A stretch of DNA of 46,876 nt from Thermodesulfovibrionia bacterium (GTDB lineage: Bacteria; Nitrospirota; Thermodesulfovibrionia; JACRGW01), in assembly GCA_919902995.1 (NCBI GenBank), contig CAKKSD010000043.1, positions 1-46,876 of the forward strand, read 5' to 3'. How positions within the stretch are numbered: position 1 is the first letter of the stretch; every line of letters starts with the position of its first letter. The position numbers were made by a program, and so were the translations under genes. Shown piece after piece: positions 1 to 46,876 of the stretch. The notes beneath the pieces were generated by a model. It was not told the origin of the DNA and searched no databases. It was given only the letters and a program-made list of their open reading frames with translations.

Positions 1-190
1 CAAGCACATCCTTCTGAACAGCGCCAAAATTAAGGACAATCCCTCTTTCACCTGCCCCAATCTGAATCCATGGTCTTAGAAACAGGAAAAACACCAGAAT
101 TGCTCCAATAATCAGAGCAACCCTCATAGGGCCTTTCTTCATTGCAGACTGCATTGCCTCCTTTGCACTGTAAACATCTCTTTCATCCAT
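1..190 (-). CDS. Prohibitin/HflK-like SPFH-domain membrane protein, N-terminal part (runs off the window edge)
   Basis: Reverse-strand translation from ATG at 188-190: MDERDVYSAKEAMQSAMKKGPMRVALIIGAILVFFLFLRPWIQIGAGERGIVLNFGAVQKDVL. It has an N-terminal TM followed by the IGAGERGIVLNFGAV motif of prohibitin/SPFH proteins. Not in the ORF track because it is cut by the edge. Confidence 0.75.
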   Translation of the reverse strand, partial: MDERDVYSAKEAMQSAMKKGPMRVALIIGAILVFFLFLRPWIQIGAGERGIVLNFGAVQKDVL

Positions 191-210
191 TACACTACCT
201 CCTTTTTGTT

Positions 211-236
211 TAGAGTCCCGATAAATCGGGACTCTA
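211..236. repeat. Perfect short palindrome TAGAGTCCCGAT-AA-ATCGGGACTCTA (REP-like)
   Basis: 12-bp perfect inverted arms read directly from the sequence, intergenic. Confidence 0.7.
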
Positions 237-619
237 AGCTTAGAAAATCAAAATGTTGTTAATCTCAATTATAGCAGATACTGTCAAGTTTTTTCTGTAA
301 ATTCTCTTAAGGGCTTTACTCTCAATGGTTCTCATGGTTACCTATTAAGCTTCAATGCTGTTAAGTTTTGATGCCCTTATCCCTTCATGTATTGCCTTTG
401 CCTCATCTGTCATAGGAACCCCATGCCACCTGAGTTCTTTTATCTGCTCTACGAGTCATAGACCAGTAAATCATGGTCAATGCCCTTTCCTCAGGTAAAT
501 TAAATCACACCCTTTTAGAAGAAGTTAATAAAAACCGTAAGTAACAAATCAAAGGGAAGAAAGTAGTGGAGAAGATTGGCTATTTCCATTGAAAGGGAGA
601 TGGTGATATTTTTTGAAAT

Positions 620-2167
620 TTGTGGCATCATATATCGGTAATGATTGGAATGGAAAAAATGGGTATGGGAAAATCTGTAAGAAGGAAGGTTTCCCAACTC
701 GTTGTTCCGCGACTTGAAGGCAGGCGTCTCACAGATTCAACCTATTTCGAAAAGATTAAGAGGCTTGTAGAACGAGGGATCGGTGGTTTCATCCTTTTTG
801 GTGGAAAATACAAAGATGTTAAAAAGGCCCTTAAAGAACTGCAACGGATATCTGATACACCCCTTTTTATCGCCTCGGATCTTGAACAGGGTCTCGGACA
901 GCAGATTGAAGGAGGGACCCTTTTCCCGAGTGCTTTGGCTATAGGATCAGCCATAGATACAGAAAATAAAGACGACATCAAACTTCTTAAAGAGGCAATC
1001 CAGATTATGTCCCAGGAGGCAATAGAGGTCGGGATAAATGTGATCCTTGCTCCTGTGCTGGATATTAATACCAATCCTGAAAACCCTATTATATGCACAA
1101 GGGCCTTTTCCGATAACCCCGGGAAGGTTACCTGGTTCGGAAGAGAATTTATTGAGGGTATTCAATCCCTTGGTCTTATAGCCTGTGCAAAACATTTTCC
1201 AGGTCACGGCGATACAGAGAGGGATTCTCACTTAGAACTACCGGTAATAAAAAAACCGATAGATACATTAAGAAGGATTGAACTCCGTCCTTTTGCCGTT
1301 GCTATAAAGGCAGGTGTTCAGATGATCATGGCAGGTCACCTCAGGGTTGATGCCATAGACCCCGATAGTCCTGCAAGCCTTTCATATAAGGTAATCAATG
1401 GATTTCTGAGAAAAGATCTCGGATTTAAAAGGATTGTGATAACAGATGCAATAAATATGGGAGCGTTAAAAGAGAGATACAATGAAGATGAGGCATGCTT
1501 TTTGGCATTGAAGGCAGGAGTCGATATTATCCTCCATCCTGAGAACCCTGAATCCGTAATAGAAAGTCTTTTATCAAAATGGGAAGAGATTGAATTACAG
1601 GTCGAAGGATCTCTAAAGAGGATATCCAAGGCAAAAAAAAGGTTTAGTATAGTAAAGGGAATAGAAGGTTTAAAGTCAACAATCCATTTAAAAACTAAGA
1701 ACAAAGTTGCTGAAACACTTTCGAAAAAGGCAATAAAGATTATAAAAGGGATTCCTGAATTTTCAGAAATATCTATATTGCTTATACTCGATGATGATAA
1801 CTCTGGTGCCGGAAATACCTTTACTAATACATTAAAGACAAAGTATTCATTTATTGAGGTAATTTATATAGATTCAGATAATCTATCCAGCGAAAGATTA
1901 AGGGTTATTAAAAATGTTAATGGTAAACCACTCATAGTAGGTATTTTTTCTAAGGTTTCTGCCTGGAAAGGAAGAAGCGGTATAAATCAGGGTTTTTATC
2001 AATTCCTTAAAGATAGTTTAAAAGAGTCATATACTTCAACAGTAATATCCTTTGGCTCCCCTCATATACTTGATAAGATAGAGGCAGATAACCTTATTGC
2101 CGCTTACTGGGGATCTGATTATGCCCAGAGGGCTGTCGGAACACTCCTCTGTGAGAAGGCAACATGA
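620..2167 (+). CDS. nagZ: Glycoside hydrolase family 3 beta-N-acetylhexosaminidase (NagZ-like)
   Basis: Motifs AKHFPGHGDTERDSHLELPVI and VITDAINMGAL typical of GH3 NagZ. The true start may be the internal Met at about 641-656. Confidence 0.85.
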   Translation: MWHHISVMIGMEKMGMGKSVRRKVSQLVVPRLEGRRLTDSTYFEKIKRLVERGIGGFILFGGKYKDVKKALKELQRISDTPLFIASDLEQGLGQQIEGGTLFPSALAIGSAIDTENKDDIKLLKEAIQIMSQEAIEVGINVILAPVLDINTNPENPIICTRAFSDNPGKVTWFGREFIEGIQSLGLIACAKHFPGHGDTERDSHLELPVIKKPIDTLRRIELRPFAVAIKAGVQMIMAGHLRVDAIDPDSPASLSYKVINGFLRKDLGFKRIVITDAINMGALKERYNEDEACFLALKAGVDIILHPENPESVIESLLSKWEEIELQVEGSLKRISKAKKRFSIVKGIEGLKSTIHLKTKNKVAETLSKKAIKIIKGIPEFSEISILLILDDDNSGAGNTFTNTLKTKYSFIEVIYIDSDNLSSERLRVIKNVNGKPLIVGIFSKVSAWKGRSGINQGFYQFLKDSLKESYTSTVISFGSPHILDKIEADNLIAAYWGSDYAQRAVGTLLCEKAT

Positions 2168-3873
2168 AGCTCTCTTACCTCGACCTCTCCATAATAGGAG
2201 CTTATATGCTCCTCTCCCTCCTAATCGGAATATACTTCACAAAAAGGGCGTCGTCCAGCATGAATGAGTTCTTCCTGTCAGGAAGAAACCTCCCCTGGTG
2301 GCTTGCAGGGACATCAATGGTTGCAACCACCTTTTCTTCCGATACTCCCCTTTATGTCACAGGCCTTGTTAGGGGGCATGGTATATATGAGAATTGGCAG
2401 TGGTGGTGCTTTATCCTTTCAGGCATGATGGCTGTATTCTTCTTTGCAAGGTTATGGAGAAGGCTGGGTGTCTTAACGGATGTTGAACTTATAGATCTCA
2501 GATATTCAGGTATGTCAGCATCCTTCCTTAGGGGATTCAAGGCAATATATTTTTCTATTGCCATTCATACTATTATAAAGGCACAGGTTATTCTTGCTAT
2601 GGCAAAGATAATGGATGTATCCCTGGGATGGGGTAAGTGGGAGAGCATAGCGATCTCAAGCGGGATAACGATAGTATATTCCACGCTTTCAGGTTATTGG
2701 GGTGTCGTTACAACAGACTTTTTTCAATTCATTATATCGATGATTGGGGCTATTATACTTGCTGTTGCATCAGTAAGAAAAGCAGGGGGAATCGATTCAA
2801 TTAAGGAAAATATCCCATCTGATGTGCTTAATTTCTTCCCTACCCTTGATGAAGGTTTCATGGGTGCTGCTTTTATGACATTTCTCGGATATATTGGTCT
2901 TAGCTGGTGGTCTAAATATTCTTCCGACGGAGGTGGTGTTATAGTTCAGAGGATTGCCTCTTGTAAGGATGAACAGCATGGTCTACTTGCAACATTTTAT
3001 TTCAACATAGCAAACTATGCCCTGAGGACATGGCCGTGGATTCTGGCAGCCCTTGCCTCTCTTGTGCTATATCCTGCTGTAAAAGACCACGAGGCAGTAT
3101 ATCCAAAGATGATGATGGATCTTCTTCCTTCGGGATTAAAAGGATTGATGCTTGCCTCTTTCTTTGCAGCCTTTATGTCAACCCTGAGTACATATCTTAA
3201 TCTTTCATCTGCTTATTTTGTTAATGATTTTTACAAACCATTTATCAAAAAAGTAGCAGATGAAAGGCATTATATAAATGTCGCGAGACTTATGACCCTG
3301 TTCCTATCAGTTATAACAGGTATTGTTGCTTATCAGGTTACATCCATCATTGGCGTATTTAAGTTCCTGATAGCCTTCGGCTCAGGGACAGGTCTTGTGT
3401 ACATCATAAGGTGGTACTGGTGGAGGGTGAACGCCTGGTCAGAAATATCTGCCATGATAAGTTCGACAGTAACTACCTTCATCGTATATACCAGTCCTAT
3501 ATTTGAAATCTCTCCTTACTACACTAAACTATTTATGATTATTACTATATCAACTGTTGTCTGGATTACTGTCACCTTTTTAACAAAACCTGTGGATGAA
3601 AAAAAACTTATAGAATTTTATAGTAAGACAAACCCTGGAGGTCCTGGCTGGAGACATATAGAGAATTTAGCCAACGACCTCCCAAGGGGAAGCCTTAAAA
3701 ATGATATCCTGAACTTTTTTTATGGGGTGGTTCTTGTTGTAGGGTTTACACTCGGTCTCGGGAAGTTATTATTGGGTTACTACATAGAAGGCATCTTGTA
3801 TGCAGTCTCTGGTTTGATTTCAACCATATTGATCTATAGAAACCATAAAAAGACGAAGAAGATTTTTTGTTAG
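2164..3873 (+). CDS. Sodium:solute symporter family (SSS) transporter
   Basis: 569 aa, multi-TM, N-terminal FFLSGRNLPWWLAGTSMVATTFSSDTPLYVTG signature of SSS; start overlaps the nagZ stop. Confidence 0.88.
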   Translation: MKLSYLDLSIIGAYMLLSLLIGIYFTKRASSSMNEFFLSGRNLPWWLAGTSMVATTFSSDTPLYVTGLVRGHGIYENWQWWCFILSGMMAVFFFARLWRRLGVLTDVELIDLRYSGMSASFLRGFKAIYFSIAIHTIIKAQVILAMAKIMDVSLGWGKWESIAISSGITIVYSTLSGYWGVVTTDFFQFIISMIGAIILAVASVRKAGGIDSIKENIPSDVLNFFPTLDEGFMGAAFMTFLGYIGLSWWSKYSSDGGGVIVQRIASCKDEQHGLLATFYFNIANYALRTWPWILAALASLVLYPAVKDHEAVYPKMMMDLLPSGLKGLMLASFFAAFMSTLSTYLNLSSAYFVNDFYKPFIKKVADERHYINVARLMTLFLSVITGIVAYQVTSIIGVFKFLIAFGSGTGLVYIIRWYWWRVNAWSEISAMISSTVTTFIVYTSPIFEISPYYTKLFMIITISTVVWITVTFLTKPVDEKKLIEFYSKTNPGGPGWRHIENLANDLPRGSLKNDILNFFYGVVLVVGFTLGLGKLLLGYYIEGILYAVSGLISTILIYRNHKKTKKIFC

Positions 3874-3981
3874 ATATCTTAGGAGGAACCATAGAAACAC
3901 AGATTAACTATCTTTGCGGCACGTCGATTGACAACATAAAATATACCTGTTATATTTTTACAAGGTTGAAAGGGGATTTCT

Positions 3982-4161
3982 GTGGATGAAGAACACGAAG
4001 AACTGAGAGAAATAACGATATTTCTTGAAGAGGAACAGATCGAGGCTGTGGACGAACTTGCCAGGAATTTAACTAAAGAACTCAATCAGCAGTGGGACAG
4101 AGGAGCGGTAATCCGTCTTGCCCTGAGTGAATTCTTTTCGAAAAAGGGCAAAATTATTTAG
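3982..4161 (+). CDS. Small ribbon-helix-helix (CopG-like) protein
   Basis: GTG-start ORF absent from the supplied track: VDEEHEELREITIFLEEEQIEAVDELARNLTKELNQQWDRGAVIRLALSEFFSKKGKII. It has the beta-strand + two-helix pattern of RHH proteins. Confidence 0.55.
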   Translation: MDEEHEELREITIFLEEEQIEAVDELARNLTKELNQQWDRGAVIRLALSEFFSKKGKII

Positions 4162-4162
4162 T

Positions 4163-6166
4163 TTACCGGGGTGCCTCATCGATTTTTTTTGCGGAACCCA
4201 TTTCTTCCAATAGGTTTATTGATTCTGACCGTGTAAGGGATGTACCACGGAGGATAGCCCTCTTTTTACCCTGTTCGGTTACGATTACAATCCCTTCAGG
4301 AGGTGTGAAATCTTCAGAAGGGATATCTTTAAGTGATTCCTTCATAAAATCTATCCATACAGGAAGTGCTGCCCTGGCTCCGGTTTCTTTAGAGCCGATA
4401 CTTCTGTGGTCATCGTAACCTACCCACACACCTGCTACAAGGGTGGGTGTATATCCAATAAACCATGCATCAGTATATTCGTTAGTAGTACCTGTCTTAC
4501 CTGCCACAGGTCTTCCGAGCACCTTTGCCTTCCAGCCAGTTCCCTGTTCCACTACTCCTCTCAGCAGGTCTGTTATGAGATAGGCAATCTCAGGTTTAAT
4601 AACCTCTTCGGTAAAAGGGAAATTCTCCTCAAAAACCTTTCCCATCCTATCCGTTACTTTAATAACAGCCATAGGAGAGCTTTTAATCCCCAGCTTGGCA
4701 AATACACCATATGCAGATGTTATCTCGATGAGTGTAAGATCCGAAGAACCTAAGGCAAGAGAGAGATACGGTTTGAGGTCACTTTTTATACCTAATTTCT
4801 TCGCATACTCTACTGTAGTGTTCACCCCTACCTTATCAATCAGCTTAACTGCAACCGCATTTATTGATTCTGCCATAGCCTTTCTCAGGGTAACAGGACC
4901 CTGGAAATTTCCTGAAAAATTCATAGGACTCCATGTCATACCTTTTTTAGACCCGGGATAGAAAACAGGACTGTCAATAACAATGTCATCAGGGGTAAAG
5001 CCATTTTCTAAAGCAGTCAGGAATACAAAAGGCTTAAAGGCAGATCCTGGTTGTCTAAGTGCCTGATATGTCCTGTTAAACTGGCTTTCATAGAAATCCC
5101 TGCCTCCAACCATAGCCTTTATATAGCCCGTGCCTGGATCTATCGCAATAAGGGCACCCTGAACAGGGGTATTTCTCTTCTTATGTCTATCGTCAATTGA
5201 TCTGAGCCCTTTGCTCAAAGCCTTCTCTGCAATCTCCTGCACCTTAAGGTCAAGGGTAGTATATATGTTGAGGCCACCTATATAGACATTGCGGCCATAT
5301 CTTCCCTCCATCTCCTGGCGGATGAATTCAACAAAATAAGGTGCCTTATTGAGTCCTAATTTAGGCGGCACGGGCATAGGATCTTTCGCTGCTTTCTCTG
5401 ACTCTTTTTCAGTAATATAACCGGTATCAACCATCCTTCTCAAAACATGAGATCGCCTTAATCTTGACTTCTCAGGGTTTCTGAAGGGAGAAAAGGTCGT
5501 AGGTGCCTTTGGGAGGCCTGCTAAGAGAGCTGATTCAGAAAGGGTTAGGTCATTCGTTTTTTTCCCGAAATATGTCTGTGATGCTGCCTCTATACCATAT
5601 GCACCACTTCCGAAATAAACCTGGTTAAGATACTGGTTAAGGATCTCATCTTTAGAATATTTTTTTTCTATCTGGAGGGCGATGAACGCCTCTTTGATCT
5701 TCCTCGAAAGACTTTTTTCAGGTTTAAGAAAAAGCATCTTCGATAACTGCTGGGTTACAGTACTACCGCCCTGAATAATCTCTCTTGCCTTTATGTCTGC
5801 CCAGAGGGCCCTGATTACGCCGGGGATATCAAGACCTGGATGAGAATAGAACCGAGCATCCTCAACAGCAAGGATGGCGTTCTTCATATATTTAGGTATT
5901 TCAGAAAAGGGTATGACAGTTCTCCGCTCTATATAAAACTCTGATATCAGTTCACCATCTTTTGAATAAACCCTTGAGGTTTCATAAGGGTGGTATTCTT
6001 CTAATGACTGTATCTTAGGGATGTCACTGAGATGGAATAAACCGAGTCCTGCAAGAACTCCAAAGGTTATGGAAAGAAACGCAAAGAAACTAAGCAAAAT
6101 ATAACTTTTTTTCACTTCAGATAAATTATACCATATCTTTAAAACTATAAGAAAGAGGTTTGACAA
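4163..6166 (-). CDS. mrcA: Penicillin-binding protein 1A (class A PBP, transglycosylase/transpeptidase)
   Basis: Transglycosylase motif EDARFYSHPGLD..GGSTVTQQLSKMLFL; transpeptidase RQPGSAFKPFVF and AGKTGTTNEYTDAWFIGYTP. Confidence 0.92.
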   Translation of the reverse strand: MSNLFLIVLKIWYNLSEVKKSYILLSFFAFLSITFGVLAGLGLFHLSDIPKIQSLEEYHPYETSRVYSKDGELISEFYIERRTVIPFSEIPKYMKNAILAVEDARFYSHPGLDIPGVIRALWADIKAREIIQGGSTVTQQLSKMLFLKPEKSLSRKIKEAFIALQIEKKYSKDEILNQYLNQVYFGSGAYGIEAASQTYFGKKTNDLTLSESALLAGLPKAPTTFSPFRNPEKSRLRRSHVLRRMVDTGYITEKESEKAAKDPMPVPPKLGLNKAPYFVEFIRQEMEGRYGRNVYIGGLNIYTTLDLKVQEIAEKALSKGLRSIDDRHKKRNTPVQGALIAIDPGTGYIKAMVGGRDFYESQFNRTYQALRQPGSAFKPFVFLTALENGFTPDDIVIDSPVFYPGSKKGMTWSPMNFSGNFQGPVTLRKAMAESINAVAVKLIDKVGVNTTVEYAKKLGIKSDLKPYLSLALGSSDLTLIEITSAYGVFAKLGIKSSPMAVIKVTDRMGKVFEENFPFTEEVIKPEIAYLITDLLRGVVEQGTGWKAKVLGRPVAGKTGTTNEYTDAWFIGYTPTLVAGVWVGYDDHRSIGSKETGARAALPVWIDFMKESLKDIPSEDFTPPEGIVIVTEQGKKRAILRGTSLTRSESINLLEEMGSAKKIDEAPR

Positions 6167-6215
6167 AGGAGTACCTATCTTGTAATCTTTAAATTAGATA
6201 AAGGTTTTACTGCCT

Positions 6216-6278
6216 GTCACCCTGAACTCGTTTCAGTGTCTTGTTTCTGTTCAGATACCGAAACGAGTTCAGCATAAC
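6216..6278. repeat. REP-like imperfect palindrome with 13-bp perfect arms CTGAACTCGTTTC / GAAACGAGTTCAG
   Basis: Arms at 6222-6234 and 6260-6272; flanks also partly complementary. It overlaps the artificial N-terminal extension of the uvrB ORF. Confidence 0.75.
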
Positions 6279-6288
6279 TTATTACCAG

Positions 6289-8292
6289 ATGGAAAGGTTC
6301 AGACTCATTTCAGAATTCAAACCAAAAGGTGATCAGCCCCAGGCTATAGAAAAACTATCCGAGGGGATCCTTAGGGGATACAAACATCAGGTCCTTCTCG
6401 GTGTAACAGGTTCAGGAAAGACCTTTACTATAGCGAATGTCATAGAGAATGTCCAGAAACCAACCCTTGTCATAGCCCATAATAAGACCCTTGCGGCGCA
6501 ACTCTATAACGAATTTAAGACCTTCTTTCCAGAGAATGCTGTCGAATATTTTGTGAGCTACTATGACTACTACCAGCCAGAGGCTTATATACCCCAGACA
6601 GATACATATATCGAAAAAGATGCTTCGATAAATGATGAAATAGACAGAATGAGGCATTCTGCCACTATGTCACTCTTTGAAAGGAATGATGTAATTATAG
6701 TAGCCTCTGTTTCATGTATATACGGTCTTGGTTCTCCAGAGGCGTATCATGATATGCTCCTTTACCTTGAGGCAGGAATGGTTATGGACAGAGATGACAT
6801 TCTTAGGAAACTTGTGGAGATACAGTATGAGAGGAATGACATTGATTTCAGACGGGGTACATTCAGGGTCAGAGGCGATGTAGTCGAAATATTCCCGGCC
6901 TATTCAGATGAGAAGGCTGTAAGGATAGAACTCTTCGGGGATGAAATAGAATCTATTTTTGAGGTAGATCCCATTACTGGGGATACCATTGATAAGATAC
7001 CGAAGATTGCGGTCTACCCTACAAGCCACTATGTGACACCGAGGGGAAGGCTCGAAATAGCCATTGATGCAATAAAAGAAGAGCTTGAAGAGAGGATCGT
7101 GTTTTTCAGGAATCAGGGGAAATTCCTCGAGGGGCAGAGGATTGAGCAGAGGACGAAATACGACCTCGAGATGCTGAAGGAGTTTGGTTACTGTCACGGA
7201 ATAGAGAATTATTCGAGGCACCTTAGTAGAAGATTACCAGGAGAGCCACCCCCTACCCTTATAGATTATTTCCCCAGCGACTCACTCTTCATAGTAGACG
7301 AATCACATGCCACAATCCCCCAGCTTGAAGGGATGTATAAAGGTGATAGATCAAGGAAGCTCACACTCGTCGAGTATGGTTTCAGGCTTCCCTCTGCCCT
7401 TGATAACAGGCCGTTAAACTTCCGGGAATTTGAGGGAAATGTGTCGCAGGCGATCTATGTTTCTGCGACTCCTGGACCATACGAGGTCAAAAAATCAAAT
7501 GGTAAAATTATGGAACAGATTATAAGACCAACAGGACTTATCGATCCAAAAATAACAGTTAAACCTATAAATGGACAGGTCGATGACCTTATGGCAGAGA
7601 TAAAGAAAAGGGCAGAAAGAAACGAGCGTATACTTGTGACGACACTTACAAAGAAGATGTCTGAAGACCTTGCAGATTATTACCACGGCCTTGGTTTAAG
7701 GGTCAGATATCTCCATTCAGATATAGAGACACTCGACAGGGTCGAGATCATAAGGGACCTCAGGCTCGGGAAATTCGATACCCTTATAGGCATAAACTTG
7801 CTCAGAGAAGGGCTCGATATACCAGAGGTGTCCCTTGTGGCTATACTCGATGCGGACAAAGAAGGGTTTCTCCGATCCGAGAGATCACTCATTCAGACAT
7901 CAGGAAGGGCAGCAAGAAACATCAACGGTGAGGTTATCATGTACGCAGATTCCATAACAGGCTCTATGGGTGCAGCGATCAGAGAGACAAACAGAAGGAG
8001 GATAATACAGGAGCGATATAACAAGGAAAATGGCATAACCCCGGAGTCTATAAAGAAAGGTATCCATGAGGTTCTCCGTTCTGTTTATGAGGCTGACTAC
8101 TTTACTGTTCCTGTAGTCTCTGAACAGAAAGAAGAATACCTTTCACCCAAAGAACTCCTCACTGTTATAGAAAGATTGGAGAAAGAGATGAAAGAATCGG
8201 CAAAAAAACTCGAATTCGAAAATGCAGTGAGGTTAAGGGACAGGATAAAGGCACTCAAAGGAGAGGTGTTAACTGTTGGGATTAAGGTCTGA
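6289..8292 (+). CDS. uvrB: UvrABC system protein B
   Basis: [70 protein letters not shown]-terminal UVR motif. ATG at 6289 preferred over 6241. Confidence 0.96.
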
Positions 8293-8308
8293 TAGAAAAA
8301 AGATAAGT

Positions 8309-9952
8309 ATGGACAAGGATAGAATAAAAAACCTTCCTGATAAACCAGGTGTATATTTTCTAAAAAACTCAAAAGGTAAGGTAATATATATTGGGAAGGC
8401 TAAGTCCCTCAGGAATAGAATAAGTTCTTATTTTCAGGGGTCTGTTGAAACCGATCAGAGAAAAGAATCAATGATGAGGAATGTGAATGATTTCGAATAC
8501 TTTATAACCGCAACAGAACTTGAGGCGCTAATCCTCGAGTCAAACCTCATTAAAAAAGAAAAACCGCGCTTTAATGTAATCCTCAGAGATGACAAGAACT
8601 ATCCAAGCCTCAGACTCGATACAGGTGAGAAATGGCCAAGGCTCCATGTCGTAAGAAAAATGAAGAGGGACGGCGCATGTTACTTCGGTCCCTATGTACC
8701 TACAGGCGCAATGTGGGAGACCCTTTCTTTTATAAGAAAGACTTTCCCCCTTGCGACATGTAAAAGAGACCTCTCTAAGCAAAGCAGGCCCTGCCTGCTT
8801 TATGAGATGGGAAGGTGCATTGCCCCTTGTGCAGGATTCGTGAAGAAAGAAGAATACCATGATGTTGTTAATGAGGTGAAACTTTTCTTGCGGGGAAAGA
8901 ACAGGAATCTTATTAAAGGTCTTCAGAAAAGAATGGAAAGGGCATCAAAAGATATGGCTTATGAAGAGGCTACAATATTGAGAGACAGACTAAAGGCGAT
9001 AGAGAAAGTTATTCAGAAACAGAGGATTGTCTCCCCTGCCCTTCCTGACATTGATGTGGTAGGGGTTGCCAGGAACGGAGAAACAGTAAATATAGAAATT
9101 CTATTCTTTAGGAACGGGATGATTCTCGGGAAAAAAGATTTCGTAATGAAGACTATTATGGTCGATGTGAACGAATTACTTCATACTTTTCTGGAGCAGT
9201 TCTACGATAAGGAAATACTTCCCCCTTCAGAAGTAATTATCCCAGCAGAAATACCTTCTAAGGATGTCATGGAGTCTTGGCTTACAGAGAAGAGAGGGAA
9301 GACTGTCCATATCCTTATTCCGAAGAAGGGTAAAAGGTACGGTCTGCTCAGAATGGCAACAGAAAATGCTATGGCATCTATTGGAGAATACCTTCTTTCT
9401 TTACAAAGAAAAGACGTAATTTTACAGGATATTAAGAAAAGGCTGAACCTGAAGAGGTTACCTGTTAGGATAGAGGCATTCGATATATCCAATATACACG
9501 GATCAGAGGCAGTTGGTTCTATGGTCACATTTGAGGATAATATCCCGAAGAAAGAATGGTACAGACATTTCAGGATAATGACTGTTGAAGGTATTGATGA
9601 CTTCGCAATGATTGCAGAAATAGTCAGAAGGAGATACAGGAGACTTCTTGAGGAGAATGCCACTATGCCAGATCTTATAATTGTGGATGGAGGGAAGGGA
9701 CATCTAAACGCAGCAATCAAAGCCCTTAGCGAATTAAAGATAGCGAGGAATATTGATATAATAGGAATAGCAAAAGAGAAAGAAGGTTTTTCTGATAGGG
9801 TCTATATCCCGGGAAAGTCTAACCCTGTCATTCTACGACCTGATTCTGCATCGACCCATCTCCTTCAAAGGGTCAGGGATGAATCACACAGGTTTGCAAT
9901 CACCTATCACAGGAAACTCAGAAAGAAGTCTATGGGTTTACAGAGAGCATAA
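8309..9952 (+). CDS. uvrC: UvrABC system protein C, lacking the C-terminal HhH domain
   Basis: GIY-YIG domain (PDKPGVYFLKNSKGKVIYIGKAKSLRNRISSYF), UVR motif and RNase H-like nuclease (EAFDISNIHGSEAVGSMV..IVDGGKGHLNAA). Stops at HRFAITYHRKLRKKSMGLQRA. Confidence 0.95.
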   Translation: MDKDRIKNLPDKPGVYFLKNSKGKVIYIGKAKSLRNRISSYFQGSVETDQRKESMMRNVNDFEYFITATELEALILESNLIKKEKPRFNVILRDDKNYPSLRLDTGEKWPRLHVVRKMKRDGACYFGPYVPTGAMWETLSFIRKTFPLATCKRDLSKQSRPCLLYEMGRCIAPCAGFVKKEEYHDVVNEVKLFLRGKNRNLIKGLQKRMERASKDMAYEEATILRDRLKAIEKVIQKQRIVSPALPDIDVVGVARNGETVNIEILFFRNGMILGKKDFVMKTIMVDVNELLHTFLEQFYDKEILPPSEVIIPAEIPSKDVMESWLTEKRGKTVHILIPKKGKRYGLLRMATENAMASIGEYLLSLQRKDVILQDIKKRLNLKRLPVRIEAFDISNIHGSEAVGSMVTFEDNIPKKEWYRHFRIMTVEGIDDFAMIAEIVRRRYRRLLEENATMPDLIIVDGGKGHLNAAIKALSELKIARNIDIIGIAKEKEGFSDRVYIPGKSNPVILRPDSASTHLLQRVRDESHRFAITYHRKLRKKSMGLQRA

Positions 9953-9971
9953 GAATAATGGAAGGGAAAGA

Positions 9972-10301
9972 ATGAGGAAATTAATTCTTCTAATAACTTT
10001 AATGTTGGTGCTTTATCCTTTAAAAAGCCCTTTATCTCAAGATGAACTTAAGGGTATTGATGAGAGGATCTCTGTGATAGAGAAGAGGCTTGAATTTATC
10101 CGTGGAAAAGAGAAGGACTTCGAGGATATTACAAAAGATCTTAACAGGGGAAAATATACGGTATTAATAAGGAGGGAAAGGGAACTGATGAAGAGAAAGG
10201 ATGAACTGTCAAAGGAAATAGAAAACCTCCTTGATGAAAAAAATCAACTGATGAGCGAACTTGATGAACTAAGGAAAAGAAGAAAGGACCTAGCGTATTA
10301 G
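9972..10301 (+). CDS. Secreted coiled-coil protein of unknown function
   Basis: Signal peptide MRKLILLITLMLVLYPLKSPLS followed by charged heptad-like helix; real start is the internal Met at 9972. Confidence 0.6.
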   Translation: MRKLILLITLMLVLYPLKSPLSQDELKGIDERISVIEKRLEFIRGKEKDFEDITKDLNRGKYTVLIRRERELMKRKDELSKEIENLLDEKNQLMSELDELRKRRKDLAY

Positions 10302-10303
10302 AT

Positions 10304-10501
10304 TTGATTACGGAAAAAGTTAAAAAGAAGACACTGTTCCTCCTCGCAAAGGATACATATAACCTTCTTCCAGGACATGTGAAGGCAATAGATGTTGCTA
10401 CAATCAAAAAGAACGGCAGTATAAAGAGTGTTGAGGATGAGAAAGATTACTTAGAGGTTGCTGCACCCTTTTATGCCATAAGGGGTGTCAATGTTCAATG
10501 A
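10304..10501 (+). CDS. Small hypothetical protein (65 aa, TTG start)
   Basis: ORF directly after the coiled-coil gene; no family recognised. Confidence 0.35.
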   Translation: MITEKVKKKTLFLLAKDTYNLLPGHVKAIDVATIKKNGSIKSVEDEKDYLEVAAPFYAIRGVNVQ

Positions 10502-10548
10502 TATCTATATGTACGAATGGGCATACGAGTAATTTTTAAGTGGTGAAC

Positions 10549-11133
10549 TCAAATCAAAATCCTGCTTGCTATAATTATAGATTCTGCGATCTTTACCATA
10601 GGGATATTGCTATCCCTGCTCTGTTTCTGGATTTTCTTAAATGCCCGTGTCTCAGTGAGACCCTCCCGTTCCATGATAAGCCCTTTAGCCTGTTCTATAA
10701 GCTTTCTCGTCCTTAGTGCCTCTTTGAGATCACAAACTTCTTTCTTGAGCTCCCGGATCTCTTTGAATCTCGAAATCGCCAATCTTATAAAGGTCATCAG
10801 CGCTTTTTCAGTAATAGGTTTTATCAGATAGTATAATGCTCCCATCGAGTTCACCTTTTCTATAAAATCAGGTTGATTGTAAGCAGTAAGGATAATAATA
10901 GGAATCTGTTTTATAGAAAGTATTTCCTTTGCAGCCTCGATGCCATTCATATTCGGCATTTTTATATCCATCAGGATAATTTCTGGATCTAATTCCTTGG
11001 CAATTCTTATTGCTTCTTTTCGGTCCCTTGTCCTCCCTATTACCTGATGGCCAAGCCTTTTCATCATGGCTGAAAGACTCGTCGAAATTATAGCCTCATC
11101 CTCGACTATCAAAACTTTAAGAGGATTCATCAT
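10549..11133 (-). CDS. Response regulator with receiver and ANTAR RNA-binding output domain
   Basis: REC domain (VLIVEDEAIISTSL..ILMDIKMPNMNGIEAAKEI..IILTAYNQ) plus C-terminal ANTAR-like IEQAKGLIMEREGLTETRAFKKIQKQSRDSN. Confidence 0.88.
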   Translation of the reverse strand: MMNPLKVLIVEDEAIISTSLSAMMKRLGHQVIGRTRDRKEAIRIAKELDPEIILMDIKMPNMNGIEAAKEILSIKQIPIIILTAYNQPDFIEKVNSMGALYYLIKPITEKALMTFIRLAISRFKEIRELKKEVCDLKEALRTRKLIEQAKGLIMEREGLTETRAFKKIQKQSRDSNIPMVKIAESIIIASRILI

Positions 11134-11171
11134 TATTCCTCACTTATTTATTCTAACAATCTTTCTGAATC

Positions 11172-11825
11172 TTAAGTACTGCTATTCCTTGACCATGGTG
11201 ATTTATCTCTAATTTCCACTACCCTGATGAGATAGCCAAAGGGATAATCAGGTTGGTAGAGATGGAATTTTTCAAACTCGAATAGATTTCTTGAAGAAAG
11301 AAGGAATCTGTAATATGGACTGTTTTTTTGGAGAATATCTACTTTCCCGTTTATCTGAAAGCTTATATATTGTAGGCCCTCCGGGGTGTGTGCCATCCCA
11401 ACATAAAGCAAACTTGCATATGGGTTTTCTTTTAGATTTTCAAATGCCCTTCCCTCAAATATCTCAAGACCACCAAGCATGACCGGTTCGAAATTCTCTA
11501 TATCCCCATATAGCCTGGACATTGCCTCTACTCTCTTGTGCAGGCTTTCATTCCACGGTATCGTATGAGCCTCTGCAATAACGCCTTCAAAGATATCTGT
11601 GTAATCATTAAGTATCTCTGCCTTCGGTATCAGTCCTATTCCCTTCACAGTCATATTCACGGGGAATAGGTCATCTTTACCCCATGTAGCCATCACCGGT
11701 AAATGTGCAGAAAAATAATGGAGGGGCTTACCATCCTTCAGATCACTCAGAAATCTAACCCTCGAAGAAACAAGCCATTCCAGGCATTTGGCTGGAATTT
11801 TATCTAATATCAATCTTGTTTCCAT
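11172..11825 (-). CDS. Conserved-looking hypothetical protein (217 aa) downstream of radical SAM gene
   Basis: Intact ORF overlapping the radical SAM gene end by 26 nt; no family recognised. Confidence 0.55.
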   Translation of the reverse strand: METRLILDKIPAKCLEWLVSSRVRFLSDLKDGKPLHYFSAHLPVMATWGKDDLFPVNMTVKGIGLIPKAEILNDYTDIFEGVIAEAHTIPWNESLHKRVEAMSRLYGDIENFEPVMLGGLEIFEGRAFENLKENPYASLLYVGMAHTPEGLQYISFQINGKVDILQKNSPYYRFLLSSRNLFEFEKFHLYQPDYPFGYLIRVVEIRDKSPWSRNSST

Positions 11826-13122
11826 AGGCTGATTTACGCCTCGCCTCCTCCATTATCTTCGGGGTAATTTCTTTATAACCATTCTCTATTGCATATCTCT
11901 CAACAGAGCCTATTACTATAGATCGTATAAAAAAGGGGACTCTTTTTAGGCGATCCTCTGCTTCTCCAGTCCATAATAGATTGCACGCTGAGCCTGCGTT
12001 AGATTTGGAAGAATCCGCATAAAAGTTTGGTGGGACTATTACATCTTTTTCCCTTGGTATATAGGCACACCATGGGTCTTCTGCCATTATATCCGTTGAT
12101 GTTGCATAGGCCCTTGCCCTGCATCCGCCGCAAAGATATTTAAATTCGCAATAACCGCACCTACCTGTAAGCTTCGGTCTCCTCATATTCTGAAAGAAGT
12201 CGGAATTATCCCATATGTCTGCAAAGCCCTTCTCCTTTACATTGCCTACACTAAAAGGAATGTATGGGCATGGTGTAACATCGCCTTCAGGCGTAATTCT
12301 ACAATAGTGAAATGCTGCAAGGCATCCGCCACCTGTATATCCTGCTGCCTTTGTAATTGGTGAATCAGGGTCTTTTTCGTATGCGAGTCTTTTAAAATGA
12401 GGGGCACACCTTGCTGTTATCATCATGCCGCTATATTTACCCTGAATATCTAATAGTAGTTTCAGCATATCTTCATATTGCTCTGCTGAAATGTCTGTTA
12501 TATCCTGTCCCCTGCCAGTACAGACCATAAAGAATAAATTAAAGACCCTTGCACCGAGCTTATGCGAAAGGGCTATGATTTCTGAAATCTCATAGTAATT
12601 GGTAGTTGTAACAGTTGTCTGTATCTGAAACTCTAAGCCGTGCCTTTTGCATGATTCAATGCCCGCCATTGCCCTATCCCATGAGCCTTCAATACCCCTG
12701 AAAGCATCATGATATTCTGGACCGATGGAGTCAATGCTTATTCCAATGCCAGAAACACCTGTTCTTACCATCTCCTTAGCTGACTTATCATCTAAGGTCG
12801 TAGCATTTGTGCCAACGACTACCATCATTCCTTTTTTTGATGCATAATCTGATAGGTCAAATATATCCTCCCTTACAAGGGGTTCACCGCCTGTGAGGAT
12901 CAGCATGGTTGCTGGATTCACCTCTGCAATCTGGTCTATCAGCCTATTGCCTTCTTCTAATGAAAGCTCGTTTGTATCTTTCTTGGTTAGTGCATCAGAA
13001 TCAAGATAGCAGTGTTTGCACCTTAGATTACACCTCTTTGTGGTGTTCCATGAGATTAGATATGGGGCAAAACTACTCATCCTTTTTATTTTTATCCGAG
13101 GCTTCTCTAAAGTATTTTTCAA
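11800..13122 (-). CDS. Radical SAM/SPASM protein (NirJ/AhbC/AhbD-like) with C-terminal PCP_red-like domain
   Basis: CX3CX2C (KRCNLRCKHCYLD); SPASM CRITPEGDVTPCPYIPFSVGNVKEKGFADIW..CGYCEFKYLCGGCRARAYA; C-terminal WTGEAEDRLKRVPFFIRSIVIGSVERYAIENGYKEITPKIMEEAR resembles PF08369. Confidence 0.82.
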   Translation of the reverse strand: MKNTLEKPRIKIKRMSSFAPYLISWNTTKRCNLRCKHCYLDSDALTKKDTNELSLEEGNRLIDQIAEVNPATMLILTGGEPLVREDIFDLSDYASKKGMMVVVGTNATTLDDKSAKEMVRTGVSGIGISIDSIGPEYHDAFRGIEGSWDRAMAGIESCKRHGLEFQIQTTVTTTNYYEISEIIALSHKLGARVFNLFFMVCTGRGQDITDISAEQYEDMLKLLLDIQGKYSGMMITARCAPHFKRLAYEKDPDSPITKAAGYTGGGCLAAFHYCRITPEGDVTPCPYIPFSVGNVKEKGFADIWDNSDFFQNMRRPKLTGRCGYCEFKYLCGGCRARAYATSTDIMAEDPWCAYIPREKDVIVPPNFYADSSKSNAGSACNLLWTGEAEDRLKRVPFFIRSIVIGSVERYAIENGYKEITPKIMEEARRKSAYGNKIDIR

Positions 13123-14731
13123 ACTTCTTGATTATCTCCTCGTTCTTTCCTTTCCTTTCTGAGAGGAACTGCTTTATTTCGTCTATGACCTCTTTTTTCC
13201 TCGGGTCATTTGTCTTATCCTTTGCCTCATCAAAGGCCATCATATTTAGCTCATCAAATCCGAGTTTCTTCATCCTCTTTGTAACCATCATCATAGACTC
13301 ATCCCGAATCTCTGAAAGGAATTTCGAGGTGATTACCTTATATCCCTTTTCCTTTGCTTTTTTTACCATCAATTTATATATTCCTGGCCTAACAAATTCA
13401 GGTGCATTCTCAACCCTCTTTAGCGCTTCTTCTTCCCATTTAATCTCATCATCTTTGGGCAGGGCTTGCCCTGCCCCTACATCTTCTGATTCCTGACTCC
13501 TGGCACCTGACTTTTTTATCCCCATCCTGTCCCTTGCAGATGCAGGGAGAAGTTTTTCTACTGCCTCATCCATAATGGCAACTGTTATCTCTTTTGCTCT
13601 TTTTTCTTTAGCGAATCCTTCTATCGCCTTGATTGCCATTCCCCTTACAAATGCAGGTATTATCTCAAGTCTTGTCTCAGCATCCTTTGTCCACGGAATA
13701 GAATCCTTTAAATCTTCCTTTTTAATCTCTTCGGAGGGAGTATAGTTCTTGCTCACTATTAAAATATTGCATGGTGCAAACCGCAGAAGATTTTCTGTAT
13801 TACTGCCGATATCAAGACCATTCGTGCTGTGTACGCCGAGTCTTCCGACAAACAACAATGATGGAGGGTTGTCTTTCACATATTGTAATATCTGTTCATA
13901 AGGTTTGCCTGATAGGAGTGTTGTGGTAATATCTAAACCGTCCATTTGGGCAATATTTTTTGCTACATCAAGGTGCCCCTGATATATCTTTGCAAGACCC
14001 TTATCTATAATCTCCTCATGGAGTTTTTCCTGCTCTTTAAATCTGAATATCTTTCCTGCCTCCTCTGAAAGCACTCCTGAAATATTTTTAAAGGCTACAG
14101 AATGAAAATTAGGGTCAAAGGATGATACAGCCTCAACAGACGTATTGAATGCCTTAGCAATAGCCACGGCTGATTTTACTGCTGCCATTGAATTCGGGCT
14201 GCCGTCAACAGCAACTATTATCTTCCTGTCAAATACCCTGTTGTTTTTGGTTATCAGTATGTCTGTCCTTACCCTGCGCACAACCCTTTCGCAGACACTG
14301 CCAATCATGCTTCCATTCACTGTACCGAGCCCCTGAATGCCCATGATTACAAGGTCGTATGGATTTGATTGCACGTCTTCTACTATTTTGGCATAGTTTT
14401 TCCCTTCAAGTGTCTTTCTTGAGTATTTAATGTGCGATGCCTTGCACCTTTGTTCAAGGACAGCTAAAAATGAATCGGATATTATCTGAAGTCCCTTTGT
14501 GATTAGACCCTTGTGTATTTCACGCTGCCCCCCAATCTCCTTTTGATCCTGATATTTTTCCGGTAAACCTGTCTCCATCTGCCTGAACCTGTTATCATGT
14601 AAACTCGCACTGTACACATGGCTTCCAGTCAATTTAGATTCAAATCTCTCAGCAAGTGTTATACCTATATCAATACAGTAATTAGAATACTCTGAGTTAT
14701 CTATGGGAATAAGTATATTTTTGTAAAACAT
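13073..14731 (-). CDS. Tandem universal stress protein (UspA x2) fused to two PCP_red-like domains
   Basis: N-terminal Usp domain (ILIPIDNSEYSNYCIDIGITLAERF..DLVIMGIQGLG) and second Usp (IIVAVDGSPNSMAAVKSAVAIAKAF..SLLFVGRLGVHSTNGLDIGSNTENLLRFAPCNILIV). These are followed by WTKDAETRLEIIPAFVRGMAIKAIEGFAKEKRAKEITVAIMDEA and KWEEEALKRVENAPEFVRPGIYKLMVKKAKEKGYKVITSKFLSEI. Confidence 0.8.
   Translation of the reverse strand: MFYKNILIPIDNSEYSNYCIDIGITLAERFESKLTGSHVYSASLHDNRFRQMETGLPEKYQDQKEIGGQREIHKGLITKGLQIISDSFLAVLEQRCKASHIKYSRKTLEGKNYAKIVEDVQSNPYDLVIMGIQGLGTVNGSMIGSVCERVVRRVRTDILITKNNRVFDRKIIVAVDGSPNSMAAVKSAVAIAKAFNTSVEAVSSFDPNFHSVAFKNISGVLSEEAGKIFRFKEQEKLHEEIIDKGLAKIYQGHLDVAKNIAQMDGLDITTTLLSGKPYEQILQYVKDNPPSLLFVGRLGVHSTNGLDIGSNTENLLRFAPCNILIVSKNYTPSEEIKKEDLKDSIPWTKDAETRLEIIPAFVRGMAIKAIEGFAKEKRAKEITVAIMDEAVEKLLPASARDRMGIKKSGARSQESEDVGAGQALPKDDEIKWEEEALKRVENAPEFVRPGIYKLMVKKAKEKGYKVITSKFLSEIRDESMMMVTKRMKKLGFDELNMMAFDEAKDKTNDPRKKEVIDEIKQFLSERKGKNEEIIKKFEKYFREASDKNKKDE
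13457..13476. repeat. Palindromic element GGGCAGGGC-TT-GCCCTGCCC inside the Usp-PCP_red coding sequence
   Basis: Perfect 9-bp inverted arms, located in the linker between the two PCP_red-like domains. Confidence 0.7.
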
Positions 14732-14740
14732 TCTATTTAG

Positions 14741-15610
14741 TTATAGATCTATCCTGCAACCTGTTGTTCCATACTCAAATTCTTCAGGCATTTCTATTGA
14801 TATCTTCTTTATACCCTCAAATCCAGTGCAGTGAATAGGGACAACCTTTTTTACATTGAGACGCTTTAGCTCTTTTATCGTCTGATCAATCTTGGATTCC
14901 CCCGGACCTATCAGATGGAAACCACCGATAACACAGTACACCTCATTTATACCAGATAGTTCAATAGCCTGCTCAATAGTATTAATAATTCCTGCATGTC
15001 CACAACCAGATATAACTACAAGTCCCTTCTTTGAACTTATTATTACACCCTGGTCATCAATAATATCATCAGGCACATCTTTACCATCCTTCTGTATCTC
15101 AAATATATTGAGCATCTCCCATGGGTGTCTCCGCTTAATCTCTCCTGTTGTCCAGATTCCCTTTGCAAGCTGTAAAGGACCGCTATGATATTCAACTCTA
15201 TCTATAAACATCTCTGAACTATGACAGGTCAGGTCAAACCTGGTGCCGACAGGGGCGAGTAAATATCTTTTGAAAAAGGCAGAGGGATGGGCTATAACCT
15301 TCGCAGTGAAACCGAGAATTCCACCGGTATGGTCATAGTGCCCATGGGAAAGGAATATAAGATCTATATCCCCTGGATTTATTCCGAGAAGTTTTAAATT
15401 ATGGATTACGGCTATTCCTACCGAGCCTGTGTCAATAAGGATTCTTTTTCCTTCAGCTTCTACCAGTGCTGAGAAACCATGTTCGCAAATAAAGCTTTTA
15501 TCTGGCATGGAGAGTCTTGTAACAAACTTACTGTTCGGTATCAACTCCATAACTGCATTGTCAACAAGAATAGTAACTCTGCTGCTGACTGGTTCCCAAC
15601 CTTTTCTCAT
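14741..15610 (-). CDS. Metallo-beta-lactamase fold hydrolase (RFA-P synthase/MJ0936-type)
   Basis: HGHYDHTGG motif, VISGCGHAGIINTI, ILIDTG. Confidence 0.8.
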   Translation of the reverse strand: MRKGWEPVSSRVTILVDNAVMELIPNSKFVTRLSMPDKSFICEHGFSALVEAEGKRILIDTGSVGIAVIHNLKLLGINPGDIDLIFLSHGHYDHTGGILGFTAKVIAHPSAFFKRYLLAPVGTRFDLTCHSSEMFIDRVEYHSGPLQLAKGIWTTGEIKRRHPWEMLNIFEIQKDGKDVPDDIIDDQGVIISSKKGLVVISGCGHAGIINTIEQAIELSGINEVYCVIGGFHLIGPGESKIDQTIKELKRLNVKKVVPIHCTGFEGIKKISIEMPEEFEYGTTGCRIDL

Positions 15611-15685
15611 AAAATCTCCTTTATCTATATCTCCTGCGACAAAGCCCTTAGCATAACTACAATCATCCGTATCCCGTAAGTAAAA

Positions 15686-16909
15686 TCATTCTGGAATCAC
15701 CGGGAGTATAGGTTTATCAAGCGGGATAGGAGGAAGCGTCTCTCCCTTTTGATGAACCTTTGCCCCTCCTCCATGGTGGAACATGTTGATATAGGCAATC
15801 ACCTTCCATATCTCCTCATTCGAAAGATAGTTTTTCCATGCAGCCATCGGTGTATCCTTTCTCCCTTCAGAAACAACCTTAAAGAGGTCTGCATCAGAGA
15901 GCTTACCCATCCTATTAACATCCATCAGGTTAGCTGCAATTGTCATCAGTGGAATCCCATCTTTACCATGGCACACATAACACGCCACATTTGGGTTCTT
16001 TGTCCCCTCATAAATATCTTTACCCTCTCTGAGTATCTTCGGGTCAGTCCACCAACCCTCAGGCATTTTTTCTGTGGTTATTCTCAACTTACCTACATTT
16101 TCCAGATACCTTACAAGTGCCTCCATATAATTTTTCTCAATCAGGGTTTCGTAATAATCAGGCATGGTCTTTGTTTCTTTTTCATATCCCTTTGTGGTCT
16201 CCTTTCGCGGTTCCATTATAGATTCCTTTATCTTGTTTCTATTCCCCATGTCTAAAACAGCAAGGGAAGGTCCCCTTTTTTGTATCCCTCCGGGTTCTAT
16301 GTTATGACAGTTGAAACACTCATAGTCTTTGAAGACCCGAGCACCCACTGAGAGGATCATCTCTTCATCCGCTTCCTCTATAAGAAACTTTTTTGGTTTC
16401 AGCTTCTCGATCTCATAGGCAGGGTCAAATTGGGGTAATGCCCAGCCCATAAATGTGTAACCACCACCTATGATAAGGAAGAAAAGGAGTATGCTGTTTA
16501 CCGCTCTGATACCTGTTTTCCCCTTAAGGGGTTTAAGGTCAATAATAACGAGGAAAAGGATGGCGAGGATGGCATATACAATTATGGTCATCTTGAACAT
16601 TAACGGGAATTTGTAATATGTGGTATAAAGCCACATGACTCCCAGAAAGATTGTTACATAAATAAGACTCAGGATAATGTTTTTGAAAATCCTCTTCCCC
16701 TGCCAATCCTCAACGGGGAAGATATCTATCAGAACAAGGATAAGAAAGCCTCCTGCAGTAAACAGGGTGAATGCTACCTTAAAGACCACAGGTAGGGAAT
16801 AGAGGAAAGAGTTAATAACCCATATCAGGATATTTAAAAGGACTAATCCGATTATCTTAGATCTTATCTTTTTCCACACCCCTATATTATCACCCCTTCT
16901 CTTTACCAT
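15686..16909 (-). CDS. Membrane-anchored diheme cytochrome c
   Basis: About five hydrophobic N-terminal segments followed by two CXXCH motifs (CFNCH, CYVCH). Confidence 0.8.
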   Translation of the reverse strand: MVKRRGDNIGVWKKIRSKIIGLVLLNILIWVINSFLYSLPVVFKVAFTLFTAGGFLILVLIDIFPVEDWQGKRIFKNIILSLIYVTIFLGVMWLYTTYYKFPLMFKMTIIVYAILAILFLVIIDLKPLKGKTGIRAVNSILLFFLIIGGGYTFMGWALPQFDPAYEIEKLKPKKFLIEEADEEMILSVGARVFKDYECFNCHNIEPGGIQKRGPSLAVLDMGNRNKIKESIMEPRKETTKGYEKETKTMPDYYETLIEKNYMEALVRYLENVGKLRITTEKMPEGWWTDPKILREGKDIYEGTKNPNVACYVCHGKDGIPLMTIAANLMDVNRMGKLSDADLFKVVSEGRKDTPMAAWKNYLSNEEIWKVIAYINMFHHGGGAKVHQKGETLPPIPLDKPILPVIPE

Positions 16910-18401
16910 ATTTTAAGCCTAACCATACTATAAATATGAAGATAATAAAAAATCCGAAGGTTATCAATGTGGTTAAGGATGAGGTATAGCTAAGGGCAGG
17001 TGTGTATGCCTCAAGGGTAGTATCCTTTAAAAGGAGATAGACATGGTAATCCTTTCTGACCAGTGATCTTACAGCCCCCATGAGGTTCATAAGCCAAATA
17101 TCACTAAAGCCGAGGAATATAAGTATATACTGAGCCCTGAAGTCTATATTCCCCCATTCTATTCTTCCCTTCTTTATTGCTATTCTATAAATAATGTAAT
17201 TTAGTAATGTCACCACGAGTAGGAGGACAGCAGCAGTATTCTTTGCCTTCATAAGGGCTAAAAACCCGAGGTGAGAAGGTAGTTCTGTAATCTTTAGAAA
17301 TTTTTCCTTTGTCATCCCCGCATACATCCATTCCTCCGGGACCATGGTGGCAAAGTAGTGTCTCGGGATAAACCAGATACAGGCAGCAAAGAATACAACT
17401 ATAAATCCAAACCTTACAATGGGGGCATACCCCATAGCCCCTTCTATCCTCTTCATACTGAGCCACATATAGTAATTGCTTGCCAGAAAGAGAAGCCCTA
17501 CGACAATTGCCTGTGCCTCAAAATACATAGATAATCTGTCAGACATCATGTATGTCCCCAATTCAGCGGCATATCGATAGAATTCCATTGCATATATGTA
17601 TCCCATGATGGGGAGTAAAAGCATGGCGCCAACACCGATAGTGTTTCCAATATAACCCATCCAATCATAGTAAGCCCTGTCTTTCTCATCTTTTGACCAC
17701 ACATATAAAAAGGCACCCATCATACCTACCATGTATCCCCCATAGGTTATATTCCCTACCAATCTGTGGAGATTTAGGGGTATCCATGTATAATTATAGA
17801 CATTCTCCCATACCGTAGGATTGATAAGGTCTCTTGGCGGTGTATTCATATAGGAGGCTATGGCATCCATATTAAAAAGGGTAAGGATTCCAACTATATT
17901 AAGAAGAATGCCTATAGATAAATGGATACCTTTTTTCTCCTTGAGGCGCTCCCAGCTAAAGTAATAGACATACATAAGGATTGTCTCAATAATAACCAAA
18001 CCGGGATAAAATAGAATCCAGAGCGGGGCAAATTGGTTTATGATGTGATATGAGAAATCAGGATACAACCCAAAAAGTAAAAATGCAAAGGTTCCTCCTG
18101 AAAGGGCGGTAATACTATATGCTATTGCCATTACCCTCGCTATATCCTTTGCCAGCCTCTCGTATCTGTAATCCCCCTTTCTCATATAGAGATACTCTGC
18201 AATTACAACGAACAATGGAACACCTAATATAAAAGAGGCAAAAAGGATGTGAAACTGGGCTACTATCCATATAGCTGTCCTGTTGCCAAAGATGGGGAAA
18301 TTTAGTGATTCAAGGTCGGAATATCCCTGTGCAGGGACAGAGGAAAATAATAGGAAGAATGTCAATAGTAGTCCTAAAATAATTGTTTTTTTATTTCTCA
18401 T
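16890..18401 (-). CDS. CydA-like (cytochrome bd-like) quinol oxidase subunit I homolog
   Basis: Multi-TM protein with FHILFASFILGVPLFVVIAEYLYMRKGD and additional conserved His in TMs; resembles bd-like oxidases described in Nitrospira. No CydB gene adjacent. Confidence 0.72.
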   Translation of the reverse strand: MRNKKTIILGLLLTFFLLFSSVPAQGYSDLESLNFPIFGNRTAIWIVAQFHILFASFILGVPLFVVIAEYLYMRKGDYRYERLAKDIARVMAIAYSITALSGGTFAFLLFGLYPDFSYHIINQFAPLWILFYPGLVIIETILMYVYYFSWERLKEKKGIHLSIGILLNIVGILTLFNMDAIASYMNTPPRDLINPTVWENVYNYTWIPLNLHRLVGNITYGGYMVGMMGAFLYVWSKDEKDRAYYDWMGYIGNTIGVGAMLLLPIMGYIYAMEFYRYAAELGTYMMSDRLSMYFEAQAIVVGLLFLASNYYMWLSMKRIEGAMGYAPIVRFGFIVVFFAACIWFIPRHYFATMVPEEWMYAGMTKEKFLKITELPSHLGFLALMKAKNTAAVLLLVVTLLNYIIYRIAIKKGRIEWGNIDFRAQYILIFLGFSDIWLMNLMGAVRSLVRKDYHVYLLLKDTTLEAYTPALSYTSSLTTLITFGFFIIFIFIVWLGLKYGKEKG

Positions 18402-18441
18402 ATTTTAGTGCCCGTAGTTTTCATTTCTTAGATGATTAGGT

Positions 18442-18591
18442 TCACCAATTTAAAAGGGTAGCAAGGCGTTGATATGTGGTCATCTCATGGTTTATGTGGC
18501 CTATTATAAAACCCATTCCTGCCAAAATCAGGAGAATCAGGATTATTAGTTTTAATCTCTCCATGTCAAACACCTTAACACCCCTTCTCAT
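18442..18591 (-). CDS. Small single-TM membrane protein (40-49 aa) in the respiratory cluster
   Basis: Not in supplied track. Minus-strand ORF MRRGVKVFDMERLKLIILILLILAGMGFIIGHINHEMTTYQRLATLLNW*. An internal ATG at 18564 is preceded by AAGGTG. Confidence 0.5.
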   Translation of the reverse strand: MRRGVKVFDMERLKLIILILLILAGMGFIIGHINHEMTTYQRLATLLNW

Positions 18592-18623
18592 CCCCCCATT
18601 AATTTAGAGGGGAGTAAGGGCAG

Positions 18624-19616
18624 TTAAATTTTAAACATCTCGCTATGCTTATAGGCTATCAGGATATCCATCAACTCTGATTTTCCTTCATTAGACTTCT
18701 TATCCATCTCTGCTTTTAAGACTTTCAGGGCACCTTCAACCCCATCCCCAAAGAGCTTCTTCAGGAACTCTATGGGGATCCTCGTTTCGTCTGTTACCTC
18801 TCCCCTTTTATTGAACTTTGGTGGACCTAAGGGTGGTACATAATAGACATTTGGTATTGTCCCAAAATCGGGCTTTAAAGGGAGTGCAACCCCCCATTTT
18901 TTAACCAGTTTGTAAACATGCCCCTCCTTATCGTCCAGATAACCCACATGCCTTATCCTTCCTACACACTGTTTCGCACATGCCGGTGGAAGACCCTTTT
19001 CTATTCTGGGAAAACAGAATATGCACTTCTCTGATTGCCCAGGGATCCCCTTCTCAGCCCTTGCCCTCGAAGGATTGAAATATACCTTCTTATATGGACA
19101 TGCTGAGATACAGTCCTTTACACCCTTACACCTCTTCAAGTCCACAAGGACAATTCCATCCTCCTTCCTCTTATGGATTGCCTTATTAGGGCAGGCGGAA
19201 AGGCATGCTGGTTTTGTGCAGTGATTACATATCCTGGGGAGGTAGAAGAAGTAGGAGTTTGGATACTCCCCATCACCTTCATCCTCATCCCAGTTGGCAC
19301 CCCAGGAGGTTTCAGCATCCTGCTTTAAGGTCTTAGCACCTCCACTCATAAGTTCTTTGTAGTTATACTCCCAGGGAATTCCATAATCCTCAGGGATACG
19401 AGGTAACTCCCCTTTCCTTAGATTCCCCTTTTCATCCCATCCTGCTTTATAGTCCATATAACCCTTCGGATAACCTTTGCCAGGCTGTGTCTCTACATTG
19501 TTCCAATACATATATTCCCTGCCGAATCTGTTGGTCCACTGTGTCTTGCAGGCAGCAGTGCATGTTTGACACCCAAGACACTTATTCAAATCCATGACCA
19601 TCGCAAGTTGTCTCAA
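18624..19616 (-). CDS. Type II DMSO-reductase-family iron-sulfur beta subunit (Nxr/Ebd/Ser/Clr/Ddh-like)
   Basis: Four Cys clusters: CLGCQTCTAAC, CNHCTKPACLSAC, CKGVKDCISAC, CIFCFPRIEKGLPPACAKQC; CVGRIRHVGYLDD..VALPLKPDFGTIPNVYYVPPL resembles Ebd/Ser/Clr beta subunits. Confidence 0.87.
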   Translation of the reverse strand: MRQLAMVMDLNKCLGCQTCTAACKTQWTNRFGREYMYWNNVETQPGKGYPKGYMDYKAGWDEKGNLRKGELPRIPEDYGIPWEYNYKELMSGGAKTLKQDAETSWGANWDEDEGDGEYPNSYFFYLPRICNHCTKPACLSACPNKAIHKRKEDGIVLVDLKRCKGVKDCISACPYKKVYFNPSRARAEKGIPGQSEKCIFCFPRIEKGLPPACAKQCVGRIRHVGYLDDKEGHVYKLVKKWGVALPLKPDFGTIPNVYYVPPLGPPKFNKRGEVTDETRIPIEFLKKLFGDGVEGALKVLKAEMDKKSNEGKSELMDILIAYKHSEMFKI

Positions 19617-19626
19617 CTATCCTCCT

Positions 19627-19702
19627 ATTGACTATTGACGATTGAAGATTTAAATGAATTAAATTCCTTTATTATTCAATATTCAATAGTCAATCTTCAA
19701 TT
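19627..19702. repeat. Imperfect inverted repeat (ATTGACTATTGA ... TCAATAGTCAAT; GATTGAAGATT ... AATCTTCAAT)
   Basis: Arms 19627-19638 and 19683-19694 are perfect reverse complements. The right arm encodes the last codons of the alpha subunit gene. Confidence 0.6.
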
Positions 19703-22440
19703 TTTTCAATATCTACCGAGGTCTCGCTGGTAATCTGATTCCCATCCCAGAAGGGGTTAAAGCTCATATGCCCATAATTGCCCACAATCTCAAGAGGGGT
19801 TATAATTCCAGGGACGACATTGTTATACCCCTTCCCCTCCTTAAACTGCAGGTTCTCCCATGCATGTTCTATCCATATAACATCCGGGGGTGTACCGGGA
19901 TGGAGTTTTGTCAATACATACATCTCCCCTACATCATTGAATACCCTTACCCTATCTCCATCTTTTATCCCCCTCTCAGCCGCAATCTTCGGGTTTATAT
20001 AAATTGCTGGTTTCCCCCTCTGAAGTCTCAAATGGTATTTGTTCATTCTCCAAGTGGTGTGGATACCATAGCGAGTATGAGGGTCATAATAGGCAAAGGG
20101 ATATTTCTTAGGTCTCACAGGCTCTCTTGCAGTGGGCGTGGCAAAACCGAGTTTTAAATAAAAATCCTGATCCACATAAAACTGCTGCCTACCGGAGGTT
20201 GTAAAATATGGCTGTTTTAGTTGAACCTGAAACTCAAATGGATAGAAAGGCCTATCTGGATATAAAGGGCTTGTTTGACCTGCGGCCCTGCCAGGGATTA
20301 TGAAGCCAGTTTTTTTCGCTTCTTCAACTGTAACTCCCTGTAATGCAGGTATCCGGGCCATTACCCATTCAAGCACACCTTTAAAGTCTGTTATCTCTTT
20401 ATCACCTACTGTTATAAAGTCCTCATAAAGAGCACCTATATTCCTCTTTGTCATTAATTTTGGGTCATCAATCTCTCCGATACCCCTCTTTTTGGCAACC
20501 TCCTGGATTTTTTTGCATAGGAGCATACAGATCTCCCACTCTGATTTAACACTGCCAGGAAGTTTAAGCCCTGGAGGGGGTATCATCACATTTGCAAATC
20601 TCCCATACCCAGGGTCCATCCTGACCTCATAGCTTTCATAGTTTGTTACTGAGGGGAGAATTATATCTGCGAGGGATGCTGAGGAATCCATCCTGTAATT
20701 CACATTTACATATAAGTTAACAGAATTTAGAATAGCCTTTTCTGTCTGTTTCTGGGCAGAGTTGCGTGAGAAACGGTTATCGTGAAAGAGCATCATAAGT
20801 TTTGGTTTGCCAAAATAAGGAAACCCCTCTTTCTTAATTGCATTATCTATCTGCTTTAGTAAACCTTTCTTATCAATTCCTGCCTTTCTTTCTAAGTCTT
20901 CATCGCTATAATGTGAAAGGAAGCTCCTCCACATATCACCGTCCATCCACTCCCCGAGAAATCCAGATCCAAAGCGGGCTGGCTTTGGTGAGGATAGGGC
21001 TCCTAATTCACCAAGACCCCACTCGTTATCTATATCCAGTCCACCCCTTCTGCCAGCATGTCCTGTTAGTGCCAGCATTAATGATGCACCCCAGCATGTA
21101 AGGACACCCCATAAGTATTTGTGTATGCGATAGCCCTGCATTATTATCGCCCTCTTTGCTTTTGAGAATCTCCTTGTCTCTTCATAAACTATGCTGGGAT
21201 GTATACCCGTAAATTTCTGGGTCTCCTCAGGAGAAAATTCTAAAGTCTCTTTTTTTATTTTCTCAAAGACGGTGGTAACTTCTATCTCCTCTCCGTCTTT
21301 ATCTTTAATCCTGAAGACCCCCTCAAGGGCAGGTCTTATATCCCCAAGCTCAAGTGTGGGTTCATTGCTACCAATACTCCCCCTGACCTTCACAGGGCTC
21401 TGCCTTTTTTCATCATAGAAGTAGAAGATATTATCCTCTCCACCCTTCATTAAATCTGATTCTCTGAGGAGTTTTCCATCCTTAAATTTAACAAGAAAGG
21501 GAAGGTTCGTCTGCTCTCGAACAAACTCCTCATCGTAAAGTTTCTCTTTAATAATTACATGAACCATTGACATTGTTAGAAAACTGTCCGTGCCAGGTTT
21601 TATTGGTATCCACAGACTGCTCTGTCTTGCAGTTGGATTGTAATCAGGTGATATGGAGACAACCCTCGCCCCTCTATACTTTCCCTCCCATATGTAATGG
21701 GCATCTGGCATCCTTGTGACAGTGGGGTTTATACCCCATGTGAGTAGGTAGTCTGCCTCATACCATGCCTCTGAGCTGCAGCCCACTGTAGAGATACCAT
21801 AGGCAATAGTTGCACCTGGAAACATATCTCCAACAGCACTTGCCACATTAAATCGGACAGCACCAAGGAGGGAACCGAGACGCAGGGCAGCAGCCCTCCG
21901 TACAGGCGAGAGTATGCCTGTGCCGGCATAGACCATCATTTTGTCAAATTCCCCTTTCCCTGCTACACGCACTACCTTTTCAGCTATCTCTTGTAGTGCC
22001 TCATCCCAGCTTATCCTTTTCCATTTCCCCTCTCCTCTGTTCCCAACCCGCTTCATTGGAAATAAAATTCGGTCTTTTTCATAAAGGGACTGAGAATGAA
22101 GGGCACCCTTATTACAACCTCTTGGATTGGCATCAGGGATATCAGGGGCTATCTGGGGATAACCTGCTACCTGTTCCTCTCTTACAATACGCCCATCCTT
22201 TTCAAAGGTCTGCCACGCACAGTTCCCCTTGCAATTGACACAGTGAGGCGAATATCCTGTGCTGGTTCCTCTCGTTATATCAAATTCCTTTCTATAGAGA
22301 TTTAGGGTGAGATTGCTTACTCTCCTTAGCTCTTCAGGCACATACCCGTCTTCCCCTGAGCTGGTAAGGCAGCTCGGGAGAATGGTAGTAGCCCCTGCCA
22401 CTACACCTATCTTAATAAACTCCCTTCGATTTATGTTCAT
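19690..22440 (-). CDS. Type II DMSO-reductase-family molybdopterin oxidoreductase catalytic (alpha) subunit, Tat-exported
   Basis: Tat motif NRREFIK; [4Fe-4S] motif HCVNCKGNCAW..NPRGCNKGA; molybdopterin-binding domains (GYNNVVPGIITPLEIVGNYGHMSFNPFWDGNQI). Confidence 0.88.
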   Translation of the reverse strand: MNINRREFIKIGVVAGATTILPSCLTSSGEDGYVPEELRRVSNLTLNLYRKEFDITRGTSTGYSPHCVNCKGNCAWQTFEKDGRIVREEQVAGYPQIAPDIPDANPRGCNKGALHSQSLYEKDRILFPMKRVGNRGEGKWKRISWDEALQEIAEKVVRVAGKGEFDKMMVYAGTGILSPVRRAAALRLGSLLGAVRFNVASAVGDMFPGATIAYGISTVGCSSEAWYEADYLLTWGINPTVTRMPDAHYIWEGKYRGARVVSISPDYNPTARQSSLWIPIKPGTDSFLTMSMVHVIIKEKLYDEEFVREQTNLPFLVKFKDGKLLRESDLMKGGEDNIFYFYDEKRQSPVKVRGSIGSNEPTLELGDIRPALEGVFRIKDKDGEEIEVTTVFEKIKKETLEFSPEETQKFTGIHPSIVYEETRRFSKAKRAIIMQGYRIHKYLWGVLTCWGASLMLALTGHAGRRGGLDIDNEWGLGELGALSSPKPARFGSGFLGEWMDGDMWRSFLSHYSDEDLERKAGIDKKGLLKQIDNAIKKEGFPYFGKPKLMMLFHDNRFSRNSAQKQTEKAILNSVNLYVNVNYRMDSSASLADIILPSVTNYESYEVRMDPGYGRFANVMIPPPGLKLPGSVKSEWEICMLLCKKIQEVAKKRGIGEIDDPKLMTKRNIGALYEDFITVGDKEITDFKGVLEWVMARIPALQGVTVEEAKKTGFIIPGRAAGQTSPLYPDRPFYPFEFQVQLKQPYFTTSGRQQFYVDQDFYLKLGFATPTAREPVRPKKYPFAYYDPHTRYGIHTTWRMNKYHLRLQRGKPAIYINPKIAAERGIKDGDRVRVFNDVGEMYVLTKLHPGTPPDVIWIEHAWENLQFKEGKGYNNVVPGIITPLEIVGNYGHMSFNPFWDGNQITSETSVDIEKIED

Positions 22441-22492
22441 ATCAGTTTCAAGTTTAAGGTTGAAATTCTTTTATCTTGTATCTTGGAAATAT

Positions 22493-23590
22493 TTAATCGT
22501 TGGCAAGGTCAAGTTTCATCTTCTCTTTGACCTCTCCTACCAAGCGATACTTTCCAAAGAACATAATATGTGCTGTTACCATTGCAGCCATGAAAAATGT
22601 GCCACCCATTACAAAACTGCCTATTGACAATGTTGGCCATCCTGACATAAAGGCACCTGTTGTACACCCTCCACCAACAAGGGCACCAAATCCCATCATA
22701 ATTCCACCGACAAAGACTGTAAAACCCCGTATTGCCATATTGGAGCTGAATGCCTCCTGAAAAAGAGGTGTAACTCTTTCTTGATAGAGTGTTTTTGCAA
22801 GATAGGAGCTTAAGAATGCTCCAGGGAAAATGCCGAGTGTCAGCATGGCACGCCATAGGGTGCTTTCATTCAATGAAGGGACGCTTGTAAAAGAATAACC
22901 AAAAAAAGATGATAGATATGCCCCCAGTGCAAGAAATCCCCCGGAAAAGGAGAGATACTCCCCTAATGCAGTGCTGACAAATATCAACACCCCAGCGATC
23001 GCACCTGTAAAAATCCATCCCCATTCTCTTTGCAAGATGGGTTTTTCTTCCTTTATCTTATCAAACTTTTTAGCAGGGTCTATCATTGAAAGGAAGAAAC
23101 TCATACCAATGAAAAGAACTCCAAAGATAATGGCAAGATAACCGTAAGAGATATTAAAAACCATCGCCAATGTTATAACACTTGGCTCACCTCCAATGGC
23201 GCTGACTGTTGAAAAAAGAATCTCATAAATAAAAACACCTATGAAGATACCAAGCACACCCACTCCTACCAGCAATTTCCCTGACGACAACCTTGCCGCA
23301 CATGTACCGGGTCAGAGTGCAGCAACAGCCATACCAATTCCAAAGAGGATACCGCCAATAATGTGACCCGTACCAAAATATCCATTAATGCGGGGTACAA
23401 TACCAAGGTTCATCAAATCAGAAATGCCATACAATAGGGCTGCCACTGCAAGCCCTGTAAACATAAAGTTCATTGCTTTTAAGTCCCTCAGCAGGAGGGC
23501 ACCTATTATTCTTGAATATCTTACAACCCCCCCTCTGTGGAGTATAAAACCAAAAATTGCACCGATAAGAAGTCCACTTAATGCCTTCAT
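22493..23590 (-). CDS. YeeE/YedE family (thiosulfate/sulfur-species) transporter, predicted selenoprotein with in-frame TGA at 23312-23314
   Basis: The two track ORFs (23312..23590 and 22493..23290) are in the same frame. The junction reads GIGMAVAAL-[TGA]-PGTCAARLSSGKLLVGVGVLGIF, and TGA occupies the Cys of the CPGT motif. A SECIS-like hairpin follows and tRNA-Sec is present in the window. Confidence 0.85.
23279..23311 (-). promoter_or_regulatory. Candidate bacterial SECIS element immediately downstream of the UGA codon
   Basis: RNA: UGA-CCCGGUACAUGUGCGGCA-AGGU-UGUCGUCAGGG. Six consecutive pairs GCGGCA/UGUCGU (including G-U) close an AGGU loop 18 nt after UGA; basal CCC/GGG can also pair. 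Confidence 0.72.
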
Positions 23591-23685
23591 CTTTATCCCT
23601 CCCTTTTTGAGTTTGTTGTAAACAGTAGGCAGAAATAACTGCTTACTCTTACTACCCTATGGGTCGGTTCTTCGACTTACTGCCC

Positions 23686-24624
23686 TTACATATCTGCAGG
23701 GATGTTTTTTACATCTCCCATAGGCAGTTCAGGTTTTGCTGACCAATCTTCCATGGAACCCCCATAAATCCTGACCTTTTCAAACCCTAACATCTTCAGA
23801 ACCATAAACCCATAGGTCGATCTCCCTATGCCCCAGTTACAGTAAGTAACAATCTCTTTATTTTTGGTAACACCGTATTTATTAAGAACCTTCTGTATCT
23901 CCTCTGCTGATTTAACAGTTGAGTCCCCTGCAAATTCAGTCCATTCTATATTAATAGCACCAGGGATAGAACCACCCCTTTTATTTTCAGCAGGATTGGT
24001 GCCTATATATTCGGCAAAACTACGCATATCGAGGATGGTTATCGCTTTCCTATTTGTAAGTATCCATTCCAATGTAGCTACCATCTCAGGTTTTGGTGCC
24101 GCTTTGAAGTTAGCCTTTTTAACAACTGTTGGTTTATCGGTTACAGAAAGTCCCTCAGAAATCCACTTTTCATAACCACCTCTTAGAACCTGCACATTGT
24201 TGTGTCCATAATATCTCAGTAGCACCAAGATTATACTGGCATCAGGGAAGGTGATGCTGTCATATACAATGACCCTGCTATTTACACCGATACCAGCTTT
24301 ACCGAACACCTTTGCAGCCTTTTCAGGTGGAATGACAAAACCATTAATTCTTTTATACTCCATATCTTCAGGTGTCCGAAAAAGGTTTTTAGGTATATTT
24401 ACAGCATTAGGTATATGCGCCTTCTGGTATTTCTCTGATGATCGGGCATCTACTATTACCATATCAGGCTTATAAAGGAGTGCTGATAGCTCTTTTGTTT
24501 CTATCAAATATCCTGGTAATAGTTTAACCGCAGAACTTTTTCCTGTTTGCCCTTCGGTTTTTTGGTTTCCGGTGCTAAAAACAAGAAGGATACAGATTAG
24601 GCTAATCTTTAAAGTTTTGGACAT
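23686..24624 (-). CDS. Exported tandem-rhodanese sulfurtransferase
   Basis: Signal peptide; two rhodanese domains (VDARSSEKYQKAHIPNAVNIP; LDMRSFAEYIGTNP..GGSIPGAINIEW). Active loop CNWGIGRST in domain 2 only. Confidence 0.85.
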   Translation of the reverse strand: MSKTLKISLICILLVFSTGNQKTEGQTGKSSAVKLLPGYLIETKELSALLYKPDMVIVDARSSEKYQKAHIPNAVNIPKNLFRTPEDMEYKRINGFVIPPEKAAKVFGKAGIGVNSRVIVYDSITFPDASIILVLLRYYGHNNVQVLRGGYEKWISEGLSVTDKPTVVKKANFKAAPKPEMVATLEWILTNRKAITILDMRSFAEYIGTNPAENKRGGSIPGAINIEWTEFAGDSTVKSAEEIQKVLNKYGVTKNKEIVTYCNWGIGRSTYGFMVLKMLGFEKVRIYGGSMEDWSAKPELPMGDVKNIPADM

Positions 24625-24706
24625 TATAACGCTTAAAACGGTCTATCCTCGTGTGTCGGAAGTCCTGAGTCAACTCCTAAATCTCATCACTCTACTAATG
24701 ATTAAA

Positions 24707-25084
24707 TTATAGACATGCCTTTGACATTTTTCCCCCTCCTTCGAGAGGTATGATGTCATTTACCAATATCTTATTCCCCTTCAAGACTCCCTTTATTGCT
24801 ACCTGTTTTCCAAAACCCGAGTTGAATTTCCATTTTGGAATCTCATTGGCTTCCAGATGGTATACGGTTCTCTTTGAAGTGAAAAGCACAAGTGAAGATG
24901 GGTCTTTATACCATTCCAGATAACAGGTGGGAGACTTTAAACATTTTTCTGTAGTAAGTGTACCCTTTGCTACAATAATCTTAGTTGTTTCTTCTCCCAT
25001 TACTACCGGGGAATGTAATAGCACAACCCCTAATAAAGAAAGAAAAAATAAAACCCCTATTTTATATCCGTTCATGACGTTCAC
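24707..25084 (-). CDS. Small exported hypothetical protein
   Basis: N-terminal signal peptide (YKIGVLFFLSLLGVVLLHSPVVMGEE), three Cys; between the rhodanese and the ArsR regulator. Confidence 0.55.
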   Translation of the reverse strand: MNVMNGYKIGVLFFLSLLGVVLLHSPVVMGEETTKIIVAKGTLTTEKCLKSPTCYLEWYKDPSSLVLFTSKRTVYHLEANEIPKWKFNSGFGKQVAIKGVLKGNKILVNDIIPLEGGGKMSKACL

Positions 25085-25087
25085 CTC

Positions 25088-25429
25088 CTATGCGATCTTT
25101 ATTCTTTTTAACATCTTCTCTGTTCTTGAAAGCTGTTCAAGAAGAACCTCACGCATAATGTCAAATGCCTTCATCACCTTTGGATTGGTAATGCTGTAAT
25201 AGATATTCACGCCATCTCTCCTCGTCTCAAGTATTCCCTTCTGCCTCATCAATGATAGATGCTGGGAAAGATTTGTCTGAGGTATATCCATAAGGCGTGA
25301 TAGTTCGTTAACAGATTTTTCTCCATTACGAAGGAGATCTATAATCTCAAGCCTCTTTGGATTGCTGAATATATTACAAACACTGGCATGCATCTCGTAA
25401 ATCAACTTATCCATATTTCTCTCCTTCAA
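25088..25429 (-). CDS. ArsR-family winged-helix transcriptional regulator
   Basis: FSNPKRLEIIDLLRNGEKSVNELSRLMDIPQTNLSQHLSLMRQKGILETRRDGVNIYYSI. The start is probably MDKLIYEM rather than MKERNM. Confidence 0.9.
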   Translation of the reverse strand: MKERNMDKLIYEMHASVCNIFSNPKRLEIIDLLRNGEKSVNELSRLMDIPQTNLSQHLSLMRQKGILETRRDGVNIYYSITNPKVMKAFDIMREVLLEQLSRTEKMLKRIKIA

Positions 25430-25437
25430 TTTTATAT

Positions 25438-25453
25438 ATTAGAATATTCTAAT
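25438..25453. promoter_or_regulatory. Perfect palindrome ATTAGAATATTCTAAT upstream of the ArsR gene, candidate operator
   Basis: 16-bp perfect dyad in the AT-rich leader of the arsR-like gene; typical size/position for autoregulatory ArsR operators. Confidence 0.6.
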
Positions 25454-25547
25454 CTTATAATATATTAATAATGGAATGTCAAGTATTTTTTTACATTTTA
25501 TTTCCCATCCTTCTTAACCAAACTTAGAAATGTCATATAATTCTTAT

Positions 25548-26900
25548 TTATCTAAATAGTATCTCTAATGTCTCATCTACTGATGCGACTCCTATTACCT
25601 CTATATCTTTAACCCTGCTCATCTTCTTGGCGTTATTGATCGGGATTATTACCCTCTTAAACCCGAGTTTTGCTCCTTCCTTGATCCTTGCCTCAACCTG
25701 ATTTATAGCCCTTATCTCGCCTGCCAGACCAACCTCTCCGAAGACAAAGGTCTTTGGGTCTACAGGTATCTCCCTGAAGCTCGACGCTACCGCAGTAACT
25801 ATTCCGAGGTCAACAGCAGGTTCATCGATTTTTATACCTCCAACTACATTCACGAATACATCCTGTCCCATAAGGTGCATCCCTACCCTTTTTTCGAGGA
25901 TGGCAAGCAGAAGAGACACCCTGTTATAGTCAACACCGATTGTAGTCCTTCTCGGTACACCGAAGTTTGTAGAACTTACCAGCGCCTGGAGCTCTACAAG
26001 GATTGGTCTTGTACCTTCCATACTTGATACGACGACAGAACCTGTTACCTTGAAGGGTCTTTCAGCGAGGAATATCTCAGAGGGGTTCTTTACCTCTGAA
26101 AGACCTGAATCCTTCATCTCAAAGATTCCTATCTCATTCGTAGAACCGAAGCGGTTTTTCACAGCCCTTAGTATCCTGAATGCATGACCTTTCTCACCTT
26201 CAAAATAGAGTACTGTGTCAACTATATGCTCAAGTACCCTTGGCCCTGCGATTGATCCGTCCTTTGTGACATGACCAACAAGAAAAATAGGGATACCTGT
26301 CTTTTTGGCATAGAACATTAATCTCCCTGCCGATTCTCTTACCTGCCCAATACTGCCTGGTGCAGAAGGTAGTTCAGAGGTAAAAACAGTCTGGATAGAA
26401 TCTATTACAAAGACCTTAGGTTTGATTTCATCCACGGTTTCGAGTATTGAATCGAGTGATGTCTCAGAAAGGATAACTAAATTGTTAGACCTTATCCCTA
26501 TACGCATACCTCTCAACTTTATCTGATTGGGAGATTCTTCCCCGGATACATAGAGGAGTTTACCGTTATCTCTGATACCTTCTAATGTCTGGAGGAGAAG
26601 TGTTGACTTTCCGATGCCAGGGTCTCCTCCGATAAGGATGACAGAACCGGGGACTATTCCTCCACCGAGTACCCTGTCAAGTTCTCCGATATGTGTGAGG
26701 ATACGATCTTCTTCATTGCTCTGGATTTCGAGGATAGGGATGGGCTTACCTTTTTGGATATCTGCGCCCCTTATTTTAGTCGTAGATAACCTCTCTTCTA
26801 CAAGGGTATTCCAGCCACCGCAATCAGGACACTTACCCAGCCATTTTGGTGCCTGGTAGCCGCAGACTTGACAGGCAAAAATTATTTTGTTTTTAGGCAT
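25548..26900 (-). CDS. radA: DNA repair protein RadA
   Basis: N-terminal zinc finger CQVCGYQAPKWLGKCPDCGGWNTL; GGDPGIGKSTLLLQ; KNRFGSTNEIGIFEM. Confidence 0.95.
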   Translation of the reverse strand: MPKNKIIFACQVCGYQAPKWLGKCPDCGGWNTLVEERLSTTKIRGADIQKGKPIPILEIQSNEEDRILTHIGELDRVLGGGIVPGSVILIGGDPGIGKSTLLLQTLEGIRDNGKLLYVSGEESPNQIKLRGMRIGIRSNNLVILSETSLDSILETVDEIKPKVFVIDSIQTVFTSELPSAPGSIGQVRESAGRLMFYAKKTGIPIFLVGHVTKDGSIAGPRVLEHIVDTVLYFEGEKGHAFRILRAVKNRFGSTNEIGIFEMKDSGLSEVKNPSEIFLAERPFKVTGSVVVSSMEGTRPILVELQALVSSTNFGVPRRTTIGVDYNRVSLLLAILEKRVGMHLMGQDVFVNVVGGIKIDEPAVDLGIVTAVASSFREIPVDPKTFVFGEVGLAGEIRAINQVEARIKEGAKLGFKRVIIPINNAKKMSRVKDIEVIGVASVDETLEILFR

Positions 26901-27309
26901 TCTTAAAGCCTTCTATTTGAAAATGTTTGTCAAAGGCAAGGTATTTTATTATATTCTCTTCTCTCATAATAGCAAAGCTCAAGGCATCAACAAAGGAATA
27001 TTTTATGTCCGTTCTTGCTATAAATATTTTTTTTGCTTTTTGTAAGTATTCTTTTCCAACAATGATCACTTCAAAAAGTTCAACTCCCTGACCTTCTTCT
27101 ATTAACCTTAAAAACTCAATTGATGGAATATAACCCAGCCGCCTCCTGATAAGTGTTGCGGTCTCGGATAAGATATGGTCTGTTAGTACAAAAACGGTAT
27201 TTTTTGCAATCAGGCTTCTATAGGTATTTTCAACCTTTTTATGGTTTACGTCGTCTCTATCAGCAAGGGCATAGAAAGCTGATGTATCAACAAAGACTTT
27301 ATCCTTCAT
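26893..27309 (-). CDS. PIN-domain toxin (VapC-like)
   Basis: MKDKVFVDTSAFYALADRDDVNHKKV..SFVDALSFAIMREENIIKYLAFDKHF. Start placed at the internal Met of the track ORF. Confidence 0.82.
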   Translation of the reverse strand: MKDKVFVDTSAFYALADRDDVNHKKVENTYRSLIAKNTVFVLTDHILSETATLIRRRLGYIPSIEFLRLIEEGQGVELFEVIIVGKEYLQKAKKIFIARTDIKYSFVDALSFAIMREENIIKYLAFDKHFQIEGFKNA

Positions 27310-27529
27310 ATAGAACCCTATCGTGATCTTCGGATACCCTACCCTTTCTACCTTTGCCAAGGGATATAAGCTTCATGGCTATAGAGATACGTTTTTCCCG
27401 AAGGCTTCGATCAGTTATAGGCTGAAATATTCCCACAGGCTTCCCTCTTTTTGTTATTACGACCTCCTCTTTTTCCTTCGCAATATTGCTGAAAGACGCC
27501 TTAAAATGCCTTGTATCCAATACCTTCAT
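27299..27529 (-). CDS. Phd/YefM-type antitoxin
   Basis: MKVLDTRHFKASFSNIAKEKEEVVITKRGKPVGIFQPI; overlaps the PIN gene. Confidence 0.75.
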   Translation of the reverse strand: MKVLDTRHFKASFSNIAKEKEEVVITKRGKPVGIFQPITDRSLREKRISIAMKLISLGKGRKGRVSEDHDRVLYEG

Positions 27530-27649
27530 AATAACACCTCCTATGTATCAATTATAATGTGTTACAATGAAGGTATCAAGTATTATTAGCAATTAATTAT
27601 ATAATTACAAGATGATTAAAGCTGATGTCATCTTCCTTTACGCCATCAT

Positions 27650-27880
27650 CTATGTTATTTCTTCCCACGCTTCTGGATATTTACTATTTTTAAAGAAAAC
27701 AGTTCCAGACAGTGATAAAGAAGGCATTTCAGTAGCTTGTATCCATATTAGATTTAGAGAATATTGTTTGTATCTATACGTTAAAGTAGGAATAGGAACA
27801 AATTTTGTTTTGTAGGTTTCAGAATCAAAATAAACCAGATTTAAACCTGTTATAAATTCATGGGTAATTTTGAAATCGTA
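27650..27880 (-). pseudogene. 3' remnant of an outer-membrane beta-barrel-like gene (PagP-like C-terminus?)
   Basis: Open minus-strand frame without start: YDFKITHEFITGLNLVYFDSETYKTKFVPIPTLTYRYKQYSLNLIWIQATEMPSLSLSGTVFFKNSKYPEAWEEIT*. A stop lies directly upstream in frame. Confidence 0.35.
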
Positions 27881-28017
27881 TCAGAGATCAATACCATGGT
27901 AGATTAATTAAAATGACGCTCCCTATAATTCTTATCGAAGTACTTGTTTCCTTTGTATTAATATGCAGGACTGTTCACTTTGGATATAAATACATGATCA
28001 AAAATAAGCCAACCGAA

Positions 28018-29259
28018 CTATTCATAGCGTAACGCCTCTGATGGCGTTATATTTGCTGCCATCTTTGCCGGCCAGTAGGAAAAAATAATTCCCAATACAA
28101 GTGAAACGGTAAGAGGTATTAAGATACTCCTGAACCCGAGTCGGATTGGAACAGGAGATGCATTCTTTCCTAAAACCAATAATAGGTGGGTTCCTATTGT
28201 CCCGATCACTGCGGCTACGCCTGTTACTATGCTCGACTCGATAACAAATAAGATAGCAATATCCCATTGGGTTGCTCCGAGGGCTCGACGGAGCCCGATT
28301 TCTGTCACACGATCTCTCACATTCGCTACCATCAGACTCATCAGTGTCGTTCCCCCTAATACGAGACCGAGCATTGCGATGCTTCCGATAGTAATTCCGA
28401 TTGTATCCTGAAGTTTCTTGATACCACGAATAAGAGATTCAGGCGTTACCCAGGCTATATGTTCTGCACGGTTTTGAGTCTGGTATATCAATTGTTGAGC
28501 CTTTGAGAAGGTAATGTTAAAATTCTGGGAAGCCGGGACACTTATAAATATGGCATCGATGAAATAACCTGGCTTGTAGAAACTGGTCATCCAAAGAGGG
28601 GTAATCGTTTTAGGCACGAAGATCACTCTTTCACCGAGTATGAGACCTGAACCCCCTGATTCAGTATCAAGGGCACCTCCTCCTGCGTCAACAATTCCGA
28701 CAATTTTAAATGGTGAGTTCCGAAGCATAACGATATTACCTACCTTCCAATTCCAGAGCTTACTAAGGGATTTACTTACTACGGCATTCCTTTCGCGATT
28801 CTCTATATCCCTTTGATCGAGAAAACGTCCATCCTGCAAATGCCATTGCCTTATTTTTACCAATGAGCTATCCGTTGCTACAACTGTCAACGTATCATTT
28901 GTTCCGAGCGTGGGGGCTTCATAACGGCGTATTGTGGAAATACTACAATTGGGTAGATTGGAGACAAGAACAGAGGCATGTCTTTCCTCAAGTCCTGTGT
29001 ACAGATCTTGATTCTGTCTCTTCTGCTGCAGAATAGCTATAACATTTACACCCAGTTCCTGAACGATCTGACGGGATTTCTCCTTTAGTCCACCAAGCAC
29101 AGCAACAAGTATTGTGAGGGAAGAGACCCCTATCGCAATAGCCAAGAGTGCCAAACCGATCCTACCCGGTTGTGTACGGATTCCATCCCATATATCTCTA
29201 ATTGTGAGCCCCCACTCTCTTTTCATAGAAATCAACCTTCTATAATTCCGTCTCGGCAA
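28018..29259 (-). CDS. MacB-type ABC transporter permease (FtsX-like)
   Basis: N-terminal TM + periplasmic domain, C-terminal VRDRVTEIGLRRALGATQWDIAILFVIESSIVTGVAAVIG. Confidence 0.88.
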   Translation of the reverse strand: MPRRNYRRLISMKREWGLTIRDIWDGIRTQPGRIGLALLAIAIGVSSLTILVAVLGGLKEKSRQIVQELGVNVIAILQQKRQNQDLYTGLEERHASVLVSNLPNCSISTIRRYEAPTLGTNDTLTVVATDSSLVKIRQWHLQDGRFLDQRDIENRERNAVVSKSLSKLWNWKVGNIVMLRNSPFKIVGIVDAGGGALDTESGGSGLILGERVIFVPKTITPLWMTSFYKPGYFIDAIFISVPASQNFNITFSKAQQLIYQTQNRAEHIAWVTPESLIRGIKKLQDTIGITIGSIAMLGLVLGGTTLMSLMVANVRDRVTEIGLRRALGATQWDIAILFVIESSIVTGVAAVIGTIGTHLLLVLGKNASPVPIRLGFRSILIPLTVSLVLGIIFSYWPAKMAANITPSEALRYE

Positions 29260-29912
29260 AGGAGATGACGGGTGCAGAAATTAAGCAGGGCTTCGTTGTG
29301 AGTAACCAGTAAAACCGTTATGCCCTGATGGTTCAGTCTCTGGAAGTACTCCATAACGGTCTTGGCAGAGGCTTTATCAAGGTTCCCTGTTGGTTCATCT
29401 GCAACCAGAAGTCTCGGCTCAAGGGCAATTGCACGGGCAATAGCAGTCCTCTGCATTTCTCCTCCTGAGAGGAGCCGGGCAGGCCTGTTTGCTATCCCAA
29501 TCATATCCACTGTTTCGAGGGCATTAACTGTCCTTTTTTCTGCATCAGCACGTTCATGTTCGAGATAGCGGAATCTGAAAAGGACATTTTCGAAAACAGA
29601 CCGATAGGGCAGAAGGCAGTATTTTTGAAATACCATCCCAACCTTTTTCTTCCTGAGATGACATAATTCAGACTCATTAAGTCGTGATGTGTCCTCACCA
29701 TCAAAGATTACCTTTCCAGAGCTCGGATAATCAAGGAGGGAAGCAAGATGAAGGCAGGTGGACTTCCCTGAACCAGAGGGTCCTGTAATGGCTATGAATT
29801 CACCCTCCAATACAGAGAATTCCACTTTGCGCAAAACCTCAACACTCCCATGATGAGCGGGAAAGCTTTTTTTAACACCCTCCATTTGTAATACTGCCTT
29901 TGAGGTGTTCAT
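29232..29912 (-). CDS. ABC transporter ATP-binding protein (MacB/LolD-like)
   Basis: Walker A GPSGSGKST, signature LLSGGEMQRTAIARAIA, Walker B LLVADEPTGNLD. Confidence 0.92.
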   Translation of the reverse strand: MNTSKAVLQMEGVKKSFPAHHGSVEVLRKVEFSVLEGEFIAITGPSGSGKSTCLHLASLLDYPSSGKVIFDGEDTSRLNESELCHLRKKKVGMVFQKYCLLPYRSVFENVLFRFRYLEHERADAEKRTVNALETVDMIGIANRPARLLSGGEMQRTAIARAIALEPRLLVADEPTGNLDKASAKTVMEYFQRLNHQGITVLLVTHNEALLNFCTRHLLCRDGIIEG

Positions 29913-31216
29913 TCAACAAAGACCGCATCACCAGGTTTTACCCCTTCAATCACTTCATAGCTCATATCGTTTGCCATACCCAATTTGAGTTCTCTCTTTT
30001 TTTGAGATAGTCGGGTAATCACTTTTGCATAGGGTTTGCCTTCCTCCCACCGCACCGCAGTTCTCGGAATCAGAATAGCCTCAGGATTGTTATAGGAAAG
30101 TATGTAAGCGGTGACAGACATACCGGGCTTCAATCGTGAATCGAAATCTTTAAGCCCGATAACTACACGAAAAAATTTCTGCCATTGGGGTTGTTCAGGC
30201 ATATTTTGAGCCATGGAGCCGACCGTTTCCACTATCCCCTGGAGTCTCAGATCAGGATAAGCTAAAGGTTTAATAAAGGCAGTCTTCCCTTTCTGAACCC
30301 TCGACAATTCATTTTCAGGGATATTGCAATGAACAATCAGGTCATTCATATCCGGCAGCATCATAAACGGCTGATTTGGGTAGATTGTATCGCCCACACG
30401 GACCATCCGAAATTCTGTCCCGATGGGCAAGGGATTGTAAACGACTATACCATCCGATGGAGCAAGGACGATAGAGTTTTGTAACTGTTCCCTTGCGAGT
30501 TTCATTTCTTGTTCAGCGGATGCGAGCTTTACAAGCGCCCTCTTAAGCTCTGATGGGTGAAGAAACTCTTTCGTCAACTTCATCTGGAGTTCAAGTGTGT
30601 TGAGTTGAGTTTTGATTTTGGCAATCTTCAATTTCTGTTGCTCTATCTCCTGTTGAGAGACCAGGTCTTCTTTTGCGAACTCGATAATCGCATCAAGGTA
30701 TTGTTGTTCTGAGTTGAGGGTTGCTTGGATTTCGAGGAGCTTGATTTCAAGGTCTCTTAGTTCAAGGGGTAATTTAGCGTTTTTGAGGCTGTTTAGTTCT
30801 GACCCGGCAAGCGCATAATCCCTTTCTAACTTTAGGACATCCCGCTCAAGGGCCGAGGAATCGAAACGTACCAATATATCTCCCTTTGAGACCCTTTCTC
30901 CTTCAGGGGCGAGCTCAACCACTGTTGCATTACTGCGGAATTTGGACATGATTGTGATAACCTTTCTCGCTTCGAGCTTCCCTTCATAAATAGACCATAC
31001 CGTCAATGGCTCTTTAGTGACCTTCGCTGTTTTCCCCTGATTGGTTGATGGGCTCAGGAAAGCCAGGAAAAGGATATAGGAAGCAAAGGGGATACCTATG
31101 AAGATAGGGATGACAAACCGTTTTTTCCTACGAAAATCTTCCCATCCTCTCTTTAGTAAAGGGAGATAGATGGGGATTATTTTCATTATCCTTTGTATTG
31201 CCTTGCTGTATAACAT
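29909..31216 (-). CDS. HlyD/MacA-type periplasmic adaptor (membrane fusion protein)
   Basis: N-terminal TM, coiled-coil hairpin, lipoyl-like segments, C-terminal RTAVRWEEGKPYAKVI..VIEGVKPGDAVFVE. Confidence 0.86.
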   Translation of the reverse strand: MLYSKAIQRIMKIIPIYLPLLKRGWEDFRRKKRFVIPIFIGIPFASYILFLAFLSPSTNQGKTAKVTKEPLTVWSIYEGKLEARKVITIMSKFRSNATVVELAPEGERVSKGDILVRFDSSALERDVLKLERDYALAGSELNSLKNAKLPLELRDLEIKLLEIQATLNSEQQYLDAIIEFAKEDLVSQQEIEQQKLKIAKIKTQLNTLELQMKLTKEFLHPSELKRALVKLASAEQEMKLAREQLQNSIVLAPSDGIVVYNPLPIGTEFRMVRVGDTIYPNQPFMMLPDMNDLIVHCNIPENELSRVQKGKTAFIKPLAYPDLRLQGIVETVGSMAQNMPEQPQWQKFFRVVIGLKDFDSRLKPGMSVTAYILSYNNPEAILIPRTAVRWEEGKPYAKVITRLSQKKRELKLGMANDMSYEVIEGVKPGDAVFVE

Positions 31217-31223
31217 GGGTGTT

Positions 31224-32651
31224 TCATTTGTCTCTTAAAAATGATTTAGGTTTCAACTCCTCAGGGGTCTCGATTACAGTACCCATGGTTTGGAATAGAC
31301 GATAACCCGAAATGGTTTCTTCTGCTCTCGCAGAAAGCAATTGATTCTCAGCCTGTAAATATGCCTCTTCGGCGTCGGTAACGGAGAAATTATCTCCTCT
31401 GCCAAGCTCAAAGAGGCGCCTCGCAAGCTTGGAGCGACCCTCTGCAAGCTTAAAGTTCTTTTCTGCAATCTTCAGTTCTTCCCGGGCTCGCCTGTAGGCC
31501 TGCAGTTGCTGAGGTACCTGCCTGGTTATCGAAAGTTTCACGATATTAATCGTTTCGGACGAGGAAGTCTGACTGATAAGCGTCTGTCCCAGAGCAACGC
31601 GTTCTCTTGTAAGATTAAAATCCGTATCGACCGATAGACCGACGAACCAGATGTTTTCATTAATGCCTCTGGATTCGGATATGCCTGGCCCTTGCCCGAA
31701 CCATTCCTGGCGTGCTACTAATCTTACATCAGGAAACAACTTCCTTTTTGCAATACGAACCGCCCTTGTGGTATCTTCGTAATCCTGCAATACCTGTGCA
31801 TAATCGAGACGATTTTTTAAGGCTATTTCTATAGCCTCCTCAGGTTCAGGCATTTTGAATTCTAACTTAGGACTGGGGCTTAAATCAAAAACAGTATCAG
31901 GGGAAAAACCGAGGAGTTCAGCAAAGTCCCTCTGAGTCGAGGTGAGTCGTTCTTGACTAACCTCAAGACGAGAGAGTGCCTGGCCACGCAGAAGCTCCAC
32001 GCGTAAGGTATCAATGCGAGTTGTTCGTCCAAGTACTTCCTTTGCTTTCGTTACCCTGTATAGGCCGTCCATCCTTTTGTAGGATTCCTGATCTGATCGA
32101 ACCTGATTTTTTAGTCTGAGAATGTTTTCGTATGTCCGTACAACCTCAATGATAAGATCGGCTTTTTGAATTTCTAATTTTCTGCTGGCACTCCTTAATG
32201 TATTGTTTGCTTGAATGATTGTCTCGCGATGGATCAGTGTGCCAAAATTTCTGAAGATGGGCTGTTGAATTTCGAGCTGAATACTATCACGGTATAAATT
32301 ATCACCTCCCTCAAACTTGCTGGTAGATCTCATACCCCTCGCAATTATCTCAGTGCCCCAATCAAATTTCTTTGATGTTCGTAGGCCATAATTCCACGAC
32401 TTCTGTCCATCAGAAAAACCTACACTCCCTTCAGGACGAACACTTACCTGAAATTCAGCCTTTGCACCGGTTACACCTAAAGAACCAGAATCTATGGCCA
32501 AGGCAGAACGACGCAATTCCTTATTCTGAGTAAGTGCGTAATTGATCGCCTGAGGGAGGTTGATAGACTCTTGGGCAAAAGTCCGGAGTGATCCAATAAA
32601 AAAGATAACAGTAATTAAGGCAAAGGTGGTTTGTTGCCTATTTATAAACAT
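31224..32651 (-). CDS. TolC-family outer membrane efflux protein
   Basis: Signal peptide and repeated TolC-like helical pattern (LPQAINYALTQNKELRRSALAI..ALKNRLDYAQVLQDYEDTTRAVRIAKRKLFPDVRLVA). Confidence 0.85.
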   Translation of the reverse strand: MFINRQQTTFALITVIFFIGSLRTFAQESINLPQAINYALTQNKELRRSALAIDSGSLGVTGAKAEFQVSVRPEGSVGFSDGQKSWNYGLRTSKKFDWGTEIIARGMRSTSKFEGGDNLYRDSIQLEIQQPIFRNFGTLIHRETIIQANNTLRSASRKLEIQKADLIIEVVRTYENILRLKNQVRSDQESYKRMDGLYRVTKAKEVLGRTTRIDTLRVELLRGQALSRLEVSQERLTSTQRDFAELLGFSPDTVFDLSPSPKLEFKMPEPEEAIEIALKNRLDYAQVLQDYEDTTRAVRIAKRKLFPDVRLVARQEWFGQGPGISESRGINENIWFVGLSVDTDFNLTRERVALGQTLISQTSSSETINIVKLSITRQVPQQLQAYRRAREELKIAEKNFKLAEGRSKLARRLFELGRGDNFSVTDAEEAYLQAENQLLSARAEETISGYRLFQTMGTVIETPEELKPKSFLRDK

Positions 32652-32898
32652 CTCCTCTTGGCCCTATGGCCTCGATAAGAATGATCTTTTCTACAACATT
32701 GACTCTGTAAACAATTCTTAACTCACCTACCGCATACCGATACTTCCCTTCCAGTCTACCTCTAAGCTTTTTAATATGAGGCCCTTCGAGTGGCGCTTTA
32801 CTTATTTCCTCAATGGCTTTGTTTATCCTTTTTAGAGTTTTGTTATCAAGACTTTCATAATATTTGACCGCCTTCTTATGAAAGGAGACTTTATACAT
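32638..32898 (-). CDS. RelE/ParE-type toxin
   Basis: MYKVSFHKKAVKYYESLDNKTLKRINKAIEEI..HIKKLRGRLEGKYRYAVGELRIVYRV. Confidence 0.88.
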   Translation of the reverse strand: MYKVSFHKKAVKYYESLDNKTLKRINKAIEEISKAPLEGPHIKKLRGRLEGKYRYAVGELRIVYRVNVVEKIILIEAIGPRGDVYK

Positions 32899-33157
32899 TT
32901 CTTTTCACTTTTTCCCATGGTATAAACTCATCAAGCTTCCCTTTTTTAATAGCCCTCTCCGCTTCAGCTATCTGTGCCATAAGCTCATGACTTGATAGTA
33001 TTTCAAGAGTCGCCTCCATCTCTTCTTTCTCTTTAAGATAGTCAATAAAGTCAATAGCAACCCGTACCTTTTCCTCTGATAGGTCCTCTATAGCCTTTTT
33101 AGCCTGTCTTTTTAATGTTGCGCTTTGCATTTTTACCTCCTTTAATATCATGCACAT
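32891..33157 (-). CDS. Cognate antitoxin of the RelE-type toxin
   Basis: Small protein overlapping the relE start; helical KAIEDLSEEKVRVAIDFIDYLKEKEE pattern. Start probably MQSATLKRQ. Confidence 0.7.
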   Translation of the reverse strand: MCMILKEVKMQSATLKRQAKKAIEDLSEEKVRVAIDFIDYLKEKEEMEATLEILSSHELMAQIAEAERAIKKGKLDEFIPWEKVKRNV

Positions 33158-33212
33158 CGGCCTTCAATATTATAACATATGGGGAGGGTATTGAGGTGAG
33201 GGGGGCTCTTTA

Positions 33213-33410
33213 TTAACATTTTCGGTCCTCAGCCTTTGCACCGGTTACACTTAAAGAACCAAAGTCTATGGAAAGGGCGGCACGTTTCAATTCCTTATTC
33301 TGCGTGAGGGAGTAGTTTATTGCCTGAGGAAGATCGATCTGCTCCTGGGCAAGAACTGTAATGGGTGCCAGGAAAAAAATCAGTGCAATTACTATCGTAA
33401 TCGGTCTCAT
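33213..33410 (-). pseudogene. Truncated duplicate of the TolC-family gene 5' end
   Basis: AQEQIDLPQAINYSLTQNKELKRAALSIDFGSLSVTGAKAE matches residues of the 31224..32651 protein (AQESINLPQAINYALTQNKELRRSALAIDSGSLGVTGAKAE), then ends in DRKC*. Confidence 0.8.
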
Positions 33411-34324
33411 CAGTACTTACATCTGCATACTTTCCAGTTAGATACTCCACATGCGGCCCGACTGTTATAGGTTGTGATATCGGTGCCGGGCGGACAAGAA
33501 CAACTTTCAGGTGTGCAATTCAATTCAACTACGCCGCGCACTCCTGATTTAGTAAAACTATAACAGAGATCTGAATAACGGGGACAGCTACTTCCACTGT
33601 CTTTTTCCTCTTCACCCAAACCACCAGCCGCAGCAGCAATCGCTGCAACGGCAGCAACACCACCAAGAAGAAGAAGGGGAGATAGGTCTGTTTTAGGAGC
33701 TGGTGCCTTCTCGTCTGGAGCGCGTTTGGCTGGAGTGGGTGAAGGTGTTTCAGAAGGAGCCGGTGCAGACAATCTTGCCTGCTCCTCTAAATATCTAACC
33801 TGATCCGCTGAAAATTGCAGTGGAGGTGGTGGGTTATCAAGCCAAGACCTTATCTCCGTCGGCTCGAATGGACCGTAGCCTCCATTCCCGCTCACAAGGT
33901 TACTCCCCTTGAGCTCGGGCTTATTATTGCAGAAGGCCTGCACCTGAGCAGCTCCACGGGCACCCGGGAAGAATATGCGTACTTTTCTCCCCTCTTGAGC
34001 AGTACGGCGAATGACATCTCCATAAAAGGGGTTCACAACCCGGAAGTCGAACCCGCCGCATGCCGGAGAATTTGAATCCATCGCTCTTCCCGTTTCATCA
34101 TATAGCGTTGCCTTATAGTTGATCATTGTTCCCGGATCCACATTGAAATCAGAAACCCCAAATGGGTCATGGTTGATTACGATTCTTGCAGGAATCTGAA
34201 TATTTGCTGCAAGGATCTCCGCTGGGAATCCAATAAATACCATCCCAATAGTCAATACTATGCATAAAAACCGACTGATGTGACACCATAAACCCTGCGA
34301 TTTTAAGAAAATGTTCATAGCCAT
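33410..34324 (-). CDS. Exported hypothetical protein with Pro-rich linker, TM-like segment and Cys-rich C-terminus
   Basis: Signal peptide; APSETPSPTPAKRAPDEKAPAPK linker; LLLLGGVAAVAAIAAAAGG; eight-plus Cys at the C-terminus. Confidence 0.6.
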   Translation of the reverse strand: MAMNIFLKSQGLWCHISRFLCIVLTIGMVFIGFPAEILAANIQIPARIVINHDPFGVSDFNVDPGTMINYKATLYDETGRAMDSNSPACGGFDFRVVNPFYGDVIRRTAQEGRKVRIFFPGARGAAQVQAFCNNKPELKGSNLVSGNGGYGPFEPTEIRSWLDNPPPPLQFSADQVRYLEEQARLSAPAPSETPSPTPAKRAPDEKAPAPKTDLSPLLLLGGVAAVAAIAAAAGGLGEEEKDSGSSCPRYSDLCYSFTKSGVRGVVELNCTPESCSCPPGTDITTYNSRAACGVSNWKVCRCKY

Positions 34325-34395
34325 CCTCCTTTTCTTAATTAATCCTTCGCTTGCCTTGAAGCAAGTTTATTAGCAATTCCCTCAAACTTACTCTT

Positions 34396-35421
34396 TCATC
34401 GAGAAATGGTTTCTGTATAATTAGGTTTATCTTGCCTCTGCATCGTGAAAGTTCCCGAACTTGCCGTCACAGACCCCTTGTGAGTAATCCCCTTGATAAC
34501 ATATTGCAGGGTGGGTTTAGTGTAAGTCCAGTTACCGCCGTCCGACCAGGTGCCGTAGTATGAGCAGGAGGTCATGTTCCTGACGAGCGTTCCGCTGGGA
34601 TCGAAGTTTATTGTACCAGTACAATAATCTGAGCTTCTGTGGACAAGGCTCCACTGCCCGGTAATGGACACTTCTTCGTTATCGCCACCGCCTCCGCCTC
34701 CACTGACAGCCGCTACGAGGCCGCCAGCCGCTAAAACTCCTCCTATTATCAGCCATGGAGGGCCTTTTTCCAGCTTCTCTTGCTTTAATTGTTGTCTTTC
34801 TTCCTCTAACTTTATTTTCTGTTCCTTTTCTCTTGCAATCCTTTCCTGTTCCATTTTCATTTCTTTTTCCTTCAATGAAGGAAGCTTATTAGCAAATGAA
34901 TTGATGATAGGAGGTAGATCATCCAATCCACCTTCTAATTTCTCCTGAAACTCCCATTCAAGTTCACCTGTCGCCACATTTACCAGGCGAAGTGAAATAT
35001 TAACCATGTTGCCAGATTTACCAATTGTTCCCCCTACAACCTTTTCAACACCTAGCAACTTTCCCATTTCAACAAGACATCCAGTTTTCTCACACTGTTC
35101 GCTCTTTTGAAATTGCTGTTTAGAAAAAGTTGCCTTCATGTAATCCTCTCTCACTACCTGAAAATGTTCGGTCTTTACCAAAGAGTTACGAAGACTTGCA
35201 GTTAGATGAGCAATTTCCCCACGTGAGAGAGCATTAGATGTCAGATTTGCTACCGCTATAGTAACTCTCTTCTCTATAGAAATTGGCGGAGAACCAAGTC
35301 CTGATGGCGGTTTTGTTAGCTCGAGTATTAAAGCAAAAAGAAAACAATAAAAGGTAATCGTCTTTCTGAGGAATGGGCCCAAACCCTGTGGTTTTCTAAA
35401 TAATTTCTTAATGTCCTTCAT
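34396..35421 (-). CDS. CsgG/LpoB-like exported protein with TM and C-terminal lipocalin-like region
   Basis: TVAVANLTSNALSRGEIAHLTASLRNSLVKTEHFQVVRE..LLGVEKVVGGTIGKSGNMVNISLRLVNVATGELEWEFQE is CsgG-like. Confidence 0.65.
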   Translation of the reverse strand: MKDIKKLFRKPQGLGPFLRKTITFYCFLFALILELTKPPSGLGSPPISIEKRVTIAVANLTSNALSRGEIAHLTASLRNSLVKTEHFQVVREDYMKATFSKQQFQKSEQCEKTGCLVEMGKLLGVEKVVGGTIGKSGNMVNISLRLVNVATGELEWEFQEKLEGGLDDLPPIINSFANKLPSLKEKEMKMEQERIAREKEQKIKLEEERQQLKQEKLEKGPPWLIIGGVLAAGGLVAAVSGGGGGGDNEEVSITGQWSLVHRSSDYCTGTINFDPSGTLVRNMTSCSYYGTWSDGGNWTYTKPTLQYVIKGITHKGSVTASSGTFTMQRQDKPNYTETISR

Positions 35422-35465
35422 TTCCGCTCCCTCCTATCTACTTTATCAATCCACTATTTATCATC

Positions 35466-37137
35466 TTATTTTATTGTTATTGCATATTTAGAAACAAGAT
35501 TTTTAGCAAATGAATTTATGATAGGAGATAGATCATTCAATTTGCCCTTGATCTTCTCCTGAAACTCCCATTCAAGTTCACCTGTCGCCACATTTACCAG
35601 GCGAAGTGAAATATTAACCATGTTGCCAGATTTACCAATTGTTCCCCCTACAACCTTTTCAACACCTAGCAACTTTCCCATTTCAACAAGACATCCGGTT
35701 TTCTCACACTGTTCGCTCTTTTGAAAATTCTTTTTAGAAAAAGTTGCCTTCATATATTCCTCACTCACCACTCGAAAATGCCCTGTTTTTACTAATGCGT
35801 CACGAAGATTCGCCGTTATTGGTGTAATTTCATCATGAGTAAAAGCACTGGCTGTTAGATTTGCTACGACAATTGTTATACGCTCACTTTTGGAAATTGC
35901 CCTTCTCTTTGCAATAATTGGTGCAATATGCAAGTCTGATTCCATGCTAAGCTCTGCAGATTCAATCTTAACCGTTAAATCTTTCACAAACCCTTCTCTT
36001 AATAATTTTATCTTGGCGGTTGTGCCAGGAATTAATACAGCTATCTTTTTAGAAAACTCTACGGTTCCTTTAATGTCCATGTCGTTCAATTTAATAATTA
36101 CATCTCCCTTTAAAATACCTGCCTTTTCAGCAGAATCTCCTGAAAATGTGTCTACAACCTCTACGCCGATAATTTCTCCTCTGGTATAATCTCTTATATT
36201 CACTCCAATCATTCCTCTTCCGCCCCTATACTGCCATGCCTTTTCTTTGTCTCCCATTACATAGTAAATAAGTGAGAGGAGATGACTTATGTCGTAATCC
36301 AAAACCTCCTTTGACTTCTTTATAAGGTTTATAGCAGTTTCGCTGTCTCCAAGCCCGAGATAAGAAAATGCCTTACCCTCAAATGCGTCCTGCATTAAAG
36401 ATTTGTTGTTTTGCTTGCTATTTTCAAAGAAACTGTTAAAATCTTTTAATGCCTCTTCAAAATTTCCTCTTCTAAAGTAAGACCAACCTCTGCCGAAAAG
36501 GTAAACCTCATGCCTTGGATCCAATTCCAATAACTTGTTTAAATCTAATATAGCCCCATCGTAATATCCTTTCCTGTAATAGGCATTACTCCTACCCTCA
36601 AGGGCATCTTTCAAGGCAAATCTGTTGTCAGGCTTAATATATTTCAGTGCCTCAGTAAAATCCTTTATCGCCTTTGCATAATCTCCTTTTCTAAAGTAAG
36701 ACCACCCCCTGCCACGAAGGGATACCTCATCTTCACGAAGGGATACCTCATCGTTTGGATCAAGACTCAATGCGCCATTAAAGTTCCTTACTGCATCATC
36801 ATAATTTCCCTGCAAGTAATAAGACCACCCTAAATACTCATAACTCGATTGAAACTGAGGCCCTTCAGGTCTAAGTTCAATTACTTTTTGAAATGCAGGT
36901 ATCGCCTCATTAATAATTACCTTTATAATAATAAGCTACTCCGAGCAAGTACCATCCAGGGGCATATGATTTGTCTGTTGCAATTGCCTTTTTTGCATTT
37001 GAAATTCCCGCATCGTATCTTTCCTTTTCTATGAAATTCTTTGCTATTATTGCATGGTCTGATGCCGTTATACACCCTGTCTCAAAAATAGAAAATATTA
37101 TCAATAGAAAAAGAATAAAAAACTTCAATTTCCTCAT
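35466..37137 (-). pseudogene. TPR-PDZ-CsgG-like lipoprotein, split by a 1-nt frameshift near 36911
   Basis: The upstream piece (MRKLKFFILFLLIIFSIFETGC..WYLLGVAYYYKGNY*) and the downstream frame (NEAIPAFQKVIELRPEGPQFQSSYEYLGWSYYLQGNYDDAVRNF..) join into continuous TPRs if one nucleotide is removed. Confidence 0.75.
36713..36754. repeat. 21-bp in-frame tandem duplication (CACGAAGGGATACCTCATCTT x2)
   Basis: Encodes DEVSLREDEVSLRG; second unit differs by one base. Confidence 0.8.
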
Positions 37138-37179
37138 ATACTTAACTCCAATTTGTTCATTCTTTCTTTTCTTCTGTCC

Positions 37180-37223
37180 AATAATAAAAGGCATCCTGAA
37201 ATATCAGGATGCCTTTTATTATT
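37180..37223. terminator. Perfect 20-bp hairpin, bidirectional terminator-like
   Basis: AATAATAAAAGGCATCCTGA-AATA-TCAGGATGCCTTTTATTATT; A- and T-rich outer arms. Confidence 0.8.
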
Positions 37224-37250
37224 TACGAAAAATTCTTGTAAGAGATTAAA

Positions 37251-37280
37251 AGTGAGTGAGTGAGTGAGTGAGTGAGTGAG
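37251..37280. repeat. Tetranucleotide microsatellite (AGTG)n, about 7.5 copies
   Basis: agtgagtgagtgagtgagtgagtgagtgag read directly. Confidence 0.9.
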
Positions 37281-37471
37281 GGGAAATTCTGGGCCAATAC
37301 CCTTGCAAGTTTCTTGGTTTCAACCAAGCTGATTGAACTATGGACAGGGAGTTATTTACCCCATTTCTCCTCCAAAATGATATATTTATATCATACTTTA
37401 ATCACAATGTCAAGAATTTTCTCTTTCCGTGTAGGACATCAGCTACACCATAGCGACAAACCACTTTGGAA

Positions 37472-38566
37472 CTATGCGTGGAACCTGAAAAAGGCTATAT
37501 CTCCGTCCTGGATAATATATTCCTTTCCCTCAATACTGAGTAGCCCTCTATGTTTAACTTCCTGTGGTGAGCCGAGTGTTATAAGGTCTTTGTATTTCAT
37601 GATCTCTGCCTTTATAAAGCCCTTCTCCATGTCTGAGTGTATCTTACCTGCTGACTTCTCAGCTGTAGTTCCCTGAGGTATACTCCACGCCCTGACCTCT
37701 TCTCCAACAACTGTGAAGAATGTGATAAGTCCAAGGAGTTCATAGCTCACCCTGATCAGACGGTCAAGGCTTGTGGTCTCTATACTGAGTTCCTTCAGAA
37801 AATCCATCCGCTCCTCTTCCGACAATGAGGCTATTTCTGCCTCTGCCTTTCCACTAATAAGTATAGCCTTCGCTCCTTCTTTACTGGCAAATTTAAATAC
37901 CGCCTCGATCCACGGAGAAAGTTTCTTTGAATCACTCTCTTCTCCGTTGGCGACATAGAGAACAGGTTTTGAACTCAGAAGAAAATAGTCTTTCATCCAT
38001 TCATTCTCTTTGTCAGATATTATTAATGACCTTGCTACATTCCCTATGTTAAGATGATCCTTAAGTTTTCTAAGGAAACCCATTTCTGAATCAGCCCTTT
38101 TATCGCCTGTCTTTGATGCCCTGTCGACTTTATCTAACCTCTTCTCTATTATTTCAATATCGGCAAGGATTAGCTCTGTATTAGCTATCTCTATGTCCCT
38201 TTCAGGGTTTATATCTCCGGGTATATGACCAACATCAGGTTCTTTAAAGCACCTCACAATATGGATAATGGCATCCACATCTCTTATATGACTAAGAAAT
38301 TTGTTTCCCAAACCTTCACCCTGGCTTGCGCCTTTGACAAGACCTGCAATATCTATAAACTCAATTTTTGCAGGAGTGAGTTTTTTTGGATGAAAAAGTT
38401 CCCCTAATTTTTTAAGGCGTGCATCAGGGACATCAACAATACCAATATTCGGTTCTACAGTAGAGAAAGGGTATTTGGCTATCAGTGCCTCAGAATTGGT
38501 GAGCGTATTAAATATTGTGGATTTCCCAACATTAGGAAGGCCTACTATACCGCAGGTTAAAGGCAA
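37472..38566 (-). CDS. ychF: Redox-regulated/ribosome-binding GTPase YchF
   Basis: GIVGLPNVGKSTIFNTLTNSEA..AKYPFSTVEPNIGIVDVPD; TGS domain at C-terminus. Confidence 0.96.
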   Translation of the reverse strand: MPLTCGIVGLPNVGKSTIFNTLTNSEALIAKYPFSTVEPNIGIVDVPDARLKKLGELFHPKKLTPAKIEFIDIAGLVKGASQGEGLGNKFLSHIRDVDAIIHIVRCFKEPDVGHIPGDINPERDIEIANTELILADIEIIEKRLDKVDRASKTGDKRADSEMGFLRKLKDHLNIGNVARSLIISDKENEWMKDYFLLSSKPVLYVANGEESDSKKLSPWIEAVFKFASKEGAKAILISGKAEAEIASLSEEERMDFLKELSIETTSLDRLIRVSYELLGLITFFTVVGEEVRAWSIPQGTTAEKSAGKIHSDMEKGFIKAEIMKYKDLITLGSPQEVKHRGLLSIEGKEYIIQDGDIAFFRFHA

Positions 38567-39153
38567 TTTATTAAAATTTCGAATTTAGAATTTCTTGTGT
38601 TATACGTATTCATTGCTGCTGTTACACCGTCTTTAATTATCGTAACTGTTGCTTCAGCAGCCATATGTACTGCTTCGGTAGCTGAAGGTATTTCGGTTTT
38701 TTTGAAAGGTCTCAGGACATAACTTTCAGTCTCTTCCTTATCCTCCGGTTTTCCTATCCCTATCCTTAACCGTATAAAACGATCAGTTCCTATTGCATCT
38801 ATAACCGATTGTATTCCTTTATGACCGCCTGAACTACCCTTATGTCTTATCCTGATTTTACCTAATCCAATATCCATATCATCAGAGATAATTAAGAGGT
38901 CTGATGTCTCTGCCCTGAGGCCTTTAAGGATACTCCTTACTGCTTTGCCGCTGAGGTTCATAAATGTCTGCGGTTTTGCCAGAATTACCTTTTCACCCAC
39001 TATAAGACCTTTACTCCAGATAGAATAGAACCCCTTCCTGTTCAGTTTTATTCCGCATTCTGAGGCAAGTTTATCAATCACCATGAAACCGAGGTTATGT
39101 CTGCTCTTTGAATAGCTACGACCTGGATTGCCCAAGCCAACAATTACCTTCAA
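38557..39153 (-). CDS. pth: Peptidyl-tRNA hydrolase
   Basis: VGLGNPGRSYSKSRHNLGFMVID; KPQTFMNLSGKAV; HKGSSGGHKGIQSV. Confidence 0.96.
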   Translation of the reverse strand: MKVIVGLGNPGRSYSKSRHNLGFMVIDKLASECGIKLNRKGFYSIWSKGLIVGEKVILAKPQTFMNLSGKAVRSILKGLRAETSDLLIISDDMDIGLGKIRIRHKGSSGGHKGIQSVIDAIGTDRFIRLRIGIGKPEDKEETESYVLRPFKKTEIPSATEAVHMAAEATVTIIKDGVTAAMNTYNTRNSKFEILINCL

Positions 39154-39182
39154 TCATTGCCTCTCTGAGGGGGATGGTGGTA

Positions 39183-39875
39183 CTATTTCTCAGCCTTCTT
39201 TTCTGGCTTTTCTTCAACCTTTTCTTCAGTCTCCTTAGGTTTCTTTACGAGTTCTGGTTCTTTCATTTCTACAGGAGCGGCTGTTGCTGTAAGGATCTCC
39301 TCAAGTTTTCCCTCAGAGATAGGTGGAACAACAGATACAATAACCTCACCTGCATCGGCAAGAATCCTTAAATCCTTCCCGACTGTTATATCACTTACAT
39401 GGATCGAATCCCCAACATCAAGGGCTGATGCATCCACCTCTAACTTTTCAGGGATCATTGTCGGAAGCCCCTCAATATCCACCTCTCTCGTTATATACTG
39501 GAGAATACCACCTTTCTGTTTAACCCCTACAGGCTCTTTCCCTACTATAATTACAGGTACAGTCATACGAATCTTCTCTTTCAGAGAAATCTCGAAAAAA
39601 TCTGCATGGAGTATCTCCCCATTTATAGGGTCGAGCTGATAGTCACGTATAATCGCAATTTTTTCAGAACCATCTCCGATCTGGATGTTTATGAGTGCCT
39701 GTTCACCTGATTCTGAAGACAGGACTTTTACTATCTCCTTATGGTCTACCATAAGAGGTGTAGATTTACCACCCTTATACATAACGGCAGGGATCTTTCC
39801 CATACGTCTGAGTTTCCTTGAATGCCCTTTTCCTGAAATATCCCTTAGTTCTGCCTTAAGGTTTACCTTTTCCAT
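39183..39875 (-). CDS. rplY: 50S ribosomal protein L25 (general stress protein Ctc)
   Basis: L25 N-terminal domain and TL5/Ctc C-terminal domain; context pth-rplY-prs. Confidence 0.92.
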   Translation of the reverse strand: MEKVNLKAELRDISGKGHSRKLRRMGKIPAVMYKGGKSTPLMVDHKEIVKVLSSESGEQALINIQIGDGSEKIAIIRDYQLDPINGEILHADFFEISLKEKIRMTVPVIIVGKEPVGVKQKGGILQYITREVDIEGLPTMIPEKLEVDASALDVGDSIHVSDITVGKDLRILADAGEVIVSVVPPISEGKLEEILTATAAPVEMKEPELVKKPKETEEKVEEKPEKKAEK

Positions 39876-39890
39876 TGTTTCCTCCCTAAT

Positions 39891-40844
39891 TTATACAAAC
39901 AGTGAGCTCACAGAACTCTCCTCATGGATCCTCTTAACTGCTTCACCCAGGAGGGGTGCGACAGAGAGGACGGTTAGTTTTTTACATTCCTCCTTCTTGT
40001 GATCTAAAGATATAGTGTTTGTCACAATTACCTCACTTAAATTAGATTCATTAAGCCTTTTTATTGCAGGTCCGGAAAGTACCGCATGTGTACAGGCTGC
40101 AAATACCTTCGTAGCACCCTTATTTTTGAGGGCAGAGACCGCCTGGGTTATAGTACCTGCTGTATCTATCATATCATCGAGAAGTAACACCTCTTTCCCT
40201 TCTACATCACCAACAATGTTCATTGATTCCGCAACATTTGCTTCGACTCTCCTTTTATCAACAATAGCTATAGATGTATTGAGTCTCTTGGCAAATGCCC
40301 TTGCCCTCTCAACACCCCCTGCATCAGGAGAAACAACAACAAGTTTTGAAGATTCCTTTTTCCTGAGGTAATCGAGCAGTACAGGTGTTGCATAGAGATG
40401 ATCAACCGGGATATTGAAAAATCCCTGTATCTGGGCTGCGTGGAGGTCCACAGTCAACAACCTGTCTGCACCTGCAGCAGATATAAGGTCAGCAACAAGT
40501 TTAGCTGTAATAGGGACTCGGGGCTGAACCTTTCTGTCCTGTCTCGCATAACCATAATAGGGGATTACTGCTGTAATCCTTCTGGCTGACGCCCTCTTTA
40601 AAGCATCAATCATTATGAGAAGTTCCATTAGATTATGGTTAACAGGGGCACTTGTAGGCTGAAGTACGAATACATCCATACCTCTCACATTTTCATTAAT
40701 CTGTACCATCACTTCGCCATCACTGAAAGTACCCACCGTTGAGTCACCAAGAGGCTCTTTGAGAAAGTCGCAGATCTCAACGGCAAGTTTCTTATTGGCA
40801 TTCCCGGAAAATAATTTCATCCCGCTTGGCATAATCTCCCCCAT
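39891..40844 (-). CDS. prs: Ribose-phosphate pyrophosphokinase
   Basis: FSGNANKKLAVEIC..YYGYARQDRKVQPRVPITAKLVADL; LLLDDMIDTAGTITQA. Confidence 0.96.
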   Translation of the reverse strand: MGEIMPSGMKLFSGNANKKLAVEICDFLKEPLGDSTVGTFSDGEVMVQINENVRGMDVFVLQPTSAPVNHNLMELLIMIDALKRASARRITAVIPYYGYARQDRKVQPRVPITAKLVADLISAAGADRLLTVDLHAAQIQGFFNIPVDHLYATPVLLDYLRKKESSKLVVVSPDAGGVERARAFAKRLNTSIAIVDKRRVEANVAESMNIVGDVEGKEVLLLDDMIDTAGTITQAVSALKNKGATKVFAACTHAVLSGPAIKRLNESNLSEVIVTNTISLDHKKEECKKLTVLSVAPLLGEAVKRIHEESSVSSLFV

Positions 40845-40945
40845 TAACTACCGGTTTAAAAGCTTTTAGTTCGGAGTTAGGAGAAATCATTTTGCTTAAC
40901 TTCTTTCAGAACTCCAAACTCTGAACTCTAAACTCCGAATTTACT

Positions 40946-41019
40946 TGGCTCGGAGGCAGGGACTCGAACCCCGATCGAGAGCTCCAAAGGCTCCTGTCCT
41001 ACCATTGGACGACCTCCGA
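40946..41019 (-). tRNA. tRNA-Gln (anticodon TTG)
   Basis: TCGGAGG..CCTCCGA acceptor, anticodon loop CTTTGGA, T-loop GGTTCGAGTCC, encoded CCA. Confidence 0.92.
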
Positions 41020-41066
41020 ATTAAGTCAGCAATATTATCTTTAGACCTTTCTTACTCAGAACTTAC

Positions 41067-41933
41067 CTAATAAGGTAACTCCTTAAGGGTCTTCACTACA
41101 AATACTTTATACCCCTTAAACCTCCTTGAGGCATCTTCTGCTGACTTCTTTTCTGAGAAGATACCAAAGACTGTAGAACCACTTCCGGACATAAGAGATA
41201 TCTCTGCCCCTGAATCTATTAGTTCTTTCTTTATACTGGATATAACAGGATATTTACTTCCTGTTACCCTTTCCAGGTCGTTAATATATTCACCAAACCT
41301 CTTGTTAAACCGTGGAAGTTTAATACTATCTCTTCTTTTTGTCAATAATTTAGTATCCTGTTCTTTTTCTCTTAACCTATTGTAGTTATTATACGCCCAG
41401 GAGGTAGACACAGCGAAGGAGGGTTTTACAAGCAGTACCCATGCATTGAGTGGTTTAACAGGAGTGAGGATATCGCCTCTACCCTTTGCATGAGCTGAGG
41501 GACCAAAAAGAAAAAAGGGGACATCAGAACCGAGCCTGCTTCCAAAATGCATTAGTTTTTTTTTATTGAAGTTGAGTCCCCACAACATATTCAGTCCGAC
41601 CAGTGTGGCAGCACCATCGCTACTGCCTCCTCCAAGTCCTGATGCCACTGGAATATTTTTCTTGAGTCTGATCCTTACTCCGATATCTTCGGTCTCTTTC
41701 TTAAGAATCTTGTACGCCTTGTAAATAATATTTTCTTCTCCATTCTTAATGACCTCTCCTTCTGTGACGATCTCTATACCTTTCTCTATTGTTTCAAAAG
41801 TGAGTTCATCGAATAAACCCACCATCTGCATTGTTGTTGCTATCTCGTGGTAACCATCCGGTCTCAACTCCTTAACCCTCAGACCAAGGTTAATCTTTGC
41901 TGGAGTTTTTATTAAAATCTTTTTTTTCGTCAT
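41067..41933 (-). CDS. ispE: 4-diphosphocytidyl-2-C-methyl-D-erythritol kinase
   Basis: KTPAKINLGLRVKELRPDGYHEI; IPVASGLGGGSSDGAATL; SLMSGSGSTVFGIF. Confidence 0.95.
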   Translation of the reverse strand: MTKKKILIKTPAKINLGLRVKELRPDGYHEIATTMQMVGLFDELTFETIEKGIEIVTEGEVIKNGEENIIYKAYKILKKETEDIGVRIRLKKNIPVASGLGGGSSDGAATLVGLNMLWGLNFNKKKLMHFGSRLGSDVPFFLFGPSAHAKGRGDILTPVKPLNAWVLLVKPSFAVSTSWAYNNYNRLREKEQDTKLLTKRRDSIKLPRFNKRFGEYINDLERVTGSKYPVISSIKKELIDSGAEISLMSGSGSTVFGIFSEKKSAEDASRRFKGYKVFVVKTLKELPY

Positions 41934-41977
41934 CGGGAATTTTGGCTGTGGTATTTCTCTGGGTAATCCTGTGAGTC

Positions 41978-43843
41978 TCAGTTTTCCCTTGGGATATTGA
42001 GTATCTGACCTGGATAGAGGGTTTTCGGATCCCTTATCTGTGAACGGTTTGCCTCATAGATGATACTCCATTTAGAGGGGTCTCCATAAATTTCTTTTCG
42101 GGCTGAAATACTTTCGAGGGTATCGCCTTCTTTAACTTTATAAGTCGTAGGCTGTATAGAATCCGTTTTATTCTTATTCTCGATTCCACTTATCTTTTCC
42201 TTAAGTTTCTCGTTTTTTGAATCGACCTTTAAGGCTTGCTCCCATACAGTGAGGGCCTCTTTTTTCATTCCGAGCCTGAAATAGGTATCTCCGAGATGCT
42301 CAAGGATTGTTGGATCATCCTTTGAAATTTCGGATGCCCTTTTAAGTTCCTTTAATGCCTCATTATAAAGTCCTTTTTGATAGTACGCCCACCCCAGACT
42401 GTCGAGGTAATACCCGTTTTCTGGCTTTATTTCGAGTGCCTTCTTTACCAAGTCTATCGCCTCATCGAGGTTTATTCCCTTCTCTGCATAGGAATAACCA
42501 AGATAATTAAGGGCATCGGCGTGACGAGGATTAATCTCTATAGCCTTTTTAAGTTCAGATACCATGTCATCAAATCGAGCCATCTTTTCGTATGTTGCCC
42601 CGAGATTAAAATGCAGGTCGTCGTTCCTTATATCAATCTCCAACCCCTTCATAAAGGCAGTTTCTGCCTTTATATAGTCTTTAATCTGAAGATATGAAAG
42701 CCCCAGGTAAAGAAAGAGTTCAGGTTTGGTCTTTTCAAAACTTACTGACTCTTCAAAGATTCTGATAGCATCCTCTGCCCTCCCCTGTTTACTGTATAAA
42801 TAGCCAAGACGAATAAAGGCGTTAATATTATCTGGTTCTGATGCTATGATTTTTTTGTACTCTTCTATCGCTTCTTCAAGATTACCGATCTCTTCAAGGA
42901 TGATACCGAGGTAGTAATGAACCTTTGTGTCTTTAGGTCTTGATTCTGCAATTAATCTTAATTTCTGGATTGCCTTATCATATTCTTTCTTTTCGGCATA
43001 AATGAGGGCCATCTTAAAGTGGACATCAAGGTTATCTGAATCAAACAAAGCCATACGCTCAAGTTCTTCCAAGGCATTGCTAAATGATTTCTTCTGAATA
43101 TAGATCTGGGTAAGTCGAACTTGAACCTCACTATCGTGAGGATTTATTTCGAGAGCCTTTTTGTATTCCTTGATAGCCTCATCGTAATTCTCTTGTAATT
43201 CATAAATATAACCTAAACTTATATGGGCTGGTTCAAAATCAGGCCTTATATCAATAACTCTCTTAAAATGTTCTAAGGACTTACCGTATTCCTTGATTTC
43301 TAAATAGAGAGCACCTAAATAATAATTACCCATGAAATGTTCAGTGTTTGTCTTTAAAAGCGACTCAAAGTGCTGTATAGCTTCGTTATAATTCTTCTGT
43401 GAGGCGTAGATTGTCCCTATGATAAGATAGGCATCGAGATTCTTCGGATCAATAGTAATCACCCTTCTGTACATCTTCAGGGCTTCTTCAGTTCTCTTCT
43501 GGGAGCTATATATATCACCGAGAACCATAAGGGCACGTATATCGTCAGGCCTTTCTTTTACCACTTCTTCTGCTATAGTTAGGGCCTCATTGATATTACC
43601 AGACCCTATAAGGAGATTGGCTATCTGGATTTTTAAATATGGTGATTCGGGATCATGTAAAAGTGCCTCCTTATATTCTGTCATAGCACCTTTACGGTCG
43701 CCTGAAAGTTCCATATTATAGGCTTTTATATAATGGTAATAGGCATTTTCTGAGACTGTTTGTGCCCTTATTACGACAGAAGTTTTGCAGGATGTTAGAA
43801 AAATTAATGGCAGTAAAATCAAGAATAACATGCGCTTTTTCAT
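41978..43843 (-). CDS. TPR-repeat lipoprotein with C-terminal LysM domain
   Basis: Lipobox-like FLTSCKTS, about 15 TPR units, C-terminal YKVKEGDTLESISARKEIYGDPSKWSIIYEANRSQIRDPKTLYPGQILNIP. Confidence 0.85.
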   Translation of the reverse strand: MKKRMLFLILLPLIFLTSCKTSVVIRAQTVSENAYYHYIKAYNMELSGDRKGAMTEYKEALLHDPESPYLKIQIANLLIGSGNINEALTIAEEVVKERPDDIRALMVLGDIYSSQKRTEEALKMYRRVITIDPKNLDAYLIIGTIYASQKNYNEAIQHFESLLKTNTEHFMGNYYLGALYLEIKEYGKSLEHFKRVIDIRPDFEPAHISLGYIYELQENYDEAIKEYKKALEINPHDSEVQVRLTQIYIQKKSFSNALEELERMALFDSDNLDVHFKMALIYAEKKEYDKAIQKLRLIAESRPKDTKVHYYLGIILEEIGNLEEAIEEYKKIIASEPDNINAFIRLGYLYSKQGRAEDAIRIFEESVSFEKTKPELFLYLGLSYLQIKDYIKAETAFMKGLEIDIRNDDLHFNLGATYEKMARFDDMVSELKKAIEINPRHADALNYLGYSYAEKGINLDEAIDLVKKALEIKPENGYYLDSLGWAYYQKGLYNEALKELKRASEISKDDPTILEHLGDTYFRLGMKKEALTVWEQALKVDSKNEKLKEKISGIENKNKTDSIQPTTYKVKEGDTLESISARKEIYGDPSKWSIIYEANRSQIRDPKTLYPGQILNIPREN

Positions 43844-43899
43844 ATAAAATATAATAACATAGGTTTTAAAAAGGGGCAAGTTTTTTTATTGCAGTTGGG

Positions 43900-44706
43900 T
43901 TACGAAACTATTATTCTTTTAGGATAACTGTAGATTGAAAATCTCTCCCCCCTCAGGAAACCAACTAAGGTGAGGTTATAACTTTCAGCAATATCCACTG
44001 CCATAGTCGTAGGGGCTGTTCTGCTCACAAGGATAGGAATCGATACCCTGATTGCCTTCCTTGCAATCTCAGAAGAAAGTCTACCACTGGAGAGTAAGAT
44101 CTTTCCTTTTGTCGTTATCTTATTTAATAAACAGAATCCGATGATTTTATCTACTGCATTATGCCTCCCTATATCTTCGGCGAATACTATAATACCTTTT
44201 CCATCGGAAAGTGCTGCGCTATGAACTCCACCTGTCAGTCTATAGAGATTAGACCTGGTCTGAAATTCTTTAAAAAGATAAATGATATCTCCAGCCTTTA
44301 TTTCCATATCATCTTCTATATATTCTGTCTTCTCTTCTGAGGAGAAGGTCAGTCCCTTTGCACATCCCGAGGTGACAGCAGGTGGGTTGTCCACCATTTC
44401 AGTCTCTACAAAAAGATGGGCTTCAATATCATTGTTACCTCCAGAAACACCCTTCTGTCCAGGATTTTCCTCTATCAGTATCTCCTCAGGGCATAACATA
44501 CCCTTACCCTTTAAGAATCCTTCTGACATGACAAAACCTACTACGAGTTCCTCCACCATAGTGGGGCTACAGAGAAAACTAATAACCTCTTTTCCCCTTA
44601 TAAATATCCTGAGTCTCTTCTCAACTGCTATCTCATCTTCGATTCTTTCGAAGGATCCATCTTTATACTTTGCGATTCCTTTTTTAACAGAAGGTTTACT
44701 ATTCAC
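43900..44706 (-). CDS. fdhD: Formate dehydrogenase accessory sulfurtransferase FdhD
   Basis: LYRLTGGVHSAALSDGKGIIVFAEDIGRHNAVDKIIGFCLL; AVEKRLRIFIRGKEVISFLCSPTMVEELVVGFVMSEG. Confidence 0.92.
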   Translation of the reverse strand: MNSKPSVKKGIAKYKDGSFERIEDEIAVEKRLRIFIRGKEVISFLCSPTMVEELVVGFVMSEGFLKGKGMLCPEEILIEENPGQKGVSGGNNDIEAHLFVETEMVDNPPAVTSGCAKGLTFSSEEKTEYIEDDMEIKAGDIIYLFKEFQTRSNLYRLTGGVHSAALSDGKGIIVFAEDIGRHNAVDKIIGFCLLNKITTKGKILLSSGRLSSEIARKAIRVSIPILVSRTAPTTMAVDIAESYNLTLVGFLRGERFSIYSYPKRIIVS

Positions 44707-44734
44707 TATTCACTCAACAATATTCACTGTTTCT

Positions 44735-44832
44735 TGGCGGGAGCGGGTGGGAATCGAACCCACCAATCCCGATTTTATCGGGATACACTGGATTTGAAGT
44801 CCAGGAGGGACACCAGAACCCCATCCACTCCC
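44735..44832 (-). tRNA. selC: tRNA-Sec (selenocysteine, anticodon TCA)
   Basis: GGGAGTGGATGGGG...CTGGACTTCAAATCCAG...TATCCCGATAAAATCGGGATTGG...TGGGTTCGATTCCCACCCGCTCCCGCCA. It has an 8-bp acceptor stem, anticodon TCA at 44795-44797, a long variable arm and encoded CCA. Confidence 0.96.
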
Positions 44833-44914
44833 AATACACTCTTTAATCCGAGAAGGATTATAACATAACAAGGAATATTATTATAGAGGAGGAAAAGAAA
44901 CAATATAAGGGGAT

Positions 44915-44949
44915 TATTAAAAAGGGCAGGACGTTTATTCGCCTGCCCT
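44915..44949 (-). terminator. Rho-independent terminator for the metzincin operon
   Basis: Minus strand AGGGCAGGCG-AATAAA-CGTCCTGCCCT followed by TTTTTAAT. Confidence 0.75.
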
Positions 44950-45143
44950 CGTCAAGCTAAATTTAAAGAAGCTTATGGTTCAAACCTATTTGCCTTACCT
45001 AAATCTGCTCCTTAGGCCGAAACCGGGTGCCCCTATCTTGAATTGTAAGCCATGGCAACCATCAGCCGAATCGTTTTACACAAAATTCTTGACACTACCT
45101 TTTATTCAAGAAAGTTCTATCTCTATTCAAGGTATATGTTATC

Positions 45144-46217
45144 TTATTTCTCGGGTACAATTATCATCTTCCATCCTTCATTTTCAAATACCTTTGCGCC
45201 GGGGGTTTCCATGAGTTGTTTTAACATCAAAGAATCATCAGAAGACTGAGGCGATTGACTGGCAGATGTAACAGTAAAAGAGAAAGAATCCACATCAAGT
45301 TGATTCCAGTTGGTATCATAAATAATCACAACGTGATAATATGTGCCTGTTGTGGCATTGGATGAGATTGTTATATATGCAGCGCCTGAACTGTGTGTTC
45401 CTCCAGCAGAAATAGTAGTTGGTCTGATAAATATATTAACCCACTCTCCGGCAGGGGTATAAAGATACGGAGTTACATACACAGTTTGGCTGGAACTGTA
45501 ACTATTTGTAATTGAACCATAGAATGGTCCTAAAGTCCCACCCCGTACCACACTTGTGTTTGAAGGTGGGATTTGTGTGTGGGAGATACTTCCTCCACCT
45601 CCTCCACCATTAGGATATAAAAATGTAACTCCTGCGATATCATCGCTATGTAGGTCTCTCTTTTTGGTCTCACCAGAAGATGCATAACCATACATTGTTT
45701 TTTCAGAATCGGCCGAATTGTAAAGGTCTTTTAAACAAAGCGAATGTCCAAACTCATGTGTGCCCACATTCTGAACATCATAAGCACTTGAAGAGCCACT
45801 GGTTGCCCAGGAATAGTTTGTATTGAATTTTATATCACTGTCTATCATCTGCCCTGTGCTCACATAATACCAATAGGCATTCACTGCTAATGTTCCTGTC
45901 GATCCCATTGAACCGAAAGTCACAATGTTAACCCCATCATATGTGCCATGGGCTGTGCTTGATGTGGAGCCACCGTATATGAAATTAAAAGAGGACGTAT
46001 TCACATCCGTCCATGTCTGCATAGATGACTGGATGGCGGAAAGGCTATTAGAAGGGCCTCCCGAGGAATTAACATAGTATGTAATATTAGAGGTATTCCA
46101 CTTTATGTCTGTACCTGTTGAGGTCTTACACGTTTCATATGCAAATACAGATGTATAACAAAAATTAAAGATAAAAATAAGGGCTATATATTTAAATAAA
46201 CTTATTTCTCTACTCAT
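45144..46217 (-). CDS. Secreted metzincin-like zinc metalloprotease with C-terminal Ig-like domain
   Basis: Signal peptide; matrixin-like WTDVNTSSFNFIYGGST; HEFGHSLCLKD zinc site; TMYGYAS Met-turn; SDDIAGVTFLYP. Confidence 0.82.
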   Translation of the reverse strand: MSREISLFKYIALIFIFNFCYTSVFAYETCKTSTGTDIKWNTSNITYYVNSSGGPSNSLSAIQSSMQTWTDVNTSSFNFIYGGSTSSTAHGTYDGVNIVTFGSMGSTGTLAVNAYWYYVSTGQMIDSDIKFNTNYSWATSGSSSAYDVQNVGTHEFGHSLCLKDLYNSADSEKTMYGYASSGETKKRDLHSDDIAGVTFLYPNGGGGGGSISHTQIPPSNTSVVRGGTLGPFYGSITNSYSSSQTVYVTPYLYTPAGEWVNIFIRPTTISAGGTHSSGAAYITISSNATTGTYYHVVIIYDTNWNQLDVDSFSFTVTSASQSPQSSDDSLMLKQLMETPGAKVFENEGWKMIIVPEK

Positions 46218-46744
46218 TTTACCCTCCTTATCTTATCTATTAGTTCATCTACAGGAATATTATTATCGATAACCTCTTCACCTGCTGCAATAGAGAATCC
46301 GCTTTTAGTTGCAATCCCATCATCACCTATTGTATATTTACCCTGCGACTTGCCCACTATATTATAGACATTCCCATCTATTCTACTCCTTCCAGATTTA
46401 AGGAATAAGATTATCTTTTCTCCTCTATTAAGTGGTACCATATCAGATACCTTAAGGCCTATATCTCCTATTTCTCCACCCTCATACTCTACAATAATCC
46501 TTCTCTGAGCAACGCTACCTCTGAGTACATCAGTAATGACAATCATGGCCCTTGTAACAATCGTCGAACCGTCTTTACTCCACTGAACTTCTACATCTTC
46601 TACCTCTCCCTGCATAACTACGTTTGAGGCTCTTGTGAGTTCTTCTGTGCTTAACCCTTCCATAATAGCGGATGATTGAAATGATAGTAAATGTATCATC
46701 ATTAAGCATAGAAACATAATTACTAACACATTTAATTTCATCAC
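46214..46744 (-). CDS. Exported hypothetical protein, probable operon partner of the protease
   Basis: Signal peptide; overlaps the start of the protease gene by 4 nt. Confidence 0.6.
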   Translation of the reverse strand: MMKLNVLVIMFLCLMMIHLLSFQSSAIMEGLSTEELTRASNVVMQGEVEDVEVQWSKDGSTIVTRAMIVITDVLRGSVAQRRIIVEYEGGEIGDIGLKVSDMVPLNRGEKIILFLKSGRSRIDGNVYNIVGKSQGKYTIGDDGIATKSGFSIAAGEEVIDNNIPVDELIDKIRRVK

Positions 46745-46876
46745 TACCTCCTTTTTAAAGTCTTCTTACAGATTAATTCTAAACCAAGTTCCAAGTAAAT
46801 GTCAAGAGTTTGTATAAGTTATGTAACGAGCAAGTAAACTGTCCGTATCTGTAGCACATAAACTGTCCTGTTAAGA

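Follow-up and report, generated by a model that had tools for sequence, protein, structure and literature searches.

Passage of the cargo through transporters of the YeeE/YedE family is debated, with hydrogen-bonded thiosulfate on one side and covalently bound sulfur on the other. Where the function of a selenoprotein is known, it is mostly that of a redox enzyme, and a selenocysteine (Sec) placed mid-way in a membrane translocation path is unusual. In YeeE of Spirochaeta thermophila (StYeeE), three cysteines have been proposed to form a relay across the membrane (PMC11073785), and two of them, Cys91 and Cys293, are reported to be indispensable (PMC11582611); the related SoxT1B loses its activity when any one of the three is changed from Cys to Ser (PMC11582611). 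A predicted selenoprotein of the YeeE/YedE thiosulfate transporter family (PF04143) has already been catalogued with the motif GUxSG (WP_012471001.1; PMC13188914, PMC9312934), and in a 2026 catalogue the family is entered with one Sec.

The window considered here, that is, the whole stretch of 46,876 nucleotides of DNA that was analysed, from a Thermodesulfovibrionia bacterium, carries an open reading frame that starts with ATG, ends in TAA and contains a single in-frame TGA (Table 1); a search of the whole source assembly (2.01 Mb, 69 contigs, 94% complete) gives the same single TGA in this YeeE gene. The original prediction had described two frames in the same phase split by nothing but this TGA, followed by a downstream piece with no convincing start, and the description stands: the read-through peptide is GIGMAVAAL-U-PGTCAARLSSGKLLVGVG, the ribosome-binding site upstream of the ATG is strong, and the sole possible start of the downstream piece is a TTG at 23290, which lies inside a predicted hairpin and has no ribosome-binding site. 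With the TGA read through, the protein matches PF04143 over residues 31-337 (positions 13-309 of the 310 of the profile, 93.9 bits, cut-off 27), and it scores 57.2 bits with the TsuA equivalog model NF052577, below the curated cut-off of 400. The frame is confirmed, on the comparison of sequences, as that of one predicted YeeE/YedE protein read through the TGA (hereafter Sec-YeeE), and the residue at codon 93 is almost certainly Sec.

Table 1. Position of the features discussed in the text, in coordinates of the window.
Feature	Position	Strand	Remarks
c-type cytochrome, two cytochrome c domains	15686..16909	-	
Membrane protein, N-terminal half matches cytochrome bd subunit I	16890..18401	-	after operon
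Type II DMSO-reductase-family iron-sulfur beta subunit	18624..19616	-	TIGR03478 above cut-off
Probable type II DMSO-reductase-family molybdoenzyme alpha subunit, twin-arginine-like signal MNINRREFIK	19690..22440	-	
Predicted Sec-containing YeeE/YedE gene (Sulf_transp, PF04143)	22493..23590	-	365 aa; Sec93, Cys309, Val23, Cys97
SECIS-like hairpin, loop AGGU at 23290-23293, 18 nt past the TGA	23282..23302	-	GG loop in ten TGA genes
In-frame TGA predicted to be read as Sec, codon 93, StYeeE Cys91 column	23312..23314	-	alignment, orthologs
Ribosome-binding site GGGAGGG ahead of ATG 23590	23597..23603	-	sequence
Two-domain rhodanese, N-terminal signal-like stretch, active-site Cys in second domain (CNWGIGR)	23686..24624	-	
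125-aa exported protein, no family assigned (has EKCLKSPTC)	24707..25084	-	conserved in operon
ArsR/SmtB-type regulator, first operon gene	25088..25429	-	HTH_metalloreg above cut-off; BigR and TsoR models below cut-off
selC, tRNA-Sec, anticodon TCA	44735..44832	-	69.2 bits, gathering 47; same contig as Sec-YeeE

Alignment with the solved StYeeE (6leo) puts the TGA on Cys91, Cys309 on Cys293 and Val23 at the site of Cys22. Both relay positions Cys91 and Cys293 are kept as Cys or Sec, while the third cysteine is missing, since its site holds Val or Thr in all orthologs. An extra cysteine, Cys97, one turn past Sec93, is invariant in all eleven sequences (ten TGA genes and one Cys ortholog), and the motif at the Sec site is L-U-P-G-T-C, not GUxSG. 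AlphaFold with five sequences reached a pLDDT of 40 and gave no usable model, so the position of Sec rests on sequence alignment.

Orthologs were sought in 60 relatives, in 233 genomes of the class and 396 of the phylum and also, in a single scan, in 85,462 genomes of named species. Nine of them, from other metagenome-assembled genomes (MAGs) and 42-65% identical to Sec-YeeE, have TGA at exactly the same codon and read U-P-G-T-C throughout; three are 65% identical (WFVK01000305, JAADFS010000318 and JALSHG010000009; loci L067, L068 and L070), three 60-61% (L146-L148) and three 42-43% (L149-L151). The sole ortholog with Cys is L066 (MHDO01000013, labelled Nitrospinae), which is 78% identical and has TGC at the Sec codon; neither selA nor selD was found above cut-off in its genome, which like the others is a MAG, where a gene may be absent from the assembly or a contig wrongly binned. 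As L066 groups in the tree with the Sec-YeeE of the window (90/96), inside the Sec proteins, the history is most simply read as a change from Sec to Cys in which the machinery was also lost. At another locus (L055/L069 in G216, DRDE01000027) the YeeE gene gives way to unrelated sequence at about residue 105, close to the contig end, and it is uninformative on the Sec codon because the gene ends before it. No relatives of Sec-YeeE were found on plasmids.

Selection on the part of the gene that follows the TGA was estimated from two pairs: past codon 93, the comparison with L066 gives dN 0.139 and dS 1.05 (dN/dS about 0.13), and that of L067 with L070 past the TGA gives dN 0.037 and dS 0.35 (dN/dS about 0.11). 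This purifying selection resembles that upstream, and such low ratios indicate that the part after the TGA is translated and constrained.

The pattern extends to the wider family. A class-wide PF04143 search returned many full-length proteins with one or two TGAs, and 34 of this kind, together with half-size ones from earlier hits and the present subfamily, were aligned with StYeeE. All 61 TGAs within the aligned region, in 46 TGA-bearing sequences, fell on the columns of Cys22, Cys91 or Cys293: on Cys293 alone in 21 sequences (two of them half-size), on Cys22 and Cys293 in 15, and on Cys91 alone in 10, these last being the ten members of the present Sec-YeeE subfamily. Taken with the TGA at the same codon in nine other MAGs, this excludes chance.

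The proteins with TGA at both Cys22 and Cys293 are full-length predicted double selenoproteins from 15 genomes of the class (RGRYU ... GGUTVGH; loci L050/L144 in G007, L114-L116, L119, L121, L122, L124, L125, L127, L128, L130, L138, L143 and L145); that of L050 adjoins a DsrE-like gene and a small conserved gene, an arrangement that resembles the YTD cluster of sulfur disproportionators. In nineteen full-length proteins the only TGA is the one at the Cys293 site, and its context is mostly GGUN-GHG (L112, L113, L117, L118, L120, L123, L126, L129, L131-L137 and L139-L142), and in the half-size YeeE of L030, L035 and L038 the TGA lies in GGUTSGHG or DGUPSGHG, which fits the catalogued GUxSG. Standard gene calling will split or truncate such transporters in many genomes of the phylum, the double-Sec ones included, whose DsrE-like neighbours recall the YTD cluster, which has been put forward as an indicator of sulfur disproportionation.

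Given that Sec-containing YeeE/YedE proteins are already catalogued, the protein of the window does not represent a new selenoprotein family. We infer that the catalogued GUxSG form sits at the Cys293 site, a placement to be read with the fact that the context of Cys91 in StYeeE, GGCASG, would also fit GCxSG; with this placement, Sec at Cys91 is new. So far as the literature shows, the subfamily with its operon and the use of all three relay sites are new as well. The literature yielded no experimental report on any of these, and the main text of the GOS, ISME J and deep-Sep papers does not mention the catalogued Sec-containing YeeE/YedE.

A GG-loop hairpin is possible in 10/10 TGA genes, its loop lying 18-19 nt past the TGA and reading AGGU, AGGUCA, AGGUG or GGU. 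That of the window's gene is weak locally (-6.0 kcal/mol), and when 40 nt from the UGA are folded the energy is -8.5 kcal/mol, which satisfies the bSECIS rule (loop of 3-9 nt, G in the first two loop positions, 16-37 nt from the UGA, MFE <= -7.5; PMC13188914). About 25% of random codon positions here also satisfy this loose rule, and the hairpin is therefore weighed mainly by its conservation. In samples of synonymous codons drawn with local codon usage, an equally stable GG-loop hairpin arises in 1.0% for the window's gene, 0.3% for L067-L070, 2-12% for L146-L148 and 1% for L149-L151. The Cys ortholog L066 has no hairpin, the GG being removed by a synonymous AGG-to-AGA change and the stem being lost. 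In the fdhF element of E. coli, the sequence of which was confirmed from RefSeq genomes, the loop motif of the ten TGA genes recurs at a nearly equal distance from the TGA. As to the SECIS element for which the original prediction suggested a search, a conserved SECIS-like hairpin was found; Rfam gave no SECIS match.

A code in which TGA means Trp was rejected because TGA is an ordinary stop in the source genome, where the molybdoenzyme alpha gene and both cytochrome genes end in it. The same genome has selA and selB side by side on one contig (C41) and selD on another (C31), all above curated cut-offs, and its selD too contains a TGA, at the position where SelD proteins canonically carry Sec (AAGUAGKLG). 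Among the relatives, selA and selD were both found in G008, G223 and G216, where SelD is likewise Sec-containing, and selA was not found in G041 (88% complete). The tRNA-Sec fell below cut-off in G008, G223 and G041 (150 candidates scored per genome); since Rfam tRNA-Sec scores do not separate Sec-using from other relatives, selA and selD were used instead. With these results the central claims of the original prediction are upheld: the UGA falls on the conserved Cys of the CPGT motif, aligned with Cys91 of StYeeE; the same column holds TGA in nine orthologs and Cys in L066, StYeeE and the wider family; SelA, SelB, a Sec-containing SelD and tRNA-Sec are all present in the MAG; and one Sec-containing YeeE/YedE transporter is predicted from the nearly full PF04143 profile, the TGA on a relay cysteine, the machinery and the conserved UGA.

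Sec-YeeE is the fourth gene of an operon that is conserved through four lineages and runs from the ArsR-type regulator through the 125-aa exported protein (p125), the exported rhodanese, which is probably periplasmic, and Sec-YeeE to the alpha and beta subunits of the molybdoenzyme. The same gene set is present in L068, L070 and L156 and, to the contig limits, in L066, L157 and L158. At the L160 and L161 loci, selD is followed by Sec-YeeE, then p125 (detected in L160), the rhodanese, alpha and beta. The beta subunit scores 513.5 with TIGR03478 (cut-off 480.7) and the alpha subunit 924.7 with TIGR03479, just under 984.75; the closest solved relative of the latter is the perchlorate reductase PcrA (4ydd), followed by ethylbenzene dehydrogenase. 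The electron carriers downstream vary, being the bd-like membrane protein (not common to the relatives examined) and a cytochrome c in the window, Rieske, cytochrome b and cytochrome c proteins in L068, and a heme-b gamma-type subunit in L160.

Some further observations concern these loci and their surroundings. The selD gene lies directly upstream of Sec-YeeE in L159 (3829-5247), L160 (2523-4763) and L161 (9885-12232), and in L159 and L160 it has its own in-frame TGA (GAGUACKISP). In L156 (genome G260), DsrE-like genes and an SQR-like gene stand between the regulator and the p125 gene; the SQR-like gene (7083-8706), with the DsrE-like genes upstream of it, has its best match, below cut-off, in the type III selenoprotein SQR model, and is interrupted by TAA/TAG, not TGA, at about residue 332. 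The molybdoenzyme alpha gene of L158 (6830-9509) lies in two overlapping frames, probably through a frameshift or an assembly error. Elsewhere in the window, a universal-stress-protein gene (13073-14731) and a radical SAM/SPASM gene (11800-13122) each have a PCP_red domain (Proto-chlorophyllide reductase 57 kD subunit family) at the end, and a response regulator with an ANTAR domain lies next to them.

Taken together, these data very probably describe a full-length inner-membrane YeeE/YedE transporter in which the central relay residue, Cys91 in StYeeE, is Sec, and which would operate as follows. Sec would be inserted at the UGA by SelA, SelB, SelC and SelD, helped by the hairpin just downstream, while the periplasmic rhodanese and the molybdoenzyme would form or process a sulfur compound on the outer side and hand over or release sulfane sulfur or thiosulfate. 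Cys309, on the periplasmic side, would pass the sulfur species to the central Sec93, from where it would reach the cytoplasm, with Cys97 perhaps replacing the missing third cysteine, and the imported sulfur would be used by cytoplasmic sulfur carriers and sensed by the ArsR-type regulator. At neutral pH a selenolate is ionised, and its exchange of sulfur is quicker than that of a thiolate, which would suit a transfer step. Import of sulfane sulfur or thiosulfate is the putative function, the cargo and its direction being taken from homology and neighbours. It is possible, though rather doubtful, that YeeE/YedE proteins in general work by covalent transfer of sulfur along the chain of Cys and Sec, with persulfide or selenenyl-sulfide intermediates and with chalcogen chemistry as the rate-limiting factor, and not by hydrogen-bonded passage of intact thiosulfate; the use of Sec at each relay site in different lineages is what would be expected if that chemistry limits the rate. 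Natural Sec/Cys pairs at all three relay positions in one family make the question of passage directly testable.

The TGA could be a true stop between two half-proteins like PmpB and PmpA, the second of which would be made by re-initiation at the TTG. Half-size YeeE pairs do exist, both in the family and in the source genome (G000, contig C42), and Cys91 belongs to the N-terminal half and Cys293 to the C-terminal half (PMC11582611), but the break falls on the codon of the relay cysteine in ten genomes and not between the halves, with the same frame and zero spacing everywhere. The C-terminal piece, moreover, is far longer than a PmpA half, starts within the first half and lacks a ribosome site, and L066 is a fused ortholog with Cys, all of which leaves this arrangement very improbable. 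The chance that the gene is a pseudogene, or that the Cys codon was misread in sequencing, is practically negligible: TGC or TGT needs a one-base change to become TGA and the assembly behind the window is a draft, yet the TGA is found in ten independent assemblies down to 42% identity, and purifying selection downstream of it is similar to that upstream.

As far as the cargo is concerned, the selD neighbour in one clade makes selenium the main functional rival, with Sec-YeeE as a transporter of selenite, selenide or selenosulfate that feeds SelD and takes no part in sulfur energy metabolism. To the three loci with selD directly upstream may be added that YedE is a proposed selenium transporter (PMC5322559), that selenium transport in Methanococcus maripaludis involves a YedE-like protein (according to PMC11582611) and that tRNA-Sec is encoded on the same contig as the Sec-YeeE of the window. 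The constant neighbours, however, are the rhodanese and the molybdoenzyme, joined in G260 by DsrE-like proteins and an SQR-like gene; selD is elsewhere in the source genome; and the Cys ortholog L066 occupies the same operon in a genome where no selD was found. A selenium transporter is on this evidence unlikely, and sulfur is probably the main cargo. It is also improbable that the protein is a sulfur-signal unit for an ArsR-type repressor and not a bulk transporter; such a regulator heads the operon and SoxT1B offers a precedent (PMC11582611), but the operon has only one transporter of this kind and also carries enzymes, and no ArsR gene occurs in the stretch read at the loci of the clade with selD. 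The preferred reading is still that of a relay transporter for sulfur with Sec at its centre.

Compared with YeeE/TsuA of S. thermophila (6leo, 8k1r) and E. coli, the protein of the window belongs to the same Pfam family, is likewise full length and has Sec93 and Cys309 for Cys91 and Cys293; it differs in having Sec at position 91, Val23 in place of the third cysteine and a CPGT-type motif with Cys97, and no TusA/YeeD gene was seen in its operon. The catalogued GUxSG form is of the same family, is likewise predicted and has one Sec, but the proteins that correspond to it here are half-size (GGUTSGHG or DGUPSGHG) and carry Sec at the Cys293 site, whereas the present protein has its Sec at Cys91 (UPGTC) and spans the full length. 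In PmpB the only conserved cysteine stands at the Cys91 site (PMC11582611), and in this it is like the first half of Sec-YeeE; PmpB and PmpA differ in that they are two half-size proteins from two genes, with Cys and not Sec. The YedE of the YTD cluster of sulfur disproportionators (PMC12998232) is also a YeeE/YedE protein of Nitrospirota found beside sulfur-transfer genes, but the YTD-like form in this class is often a predicted double-Sec protein (Cys22 and Cys293) of another subfamily, with DsrE-like neighbours and no molybdoenzyme seen. Finally, SoxT1A and SoxT1B of Hyphomicrobium denitrificans are YeeE-like transporters whose genes accompany those for ArsR-type sulfane-sulfur repressors and for sulfur oxidation (PMC11582611); they differ from Sec-YeeE in having Cys at all three positions, and their neighbours are Sox and sHdr genes instead of a rhodanese and a molybdoenzyme.
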